The position numbers were made by a program, and so were the translations under genes. The notes beneath the pieces were generated by a model that saw only the letters and a program-made list of their open reading frames with translations, was not told the origin of the DNA and did not search any database. Positions 1-32,073 of a DNA stretch of 32,073 bases are shown here, in pieces. Source of the stretch: Anaerolineaceae bacterium (lineage in GTDB: Bacteria; Chloroflexota; Anaerolineae; Anaerolineales; Anaerolineaceae); assembly GCA_002702705.1 (NCBI GenBank), contig PABH01000015.1:1-32073 (forward strand), read 5' to 3'. Positions within the stretch are counted from its first letter, which is position 1; each line of letters begins with the position of its first letter.

Positions 1-61
1 CTGCCATGATCATGCTTAATAAGATAAGCATACTTACCACAAATAAGGTCGACTTTCGCAT
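1..61 (-). CDS. Sugar ABC transporter substrate-binding lipoprotein, N-terminal fragment
   Basis: Only the first 20 codons lie in the window; the gene continues past base 1. The ATG at 59-61 (minus strand) is preceded at good spacing by an AAGGAG ribosome site (about 70-76). The translated start, MRKSTLFVVSMLILLSMIMA, has a basic N-terminus and a long hydrophobic core, so it is a secretion signal, and the trailing small residues fit the approach to a lipoprotein cysteine that would lie just outside. It follows the LacI-family repressor on the same strand after about 100 bases with no terminator in between. In Chloroflexota and actinobacteria such a pair is commonly a sugar regulator with the extracellular binding protein of its ABC importer; that identity is inferred from context and signal peptide only. 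Confidence 0.55.
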   Translation of the reverse strand, partial: MRKSTLFVVSMLILLSMIMA

Positions 62-162
62 TTCGGTTTTCTCCTTAAGGGTTTGGTTTTGTTTTTAGTA
101 ACTGAAAATTTGGTAAAAAACAATGTAACAGCAAGTTTTGTGATCCACCTCCTTAAAAATAA

Positions 163-1164
163 TTAACTAAGACCACATGATGAACGAACGATCAACTCTG
201 TGGGTAAATAAAGTTGGCGAACTGGACGGTTCGCATCCTGAATTGAATTAATCAAAATCTCAACAGCCATTTGCCCCATATTAATGATCGGTTGACGGAC
301 GGTAGTAAGGGGCGGTGACATGTGAGGAGAAAATGGCAAATCATCAAATCCGACGATAGCGATGTCTTTTCCAATTGTTAAACCTGCTTCGTGTAAAGCG
401 CGGTAACATCCTTGCGCCATTGGATCAGAAGCAACAAATATTGCATCGGGTTTTTGGACTAAAAGGCGTTTCGTTAAAATGTAACCACTTTCTTGAGAAA
501 AATCGCCTTCCATAACCAATTTGGAGTCAAATTTTAAGTTTGCTTGATGAAGGGCCTCTTCGTAACCAGCCAGACGGGAAATCCCAACGGCAGTATTTAA
601 GGCGCAGGTGATGGTGGCTATTTTTTTGTACCCGATTCTGGCAAGATGTAGTACTGCCCTAAGCGCACCAGATTGATTGTCTACATCAACAAAATTGGTG
701 TTTTCTTTATCAATGGGTTCGCCAACCATAACAAATGGAAGGTCACGTTCTTTTAGTGCATTTACCAAGGGATCGTTAATGACAGATGAACTGATAATGA
801 CGCCATCAATAATGCCATTGTATAAAATTTTGCGTATCATTCGACGTTCATGTTCCGGTTCCGAAAGCCAGAGCATTACTGAAAAGTCACTAGCGTTGCA
901 TGAGGAGCTAATTCCTTGAATTAACAATGGAAAAAATGGATCACTAAACAAGCGAGTAATATGAGTTGGTATCACCAAACCAATCACTTGGGTTTTACCG
1001 GCGGCAAGAGAGCGGGCAGCGATATTGGGTTGAAAATCCACTTGCTGGATAACAGAAAGTACTTTTTCACGGGCTGCCGAACTCACATTAGGAGAATCAT
1101 TAATTACTCTCGAAACAGTTGAGCGGGAAACCCCAGATAATTTAGCAATGGATTCAAGATTCAT
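163..1164 (-). CDS. LacI-family transcriptional repressor (CelR-like)
   Basis: A 333-residue LacI/GalR-type repressor. Residues 1-50 form the helix-turn-helix with the hallmark LESIAKLSGVSRSTVSRVIN, then the hinge region with AARSLAAGKTQVIGLVIP, then a periplasmic-binding-protein-like sensor domain to the end (motifs DGVIISS, AIFVASDPMAQG, DIAIVGFDDLPFS, LTTVRQP). The longer reading frame starts at 1269, but family alignment puts the start at the ATG at 1162-1164; the longer form would place both operators inside the coding region. No separate Shine-Dalgarno is evident before this ATG, but the operator at 1172-1185 lies there, so the repressor probably controls itself. The downstream secreted binding protein suggests a sugar ligand. 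The operator is identical to the one I recall for Thermobifida CelR, which responds to cellobiose; a beta-glucoside ligand is therefore a reasonable but unproved guess. Confidence 0.9.
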   Translation of the reverse strand: MNLESIAKLSGVSRSTVSRVINDSPNVSSAAREKVLSVIQQVDFQPNIAARSLAAGKTQVIGLVIPTHITRLFSDPFFPLLIQGISSSCNASDFSVMLWLSEPEHERRMIRKILYNGIIDGVIISSSVINDPLVNALKERDLPFVMVGEPIDKENTNFVDVDNQSGALRAVLHLARIGYKKIATITCALNTAVGISRLAGYEEALHQANLKFDSKLVMEGDFSQESGYILTKRLLVQKPDAIFVASDPMAQGCYRALHEAGLTIGKDIAIVGFDDLPFSPHMSPPLTTVRQPIINMGQMAVEILINSIQDANRPVRQLYLPTELIVRSSCGLS

Positions 1165-1171
1165 ATAGTTT

Positions 1172-1185
1172 TGGGAGCGCTCCCA
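1172..1185. promoter_or_regulatory. LacI-family operator O1 (14-bp perfect palindrome)
   Basis: TGGGAGCGCTCCCA, a perfect palindrome, seven bases upstream of the chosen repressor start. It is identical to the second copy at 1255-1268. The central CG of the palindrome is the typical centre of LacI/GalR operators, and the sequence matches the CelR site of Thermobifida as I remember it. Binding here would block initiation or elongation of the repressor gene. Confidence 0.85.
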
Positions 1186-1200
1186 GGTAAGTTTGATTAA

Positions 1201-1223
1201 AAAACCTGTTTTATTCAGGTTTT
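1201..1223. repeat. Inverted repeat between the two operators
   Basis: AAAACCTG and CAGGTTTT flank a 7-base spacer (8+7+8). It sits about midway between the operators. It could be a site for a second regulator or a small hairpin in the repressor leader; no T-run follows on either strand that would make it a clear terminator. Confidence 0.35.
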
Positions 1224-1254
1224 GAACGAATTTTAATAAAATGTTAATATGATT

Positions 1255-1268
1255 TGGGAGCGCTCCCA
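1255..1268. promoter_or_regulatory. LacI-family operator O2 (14-bp perfect palindrome)
   Basis: An exact second copy of TGGGAGCGCTCCCA, 83 bp (close to eight helical turns) from the first. The spacing would suit simultaneous binding with a DNA loop. It is 56 bp upstream of the divergent oxidoreductase gene, so it may act on both promoters. Confidence 0.85.
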
Positions 1269-1324
1269 TATATTACAATAATTTTAACGTGAAGTCAATA
1301 GTTTTTTGGAAAATGGAGTAAAGT

Positions 1325-2332
1325 GTGAAATACAAAGCATATCGTGTTTTTGAAACAACGGAAGACCAATTTTCGGGTGAAATAAAGGAAATGGATACGG
1401 AAGACTTACCAGAAGGAGAAGTTTTGGTTCAGGTACTTTTTTCATCTCTGAATTACAAAGATGCTTTATCTGCTACGGGAAACAAAGGCGTCACACGGTC
1501 ATATCCCCATACACCAGGGATTGACGCAGTAGGCATCGTAAAACAATCTCGTTCTGAAAGAATTCGGATTGGACAAAAAGTGATTGTAAGTGGTTTTGAT
1601 CTGGGTATGAATACGGATGGTGGTTTTGGTCAATTTATTCGTGTTCCCGAAGATTGGGTCATTTTTTTACCTGATGGATTGACACCAATCGAATCAATGA
1701 TTTTTGGCACAGCCGGATTTACGGCGGCTTTAAGTATTAAAGAAATCCTAGCTTCTGATATCGTAGCAGGAAAAGCTCCGATTCTGGTAACTGGCGCAAC
1801 TGGAGGTGTGGGAAGTATGGCGGTTATGTTATTGGCACATTTAGGATTTGAAGTTGTGGCTGTGACCGGGAAAAGAGAGCGCTGGGATTGGCTAAAAGAC
1901 TTGGGTGCTAATCAAATTTTATCGCGAGAGATGTTTTTGGAAAATAACAAGCGACCCTTGTTAAAACAAAAATGGGGCGGGGTTGTGGATACTGTCGGGG
2001 GGGAATATTTGGAAACAGCTTTAAAAGCGGCTTGTTATGGTTGTCACGTTACCTGCTGTGGGTTGGTGGCATCAGAAAAACTTGAAATGACTGTTTTTCC
2101 GTTTATCTTACGAGCAGTTTCATTAATTGGAATTGATTCGGTAAATGTTGAACGCCAGAAACGAACGAAAGTTTGGCAAAAACTCGCAAATGAATGGAAA
2201 CCAAAAAATCTAGATTCACTAAAAAATGAGGTGACATTGGAAAATATTCAAACAGAAATTGATAAAATTTTATCTGGTAATCAAACAGGACGGGTAGTGA
2301 TTAGTCATCAAAACATAGGAAATGAGCAATAA
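1325..2332 (+). CDS. YhdH/AcuI-type NADPH-dependent quinone oxidoreductase (acryloyl-CoA reductase family)
   Basis: A 335-residue zinc-free medium-chain dehydrogenase. The N-terminal GroES-like half carries SSLNYKDALSATG (about 40-52) and PHTPGIDAVG (61-70), which are characteristic of the YhdH/YhfP/AcuI branch; the nucleotide-binding loop is TGATGGVG (156-163), followed by the ARG/Lys-type NADPH region VTGKRERW. AcuI enzymes reduce acryloyl-CoA to propanoyl-CoA; other members are called putative quinone reductases, so the substrate is not fixed by sequence. Translation starts at GTG, with GGAG six bases upstream (1315-1318). The gene is divergent from the LacI repressor and shares the operator region, so sugar-responsive control is possible. 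Its length is normal for the family. Confidence 0.85.
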   Translation: MKYKAYRVFETTEDQFSGEIKEMDTEDLPEGEVLVQVLFSSLNYKDALSATGNKGVTRSYPHTPGIDAVGIVKQSRSERIRIGQKVIVSGFDLGMNTDGGFGQFIRVPEDWVIFLPDGLTPIESMIFGTAGFTAALSIKEILASDIVAGKAPILVTGATGGVGSMAVMLLAHLGFEVVAVTGKRERWDWLKDLGANQILSREMFLENNKRPLLKQKWGGVVDTVGGEYLETALKAACYGCHVTCCGLVASEKLEMTVFPFILRAVSLIGIDSVNVERQKRTKVWQKLANEWKPKNLDSLKNEVTLENIQTEIDKILSGNQTGRVVISHQNIGNEQ

Positions 2333-2342
2333 AGGCGAAAAC

Positions 2343-2375
2343 AAAAAAAACGGGTTTGGTAAAAACCAACACCCG
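2343..2375 (-). terminator. Intrinsic terminator of the LiaF-like operon
   Basis: On the minus strand, CGGGT-G-TTGGT / ACCAA-ACCCG forms a ten-pair stem with one bulged base and a four-base loop (2351-2375), followed by eight T residues (2343-2350). On the plus strand no T-run follows, so it serves the minus-strand genes. Confidence 0.8.
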
Positions 2376-2402
2376 TTGTAACGCTTTCAAAAATATTGTA
2401 AA

Positions 2403-2960
2403 TTATTTTTTTGTGGACTGGTATAACAAATAAATTCCAACACCAATTAATAAAACCGGCGTCACGGTACGACCGTATTTACTTAAACCCAAGATGATCT
2501 CAAAAAAAGCTGCACCGGCTATAAAGATGATTGCACCAATTTTTGCAAGTTGTTTCCCTGTTTTTACCAGGTTTTCGCGATTATTTTGATTACCATACCA
2601 CCATAAACCCAAACCAAATGAGGTCGGTGAGATTAATGCCCAGGCATAAGCCCAACTGACCCAATGATTTGTGATGGTCTGATAAAAAAACAATAAACCT
2701 AACATGGTGAAGATACTTCCAAGGATTACAAGTGGTTCGCCGTGTTTAATGGTTTTTTGATTGGATAAAACAAGTAAAACTGCACCCGGAATTAATATAA
2801 AGAATGGCCAAATGTAACGGCCTATTCCGATATTAAATATCTCTCCAACCAAAATCACGAAACCAATTAATACTAAACCTAACCCAATTATTGTTGTGAC
2901 ATGTGATTTTTGTTGATTATTATCTGCTGTGGATAAATCTTGTTGTTGATTGTTATTCAT
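2403..2960 (-). CDS. Small multi-pass membrane protein, LiaF-like transmembrane domain (DUF5668 type)
   Basis: A 185-residue protein with a polar, Asn/Gln-rich N-terminus (1-20) and then about five to six hydrophobic segments (about 24-45, 48-65, 78-96, 104-123, 138-158, 165-180). The repeated pattern of a glycine-rich helix followed by W-P-F/W-x-x-x-x-x-G, as in IGLGLVLIGFVILV then WPFFILIPGAVLL, is typical of the DUF5668/LiaF transmembrane module. In Firmicutes this domain belongs to a regulator of a cell-envelope two-component system; here no C-terminal LiaF domain is present, so the role is unknown. It follows its paralogue at 2970-3467 after nine bases and has an AGGAA ribosome site, so the two are co-transcribed. 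A strong terminator ends the unit. Confidence 0.7.
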   Translation of the reverse strand: MNNNQQQDLSTADNNQQKSHVTTIIGLGLVLIGFVILVGEIFNIGIGRYIWPFFILIPGAVLLVLSNQKTIKHGEPLVILGSIFTMLGLLFFYQTITNHWVSWAYAWALISPTSFGLGLWWYGNQNNRENLVKTGKQLAKIGAIIFIAGAAFFEIILGLSKYGRTVTPVLLIGVGIYLLYQSTKK

Positions 2961-2969
2961 ATCAATTTC

Positions 2970-3467
2970 CTATTTACGTAAAATACCGCGAATTAACATA
3001 AATAAACCAAATAGGATGATGACAGCTGGCCAAACAAATTGGGTATCCCATCCGAAAAATGAACTACCACCGAAGATCATAAACAATACTGCGCTTATGA
3101 CAAGTAAAATCAGACTGGACTGCCATCCTTCTTTAAAATCTTTTGGAGTAATTAATGTTGCCAGGGCGATACCAATTCCAACAAAACCGGGAATAAGAGC
3201 CCAAGCAAACTGCCAGGTTTCCCAATTATTCGTCAAGTTTTGATAATATAAAATTCCACCGATGCCGCTAATAATTGACCCTGGGATAGCCAAACCACCG
3301 GTTCGGGTGAGAACTGCAAAAAATAGAAATACAAGCCCAACCCCGATGATAATCCAGGGCCAATCAAAGTTGATACTCCAGGCTGGTAAGAACTGGTCTA
3401 CTAACAATATTCCGCCAATTAAGACCAACAGCAATCCCCAAACAAATGATTGTTTTTTATTTTCCAT
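2970..3467 (-). CDS. Small multi-pass membrane protein, LiaF-like transmembrane domain (DUF5668 type)
   Basis: 165 residues, almost entirely hydrophobic. It starts with a short charged stretch (MENKKQS) and the module VWGLLLVLIGGILLVDQF followed by WPWIIIGVGLVFL, and it ends with WPAVIILFGLFMLIRGILRK, which repeats the same helix-W-P pattern. The organisation matches the neighbour at 2403-2960 and the gene at 5077-5781, so these are paralogues. A GGAGGA ribosome site precedes the ATG at 3465-3467. It lies between the Sensor-domain gene and the second LiaF-like gene on the same strand. The function is unknown; cell-envelope sensing or a scaffold role is suggested only by the LiaF resemblance. 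Confidence 0.7.
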   Translation of the reverse strand: MENKKQSFVWGLLLVLIGGILLVDQFLPAWSINFDWPWIIIGVGLVFLFFAVLTRTGGLAIPGSIISGIGGILYYQNLTNNWETWQFAWALIPGFVGIGIALATLITPKDFKEGWQSSLILLVISAVLFMIFGGSSFFGWDTQFVWPAVIILFGLFMLIRGILRK

Positions 3468-3561
3468 GGTGCACTTCCTCCAAAATCTAGTTTTTCTCCC
3501 GGGTCTACTTACCCTTGAGGTTTATATCAAATAATTTTTATTGATTTTTTTCGTTTAAAAC

Positions 3562-4266
3562 TTAATCGAGAATTTTTGTATCCTCAGTTATTTCTGTTAT
3601 GGGTAAATTTGAGGTTTGTTGTTTTTCAGGCTGATCGTTTTTATATTCAGTTTGGCCTAACATCAGTTTAGCGAACTTGCCATTGATTTTGCATATCAAA
3701 TTGAAAAAGTGAAGGATTGCAGGAACTAAAAGTATTCCGACAACAAATAAGCCGATTGCTTCAGAAAAGCTGTCCACAATCCACAAACCAAAATTAATTT
3801 CAACAAAAGGGAAAATGAACGGCGCTGCCAGGAAACCGAGCATGATCGATAACCCTGTCACCAGAATTGTAAATTCAACAATCCCAATTGGGAATTTCAG
3901 GAACAGATATAACAATCCTTTCCATGTAACCGGGTTTGTAAAGAATGCTTTAATTTTATCCATCAGCCGTTGATCGGTAACAGTAGGTTTTGCCATTGGA
4001 GGAATATTTTCTCCTAATAAGTGAATTGCTTGGATTCGTTCAAATGCGATGGCATACCAAATTGCGGGGAATAACAAAACCAAGATAAAAAAACCCACCC
4101 AAATTATTAATAATGAGATACCTACTGAAAAACCAACTACCAGAGAAATGAAATAAAATAATCCTAAGGGAAAGGCGAGTAGAAGATAAACTAAGTTTAA
4201 ATAAGTTTCTTTTTTTGTTATAACGCCAAAATAAGTTTGAAGAACATCGGATTGGTTAGTTTCCAT
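3562..4266 (-). CDS. Stand-alone 'putative sensor' domain membrane protein (PF13796-like)
   Basis: About 234 residues from the chosen start, ending in a polar tail. Two similar halves each carry a YLxLxFPLGxxxFxxLVxGxSxG-like segment: YLNLVYLLLAFPLGLFYFIS near the N-terminus and LYLFLKFPIGIVEFTILVTG near the middle. This pattern is the sensor domain that normally sits in front of actinobacterial and Chloroflexota histidine kinases. Here it stands alone, with no kinase in the frame or beside it. The frame opens at 4299, but the ATG at 4264-4266 has an AGGA site just upstream and the earlier one has none, so the shorter start is preferred. The neighbours downstream are LiaF-like membrane proteins, which suggests a membrane-stress or signalling cluster. 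Confidence 0.65.
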   Translation of the reverse strand: METNQSDVLQTYFGVITKKETYLNLVYLLLAFPLGLFYFISLVVGFSVGISLLIIWVGFFILVLLFPAIWYAIAFERIQAIHLLGENIPPMAKPTVTDQRLMDKIKAFFTNPVTWKGLLYLFLKFPIGIVEFTILVTGLSIMLGFLAAPFIFPFVEINFGLWIVDSFSEAIGLFVVGILLVPAILHFFNLICKINGKFAKLMLGQTEYKNDQPEKQQTSNLPITEITEDTKILD

Positions 4267-4366
4267 AATTTCCTGCCTGTTTTTGTCTGTTAATACCATT
4301 TACGAAAAGAATGGAAAAAAGTTGCAAAAAAGCAGGATATTGAAATTTATAAATATTATTGTTAAC

Positions 4367-4399
4367 AAAAAAGAGGTTGTCACTCTTGGAAAACCTCTT
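4367..4399 (-). terminator. Intrinsic terminator of the YceI gene
   Basis: On the minus strand AAGAGGTT and AACCTCTT (4371-4378 and 4392-4399) pair over eight bases with a 13-base loop, followed by a run of T (complement of 4367-4372). Confidence 0.7.
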
Positions 4400-4416
4400 C
4401 AAGGCATTGTTTATGT

Positions 4417-4938
4417 TTACTGCTTGATTAATTCCAATTCGATATTGATTTCAATTTGATCTCCAACCAAAAAACCACCAGTTTCTAAGGTTTGGTTCCA
4501 GTTAAGATCCCAATCTTTCCGATTAATTATTCCATTGGCTTCAAATCCTGCATTCGTGGTGCCAAAAGGACTTTTTGATAAGCCGTTAAATTTTACATCT
4601 AGAACAACTTCCTTGGTTATATCTTTTATGGTTAAGTTTCCATAAAGTTTTGCTGTATTTTCTGATAATAATTCAACTTTAGTGCTAATAAAATGCATTT
4701 CAGGATAATTTTCAGAATCAAAAAAGTCTGGTGATCGTAAATGTTCATCTCGTTGACTTTGTCGTGTATTGATGCTAGCCGTTTTTATTGATACTTCCAC
4801 TTCAGTTTCCGATGGGTTGTTCTGATCCAAATTAATTGAACCATTGAATTCTTCAAAAAAACCTCTTACTTTCGCAATCATCATATGTTTTACTGAGAAT
4901 TGAATTAATGAATGAGACTGATCAATTTGCCATGCCAT
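4417..4938 (-). CDS. YceI family lipid-binding-like protein
   Basis: 173 residues. It opens with the family signature WQIDQSHSLIQFSVKHMMIAKVRGFFEEFNG in pieces, followed by SIKTASINTRQSQRDEHLRSPDFF, GNLTIKDITKEVVLDVKF, and NRKDWDLNWNQ near the C-terminus. YceI proteins are lipocalin-like beta-barrels that bind polyisoprenoid-type lipids; many are periplasmic, but this one has no signal peptide and therefore appears cytoplasmic. GGAGGT lies six bases before the ATG. It is a single transcription unit with its own terminator, sandwiched between the membrane-protein genes. Length is normal for the family. Confidence 0.9.
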   Translation of the reverse strand: MAWQIDQSHSLIQFSVKHMMIAKVRGFFEEFNGSINLDQNNPSETEVEVSIKTASINTRQSQRDEHLRSPDFFDSENYPEMHFISTKVELLSENTAKLYGNLTIKDITKEVVLDVKFNGLSKSPFGTTNAGFEANGIINRKDWDLNWNQTLETGGFLVGDQIEINIELELIKQ

Positions 4939-5076
4939 GTTTCTACCTCCAATAATATAATATTAAATAGTTTGATATCGTAATAATATATTAAATTTAC
5001 ATAGATTGCAAATGTAAAAATCATAAAAGATTGTACAGAAGCAGAATCTTAGTTAGATATTTTGACTTTTAATCAA

Positions 5077-5781
5077 TTATTTTTGATTGATGAATGTGAT
5101 AATCAAGACCATACCAATGGCGATAATTAAAAGGGGGAAAACTAAATTTGCTTGAATTCCTAAGATAGCGAAAAATCCGGGAATGGATAAAATTAGTGCA
5201 GCCAATAAATTTATACCGGTTTTTGTTTTTTTATCCGCCTTGAAGGAAAAATAAGCTGCTATTACACCACCCATCGCAGCGACCAATATTGGCAAGCCCC
5301 ACCAATTGGGAACAAATTTATTGATATTAAAAAAATTGATGGTCTGAACAAAAAACAAACTACCCGTCAAAATTACCGCCAGACCTGAACTAATCAACCA
5401 AGGCTGAATCGTTTGAATGAGTGACTCAAGCCCTTTTCCAGCGGGTAAAAAGCCAGTTAGTAATAAAGAAAATCCTGCCAAAATAATAAATATAGGCCAG
5501 AACTTTTCCCAGCTTAAATTAAATAACAGCATGGCTGCAATCGCAGCAGGAAAGATTGCCCCCAATATACCCTGTGCAATAACAGCTGTCATGCTTATTC
5601 CTCGACGTAGGTCTTGGATAAGATTGGATAAGGAAGATATGGCTGGAATCAGTATAAATAAAGCCCACCAATTTTGAATCTCGATCAGATTAAGTCGCTT
5701 AACAAGAAAAACAACACCAATCAGGATTAATATGATGGCGCCTGTAATGCTTTTTTGTGGATCTCTGTTTTTATTTTCCAT
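5077..5781 (-). CDS. Multi-pass membrane protein with repeated LiaF-like (DUF5668) modules
   Basis: 234 residues with about seven hydrophobic segments. The start, SITGAIILILIGVVFLVKRL followed by WWALFILIPAISSL, then WEKFWPIFIILAGFSLLLTG and WWGLPILVAAMGGVIAAYF, shows the same glycine-rich helix plus W-x-x-x-I-L-x-x-G module found in the two proteins at 2403-3467, here repeated about three times. It is a third paralogue, transcribed in the same direction but separated by the YceI gene. An AAGGA site precedes the ATG at 5779-5781. No soluble LiaF C-terminal domain, DNA-binding domain or enzyme motif is visible. Function unknown. Confidence 0.65.
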   Translation of the reverse strand: MENKNRDPQKSITGAIILILIGVVFLVKRLNLIEIQNWWALFILIPAISSLSNLIQDLRRGISMTAVIAQGILGAIFPAAIAAMLLFNLSWEKFWPIFIILAGFSLLLTGFLPAGKGLESLIQTIQPWLISSGLAVILTGSLFFVQTINFFNINKFVPNWWGLPILVAAMGGVIAAYFSFKADKKTKTGINLLAALILSIPGFFAILGIQANLVFPLLIIAIGMVLIITFINQK

Positions 5782-5983
5782 GATTTTCCTTATTAATTTG
5801 AAGATATATATTCCAATTATAACGAATGTTAAAATTAAAAAATAATGAAGTTAAAAAATTAATTTCTAAAATAGATGGATTTGATAATAAAACAATCCGT
5901 ATAATGTTATTTGCTGATTATTTGGTTTGATGAGTTTAAGGGTTGTAAAATGAAATGGGTAAATTTAAAAATGAGGTAATGCG

Positions 5984-6769
5984 ATGAAAACAGTTGTGAT
6001 TACGGGCAGTACACGCGGTATTGGTTTTGGTATGGCAAAAGAATTTTTACGACGTGGACACCAAGTGGTTGTCAGTGGAAGATCAGATTCTTCCGTTGCA
6101 GATGCGTTAGCCGAACTAGGAAAGGAAATTAAACCTGAAATGCTGGGTGGCTTTGCCTGTGATATGGCTGATTATGGACAGGTAGATAATTTATGGAAAT
6201 TTTCTGAGAACTTATTTGGGAAAATCGATATTTGGATTAATAATGCCGGGATTTCCCATCAGTCTGCAAATTTTTCAGATATTCCTTATGAAGTTTTCTC
6301 AACTGTTATCCAAACCAACTTGATTGGTGTCATGAATGGAGTTCAGATAGCTCTCCAACAAATGAAAAAACAGGGTTTTGGTTTTATTTATAATATGGAA
6401 GGTTTAGGTTCGGATGGTAGGATCACTCCAGGATTATCAATTTACGGAACAAGTAAACGCGCCTTGTCTTATTTTACGGAGTCCGTGGTGAAAGAAAATG
6501 AAGAATCTCCAGTCAAAATTGGTTTTCTGAGTCCGGGAATGGTGGTGACGGATTTGTTATTGGGTGATATGGACCAGCGAGGAGAAAAATGGCAGCGTCA
6601 AAAAAAGATATTTAATATTCTCGCAGATCGGGTAGAAACAGTGACACCTTATCTCGTGGAGCAAATATTGGAAAATGAAAAACATGGTGCAAAAATCGCA
6701 TGGCTAACCACACCAAAAATAATCTGGCGATTTTTAACAGCACCCATAATCAAACGAGATATTTTATGA
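5984..6769 (+). CDS. Short-chain dehydrogenase/reductase, NYC1/NOL-like branch
   Basis: 261 residues with a complete Rossmann reductase core: cofactor loop TGSTRGIG (7-14), structural NNAG (86-89), catalytic Tyr154 and Lys158 in SIYGTSKRA, with Ser143 a likely third residue, and SPGMVVTDLL (183-192). The phrases IYNMEGLGSDGR and SPGMVVTDLL resemble plant chlorophyll b reductase NYC1/NOL more than the usual FabG-type enzymes. A photosynthetic role is not implied: nothing else here relates to chlorophyll, so the substrate is unknown. GAGGT lies six bases before the ATG. The gene is alone on its strand and ends directly in a strong terminator. Confidence 0.85.
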   Translation: MKTVVITGSTRGIGFGMAKEFLRRGHQVVVSGRSDSSVADALAELGKEIKPEMLGGFACDMADYGQVDNLWKFSENLFGKIDIWINNAGISHQSANFSDIPYEVFSTVIQTNLIGVMNGVQIALQQMKKQGFGFIYNMEGLGSDGRITPGLSIYGTSKRALSYFTESVVKENEESPVKIGFLSPGMVVTDLLLGDMDQRGEKWQRQKKIFNILADRVETVTPYLVEQILENEKHGAKIAWLTTPKIIWRFLTAPIIKRDIL

Positions 6770-6796
6770 AAAAACGCCCCAACCGGGGCGTTTTTT
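6769..6796. terminator. Bidirectional intrinsic terminator between the dehydrogenase and the M16 peptidase
   Basis: CGCCCC and GGGGCG (6775-6780 and 6785-6790) form a GC-rich stem with a 4-base loop, flanked by A6 on the left and T6 on the right, so it can stop transcription from both converging genes. Confidence 0.9.
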
Positions 6797-6797
6797 C

Positions 6798-9712
6798 TTA
6801 TAAAACTTGTTTTACATTTAAGAAATGATCATTTTCCTCATTTGCTTTTTGGATTGAATCAGCAGAACCCAGAACAACAATTGACCCATTTTTGTTTAGA
6901 TTTTCCAAAATCTCACCAAAGCGATGAAAATCTTCTTCTGTTGAATTAAGGATTTGATCCCGAATAATCTGACGTTCTTCATCACTGATGCCCAGAAGAT
7001 ATCTCAACATGGCGGTATAACCCTTTGCATCTGGCAGCATATAAGAATCCACTTCACCAATTGCACCAATAATGGACTTGGTTAATTCTGTTTCGCCGAG
7101 GTTTAAATTCTTTAGAAAATTTGCGGTCAGATCATAATTTTCGAGAGTCTCCAAAATGTTGGGATCCCGATAGGATAGGAAATTATAAATACCGGACAAA
7201 CGGTCGAAACTGGAAAAACCACCATAAGCACCACCTTGAACGCGAATTTTTTCCCACAACCATGTGCTTCGTAAATATTGGTTAATCACATTGATCGATC
7301 CATTGTGCTGATAACCTAATTGATAAAGATTGGCTCCCTTGCCCACATAATTTACCTGGGAAGGAATAGTTAAACCTTCAGATGTTTCCATTTTCTCTGG
7401 CTGCCAATATTGTAATTGAGTTGGTTCGTCCGGTAATTTTTTAAGAAATTCTAAAAGCGAATTCAAGATGGGTGTTTTTTCCGCGGATTCGATTGTGAAA
7501 TTGCAGACCAGATTGGATTGTTGAATCAATAAGTTGCGAATTTTATGAAAAGTAGTTAATATCGCATCCCACTGTTGGTCGAAGTTATCGGCTAATTTAC
7601 GTATAAAAAATAAATAATCAATTCCGCTCATTTGTTCGGTGACCCAAGCGGCTTCATCATATTGAGCTTTTAATCGATTATTAATTACACGATGACCAGA
7701 TGGGATTAACCCTGCTTCCATACTAGATTTTTCTTCTAAAACCATTTGGCGAATTCGTTCCTTATTGGAAAAATTTGCGGAGGTGAGAATGTCTAATAGT
7801 ATATTCAGCAATTTATCGGTTTGATACGCCTTGGTTTTTCCACGCAGGAATAAATAGGCAGCTGTTTCATCCGGATTTGATTTTTTCGATGTATATAAAT
7901 TGTAATAAATCCCACCCGTTTCACGCCCAATCCGTTGAATTAAACTGACAAAATCTTCTTTATCAGTGCCGGTTTGAAGGAGCGCTTTTGAAAATAACCG
8001 CATATATGGTAAATATTTCTGAGGCAGTGTTTTCAGATCAAATCCTAAATTCAGATAAAGAATACCGCTCGTGAAAAGATCATGATAGAAGACCTTACCT
8101 TTATCTTCCTGGATAATCTCAATGGGTAGGGTACGGGACTTCGGTTCAAGGTCTTCGCGTCTTAAAATAGGGATACTTGCCAAAGCTTCCGCTGAATCGG
8201 GAGTTTCTTGTAATTGTTTTAAATAACGTGCATTTTGGATAGTTTTATTAATTTCCTCTTGTGTCATGGCGTTTTTGGTAGCCAATAACCGGTTACTCTC
8301 TTTTTCTTCTCGTTGTTTGGCCAGGGTTGTATCCGGCTGCATAATGACTGTGGTGCGGTGGGTATTATTAATAAAATATTTTTGAATTAATCTTTCAAAG
8401 AATTTATCTCCTGATTCCAACTTCTGTTTAATCGAAGATAAGGGTGCTTCAAAAGCTATTGGCGTGATTGGATCCCGGTCATACAACCAATTGGTTAAGG
8501 ATCGCAGCATGATGGCAATTCCGCGTGGAAATGAGCCAGTATTGTTTTCCCGTAAATTGAATTCAATGGTATTTAATGAGGCATCAATCGTATTTTTATC
8601 AATTCCATTTTTTGCAATTTGTTTTAAGGTTTCCAGAATGAGGGCCCCTACCAGGTCAAGGTCTTTACTTTGGATCCCTCGCATACCTGTGGAAAACATC
8701 ATTTGACGGTATTCCTTACTTAAACCAGAGCCAACCAAATCTTCTCCAAGGCCAGATTCAAGTAATGTTTTTCGCAGTGGTGAAGCAGGGGTACCAATCA
8801 AAATATGATCCAAAATTCCCAAACCCAATACCAATTCTGGATCATCTCCCTCAGGTAATAACCAATTAACGGTTAGATAGGATTTACCAGATTCACCGGA
8901 TTCACCAGCGTCGTACGGCAATACTTTTCGAAGTGGTTTATCAAAGTGAGGTTGTAAAGGTAAGGATGAATTGACAGAAATGGCATCAAAACCAGATAAA
9001 TAAACATCTAAGAGCTTTAAGCGTTGGGTTGGATCATCATCCCCATAAAAGAATATTCTGGCATTGGAGGGGTGATAAAAGGTCTCGTGAAATTTTTTAA
9101 ATTTATGATAGGTAAGATCAGGTATGACCTCCGGGTCGCCACCGGATTGAAGCCCGTAGGGGGTATCAGGAAAAAGGGACATTTGACTTTCGTCTCCTAA
9201 GATGTCATCCGGAGAGGAATAAGCCCCTTTCATTTCGTTAAAAACTACACCTTTAAATTTCATAGCGTCTTCCACATTTTCTAAGGTGTAGTGCCAACCT
9301 TCTTGCATTAAGGTTTGTTCTGAGATCAAGGGATAAAAAACTGCATCCAGGTAAACATCAATCAAGTTATAAAAATCTTGCAAATTGGTGCTGGCCACAG
9401 GATAACAGGTTTTGTCAGGATAAGTAAAAGCATTCAAGAAGGTATTGAGCGAGCCTTTGATCAACTCGACAAATGGTTCTTTCACCGGATATTTTCGGGA
9501 GCCACATAGGACAGAGTGTTCCATGATATGGGGTAAGCCGGTTGAATCATCAGGTGGGGTGCGAAAAGTAATACCAAATACTTTATTTTCATCGTCATTG
9601 GAGATTGACATTAATTCTGCACCAGTTTTTTTGTGTTTGTAAATGGTGACGATACTATTAATTTCGGATACTTTTTTTGTTCAACTTGAATAAAACCGTG
9701 TAATTCGCTCAT
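6798..9712 (-). pseudogene. M16C metallopeptidase, presequence protease (PreP/Cym1) homologue, with an N-terminal frameshift
   Basis: The main frame (6798-9611) codes for 937 residues with the inverse zinc motif HxxEH (H28-I-M-E-H32) and a downstream NEMKG glutamate (E126), then the long two-half M16C architecture that degrades signal or presequence peptides in bacteria and organelles. Family members begin about 35 residues earlier. Those residues are present: an ATG at 9710-9712 with an AGAGGA ribosome site encodes MSELHGFIQVEQK, and from about 9670 the main frame supplies VSEINSIVTIYKHKKTGAEL in front of MSISNDD. The two parts are out of register by one base at a run of seven A (minus strand, 9672-9678); eight would restore one ORF of about 970 codons. 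Either a sequencing indel or a real inactivating or slippage site; apart from this, the gene looks intact. Confidence 0.8.
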
Positions 9713-9804
9713 TGGTTCCTCTTTAAATCTATATAATTCTTCATTCTTTATAACACAACCCTGGTGTTCTGAGGAATGAGAAAGTTGGACAAATTTATGA
9801 ATTT

Positions 9805-9830
9805 AAAAAAAGCTAACTTTTTAGGTTAGC
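9805..9830 (-). terminator. Intrinsic terminator of the tat operon
   Basis: Minus strand: GCTAAC and GTTAGC (complements of 9825-9830 and 9812-9817) form a 6-bp stem with a 7-base loop, followed by seven T (9805-9811). Confidence 0.7.
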
Positions 9831-9840
9831 CTTGAGAAGG

Positions 9841-10485
9841 TTATTTGGATGACTTAGGCATTGTGGCAAAAATATAATCCCAAAGTGGGGAACTGACCCC
9901 AAATAGTTGATCGGGATATTTATAATGATGCTGCATATGAAAACGTTTGATCTTTTTCCAGATTCCTTTACGCATAGGAAAATGGTGCGTGGCGTAGTGC
10001 ATCATGTCATAGATTAGGTAACCTGTTAAGAAACCTGCAAAAGTAGGCCCGACCCAGGCTGGTATTTTAAAAACCAAAACAAAAATCAGCCAAAAAAGGA
10101 AATAAAATACAAGCGCTAAAGGGATTGCTAAGGCGGGCGGCATGACCAGACGGGTTTTTACTTTGGGTTGGGCATGATGTACACCATGAAAAAGAAAAGC
10201 CAGGCGCTCTTGCTTTTTTGTTTTAGGTTTGAAGTGAAACAAAAAGCGGTGTAAAACATATTCTGCCAGCGTCCATAACACTAATCCGCCGAAATAACCA
10301 ACAGCAACATAACCAACTGTATTATTAACCTGAAAAGCGATAAAACCACGATAGAGTGCATAAAAAATGACTGGAAGCCAAAGGATTAATACAGTGATCG
10401 GACTAATATGTGTAAAAAACTCTAAAAAATTCGACTTAAAAAGCCGAATGGGCTCTTCACTGTGATCGAGTTCAACCTGGTGCAT
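9841..10485 (-). CDS. Sterol desaturase / fatty acid hydroxylase superfamily membrane protein
   Basis: 214 residues with about four membrane helices and the histidine clusters of the non-haem di-iron hydroxylase family, in order: EYVLHRFLFH, FHGVHHAQPK, HYATHH and FHMQHHYKYPD, followed by FGVSSPLWDYIF. The arrangement is closest to fatty-acid 2-hydroxylase types, which hydroxylate acyl chains of membrane lipids using O2; an O2-dependent enzyme is noteworthy if the organism is an anaerobe. The frame can open at 10503, but AGGAG sits seven bases before the ATG at 10483-10485, so that start is used. It is the last gene of the tat unit, about 30 bases after tatC, and is followed by a terminator. 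Confidence 0.85.
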   Translation of the reverse strand: MHQVELDHSEEPIRLFKSNFLEFFTHISPITVLILWLPVIFYALYRGFIAFQVNNTVGYVAVGYFGGLVLWTLAEYVLHRFLFHFKPKTKKQERLAFLFHGVHHAQPKVKTRLVMPPALAIPLALVFYFLFWLIFVLVFKIPAWVGPTFAGFLTGYLIYDMMHYATHHFPMRKGIWKKIKRFHMQHHYKYPDQLFGVSSPLWDYIFATMPKSSK

Positions 10486-10513
10486 GGCAATTCTCCTAAG
10501 CAATTAGCGTAAT

Positions 10514-11218
10514 TTATTTTGCCAAAAAAGCAAACAGAACACTTAAAAGGTAAAGCAGGAATAGCGGTAACATTAAAATGCCCATATTGACAGGATCAAC
10601 GGTGGGGGTAATGGCTGCAGCAATTACCGCGATGATAACTATTGCGACACGCCACTGTTTTAACATCACTTGTGGGGTCACCAAGTTAAATTTTGCTAAG
10701 GCAAACACAAGGATTGGTAACTCAAAACCAATTCCAAGCCAAAAGATTAAACTCGTAGCAAATTTAATATAACTGGCTAAGCGGGGAGTTGTAGGCACCC
10801 CCAAAAAAGAGATCAGGAATGGAACTGCTGTTGGTAGCATCACATAATATGCAAAAGCTACACCACCCAAGAAAAGAAAGGTAGCAACCGGTAACGTAAT
10901 CCAAATCCAGCGTTTTTCGTTCTTTTTTAAACCAGGGGCTAAAAATGCTAATATTTCTCCGATGATAACTGGAAAGGCTAGTGTAAACCCTGCTAATAAA
11001 GAAAGACGCATAAAAACAGAAATATTTTCCGTGATTTCAATCGATTGTAAGTTTTCTACTCCCCCAATTGGAATGGTTATAAAATCCAATAAATAGGGCA
11101 CTAATGCAAACCCTACCAGGGTAGTAATTGCCATAGCAATTGCAGCAACAAATATTCTTTTTCTTAATTCATTAAGATGGCCCCATATAGATAATAAGGG
11201 CGAAGTTTCAGAACTCAT
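10514..11218 (-). CDS. tatC: Twin-arginine translocase subunit TatC
   Basis: 234 residues, six predicted membrane helices. The N-terminal signature SPLLSIWGHLNELRKRIFVA is the conserved TatC cytoplasmic loop that recognises twin-arginine signals, and FLAPGLKKNEKRW (about 90-102) is the second conserved cytoplasmic loop, followed by FAYYVMLPTAVPFL. TatC is the receptor core of the Tat pathway for exporting folded proteins. The start codon lies five bases downstream of the tatB stop and has no clear ribosome site of its own, so translation is probably coupled. Operon order is tatA-tatB-tatC-hydroxylase. Confidence 0.95.
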   Translation of the reverse strand: MSSETSPLLSIWGHLNELRKRIFVAAIAMAITTLVGFALVPYLLDFITIPIGGVENLQSIEITENISVFMRLSLLAGFTLAFPVIIGEILAFLAPGLKKNEKRWIWITLPVATFLFLGGVAFAYYVMLPTAVPFLISFLGVPTTPRLASYIKFATSLIFWLGIGFELPILVFALAKFNLVTPQVMLKQWRVAIVIIAVIAAAITPTVDPVNMGILMLPLFLLYLLSVLFAFLAK

Positions 11219-11223
11219 ACGGT

Positions 11224-11667
11224 TTATAAATCTGTGCTTTCGTTGGGAGGATTTTGTGAGACTTCGTTTACAGGTTCGGTTGGTTCATTAACCGCTTCGT
11301 CTGTTGGTTTATTTTTCAGGATGGAATTTTCGGATGTGTTATCCGGGTTTATATCTTTTTGATAGGGCCTTGGTTGAGAGGGGGTATATGTTGCGGAAAT
11401 ATTCCCAATATCCTTAAAAGAATCGCGGGTCTTTTTAATTTCTTTAATATCTTCTTCAAGTCCTGCTTCCCTTACCAATCGAGTAGGCAGTTCACGCAGT
11501 TCTTTTGAAGTGTCCATAATGGTCGTCCAGAGGGGGGATTTGACCGCTTTACGGATAAATCTCCCCAATTTCTGGGCTGAGTCAACCATTTGTTTCGGGC
11601 CTAAAACTACGATCATAATAATTAATATGAAAGCAATTTCCATTGGGCCAAAATTTAAAAAATTCAT
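11224..11667 (-). CDS. tatB: Sec-independent translocase protein TatB-like
   Basis: 147 residues: one N-terminal membrane helix (FGPMEIAFILIIMIVVLGPKQM), an amphipathic helix starting at the GPKQ hinge, then a charged, disordered tail rich in Glu, Asn, Pro and Thr. The FGPxE start and long tail are the TatA/B layout, and the length and the separate short TatA upstream favour TatB. It cooperates with TatC in recognising twin-arginine signal peptides. The only purine-rich match before the ATG is AAGGGA, about 11 bases away. Confidence 0.85.
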   Translation of the reverse strand: MNFLNFGPMEIAFILIIMIVVLGPKQMVDSAQKLGRFIRKAVKSPLWTTIMDTSKELRELPTRLVREAGLEEDIKEIKKTRDSFKDIGNISATYTPSQPRPYQKDINPDNTSENSILKNKPTDEAVNEPTEPVNEVSQNPPNESTDL

Positions 11668-11709
11668 AAGGAATAAATCCCTTTAAGCCAGTAATAGGTT
11701 TTTATCAAT

Positions 11710-11886
11710 TTATTTGTCTTCGGTTTGATCTTCTTCGTCTTTTTTATCGCCTTGTAAACCGTCTTTAAAAGATCGTATACCGCTGCCAAGTTCACCACCA
11801 ATTTTACTGATGCGCCCCACACCGAACAATAAAATGATGATTCCCAGGATAATTACTAATTCTAATGGTCCAAATCGAATGGGCAT
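11710..11886 (-). CDS. tatA: Sec-independent translocase protein TatA
   Basis: A 58-residue ORF. It starts MPIRFGPLELVIILGIIILL, a membrane helix with the conserved FGxxEL start, then the hinge FGVGRISKIGGELGSGIRSFK, the amphipathic helix typical of TatA, and an acidic tail ending EEDQTEDK. TatA multimers form the export passage. AAGGAGAT precedes the ATG at 11884-11886 at good spacing. It is the first gene of the tat unit; a TATAAT-like minus-strand box lies at 11923-11928, though without a convincing -35. Confidence 0.93.
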   Translation of the reverse strand: MPIRFGPLELVIILGIIILLFGVGRISKIGGELGSGIRSFKDGLQGDKKDEEDQTEDK

Positions 11887-12055
11887 GTTTATCTCCTTTT
11901 TACAACACTATTAATTGAATCTATTATAGCACTAAACATTATTGGAGGATTAGTATCTTAATAATCCTTCATAATTTGTTATTAATAACTTAATTCTTTA
12001 TCAAGAATTTTACCAGTAACTGGCGTTCCAAAGAACAAAGAAAAACCAAAAAGAA

Positions 12056-13105
12056 TTAAGTTTTTGTTTCCTGTTCGACAAAAATCGTTTGGGTTGGAAA
12101 GGCAAATTCTATATTTTCCTTGGCGAAACTTTCATATAGTTGAATAAGGATTTTTTCTTGTGTATCCAGATGAAATTGCAGATCAGAGGATTCAACATAA
12201 TAAGAAAATTCAAAATCTATTGAAAAATCACCAAAGTTTGTCAGGTTAGCCCGTTCAAAGGTGATTGATTCAAAGGAAGAGATGATATTTTTGATGGTTT
12301 CCGGAATGGTTTTTAATTGACTCGGTGAGGTTTGATACGTTACGCCTACTTTAATTCCCACGCGCCGTCGATCCATACGTTTAAAGTTTTGAATTCGACT
12401 GTTCAGAAGATCAGAGTTTGAAAATATCAATTGCTCTCCGGAAACACTTCGCAGGCGTGTGCTTTTGAGACCAATATGCTCAACAGAACCTGAAAAATCT
12501 CCCACTGAAATAAAATCTCCAATCATAAATGGTTTATCAAGGGCAATCGTAACGGAGGAGAAAAGATCTTCCAAGATGTTTTGAACTGCTAACCCGACCG
12601 CAATACCGCCAATCCCTAGACTGGCAATTAAAGCGGTGATATCTATCGAAGGAATGCTATCTAATACAAGTATTAAAATCACACTCCAGATAAAAATTTT
12701 TCCGATGGTATTGATGATACTTAAATTCGTTTTTTGCCTGCCATTTGACTGGTCAATATTTCTTTCCATAAACCAATATTTAAAAGCAGCCGCTGCCCAA
12801 AAACCAACTTGCAACCATAAAGTGATAATCATGATTACATTAAAGGTTTGATTAACATTTTGGGGTAACTTTAAAAATTTACTACCAATGTATATGGATA
12901 AGATTAATAAAAATAATGTTTTGGAGTTATCGATAATATTCCAAATTAAATCATCTACAGCTGTATTGGTCTTTGTTACCATGTTTTTTAATCGCTGAGA
13001 TACTAAACGAAGAAAAATCTTTAGTAAAATATAAGTGAGGATCGCTATCCCCAAGCTGATAAACCAAAATAATACCGAATTCCCATAAAGTACTAAATTT
13101 AACAT
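12056..13105 (-). CDS. MscS-family mechanosensitive ion channel
   Basis: 349 residues. Four to five membrane helices span about residues 10-195; the pore helix is ALIASLGIGGIAVGLAVQNILEDLFSS (about 157-185, the TM3 region with the A/G pattern of MscS), followed by the beta domain LDKPFMIGDFISVGDFSGSVEHIGLKSTRLRS and a C-terminal alpha/beta domain ending in IEFAFPTQTIFV, a hallmark of the family. These channels release osmolytes on hypo-osmotic shock. GGAGG lies five bases before the ATG at 13103-13105. It is divergent from the DUF1028 gene. Confidence 0.93.
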   Translation of the reverse strand: MLNLVLYGNSVLFWFISLGIAILTYILLKIFLRLVSQRLKNMVTKTNTAVDDLIWNIIDNSKTLFLLILSIYIGSKFLKLPQNVNQTFNVIMIITLWLQVGFWAAAAFKYWFMERNIDQSNGRQKTNLSIINTIGKIFIWSVILILVLDSIPSIDITALIASLGIGGIAVGLAVQNILEDLFSSVTIALDKPFMIGDFISVGDFSGSVEHIGLKSTRLRSVSGEQLIFSNSDLLNSRIQNFKRMDRRRVGIKVGVTYQTSPSQLKTIPETIKNIISSFESITFERANLTNFGDFSIDFEFSYYVESSDLQFHLDTQEKILIQLYESFAKENIEFAFPTQTIFVEQETKT

Positions 13106-13187
13106 TTATGCCCTCCAAATTTATTGTAGTATATATTTTAACATATCGATTTTTTTATAATGGATGAGTGATTTTTTAGGAGAAGAT

Positions 13188-14117
13188 ATGTCTATCCAAA
13201 AACGATTTCCTTTTGCGCATACATTTTCTATTGTGGCTCGAGACCCTAATACTGGTCAGATGGGAGTAGCGGTTCAATCCCATTGGTTTTCCGTTGGTTC
13301 TTTGGTGACTTGGGGACGAGCCGGCGTAGGTGTGATTGCTACACAAGCAATGGTAGAAGTAAGTTACGGTCCATTAGGTCTAGGATTAATGGCTGAAGGG
13401 AAGACAGCATCTGAGGCATTAACTTGTTTAAAAGAAAAGGATTCTGGAAAAGCAATCAGGCAGGTTGCTATGATCGATGTTCAAGGAAATGTGGCAGTTC
13501 ATACGGGTGAGCGATGTATCCAATCCGCCGGACATAAAGCAGGTGAAAATTATTCCGTTCAGGCGAATATGATGGATAATGAATCCGTTTGGCCTGCTAT
13601 GGCGGAGGCATTTGAAAAGAGTTCGGGAACTTTATCCGAACGTTTATTAGTGGCATTGGAAGCGGCACAATTTGCTGGAGGAGATGTACGTGGAAAACAA
13701 AGCGCTGCCATGTTAATTGTGGATGGTAATAAAAAAGAAATGGAATGGGAAGGTGTTTTATTAGATTTGAGAGTGGAAGACCACCCAGAACCTATCCAGG
13801 AACTAAGGCGTTTGGTTACCTTACATAATGCGTATGAATTAATGAACGAAGGAGATGCATGTTTGGGTGCTGGAAAAACCAATGAGGCTTTAATGAAGTA
13901 TGAGAAAGCAGCAAGTTTGGCACCACAAATCCTTGAATTGCCTTTTTGGCACGCGGTTACAATGGCAGAAATCGGAAAAGTGGATGAAGCATTACCAATC
14001 TTTCACCAGATTTTTGAAGCGGATCTGCAGTGGAAAAAATTACTTCAACGTTTACCGGAAGCGGGTTTGTTTAATGTAGATCGCAGTGTATTGGATCGAA
14101 TTTTACAGCTCGTGTAA
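13188..14117 (+). CDS. DUF1028 protein with C-terminal TPR-like repeats
   Basis: 309 residues from the ATG at 13188-13190, which has AGGAG nearby; an upstream ATG at 13164 lacks one. Residues about 5-215 are the DUF1028 domain, an Ntn-hydrolase-like fold: FAHTFSIVARDPNTGQMGVA, then VGVIATQAMVEVSYGPLGLGLMAEGKTASEAL, with ERCIQSAGH and AAQFAGGDVRGKQSAAMLIV. The C-terminal 90 residues (HNAYELMNEGDACLGAGKTNEALMKYEKAASLAPQ, then AEIGKVDEALPIFHQI) have the TPR helix spacing. No confirmed enzymatic role is known to me for the family. Confidence 0.88.
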   Translation: MSIQKRFPFAHTFSIVARDPNTGQMGVAVQSHWFSVGSLVTWGRAGVGVIATQAMVEVSYGPLGLGLMAEGKTASEALTCLKEKDSGKAIRQVAMIDVQGNVAVHTGERCIQSAGHKAGENYSVQANMMDNESVWPAMAEAFEKSSGTLSERLLVALEAAQFAGGDVRGKQSAAMLIVDGNKKEMEWEGVLLDLRVEDHPEPIQELRRLVTLHNAYELMNEGDACLGAGKTNEALMKYEKAASLAPQILELPFWHAVTMAEIGKVDEALPIFHQIFEADLQWKKLLQRLPEAGLFNVDRSVLDRILQLV

Positions 14118-14216
14118 AAATTGGTTATGAATGATTGATAAGGAAAGGGTATAATAATACCAACTTGGATTGATATTTCACTTTTTAAGCAATAGGTCTT
14201 TGGAGGAGAAACAAAC

Positions 14217-14861
14217 ATGGCGAATGAACGTCCCATTCGGGTCATGCTGGTTGATGATCATGCCGTAGTACGCAGTGGCCTTGGGGCATTTTTATATGTA
14301 TTTGATGATCTGGAGCTGGTGGCTGAAGCCAAAGATGGCAAAGAAGCGCTTGAGTTATGTGAGACAGTCCAACCGGATGTGATCTTAATGGATTTAATTA
14401 TGCCAGTTATGGATGGTGCTGCTGCAACAAAAGCCATTCGATCAAGATGGCCAAATATTCAAGTAGTCGCCTTAACGAGTTTTAAAGAAGATGATTTGGT
14501 ACAGGGAGCTTTACAGGCGGGTGCGATTGGGTATTTATTAAAAAACATCTCTGCTGATGAATTGGCAGGGGCCATCCGCTCTGCATACGCAGGCAAAGCA
14601 ACATTAGCTCCTGAAGCAGCGCAGGCATTAATTCATGCAGCCATACGTCCGGAAAAACCGGATTATGGATTAACTTCAAGAGAAAATGAAGTGTTGGTTT
14701 TAATGACAGATGGATTAAGTAATGTGGAAATTGCTGAACGATTGGTTGTAAGCAGATCTACAGTTAAATTTCATGTAAGCAGTATTTTGTCCAAACTAGG
14801 AGTATCCAGCCGAACAGAAGCAGTTGCGCTGGCATTACAACAAAAATTGGTGGTTAAGTAA
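14217..14861 (+). CDS. NarL/LuxR-type response regulator
   Basis: 214 residues. The receiver domain has acidic pair Asp13-Asp14, phospho-acceptor Asp59 ([13 protein letters not shown]), a conserved Thr in VVALTSF and Lys in GYLLKNI. The C-terminal part is a GerE/LuxR helix-turn-helix: [63 protein letters not shown] lies upstream of the ATG. There is no histidine kinase beside it, so the partner is elsewhere. It most resembles the LiaR/DegU/VraR branch, and LiaF-like proteins are 8-12 kb away; a link between them is only an idea. Confidence 0.9.
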
Positions 14862-14890
14862 AAAGAGCCGCTCAGATGAGCGGCTCTTTT
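14861..14890. terminator. Bidirectional intrinsic terminator between the response regulator and fhs
   Basis: A 13-bp perfect stem, AAAAGAGCCGCTC / GAGCGGCTCTTTT (14861-14873 and 14878-14890), with loop AGAT, continuing into a T-run to 14893. It ends both converging genes and overlaps the response-regulator stop codon. Confidence 0.92.
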
Positions 14891-14902
14891 TTTGTATTTT
14901 GG

Positions 14903-16825
14903 TTAGAAGAGGCCGAGCACCTCGCCAGTATCCGGATCAAGATCGACATCATAAAAAGAGGGGCGCGTTGGCAAACCTGGCATGGTCTGCATTGTTCCTA
15001 AGAGCGGATACAAAAATCCAGCACCAACTGAGGCGCGAATATCTCGCACTGGAATGCGGAAACCAGTTGGTACCCCTTTTAATTTAGGATCATGACTAAT
15101 GGAGAGATGTGTTTTTGCCATACACATTGGGTTATGTGAAAAGCCGAGGCGTTCATATTCGGCAATCCGTTCTTCTGCTTGAGGAGAATAGTCAACCCCA
15201 TCGGCACCATAGATTTCTCTGGCAATCGTTTCGATTTTTTCTTTTATACTGCTTTCGAGTGGGTAAAGGAATTTAAAGTCATTTGGTTTTTCGGCAGCAG
15301 CAATGACCGCTTTTGCTAAAGCGACAGCTCCTTCTCCGCCATATTCCCAGTGTTCTGAAACCACTGCATCCTCTGCGCCACCAATTTCCACAGCAGCTTT
15401 GCGGACAAGATCAGCTTCTGCTTGTGTATCTGTATAAAAGCGGTTTACAGCAACCACAACTCGCACACCAAATTTTTTGGCGATTTTGATGTGGTGTAAC
15501 AAGTTAGGTAAGCCTGCTTCCAGCAGTTCTAGATTTTCGTTTGTGTAAGCAAAATCGAGCGGTTTTCCGGCTTTGACCTCAGGGCCACCCCCGTGCATTT
15601 TTAAAGCGCGAATGGTTGCGACTAAAACAACAACATCCGGAACAAGGTTGGAATAACGGCATTTGATATTAAAGAATTTTTCCATGCCCATATCTGCACC
15701 AAATCCTGATTCCGTGACAACATAATCAGCAAGTTTTAATGCGATCTTATCTGCCAGGATGGAACTATTTCCATGAGCAATGTTCGCAAAGGGGCCAGCA
15801 TGCACAAATACAGGCGTACCTTCTAAGGTTTGCATTAAAGTGGGTTTGATGGCATCTTTCATTAATACTGTCAAGGCGCCTGCAACCCCCAGATCATCCA
15901 CATTGATTGCTTCGCCTTGTTTATTGGTGCCAATCACCATTCTACCAAATCGTTTTCGCATGTCACGTAGATCCGTGGTGAGGGCAAGCACTGCCATAAT
16001 TTCACTTGCTACGGTAATATCAAATCCGGTTTTTCTGGTAAAACCTTTTTCACTGGGGCTTTCCCCTACGGTAATCCCACGTAAAAAGCGGTCATTGGTA
16101 TCAATTACTCGCCGCCAGGTGATTGAATCCGGATCAATATCTAAACGAACAAATCGACTGCGTTCTTCGGGTGTCATTTCATCCGGGTCGGTTTTATCGA
16201 TACCTAACTTTTCAAGGCGTTCTTTCATATTGATCGCGAAATGGCGTTTCCCCTGTTTGTCTTTTGGGAATAGACGGCTATAAAGCTGATCATCGGTTTG
16301 AGTGGCTTCATGGAACATGCGGGCGTCGATTGCAGCGGCAAGCAGATTGTTGGCAGCTGTGATGGCATGAATATCACCGGTCAAGTGTAAATTAAATTCA
16401 TCCATAGGAACGACTTGGCTATATCCACCACCTGCAGCACCACCTTTAATACCAAAAGTTGGGCCCTGACTTGGTTGTCGAATACAGGTAATAACAGATT
16501 TGTTTAAATGTGCTCCCAATGCTTGACTCAAGCCGACGGTGGTTGTGGTTTTTCCTTCACCTAATGGGGTAGGAGTAATGGCAGTCACGTCAATATACTT
16601 CCCATTTGGTATATCTTTTAACCTTTCCAAAACATCCAGTTTGACTTTAGCTTTGTAATCCCCATATAATTCAATTTCACTTGGTAACAAACCAAGTTCC
16701 TCAGCAACAACGCTGATCGGTTTCATTTCTGCAGCCTTAGCAATTTCAATATCTGACGGAACTGGTGTTACTCGTTTTAATGGAATTGGCGTAAAAGCAC
16801 GACCTTCTTGGGACTTTGCACTCAT
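14903..16825 (-). CDS. fhs: Formate-tetrahydrofolate ligase, long MTHFD1-like form
   Basis: 640 residues from the preferred start at 16823-16825, which has GGAG eight bases upstream; the frame opens at 16903. The enzyme makes 10-formyl-THF from formate, ATP and tetrahydrofolate (methyl branch of the Wood-Ljungdahl pathway, or purine and formyl-Met supply). Key motifs: P-loop [13 protein letters not shown] (about 84-95), [34 protein letters not shown]-type [29 protein letters not shown], and the C-terminal [21 protein letters not shown]. Typical bacterial FTHFS is about 555 residues; this one has the extra [18 protein letters not shown] and [20 protein letters not shown] segments that I recall from eukaryotic C1-THF synthases. 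No other folate genes lie beside it. Confidence 0.95.
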
Positions 16826-16993
16826 AGAGACACTCCTTTCAAAGTGACCATAATAATGTTGATAAACGGTAGATTTTATTGTGAAAACAAAAATGGATAC
16901 CAATAATGGGTAATTCTATTAAATGTCAGACAGCTTAAAAAAGCAAGTGAAAAGATTAACCATTATGTGATAAATTGTGAATGAATTGAAAAT

Positions 16994-17434
16994 TTAATAT
17001 TTTTTTAAAACTTTCCATATCCATCGGTGAACTGAATGTATGCTGGAAACTGGTTCAGCATACATTAGAATACAGCCACCTTCAACCATAGATAATCCCA
17101 AATCTTTTCCTACCTGGCTGGCTTCTGGGGATTCAGAACCTTGCTGCAGCCAAACATGTTTTATATCGTGTTTAGCCAAATCTCTTAAAATATCGGGTAC
17201 GTAATTTGGGGATACGCTGATTACAGCACCTTCCGGCGTTGGAGAAAACTCATCCAAAGATTTAAAAACCGGATCTCCGTCAATAGATTCCAAATCCGGA
17301 TGGATGGCAACAACATCATAACCACGCTGTTTTAATTCGCGGTAAGTAGAATTCCCAAATTTTTGAGCACTGCGGGAAACACCGAATACGGCGATCCGTT
17401 TTTTTGAAATAAAGTCCGCTTTTGTTTGATCCAT
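16994..17434 (-). CDS. CoA-binding domain protein (YccU family)
   Basis: 146 residues forming a single Rossmann-like CoA-binding domain: RIAVFGVSRSAQKFGNSTYRELKQRGYDVVAIHP (about 13-45), then a glycine/serine loop GAVISVSPNYVPDILRDL and VWLQQGSESPEASQVGKDLGL, with VEGGCILMYAEP near the end. Members bind CoA but have no assigned reaction; it corresponds to the first domain of succinyl-CoA synthetase alpha and ADP-forming acetyl-CoA synthetase. It lies upstream of fhs on the same strand with a gap of about 170 bases, so co-transcription is possible. Confidence 0.88.
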   Translation of the reverse strand: MDQTKADFISKKRIAVFGVSRSAQKFGNSTYRELKQRGYDVVAIHPDLESIDGDPVFKSLDEFSPTPEGAVISVSPNYVPDILRDLAKHDIKHVWLQQGSESPEASQVGKDLGLSMVEGGCILMYAEPVSSIHSVHRWIWKVLKKY

Positions 17435-17645
17435 GATTTTTTCCTTTTTAAATTAAGAATTAAATTGAAATTAATTAATTTTTTTTCTAAAGTTTGTGAT
17501 TATTTTTGTGACGACATCTGGGAACTTATTATGATAAAAAAATGTAAATAAACATGTTGGACAAGCACCTAATAATTTGACACTTTTTCCTCTATTTCTT
17601 AATTTATATCACAAATTGAAATCTTGGATTGGGAGAATTTTAAAC

Positions 17646-17678
17646 AAAAAAGACCGCAAATTGGTTTGCGATCTTTTT
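17646..17678. terminator. Intrinsic terminator downstream of tRNA-Leu
   Basis: GACCGCAAA (17652-17660) and TTTGCGATC (17665-17673) form a 9-pair stem with one G-U/A mismatch position and a TTGG loop, with A6 on the left and T5 on the right, so it can act in both directions. On the minus strand it ends the tRNA transcript. Confidence 0.75.
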
Positions 17679-17686
17679 CTGATTAG

Positions 17687-17768
<82 letters not shown>

Positions 17769-17780
17769 TAACCTTCCTTA

Positions 17781-17808
17781 ATTTTATCTCACAATTAGTA
17801 TCCGTCAA
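17781..17808 (-). promoter_or_regulatory. Sigma-70 type promoter of tRNA-Leu
   Basis: Minus strand TTGACG (complement of 17803-17808) and TAAAAT (complement of 17781-17786) are 16 bases apart, about 13 bases before the tRNA 5' end. Confidence 0.65.
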
Positions 17809-17857
17809 GGTTGGAGAATAAAATTGGATTAAGTTTTATTAGAATTATATTAAAACC

Positions 17858-17887
17858 TTGACAAATTTAAATCGGTTATGCTAAGAT
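17858..17887 (+). promoter_or_regulatory. Strong sigma-70 promoter of the leader/accessory operon
   Basis: TTGACA (17858-17863), an 18-base spacer and TAAGAT (17882-17887) with an extended -10 TG two bases earlier (17879-17880). Transcription would start near 17894, just before the leader ORFs. Confidence 0.7.
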
Positions 17888-17904
17888 TAGCAGGTAACAA
17901 ATCT

Positions 17905-17931
17905 ATGAAAGGAAAGGCGCATGTTAAATGA
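17905..17931 (+). CDS. Possible 8-codon upstream ORF of the leader
   Basis: ATG at 17905 encodes MKGKAHVK and ends in TGA at 17929-17931, overlapping the next ATG by the ATGA arrangement. An AGG about 10 bases upstream could serve as ribosome site. Very short, so its reality is uncertain; the coupling overlap is the main support. Confidence 0.25.
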   Translation: MKGKAHVK

Positions 17932-18032
17932 ATAACCAAACCATTATCATCACTCAAATTTATGTCAGTAGCGCTGCCGGTTTTTCCGGTGGAGTTAGCG
18001 TTCCTTGTCGTATTGCGCCTGTTCGTCGTTAG
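17928..18032 (+). CDS. Putative 34-residue leader peptide
   Basis: The ATG at 17928-17930 opens a 34-codon ORF starting MNNQTIIITQIYVSSAAG and ending VPCRIAPVRR, with TAG at 18030-18032. It is not recognised as a member of any family. It follows a near-consensus promoter by about 35 bases, has no strong ribosome site of its own (AAGG about 12 bases upstream), and its stop codon is buried in the stem of a hairpin (18024-18051) directly before a terminator. This is the layout of a leader peptide in an attenuator, where ribosome position decides folding. The N-terminal half is rich in Ile, Thr and Val, and the end has Arg-Arg; which codons or ligands would stall it is unknown. Confidence 0.4.
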   Translation: MNNQTIIITQIYVSSAAGFSGGVSVPCRIAPVRR

Positions 18033-18051
18033 CTTAGTTAAGTAAACAACG
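18024..18051 (+). promoter_or_regulatory. Leader hairpin covering the leader stop codon
   Basis: CGTCGTTAGCTTA (18024-18036) and TAAGTAAACAACG (18039-18051) are complementary at 11 of 13 positions (one G-U), with a minimal loop. It begins in the last codons of the leader ORF and touches the terminator stem at 18052, so a ribosome stalled near the leader stop would prevent it from folding. Confidence 0.5.
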
Positions 18052-18086
18052 GCCACGGGTGACAATCGGAACCCGTGGCTTTTTTT
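18052..18086 (+). terminator. First intrinsic terminator of the leader (T1)
   Basis: A perfect 9-bp stem, GCCACGGGT (18052-18060) with ACCCGTGGC (18071-18079), 10-base loop, followed by seven T. It would stop transcription before the downstream genes unless prevented. Confidence 0.85.
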
Positions 18087-18089
18087 ATT

Positions 18090-18112
18090 CTTTATCTGTG
18101 ATCCAGATAAAG
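18090..18112 (+). promoter_or_regulatory. Hairpin between the tandem terminators
   Basis: CTTTATCTG (18090-18098) pairs with CAGATAAAG (18104-18112) across a 5-base loop. Its 3' arm overlaps the start of the second terminator (18109-18112), so the two compete. Confidence 0.5.
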
Positions 18113-18144
18113 CCACGGATTCTAAAAAAATCGGTGGCTTTTTT
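18112..18144 (+). terminator. Second intrinsic terminator of the leader (T2)
   Basis: GCCAC-G-GATT (18112-18121) pairs with AATC-G-GTGGC (18129-18138), one internal mismatch, loop CTAAAAA, followed by six T. Its 5' arm AAAGCCACGG (18109-18118) is perfectly complementary over 10 bases to CCGTGGCTTT (18073-18082) in T1, so an alternative fold abolishes both terminators. Confidence 0.75.
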
Positions 18145-18268
18145 ATTTGCAAAATGTTAAGGGCTGCCACGATGGAAGAAGAAATTAGATAAGAATTGTT
18201 TTTAGGCGTAATGCCTGGTCGGTAAGAAAATAAGTACCTATAGCTGAAAAGCAAATAGGAGGCCTGAA

Positions 18269-18721
18269 ATGTTGAGTAATTTGATGATTAGTGAAGATTC
18301 GCATCGGATTGATTATTTGAATCACAACCTGATGGGATCAGGCCGCGCTTTCGGAGTTTATGTTCGTGGTAAGAAGGCAATAAATCAACCTTATAGCGCT
18401 GAAGTAAAACATCGGTTATATGCCAGTTTGGATTATGTCAATCGCTACTTAAATGAAAAAGAGTTAGCAGCAATATATATTGATATAGCCAATCATCATT
18501 ACAATTATTGTGCTGCTTTTTTCAAACTGGTCAAAGATATCAAGAAAGGTTTATTTAACAAAGTGTTATTCGCTGACCTTGATGAAATAATGAATGAAGA
18601 AGAATTAGCAACGGTTTTATACCAGTTAGCTGATGATAATGAAAATCTGGAAATTATTGACTTAAATGGCAATATTTTTCAGGCTCCAAAAATGCCGATT
18701 AATCACCTTTTAGGCGTGTAA
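18269..18721 (+). CDS. Small serine-recombinase-like domain protein, apparently catalytically inactive
   Basis: 150 residues. The frame AFGVYVRGKKA ... AAIYIDIANHH ... LVKDIKKGLFNKVLFADLDEIMNEEELATVLYQL ... LEIIDLNG follows the order of the resolvase/invertase N-terminal catalytic domain (YxRvS, then a D-rich strand, then the GkfDvvlvydlDRlsR helix). The nucleophilic serine is replaced (R-G-K instead of R-V-S), and the arginine-bearing DRL-R pair reads DLDEIM. No DNA-binding C-terminal domain is present. It may be a repurposed or decaying recombinase, or only a similar fold. AGGAGG sits seven bases before the ATG. It is the first gene after the leader terminators and heads the GNAT cluster. 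Function unknown. Confidence 0.5.
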   Translation: MLSNLMISEDSHRIDYLNHNLMGSGRAFGVYVRGKKAINQPYSAEVKHRLYASLDYVNRYLNEKELAAIYIDIANHHYNYCAAFFKLVKDIKKGLFNKVLFADLDEIMNEEELATVLYQLADDNENLEIIDLNGNIFQAPKMPINHLLGV

Positions 18722-18774
18722 TGATGGCAGATTGGAAAATAGAGGAAATTTTAGACCGGGGAATGATTGATTAA
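18721..18774 (+). CDS. Possible 17-residue ORF overlapping the preceding stop
   Basis: ATG at 18721-18723 overlaps the TAA of the upstream gene by one base (TAATGATG), and a second ATG follows at once. The product, MMADWKIEEILDRGMID, is charged and probably helical. It could be a coupled small protein or a chance ORF; no ribosome site is needed if coupling operates. Not recognised. Confidence 0.25.
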   Translation: MMADWKIEEILDRGMID

Positions 18775-18834
18775 CGAGAAAGTTTATCTTTCGTTCCCTG
18801 GCTGAATTATTATTAAATTACCAGGCAAACTAAT

Positions 18835-19383
18835 ATGGAAAAATCATTATTTGAAACACAAGACTACCAATTAACTGAAATTGACATCGAAAATGATCCA
18901 AAAGTCGATTCAGTTTTAACAAACAACCTAAACTATGCGAGATTATGGAGTCAGGGTTTGATAAAACCACTGTCTGATTTTCAGTTATCCAAAATTTATG
19001 AAAAAATTGAAAAAAAGGTGGACGCCGGGCACGTAATTCATTTTGCTGTGCGTGAGAAAACTGGCGGTCAATTAATAGGTTTTGTTCAATTTAACCAAAT
19101 TTTATGGAATCATGGGGTGGCACGATTAAAGATTGGGGTTGGTGATGAACACCACTTGGAATCAGCGCTCCCACAACTTTTGTCACTTTGCCTGGAATAT
19201 GCTTTTCATGAGCTTAATATGTACCGGCTAGAGATTGATGTGCCAGCCTATGATGTGAACTTATCTCAGGCTGTAACCCAGGCAGGATTTAAAAAAGAAG
19301 TTACCAACCGTGAAGTGATTTATCACCTGGGAAAATATTGGGATGAAATTGGATATGGCATCCTTAAACCGGAATGGCAATAA
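18835..19383 (+). CDS. GNAT-like protein, RimJ/RimL type, without a clear acetyl-CoA loop
   Basis: 182 residues with the outline of the GNAT fold: a strand-helix N-terminal part, LIGFVQFNQILWNHGVARLKIGV (about 80-102), then YAFHELNMYRLEIDVPAYDVNLSQAVTQAGFKKEVTNREVIYHLGKYWDEIGYGILKPEW, which is the typical RimJ/L C-terminal region. The Q/R-x-x-G-x-G/A acetyl-CoA pyrophosphate loop expected after the central strand is replaced by DEHHLESAL, and the conserved Asn-x-x-Ala-i region is altered. It may therefore not acetylate. The ATG has only a weak AGG upstream. It is 16 bases before a conventional GNAT gene. Confidence 0.65.
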   Translation: MEKSLFETQDYQLTEIDIENDPKVDSVLTNNLNYARLWSQGLIKPLSDFQLSKIYEKIEKKVDAGHVIHFAVREKTGGQLIGFVQFNQILWNHGVARLKIGVGDEHHLESALPQLLSLCLEYAFHELNMYRLEIDVPAYDVNLSQAVTQAGFKKEVTNREVIYHLGKYWDEIGYGILKPEWQ

Positions 19384-19399
19384 TTTAAAAGGAAAAACT

Positions 19400-19951
19400 A
19401 TGGATCAGAAGCTTATCCTTCGTGGCGAAAAAGTTCATTTGATACCTTTTGATATCAAAAGAGATGCAGAGAAGTTTGTTAATTGGCGAAGAAATAGTGA
19501 GTATTTGCGATTGATGGATGGCAGCCATGCTGTTCAGTTTTCAAAAGAGAAAATCAAACATTGGTTGGAAGAGGACGCAGAATCTAATACGTTTGTTTTT
19601 TTTATGATCAAAACAAACTCAGAGGAACGGATTATTGGTGAAATAGGTCTATCCGATTTTGATGGAAAATTCGTAAATGCCTTTGTTGGTATTTCCATCG
19701 GTGATCCATCTGATTGGGGTCATGGTTATGGTTCTGAGGCCATGCGGTTGATACTTAATTATGGTTTTTATGTGATGAATTTACACCATATCTCATTAAC
19801 GGTTTTTGAATACAATCCCAGAGCGATCCGTTCTTATGAAAAAGTTGGTTTTAAACATGAGGGGATACAACGTCAGTTTCTTAACCGGGATGGCCGTCGT
19901 TGGGATATGTATCGAATGGGGATTTTACAGACTGAATGGGAAATTAAATAA
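19400..19951 (+). CDS. GNAT family N-acetyltransferase, RimJ/RimL type
   Basis: 183 residues; the ATG at 19400-19402 has an AAAAGGA site upstream and is preferred over the longer frame start at 19343, which overlaps the previous gene. RimJ/L-type signatures: LRGEKVHLIPFD near the start, WGHGYGSEAMRLILNYGFYVMNLHHISLTV (acetyl-CoA loop WGHGYGSEA), then NPRAIRSYEKVGFKHEG and RRWDMYRMGILQTEW. It would transfer an acetyl group from acetyl-CoA to an amine (protein N-terminus, spermidine or a drug); the substrate is not shown by sequence. Second of three GNAT genes in a row. Confidence 0.85.
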   Translation: MDQKLILRGEKVHLIPFDIKRDAEKFVNWRRNSEYLRLMDGSHAVQFSKEKIKHWLEEDAESNTFVFFMIKTNSEERIIGEIGLSDFDGKFVNAFVGISIGDPSDWGHGYGSEAMRLILNYGFYVMNLHHISLTVFEYNPRAIRSYEKVGFKHEGIQRQFLNRDGRRWDMYRMGILQTEWEIK

Positions 19952-19969
19952 TAAACTACAGAAGGTAAC

Positions 19970-20980
19970 ATGATAACAACACAGCAGAAAATTAAATTAC
20001 CAAATATCGATGGATTTCAAACAAGATCGTTTGAAATGGAAAAAGATTTACCTTCCTTGGTAAATTTACTCAATGTAGTCGCAGAATCAGAACACACTGA
20101 CGAATATTCCAGTGTAGAGGAAGTACGCAATATTTACCAACATGCGGCCAATTGTGATTTCACAACGGATTTTGTCGTTGTGGAAGTAAAAGATCAGTTG
20201 GTTGGTTTTCAGCGCGTTAGCTGGCGTGAATTACCAATAGATGATCAACTGATTTATGTCATGACTGGTTCAGTTCATCCTGATTGGTATAACCATGGCA
20301 TCGGAACAGCATTAGTCGATTGGGCCGAATCCCGTTTGAAAGAAATAAGCAAAAACCATCCACAAGAAAAAAAGAAATTTTTTCATTCCAATGCATGGAA
20401 ATCAGCAGAACACCGCACCAGGTTTTTGGAGAATAGAGGGTTTGAGCCGGAACGTTATTTTTATATTATGGAGCGAAAAGATTTAAATGGTTTACCTACC
20501 GTAGTGCTGCCTTCCGGCATCGAGTTAAGATCGCCAGCTTCTGAAGTTGATTGGCGAAAAGCAGCTGACTGTTTGGATGAGGCATTTAAAGATCATTGGG
20601 GATATACAGCGAGTACAGAGAATGATTTTCAGCGAATGATTCATAATCCACATGTTAGAATGGATTTAACCCAGTTCGCCTGGAAGGATAATGAGGTGGT
20701 TGGTACTTTAATAGTGTATATTAATGAAGAAACTAACCAAAAAACAAATACAAAACAAGGATGGACAGAAGATATATCCGTTCGTAAACCCTACCGTGGA
20801 CAGGGAATTGCAAAAGCGATGATTTTTGCTGCAATGCGGGCTGTAAAAAATGCAGGCATGGAATCTGCCATGTTGGGTGTTGATACCAATAATCCGAGCG
20901 GTGCGTTATCCATTTATGAAAACTGTGGTTATGAGCCGATTCGAACATCAATCTCATATCGAAAACCATTAATATCTTAA
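19970..20980 (+). CDS. Tandem two-domain GNAT acetyltransferase (mycothiol-synthase-like layout)
   Basis: 336 residues holding two GNAT domains. The first (about 15-165) has VMTGSVHPDWYNHGIGTALVDWAE and RTRFLENRGFEPERYFYIMER; the second (about 175-335) has DISVRKPYRGQGIAKAMIFAAMRAVKNAG and DTNNPSGALSIYENCGYEPIR. Both acetyl-CoA loops (NHGIGTA, GQGIAKA) look usable. The layout resembles mycothiol synthase and related duplicated GNATs, but nothing shows the substrate. AAGG lies before the ATG, 18 bases after the previous stop, so it belongs to the same unit. Confidence 0.85.
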   Translation: MITTQQKIKLPNIDGFQTRSFEMEKDLPSLVNLLNVVAESEHTDEYSSVEEVRNIYQHAANCDFTTDFVVVEVKDQLVGFQRVSWRELPIDDQLIYVMTGSVHPDWYNHGIGTALVDWAESRLKEISKNHPQEKKKFFHSNAWKSAEHRTRFLENRGFEPERYFYIMERKDLNGLPTVVLPSGIELRSPASEVDWRKAADCLDEAFKDHWGYTASTENDFQRMIHNPHVRMDLTQFAWKDNEVVGTLIVYINEETNQKTNTKQGWTEDISVRKPYRGQGIAKAMIFAAMRAVKNAGMESAMLGVDTNNPSGALSIYENCGYEPIRTSISYRKPLIS

Positions 20981-21066
20981 TAAAAATAAAGGTTTTTTGT
21001 GTGATACAAACATCGCTTATGATATACTTTTTTTATTAATAGGATGTATTTTAAAGGAGAAATAGC

Positions 21067-21678
21067 GTGGTAAAACCGAACATTAAAGCCATAATTTTTG
21101 ACATGGGGGGAGTTATTTTAAGAACACAGAATCGTGAACCACGTGAGAAATTAGGCCAAAAATTCAATAAGAGTTATGAAGAAATGGATCATCTCATTTA
21201 CGGGATTGATTCCGCACAAAAAGCCACTCGGGGAGAAATTTCTGAAGATGAACATCGGGAAAATGTCTTGAAACAATTTGGTTTATCGATGGAAGATCAG
21301 GATTGGTTTTTTGGAGAATTTTGGCGTGGGGACATAAAGGATCAGGTGCTGGTAAATTATATTTATGAACTCAAAAAGAACTACACTACCGCATTACTTT
21401 CCAATGCATGGAGCAGAGCCCGCGAAGATATTGAACCCAGGTATCAATTTTTAGATGCGTTTGATTTTTCGGTGTTTTCTGCAGAAGTTAATATGGCAAA
21501 GCCCGATTCGCGCATCTACGAATGGGTATTAGAACAAATTAATGTCAAGCCGGAAGAAGCGATTTTTGTGGATGATTTTATTGAAAATATCCACGCAGCC
21601 AATCAGCTGGGTATTCATGGCATCTTGTTCAAATCGACAGACCAGGTTAAGGCTGATATACAAAAGTTGATATCATAA
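21067..21678 (+). CDS. HAD-superfamily hydrolase (subfamily IA)
   Basis: 203 residues with GTG start; AAAGGAG precedes it. HAD motif I KAIIFDMGGVIL (about 7-18; nucleophile Asp), motif II LLSNAWS (Ser/Asn), motif III Lys in NMAKPDSRIYEWVLEQ, and motif IV IFVDDFIENIHAANQLGIHGILF. The DxGGV form of motif I, where the second Asp is replaced by Gly, is common in epoxide-hydrolase-like/YihX HAD proteins; it probably removes a phosphate from a small metabolite. The gene follows the GNAT cluster and ends in a terminator, so it may be the last gene of that unit. Confidence 0.85.
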   Translation: MVKPNIKAIIFDMGGVILRTQNREPREKLGQKFNKSYEEMDHLIYGIDSAQKATRGEISEDEHRENVLKQFGLSMEDQDWFFGEFWRGDIKDQVLVNYIYELKKNYTTALLSNAWSRAREDIEPRYQFLDAFDFSVFSAEVNMAKPDSRIYEWVLEQINVKPEEAIFVDDFIENIHAANQLGIHGILFKSTDQVKADIQKLIS

Positions 21679-21704
21679 CGTTGAATAATTTCAAATTTTA
21701 ATTC

Positions 21705-21728
21705 CCACAGCAATGGCTGTGGTTTTTT
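21705..21728 (+). terminator. Intrinsic terminator after the HAD hydrolase
   Basis: CCACAGC (21705-21711) and GCTGTGG (21716-21722) form a 7-bp stem with a 4-base loop, followed by T6. Confidence 0.85.
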
Positions 21729-21744
21729 ATGTGGAAATTTTATT

Positions 21745-22989
21745 GTGACATTTAGATTGCAAACCCAAAGCTTTTCAAAAAACGCAAAATATTTTTTAAC
21801 AGCCACTGTTATTAATGGAATCATCTTTAATACTTGGCTTTTATTTTTTAACTTTTTTATCCTGGCCAAAGGATTTGATAAAGAATTTTTGGGATTAATT
21901 AACTCAATTCCATCCATTGCAGGTTTGATATTGGGTATTCCATTGGGCATGCTTTCTGACCGAATCGGAAGAAAAAAAGCAATGTTAATTGGATTGGGTT
22001 TATCTACCGTTGCGATGGGTTTGCAGGTTATTGCACAACAGGGATGGCTCTTAATTGGGATGGCATTTATTGGTGGAGCAGGCAATTCTTTGTATTTTCT
22101 CAGCCAGGCTCCTTTTATGATGAAAGAAACCGATAAAAATAACCGGTCATTAATGTTCTCGTTAAATTTTGGATTAAATACACTGGCTGGTTTTGTTGGT
22201 AATTTATTTGCAGGCCAAATGCCAGCCTGGTTTGGAAAGTTTTTGAAGGTTCCTGCAGATAGCGTTACAGCCTATCAAGCGGTTTTATTGGTAGCAGTCT
22301 TCTTTGGATTATTTGCCTTGATCCCCATACTTTTAATTAATGTTAAAAAAAGTTCCGTCGTGATGGTTGATTCACCAAAAATTAATCAATGGCGGGTATT
22401 AAAATCTGCTGTAGGGAAACCATTAACCTGGAAATTGATTTTACCGGAATTGTTGTTAGGCTTTGGTGCTGCGATTACCATTCCGTATATGAACTTATAT
22501 TTTTCAGACCATTTTTTGATTTCAAGCCAGCGTTTGGGGGTGTTATTTAGTCTTAGCTCCTTGGTCGTAGGGATAGGATCAATTATCGGACCGAGGTTGG
22601 TGAAGCGATATAAAAGTAAAATTAAAGTCGTTGTATTAACTCAATCCTCCAGCCTGGTATTTTTATTAATCCTTGCATTTTCTCCATTTTACTGGCTTGC
22701 TGCCATAGGGTTTTTACTGCGTGGAATGTTAATGAATATGGCTGTTCCTTTATATAATGCGTTTTGTATGGAAAATATTCCCGAACATGAGCAGGGGGTC
22801 GTTAACAGTTTGATTAGTAACGCATGGACGACTGGCTGGGCGGTTGGGCCATTTCTTTCCGGATTAATTCAGATACGTTTTGGTTTTTTACCTTTATTCC
22901 TTACGACGGCTGTGATATATTTGTTTTCGATAACAGTTACCTGGTTGTTCTTTGGAAAATTTGAACAAGTTCAGGCCCTAATGGAGTAA
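21745..22989 (+). CDS. MFS transporter
   Basis: 414 residues with about 12 hydrophobic helices. The intracellular loop motif SDRIGRKKAMLIG (about 71-83) is the MFS D-R-x-G-R-K/R signature; the second half has a similar loop region GPRLVKRYKSK. MTDKNNRS-type MMKETDKNNRSLMFSLNFGLNTLAGFVGN is typical of drug/sugar efflux-like MFS proteins. The likely start is the GTG at 21745, shortly after the terminator; the upstream ribosome site is weak, so the start is unsure. The stop overlaps the ribosome site for the phosphodiesterase gene. Substrate unknown; a drug/metabolite exporter is the usual default. Confidence 0.85.
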   Translation: MTFRLQTQSFSKNAKYFLTATVINGIIFNTWLLFFNFFILAKGFDKEFLGLINSIPSIAGLILGIPLGMLSDRIGRKKAMLIGLGLSTVAMGLQVIAQQGWLLIGMAFIGGAGNSLYFLSQAPFMMKETDKNNRSLMFSLNFGLNTLAGFVGNLFAGQMPAWFGKFLKVPADSVTAYQAVLLVAVFFGLFALIPILLINVKKSSVVMVDSPKINQWRVLKSAVGKPLTWKLILPELLLGFGAAITIPYMNLYFSDHFLISSQRLGVLFSLSSLVVGIGSIIGPRLVKRYKSKIKVVVLTQSSSLVFLLILAFSPFYWLAAIGFLLRGMLMNMAVPLYNAFCMENIPEHEQGVVNSLISNAWTTGWAVGPFLSGLIQIRFGFLPLFLTTAVIYLFSITVTWLFFGKFEQVQALME

Positions 22990-22992
22990 AGA

Positions 22993-23634
22993 TTGGTTTT
23001 TCAAAATGATTCAAAAAAGACAATCAGATTAGGGGTTATCAGTGATACACATGTGCCGGATCGTGTAGGCGAATTACATCCGGATGTACTGCGAATTTTT
23101 GTTGAAAATCATGTTGATCAGATTGTTCATGCGGGGGATGCCAGTTCTATGCAAGTAATAAGATCATTAGAATCAGTCGCACCAGTGATTCATGTGTCCG
23201 GAAATCGTGACTTTTTGATGAGGAAGGAAAATCAACTCGTTTTATATCTAACAATTAATGGTGTGAAGTTTGGGGTAACTCATGGTCATGGTGGTTTTTT
23301 ACCTTATTTTTTAGATAAATTTCCTTATATGTTAGAAGGTTACAAATTCGAAAGATATCAAAAAAAATTGGATAAAATTGTTGGCGATGTGAACGTTGTT
23401 ATTTTTGGTCACACACACACTTCAGAAAACCGGTGGGTCAATGGCAGACTTTTTTTTAACAGCGGTTCTGCATACGACCGGGGAAAAGATCGCCGCGGTC
23501 CATCAGTGGGCTTGATCACTGTAGATCCGCAGGGACAGGTTAAATCATCCATTATTTCGTTAGAATTTATGAAATGGGGTAATGGAAAATGGGAAAAACA
23601 AACTAAATCACCATTTAAGCGATTTAAATCTTGA
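22993..23634 (+). CDS. YfcE/MJ0936-type calcineurin-like metallophosphoesterase
   Basis: 213 residues. Metal-binding motifs in order: LGVISDTHVPD (about 13-23), VHAGDAS (44-50), VSGNRD, THGHGG and FGHTHTSENR, all intact. YfcE-type enzymes are phosphodiesterases that need Mn or a similar metal; the true substrate is often unknown. The start is a TTG with GGAG six bases upstream inside the end of the MFS gene, and the two genes are separated by three bases, so they are translated together. The stop codon overlaps the -35 box of the rpoB promoter. Confidence 0.88.
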   Translation: MVFQNDSKKTIRLGVISDTHVPDRVGELHPDVLRIFVENHVDQIVHAGDASSMQVIRSLESVAPVIHVSGNRDFLMRKENQLVLYLTINGVKFGVTHGHGGFLPYFLDKFPYMLEGYKFERYQKKLDKIVGDVNVVIFGHTHTSENRWVNGRLFFNSGSAYDRGKDRRGPSVGLITVDPQGQVKSSIISLEFMKWGNGKWEKQTKSPFKRFKS

Positions 23635-23659
23635 CCTTCCTTGTCGGTTTTGCTATAAT
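23631..23659 (+). promoter_or_regulatory. rpoB promoter
   Basis: TTGACC (23631-23636), 17-base spacer, TATAAT (23654-23659): nearly perfect sigma-70 promoter. The -35 overlaps the end of the phosphodiesterase gene, giving about 72 bases of leader before the rpoB ATG. Confidence 0.85.
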
Positions 23660-23738
23660 ATCTGTTTGCATCCCGTCAATATGATGGGCTTATCGGGTTC
23701 ATTTACAAAAATGGGGATGACAACGCCAGGAGAAAGAT

Positions 23739-26700
23739 ATGTCTTTTTTGCCAGTAAAATCTTACGCGCGTATACCAAAAATTTTTGACCTCCCTCAATT
23801 AATTGAGGTTCAGTTAGAGTCGTTTCAACGTTTAAAAAGTGAAATGTTGATCGATTTATTTAATGAAATTTCTCCCATTGAGTCGTATAACAAAGGGATG
23901 CGGTTATATTTCCCCGGGCATTCTGATGAGGCGAAACAATGGAAATTGAAATATTGGTTTGATGCACCCAAACATTCTGTTGAGGATTGTATTGAGCGTG
24001 ATCTGACCTATGCCAGTCCATTGTGGGTTTCTGTCTTATTGGCTGGTCCGGATGTACCGGAACCAATTAAACAAGATATTTTCTTAGGTGAATTTCCTGA
24101 GATGACTGATAAGGGTACCTTCATTATTAATGGTACTGAAAGGGTTGTTGTTTCTCAGTTAATCCGTTCCCCGGGTGTTTATTTTGAAGCTCCGGTTGAC
24201 CGAGCCACGGGTTACCGCCAGGCAAGTGCCAAATTGATCCCAGATCGCGGCGCTTGGATGGAATTTGAAACCCGGAAAAATGATTATTTAATTCTTAAAT
24301 TTAACCGCAAACGAACCGTTCCGATCACTATTTTCTTGCGAGCATTATCTGCCATTGATGATGGGATTATTGATGGTCCGTTGAAAACAGGTAGTGATGA
24401 AGAGTTATTAGCTTTATTTGATGATGTGGATAATGATCCGCAGCGTCTTTTCATTGCCAATACGATCAAGCAAGAACCCGCCTGGGATTTAAGCAGTGGT
24501 ATGACGATTGGGGAAGCGGCATTGGTCGAATTCTTCAAACGTATGCGCCCTGGTGACCCGGCGACCATTGATAATGCTCGAGAATTTTTACAGGAACAAA
24601 TTGTAGACCAACGACATTACGATTTAGAGCGAGTTGGTCGATATAAATTAAATCAAAAATTGGATCTGACCGACAAGATTCCCGTGACCCACCGAACCAT
24701 TACTGGTTGGGATATTGTTGCACTGGTTCGTCGATTGATTCAAATCAATAATCAACAAGAAGATAAAGATGATATTGACCACTTAGGCAACCGCCGTGTG
24801 AAAACCGTTGGTGAATTAATCCAAAACAAACTACGAGTTGGTTTGCGCCGAATGGAACGTGTAATTAAAGAACGTATGTCTATTCGTGACCAGGATCATG
24901 TTTCTCCAGCCAGTTTAGTAAATATTCGACCAGTTGTGGCTGCTTTACGTGAATTTTTCGGCTCCAGTCAATTATCTCAATTTATGGATCAAACCAATCC
25001 ATTGGCTGAACTGAGACACAAACGAACTTTATCCGCGTTGGGGCCTGGTGGTTTGCGCCGAGAACGAGCTGGATTTGATGTCCGTGATGTTCACCACTCT
25101 CACTATGGACGGATTTGCCCGATTGAAACACCGGAAGGTCCAAACATTGGTTTGATCGGTCGTTTGGCTTCATTTGCCCTGGTGAATGAATACGGTTTCA
25201 TTGAAACACCGTACCGGCGTGTGGTGAAATACCTGGATAGCAATGATCCACGTTTGTTAAATCGTATTATAAAAGAAACACTGGCTGATCCGGAAACCGG
25301 TGAAGTCATCATTAGTGAAGGTGAACGGATTACCGAAAAAATGATCGATGCGATTGCTGCTTTGAATCGCAAACGTCTTCCTGTAGTTCCGTTTGTTTCA
25401 AAAGACGTAGAATATCTCTCCGCTGATGCTGAAGATAAATTCGTGATTGCACAGGCAAACTCGATATTAAATGAGTATTTTGAGTTTGAAAATGAACGAA
25501 TTTCCTGCCGGCACCATTCAGATTTTGTTATTTCAACACCAGATAATATTAATTATATGGATGTGGCACCACATCAAATCGTGGGTATCAGTGCCTCATT
25601 AATTCCATTCTTGGAGCATGATGATGCTAACCGGGCATTAATGGGTTCAAACATGATGGCTCAAGCGGTTCCGTTGCTCCGGCCTGAGATTCCCACCGTA
25701 TCAACCGGTGTGGAAAGTTTTGCTGCCATTGATTCTGGTCAGGTGTTAGTAGCTGAAGAAGATGGGGATGTGGTTTCTGTTACAGGACGTGAAGTTGTTG
25801 TACGTGGTTCTAACGGTTTAAGAAATTACTTGTTGCGTAAATATCAACGCTCTAATCAGAGCACCTGTGTTGACCAACGACCTGCTGTTGTCAAAGGTCA
25901 GCGGATCAAAAAAGGTGATGTTTTAGCGGATTCATCTTCCACTGTTGATGGGAACCTGGCATTAGGGCAAAACCCGGTGGTTGCTTTCCTTTCTTGGGAA
26001 GGTGGCAATTTTGAAGATGCTATTTTAATCTCCGAACGATTGGTTCAAGAAGATCGGTTTACTTCCGTCCATGTTGAAAAACATGAAGTCGAAGCGCGAG
26101 ATACAAAATTAGGTCCGGAAGAAATTACTCGCGATATTCCGAATGTTGGTGAAGATGCTATTAAAGACCTCGATGAAAATGGAATTATCCGTATTGGAGC
26201 AGAAGTCGGTCCGAATGACATCCTGGTTGGAAAGATCACACCAAAAGGTGAAAAAGAGCTTACACCTGAAGAACGTTTGTTACGAGCAATTTTTGGTGAA
26301 AAATCACGAGATGTGAAAGACACATCCTTACGAATGCCGCATGGTGAACGTGGAAAAGTGGTGGATGTAAAAGTCTTTACCCGTGAAGATAATTCTGATC
26401 TGTCCGCTGGTGTGGATATGATGGTACGTGTTTCGGTCGCTCAGCGAAGAAAGATCACTGCTGGTGACAAAATGGCCGGTCGTCATGGAAATAAAGGTGT
26501 TGTCTCCCGAGTAGTACCGGTAGAAGATATGCCATTCCTGGAAGACGGAACACCGGTTGATATTATTCTCAATCCGCTGGGTGTACCAGGTCGTATGAAT
26601 ATTGGTCAGGTTCTGGAAGTTCACCTGGGTTGGGCTGCATTAAGACTTGGATTCCGCGCCGTAACCCCCGTGTTTGACGGAACAAATGAACATGAAATTG

Positions 26701-27656
26701 AAGCTGAATTAGCCCGTGCCTGGATGATTGATCAGGCTTGGGAAGAAACAGCCCAAAAAGCTTGGGAATGGGTCAAAACACAGGATTACACCCCTGAAAT
26801 GATCCGTGATGATGATGAAGTACGGTTGCTGTTTATGGAAGAATGGTTGGCTGATAATGGTTATGATATTTATCGCTTAGCTTCCGATCGCTCTTATGCC
26901 CGCCGAGCCGTATTGGCTGGTTGGTTGGCTGATCATGGATATGATGCAAGTCAAATTTTGGCTTTTGAATCAGCGGAAGCATATGATGCCAAACGATCCT
27001 CCTTACAAAATGATCGCGCTGTCATCGCCTGTCTTAAACTTTGGTTAAAGGCAGAAGGATATGAAGGTGACGATCTTACCGATGAAAATGTCCGAAAACA
27101 CGCTGAAGATTTTATGAGAGATCATAACCGTCCTATGCCGATTTTAGGCAAAATGACGCTGCGTGATGGAAAAACTGGTAATGCCTTTGATCAACCTGTT
27201 ACAGTAGGTGTTATGACGATGTTAAAATTACATCACCTGGTTGAAGACAAAGTGCATGCCCGTTCAACAGGACCATACAGTTTGGTTACACAACAACCTC
27301 TGGGTGGTAAAGCACAATTTGGTGGTCAGCGGTTTGGTGAGATGGAAGTGTGGGCGTTAGAAGCTTATGGTGCTGCGCATACCCTTCAAGAAATGTTAAC
27401 CGTCAAGTCTGATGATGTCCAAGGACGTGTTGCTACCTATGAAGCGATTGTGAAGGGCGACCAGATTGAAGAACCTGGTTTACCCGCTTCTTTCCGCGTA
27501 TTAGTGAAAGAATTACAAAGTTTAGGTTTGTCGGTTGAAGCAGTCATGAATAATGGTGAAGCCGTTCGGTTTGGTAAAGATGAAGAACGGGTGAAACCAC
27601 CAAAAATGGAGACCGGCTTATTGAGTATTGGGAAGGGCGTCGGTGGCTTGGGATAA
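23739..27656 (+). CDS. rpoB: RNA polymerase beta subunit, with a repeat-bearing insert
   Basis: 1305 residues, full length and uninterrupted, with an AGGAGAAAG site before the ATG. Recognised blocks run through the beta subunit: the lobe/protrusion part, the rifampicin pocket [20 protein letters not shown] (about 406-425), [42 protein letters not shown], and the C-terminal [24 protein letters not shown]. Compared with E. coli, the position matching Arg529 is Thr430. Between [11 protein letters not shown] and [11 protein letters not shown] (about residues 990-1135) lies an extra segment with four W-x-x-x-x-x-Y-type units centred on Trp1011, 1036, 1062 and 1102. No rpoC follows. Confidence 0.97.
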
Positions 27657-27666
27657 ACACCATTCC

Positions 27667-27695
27667 TTGACGGTGCATTATGCACATGATATAAT
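27667..27695 (+). promoter_or_regulatory. rpsL-rpsG-fusA-tuf promoter with a palindrome in the spacer
   Basis: TTGACG (27667-27672), 17-base spacer, TATAAT (27690-27695). The spacer begins with the perfect inverted repeat GTGCA-TTA-TGCAC (27673-27685), a shape suitable for a repressor or activator dimer. The transcript would have about 125 bases of 5' UTR. Confidence 0.8.
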
Positions 27696-27750
27696 CATCC
27701 CTCGTTGCCTATGGGCAGATTTATATCTGTCATTATAACGGCGTGTTGTC

Positions 27751-27780
27751 GAGGCCATCATTGTAAAAAAGGATGGCCTC
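27751..27780 (+). promoter_or_regulatory. 5' UTR hairpin upstream of rpsL
   Basis: GAGGCCATC (27751-27759) and GATGGCCTC (27772-27780) form a perfect 9-bp stem with a 12-base A-rich loop, with no T-run after it, so it is not a terminator. It sits 48 bases before the rpsL start; a smaller hairpin, CAGAT-TTAT-ATCTG, is at 27716-27729. Autoregulation by a ribosomal protein is possible. Confidence 0.45.
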
Positions 27781-27828
27781 ACTTAATGAACTAAACCTTT
27801 TATATATCTTAAACGGAGGCAAGAAAAC

Positions 27829-28248
27829 GTGCCAACAATCAACCAATTGATCCGAAAAGGTCGTCAAACGAAAAAGGTTAAGAGTAAATCTCCAGCATTG
27901 CAATATACGTTGAACTCAATGAAGCAGAAACGTACGCGTGTGGAGAAAGGTTCTCCTCAGAAACGTGGTGTTTGCACAGTCGTGCGTACCATGACTCCTA
28001 AGAAACCTAACTCAGCTTTACGAAAAATTGCTCGTGTTCGTTTGACCAATGGCCTAGAAGTGACCGCCTATATTCCAGGCGAAGGTCACCAACTACAAGA
28101 GCACTCTGTAGTATTAGTGCGTGGTGGTCGTGTTAAGGACCTGCCAGGTGTGCGTTATCACATCGTGCGAGGAACACTCGATAGTACTGGTGTGGCAAAT
28201 CGTGGGCAGGGCCGTTCTAAGTATGGTTCTAAGAAACCAAAGAAATAA
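27829..28248 (+). CDS. rpsL: 30S ribosomal protein S12
   Basis: 139 residues with the universal S12 motifs: [32 protein letters not shown] and [26 protein letters not shown]12 lies at the decoding centre; the streptomycin-related Lys in TPKKPNS and in GRVKDL are both present, so no resistance mutation is visible at these. Compared with E. coli it has an N-terminal insert before SPQKRGV (about ten residues), as in many Gram-positive S12 proteins. It starts with GTG, preceded by GGAGG nine bases upstream. It leads the str operon. Confidence 0.97.
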
Positions 28249-28275
28249 GAAAGAATCAGAACGGAGAAATAATTT

Positions 28276-28743
28276 ATGCGTCGTACAAAACCTGAAAAGA
28301 GGATAACTCCTCCTGATATCAAATACGGCAACGTTGTTGTGCAAACCTTCATTCACCATATTTTGAAGAATGGCAAAAAAAGCGTTGCGCGTCGTTTGGT
28401 ATATGATGCCTTTGATATCGTAGGCGAAAAAACCGGTAAACATCCGGTAGAAGTGATGGATGTTGCATTAAAGAACGTTGGTCCTTTAATGGAAGTTCGT
28501 CCCCGCCGTGTTGGTGGAGCTACTTATCAAGTTCCTATGGAAGTGTCTGCTGATCATCGAGTTGCTCTGGCGATTCGTTGGATCATTGCTGCTGCCCGTG
28601 CTCGTTCCGGCCGCACATTTTCTGAAAAGTTTGCTAATGAAATTCTGGATGCTTATAACAACCAGGGTGCCGCAGTTCGTAAACGTGATGAAGCACACAA
28701 AATGGCCGAAGCGAACCGTGCCTTTTCTCATTATCGAGTATAG
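28276..28743 (+). CDS. rpsG: 30S ribosomal protein S7
   Basis: 155 residues, with the family start MRRTKPEKRITPPDIKYGN, the central KNVGPLMEVRPRRVGGATYQVPMEV and WIIAAARARSGRTFSEKFANEILDAYNNQGAAVRKRDEAHKMAEANRAFSHYRV in pieces. S7 nucleates assembly of the 30S head by binding the 3' domain of 16S rRNA. GGAG precedes the ATG, 27 bases after rpsL; the same transcription unit. Confidence 0.97.
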   Translation: MRRTKPEKRITPPDIKYGNVVVQTFIHHILKNGKKSVARRLVYDAFDIVGEKTGKHPVEVMDVALKNVGPLMEVRPRRVGGATYQVPMEVSADHRVALAIRWIIAAARARSGRTFSEKFANEILDAYNNQGAAVRKRDEAHKMAEANRAFSHYRV

Positions 28744-28760
28744 TGCAGGGTGATAAGTAG

Positions 28761-30836
28761 ATGACTAATCGTAACTTTCCATTAGAAAAATGCAGGAATA
28801 TTGGTGTTATTGCCCATATTGATGCAGGTAAAACTACCACAACGGAACGTATTCTCTTTTATTCTGGCAAAACTTATCGAATCGGTTCTGTTGATGATGG
28901 TACAACCGTTACAGATTGGATGGCCCAAGAACGAGAACGGGGTATTACAATTGTATCGGCTTCTGTAACTGCAGAATGGAAAGACTATCAAATCAATATT
29001 ATTGATACACCCGGTCATATTGATTTTACTGCAGAAGTACAACGATCTTTACGCGTCCTGGACGGTGGAGTTGTTGTATTTGATGCTGTTCAAGGTGTAG
29101 AACCCCAAAGTGAGACCGTTTGGCGTCAAGCTGACCGTTATCATGTTCCGCGTATTTGTTTCATTAATAAAATGGATCGAATTGGTGCTTCTTTTGAGAA
29201 CTCGATCCAATCCATTGTTGACCGACTCGGTGCTACCCCGATAGCAATGCAGATTCCCATCGGCAGTGAAGCTGATTTTAAAGGCGTAATTGACCTGGTG
29301 GAGATGAAAGCAATTATCTGGGAAGACCAGGAGGGGCGTGAACCGCTCGTGCGGGAAATTCCAAGTGAATTGGTCGAAGCTGCTTCAATTGCCCGAGAAC
29401 AAATGTTTGAAGGTGCTGCTGAAGTGGATGATGCTTTGATGGAAAAATTTCTTGAAGGGCAAAATATCACAAATGAGGAATTGAAAGCTGGTTTACGTCG
29501 GGCAGTGATCGCTAATAACGCGACTCTCGTATTTTGTGGTTCTTCCTTAAAGAACAAGGGTGTTCAACCAGTTTTAGATGCAATTATCGATTATTTACCT
29601 TCTCCCTTAGACGTACCTTTAACCAAAGGTGTGACTTTAGATGGCGAGAAGGAAGTTGAGTTACCAGTTTCTGACGAAGCTCCTTTGCGCGCCCTCGTGT
29701 TCAAGATCGTAGCCGATCCATACGTGGGACGTTTAGCGTACTTCCGAGTGTATTCTGGAACGATGGTGGCTGGACAAACTTACTATAATCCAGTTAAAGA
29801 CAAAAAAGAACGTGTTGGTCGTTTGATTCGTATGTATGCTGATCGCCGTGAGGATGTTGATATGATCCCCGCTGGTGATATTGGCGCTATTTTAGGCCTA
29901 AAGTTTACATTCACTGGTGATACATTAACAGTTAAGGAAGATCCGCTCGTATTAGAAAATATCTCCTTCCCTGAACCGGTGATTAAAATTGCAATTGAAC
30001 CAAAAACATCAGCTGATCAAGACAGAATGGCACATGCCTTAGGCAGACTCGCTGAAGAAGATCCGACATTTCAGGTCCGAACAGACGAGGCTACCGGCCA
30101 GACAACGATTGCTGGTATGGGCGAGTTACATTTGGATGTTTTGGTCGACCGCATGATGCGTGAGTTTAATGTAAAAGCGAATATTGGTCGTCCACGTGTT
30201 TCTTATCGCGAAACCATTCAAAATCCGGTACAAAATCATTCGTATAAATATGTCAAACAATCGGGTGGTCATGGACAATTTGGCCATGTCGTCTTTGATG
30301 TCGAACCCTTAAAACAGGGTGATGGCGTTTTGTTTGAAGTAAAAATTACTGGTGGTTCTGTTCCCAAAGAATACTTCCGAGCCATTGAAAATGGTGTTAA
30401 GGAAGCAGCCGAATCCGGTATTTTGGCCGGGTATCCAGTGACGGATGTAAAAGTTACGTTGGTGGACGGCTCCTATCATGAAGTGGATTCGAGTGAACTG
30501 GCATTTAAGATGGCAGCCGTATTTGCTTTCAAAGAGGCAATGCAAAAGGGACGTCCTGTTTTGCTTGAGCCGATTATGAAAGTAGAAGTGGTGATGCCCA
30601 GCGACTATTTAGGTGATGTATTAGGGCAACTAAATTCACGGCGAGCAGAAATTTTAGGAATGGAAATCCGACCTGGAAATGCACAAGCAGTACGTGCAAT
30701 GGTTCCTTTATCAGAAATGTTTGGTTATGCTACCGAATTGCGTTCAGGAACTCAAGGTCGTGGAGTCTTTTCCATGGAATTTGATCATTACGCGCCTGTA
30801 TCCGAATCAGTTGCGAGTAAAATTTTAAATTATTAA
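28761..30836 (+). CDS. fusA: Elongation factor G
   Basis: 691 residues, full length. GTPase motifs: P-loop AHIDAGKTT (about 18-26), switch [14 protein letters not shown] and FINKMDR; then EF-G domains II-V, with [14 protein letters not shown] and the domain IV loop [16 protein letters not shown]. It translocates tRNA and mRNA on the ribosome and splits post-termination ribosomes with RRF. The gene follows rpsG after 17 bases with AGGGTGATAAG upstream of the ATG. Confidence 0.97.
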
Positions 30837-30874
30837 GAAATAATCATTTGATTATTTAGGAGCTTGGATCAGTT

Positions 30875-32073
30875 ATGGCTAAGGAAAAGTTTGAACGAAA
30901 TAAACCCCATCTCAACGTGGGAACAATGGGTCACATTGACCATGGTAAAACAACATTAACAGCAGCGATCACGAAATACTGCGCAATGTTGGGCGGCGCT
31001 GATTTTCGCGCATATGATCAAATTGACAATGCCCCGGAAGAAAAAGCCCGCGGTATCACGATCAATATTGCTCACGTCGAATATGAAACAGAAAACCGAC
31101 ACTACGCACACGTAGACATGCCCGGTCACCGCGATTATATTAAAAACATGATCACAGGTGCAGCCCAGGTTGATGGTGCGATCTTAGTCGTGGCAGCGCC
31201 AGATGGCCCAATGCCGCAGACCCGAGAACACGTATTGTTAGCCCGCCAGGTGGAAGTGCCGAGTATCGTAGTTTACATGAACAAAACCGATCAAATGGAC
31301 GATCCCGAATTGTTAGAGTTGGTTGAACTCGAACTGCGAGAAATGTTAAGCGAATACAAATTCCCTGGTGATGACTTACCAGTCATTAAAGGTTCAGCCT
31401 TAAAAGCATTGGAAAGTGAAAGCACTGACCCGAATGCACCAGAATACGCCAGCATCAAAGAATTATTGGATGCGGTTGACAGCTACATTCCACAGCCGGA
31501 ACGTGAAATTGACAAACCCTTCATGATGGCGGTGGAAGATGTGTTCTCGATCAAAGGTCGTGGAACCGTGGTAACCGGACGTATCGATCGCGGTATCATC
31601 AAAGTGGGAGACCCGGTAGAAATCGTTGGTTTACAAGAAAAAACCTTAAGCTCAACCTGTACTGGTGTGGAAATGTTCCACAAACTGTTAGATCAGGGAC
31701 AGGCTGGAGACAACGTAGGTTTGTTACTGCGCGGTATCAATCGTGAAGACGTAGAACGTGGTATGGTAATTGCCAAACCGAAGAGCATCACACCACACAC
31801 TAAATTTGACGCGGAAGTATACGTGTTGAAAAAAGACGAAGGTGGACGCCATAAACCATTCTTCCCGGGATATCGCCCGCAGTTCTACATCCGGACAATG
31901 GATGTAACCGGACAGATCACCCTGCCGGAAGGTGTTGAAATGGTTATGCCTGGTGATAACGTCAATATGGTCGTAGAATTAATCGTACCAGTTGCGCTGG
32001 AACAAGGTCAAAGCTTCGCTATTCGCGAAGGTGGCCTGACCGTAGGCGCTGGCGTGATTACTAGAATCATTGA
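30875..32073 (+). CDS. tuf: Elongation factor Tu, missing the last codon or so
   Basis: 399 complete codons plus two bases; the frame runs off the window end without a stop, and the final GAGVITRII shows that only one to a few residues are missing. GTPase motifs: GHIDHGKTT (19-27), [13 protein letters not shown] (81-88), NKTD. EF-Tu delivers aminoacyl-tRNA to the ribosome. Catalytic His85 (H84 in E. coli) is present, but the usual DCPGHADY is DMPGHRDY, with Met and Arg replacing Cys81 and Ala85 of E. coli numbering. AGGAG is 12 bases before the ATG, a long spacing. It is the last gene of the str operon seen here. Confidence 0.96.

Follow-up and report, generated by a model that had tools for sequence, protein, structure and literature searches.

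In Bacillus subtilis, read-through into the ABC exporter encoded by bmrCD depends on translation of the bmrB leader and on ribosome inhibition, as described in the accessible part of the report (PMC4191407). The accessible parts of two further reports concern regulated ribosome-protection genes, namely the leader-controlled ABC-F gene msrD and the ribosome-splitting hflXr (PMC10314930, PMC6310831). The catalytic domains of serine integrases and resolvases (PF00239) are a further point of reference for the locus presented here. In the titles and abstract openings of open-licence PMC literature on attenuators, arrest peptides or leader peptides in Chloroflexota/Anaerolineae, the leader of this locus is not described; likewise, those on inactive, domesticated or pseudoenzyme serine recombinases contain no protein such as the one encoded behind it. 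The accessible text of an arrest-peptide paper (PMC12992588) holds no 'RSAP', and that of a review of domesticated mobile elements (PMC8987985) holds no inactive serine recombinase. We propose, with a probability of roughly 0.72, that a stand-alone recombinase catalytic domain whose chemistry has been lost is retained in one family, where its gene opens a resistance-type operon preceded by an attenuator.

The window, by which we mean the whole stretch of 32,073 nucleotides that was analysed, comes from an Anaerolineaceae bacterium. The ORF under study lies where it had been placed, with its ATG at 18269 and its stop at 18719-18721 on the forward strand (150 aa), and it has a good ribosome-binding site (GGAGG, 18258-18262). 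The features of the locus are listed below.

17858..17887, + strand: promoter-like hexamers TTGACA - 18 - TAAGAT, with TG before the second (consensus scan, 10/12 matches)
17916..17921, + strand: GGCGCA in the ribosome-binding region of the leader, which can pair with TGCGCC at 18014-18019 (in the minimum-energy fold)
17928..18032, + strand: leader ORF MNNQTIIITQIYVSSAAGFSGGVSVPCRIAPVRR, then a stop (counterpart upstream of 38/38 homologues; conserved segment in frame in 38/38)
18003..18020, + strand: conserved segment CCT TGT CGT ATT GCG CCT of the leader/RNA element (codon tables, 38 loci; alignments A3 and A6)
18052..18086, + strand: terminator-like hairpin 1, GCCACGGG...CCCGTGGC + T7 (-20.2 kcal/mol, z -6.2; covariation, 37 leaders)
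18110..18146, + strand: terminator-like hairpin 2 (-13.6 kcal/mol, z -4.7)
18269..18721, + strand: pseudo-serine-recombinase, 150 aa, with the resolvase-like domain at residues ~26-131
18835..19383, + strand: GNAT acetyltransferase (Pfam Acetyltransf_4 and _3 above cut-off)
19343..19951, + strand: GNAT acetyltransferase (Acetyltransf_3, E 2.7e-20)
19970..20980, + strand: GNAT protein of 336 aa with two matched stretches (Acetyltransf_1, E 1.3e-20)
21067..21678, + strand: HAD-family hydrolase (PF00702, E 3.4e-15)
21745..22989, + strand: MFS transporter (MFS_1, E 7.9e-55)
22993..23634, + strand: YfcE-type metallophosphoesterase (Metallophos_2, E 1.3e-26; TIGR00040 above cut-off)

A TTGACA hexamer is also visible upstream of the leaders of the same genus. 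Some additional elements surround the leader. A four-codon ORF (ATG TTA AAT GAA TAA, 17921-17935) starts just before the leader start and overlaps it, and it is possibly a second start signal. Upstream of the operon, a tRNA gene (RF00005, 54 bits) lies at positions 17687-17768 of the window on the - strand. An antisense ORF of 134 aa (17850-18254, - strand) runs across the leader region and probably arises as a side effect of leader conservation.

The gene had been predicted to head an attenuator-controlled operon. The leader ORF and the hairpins of the window are real and attenuator-like, and a leader ORF with a hairpin stands upstream in 38 of 38 loci; attenuation itself we infer. A short leader ORF precedes every homologue (a pattern located 35 of them, the other 3 were identified by hand, and five start codons were hand-adjusted). 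Near its end, the conserved segment reads P-[SC]-R-x-A-P in most loci and is in frame in all 38. The third amino acid of the segment is Arg in 31 of them, and since this Arg is retained through several codons, selection on the leader peptide is possible. A peptide-only reading, in which the leader encodes an arrest peptide, is weakened by two observations. In five of the six conserved codons the third position is nearly constant whereas second positions vary, and the ABC-F loci described below read the segment in another frame (...SECAC, then a stop), with weak ribosome-binding sites there.

A hairpin follows the leader ORF in all 38 loci. Over 37 homologous leaders, 98.2% of the cells of hairpin 1 are paired and four of its nine pairs are changed on both sides; the double-changed cells number 18 versus 5.3 in shuffles, a control that ignores relatedness. 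A simple terminator scanner, which accepts only loops of 3-8, found no terminator in the window leader, and the entire window leader folds no better than shuffles (z -0.79). In an Rfam E-value search of the window stretch, only the tRNA scored above its gathering score, and all other matches were at chance level (for the trpB motif, 29.7 bits versus 59). No family reached its gathering score in 11 further leader loci.

The pairings of the leader were compared across loci. For the ribosome-binding region of the leader and its TGCGCC partner, own partners beat permuted ones in 2000 of 2000 permutations over 38 loci, in a test that ignores relatedness. The leader segment before the TGC shows six-base complementarity to the terminator loop in 44 of 93 loci, against a mean of 20.8 and a maximum of 30 in 1000 permutations that also ignore relatedness; these 93 loci were taken from 97, three being without an anchor and one (L216) being left out. 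Several variants of the segment change together with their own loops, namely GGAG (33/45 versus 3/48 in the others), GCAG (4/7 versus 2/86) and GTAA (2/5 versus 0/88). GTAG, the second commonest variant (2/15), and GTAT, which is the type of the window (1/9), show no such coupling. The complementarity between leader and loop in the window is short (ATTG with CAAT) and fails the six-base test, as it does in eight of the nine loci of this variant.

We read the leader as a putative ribosome-mediated transcription attenuator, and the RNA switch of the operon probably senses blocked ribosomes. In the mechanism that we propose, the ribosome-binding region of the leader would pair with TGCGCC at the leader end. 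A translation inhibitor that slows the ribosome on the leader would free the leader end to pair with the terminator loop. Once the loop was engaged, transcription would read through, and the pseudo-recombinase would be the first protein made.

In all 38 loci, the pseudo-recombinase gene directly follows the leader. The next gene on the same strand (ORFs of at least 80 aa; in L043, one opposite-strand ORF was passed over) encodes a GNAT acetyltransferase in 25 loci, an ABC ATPase in six, a HAD hydrolase in three, an MFS transporter in one and another protein in one, while the contig ends there in two. The ORF lists came from a simple script (at least 80 aa, longest first), in which an opposite-strand ORF displaced the gene in L048 and L056. 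The two ABC ATPases that were tested are closest to DrrA, below the cut-off of that family. Downstream, in stretches of which several are cut short, HAD genes occur in 31 of the 38 loci, YfcE-type phosphoesterase genes in 33, and a gene that we take to be RpoB in 27. The pseudo-recombinase is the constant element of these operons, and the effectors vary (GNATs, a drug-type ABC exporter, MFS, HAD).

The leader reaches much further than the gene. A covariance model (R1) built from 37 of the 38 leaders found the RNA in 90 of 147 family genomes and in 130 of 396 class genomes (88 of 223 genera). In a sample of 400 phylum genomes it was found in 34, of which 33 belong to the class and one lies outside at 4.8e-5. 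Of the 90 family genomes with a leader, 52 gave no match to the gene in a single-sequence search, in which some genomes were incomplete, so the attenuator seems able to do without the pseudo-recombinase. Because the leader occurs without the gene in many genomes, the pseudo-recombinase can be considered accessory. The leader would be the older part and the gene an insertion in one lineage; loss elsewhere is possible.

The leader ORF is in the same frame in 35 of 40 class loci (L186-L225), which are among the best-scoring matches rather than random ones and several of which are cut by contig ends. In 35 of the 40, at least one ABC exporter, ABC-F, GNAT, HAD or MFS gene lies on the leader strand within the sequence examined, which spans up to 6 kb. 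Across the class, leaders head tandem ABC exporter genes (half-molecules), DrrA-like exporters (below the family cut-off) and GNAT arrays. Five ABC-F proteins are encoded downstream of leaders, in four cases by the first gene, and all five exceed the NF000355 cut-off. The window genome carries a second leader copy (G000:C69:20331-20414, L138) ahead of a 664-aa ribosomal-protection-like ABC-F gene, and the conserved RNA segment is read there in another frame (...SLSECAC, then a stop). Since the four ABC-F-first loci read the conserved segment in another frame, the RNA sequence itself appears to be under selection. An RtcB-family RNA ligase gene (Pfam; L189:2377-3798, - strand) was found after one leader, and a possibly similar ORF begins in L201; RNA repair may be part of some leader-headed operons.

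An explanation that competes with a response to inhibitors is that the leader senses amino-acid supply or the general translation rate, and that the operon is metabolic or protein-modifying and takes no part in an antibiotic response. It is in keeping with this that GNATs, HAD hydrolases and YfcE are not specific resistance genes, that none of the three window GNATs scores above an NCBIfam cut-off, and that the presumed RpoB gene lies downstream in so many loci. We consider this explanation unlikely, because the same leader stands ahead of the ribosome-protection-like ABC-F proteins, the tandem exporter half-molecules and the DrrA-like exporters described above, and because inspection by eye found no single-amino-acid run common to the leader peptides. 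A switch that responds to blocked ribosomes remains the preferred reading of the leader.

The distribution of the protein itself is narrower. Relatives were found in 38 of 147 family genomes (protein search, E <= 0.01), which represent 13 of 40 genera. Nearly all of them have a single locus; the two matches in G141 belong to one gene that is broken, and a further, partial match occurs in G052. Among 396 class genomes, two were found to contain the protein, both in the family of the window, of which this sample includes few members, and no other family had it within the 400-genome order sample. Searches with the window protein found no relatives in 72,556 plasmids or 50,697 phage records, and none were found in viral contigs with alignment A2 as the query. 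In G141, which belongs to the genus of the window (L040, G141:C14:308437-308827), the gene is interrupted and the leader is intact; an assembly error is possible.

The original prediction held that the gene has been kept rather than left to decay in place, and the selection test that it called for agrees. Alignment A1 includes 35 of the 38 homologues; the three left out are a broken copy, a partial one and one truncated at a contig end. Six of its columns are invariant, at identities down to 22%. In 20 pairs, dN/dS ranges from 0.00 to 0.41, with 14 values between 0.07 and 0.2, which indicates purifying selection (Nei-Gojobori; the pairs are not independent and several dS values are saturated). 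For the HAD and phosphoesterase genes of this operon, the ratio is 0.05-0.23 wherever dS is computable, so the pseudo-recombinase is under similar, and in some pairs weaker, constraint than its neighbours. For the pair L035/L036, the value is 0.33 for the pseudo-recombinase versus 0.14 for HAD. The distances between the proteins were also compared with those between the presumed RpoB proteins of the same contigs (Spearman 0.525, reached in 0 of 999 permutations), for the only 27 loci with a usable RpoB. The pseudo-recombinase tree broadly follows RpoB, with conflicts in places (genus g4, L063). It is very improbable that the gene is a decaying, functionless relic of the integrase that brought the operon in. 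The loss of the catalytic residues and C-terminal domains and the broken copy in G141 would suit such a history, but the low dN/dS values, the invariant columns at such divergence and the same place in 13 genera have largely refuted it. The gene is a retained pseudo-recombinase and not a relic.

The order of motifs in the protein had been likened to that of the resolvase catalytic domain. The HMM search proposed as a check gave a mixed result. PF00239 matched three of the 35 family members (best E 8.9e-4, for single sequences and near noise), but a search to E 10 did not list it for the window protein, which no Pfam family matched above its cut-off. Consequently, a plain HMM search alone leaves the question open. 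Structure prediction followed by a fold search, which had also been proposed, gave the fold of a serine-recombinase catalytic domain. AlphaFold2 models were obtained for the window protein (alignment of 12; pLDDT 84.4, pTM 0.81) and for a second family member (pLDDT 82.9, pTM 0.82). In Foldseek, serine recombinases came first for both, with a best E of 1.2e-3 and other folds from rank 7 for the window model, and a best E of 5.1e-3 and other folds from rank 4 for the second; these E-values are weak, none being <=1e-3 for either model. Realignment of the Foldseek matches with VIA-align placed serine recombinases at ranks 1-17 for the window model (Z 11.4-7.3; next row Z 6.9) and at ranks 1-16 for the second member (Z 11.7-8.2; next row 6.4). 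Serine-recombinase titles are carried by 15 of those 17 rows, and the other two, 3ilx and 3lhk, we take to be serine recombinases as well.

Comparison of profiles confirmed the motif order. The profile of the 35 members aligned to 24 recombinase domains of related genomes with an E of 5.3e-8 and a probability of 94.8% (hhalign), versus 0.0068 at best for 17 decoy families and 0.12 for the reversed recombinase alignment. Against all PDB sequences (up to E 10), the family profile gave two matches, both serine recombinases, with E of 0.043 and 0.35, neither significant alone. In a profile search of 400 genomes of the order, strong matches occurred in 31 genomes, all of one family, followed by nine weak rows (E 8e-7 to 1e-3). 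All five of the weak rows that were inspected have YxRVS and DR[L/F]xR. The four of these that were scanned contain PF00239 together with PF07508 and are thus large serine recombinases. The 18269-18721 protein shares its fold and ancestry with the serine-recombinase catalytic domain, and the ancestor was probably a large serine recombinase. Before the recombinase-like domain, the family has an additional conserved strand at the N-terminus (residues 12-16, RxxY), with Arg13 and Tyr16 each present in 32 of 35 members.

The resemblance could in principle be convergent, the protein being a non-homologous Rossmann-like domain such as SLOG or the N-terminal domain of HflX. SLOG (PF10686) is matched by one of the 35 members at E 6.4e-4, slightly better than the best PF00239 match, and the first non-recombinase VIA-align row of the window model is an HflXr chain (rank 18, Z 6.9; rank 20, Z 6.1 for the second member). 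No SLOG-titled entries appear in the fold-search lists printed. The HflX N-terminal domain was rejected as a true relative because the family profile gave an E of 0.41 against 19 such domains from related genomes, versus the far stronger value for recombinases; SLOG was compared by single-sequence match only. With recombinases also filling the top VIA-align ranks of both models, convergence is highly unlikely.

The residue names R8, S10, R68, R71, D36 and R45 used here follow gamma-delta resolvase numbering. In the profile alignment, the nucleophile position (S10) is occupied by Lys35 in the window protein and by Ser in five of the 35 members. The active-site arginine R8 is present in 16 members, R68 in one and R71 in none; the window protein retains only the R8 equivalent, Arg33. 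The 24 true recombinase domains have Ser (23) or Thr (1) as the nucleophile and R[L/F/I]xR in every case. Homologues that keep both the Ser and the arginines were looked for, and the full catalytic set occurs in 0 of 35. The Ser had been reported as replaced by Gly in YVRGK. The loss of the Ser stands and the position does not, as Lys35 aligns with the nucleophile and Gly34 with the residue preceding it. The arginine region, DLDEIMNEE, had been read correctly, and Glu106 and Asn109 occupy the positions of two recombinase arginines. Judged from the alignment, the catalytic residues (nucleophile and RLxR arginines) are lost across the family. Other positions are kept. Tyr31 and Asp72 (D36) are found in all 35 members, and Arg at position 81 (R45) in 26, with Cys in the window protein. 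Position 47, which is Gln in recombinases, is Lys in 32 members and Arg in three.

The ORF ends 19 residues past the last listed strand (128-131). As the model has only a low-confidence tail after that strand, the protein lacks the dimer helix and the DNA-binding domain. The statement that no DNA-binding domain follows was thus right, and the next ORF encodes a GNAT acetyltransferase. The window genome has three PF00239 proteins. One of them (G000:C21:69884-70264, L003) reads YARVT, with Thr at the nucleophile and RLxR kept, and the other two keep Ser. It is scarcely credible that the protein is a nuclease or recombinase that remains active because its catalytic residues have moved (to Tyr31, Tyr42, Lys47, Asp72 and Asp90). 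In favour of this, conserved polar residues lie, by sequence, on or adjoining the old active-site strands and helix; against it, the RLxR arginines are lost, the model shows neither a DNA-binding domain nor a long helix after the domain, and no such case was found in the titles and abstract openings of open-licence PMC literature on inactive or domesticated serine recombinases.

The best reading of the locus is that of a non-catalytic module that would be made under ribosome inhibition, with induction by antibiotics and a partner of the protein as presumed parts of this reading. The most economical view of the protein, and the least certain part of the whole, is that it may act by binding and not by catalysis, as an adaptor or regulator. 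A role in binding is suggested by the fact that the protein stays while the effectors change. It is also suggested by the former active-site region, which has been remodelled and not eroded (the invariant Tyr31 and Asp72, Lys/Arg at position 47, and Arg at position 81 in most members). A more specific version is tentative and rather doubtful. In it, the recombinase domain may have become a sensor, adaptor or RNA-binding protein that serves the blocked-ribosome response without catalysis. It would be the first product once the attenuator, which is class-wide and undescribed, opens, and it would act on the ribosome, the leader RNA or the effectors.

A pseudo-serine-recombinase that has long been retained downstream of a switch that probably senses ribosomes would exemplify a mobile-element enzyme put to new use purely through binding. 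The leader is of value in its own right, since one conserved RNA/ORF element heads resistance-type operons across the class. It marks candidate drug-response genes and can provide a handle on which inhibitors these bacteria meet. The leader RNA may deserve a description of its own, as it is class-wide and, in the loci searched, matched no Rfam family at its gathering score. Both the pseudo-recombinase and the leader claims are directly testable.

Among the known systems, the serine integrases and resolvases of PF00239 (TP901-1 integrase 3bvp, the resolvase-family 3guv, phiC31 integrase 9rah) resemble the window protein and the second modelled member in fold and topology (Z 10.0-11.7). Their catalytic domains also share with the family the motif order, the D36 equivalent (35/35) and the R45 equivalent (26/35). 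Unlike these recombinases, the family has lost the catalytic Ser and the RLxR arginines, carries Lys/Arg in place of the first-helix Gln, and has an extra N-terminal strand and no dimer helix or DNA-binding domain. Moreover, its members are encoded in operons, and searches of plasmids, phages and viral contigs found no relative. The leader-controlled msrD and the ribosome-splitting hflXr, as presented in the accessible parts of the reports (PMC10314930, PMC6310831), are comparable as regulated ribosome-protection genes, and here the second leader copy precedes an ABC-F gene. Hosts and leaders differ, the leaders having been compared without alignment, and in contrast to hflXr, the pseudo-recombinase has no profile similarity to the HflX domains of related genomes. 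The bmrB-bmrCD system, as far as the accessible part of the report goes (PMC4191407), has a short translated leader, a terminator and alternative stems before a multidrug ABC exporter, and in the loci studied here tandem ABC exporter genes follow many leaders. No similarity between the leaders was seen in a comparison without alignment. Unlike bmrB-bmrCD, one conserved leader RNA is common here to ABC exporter, GNAT, ABC-F and pseudo-recombinase operons.
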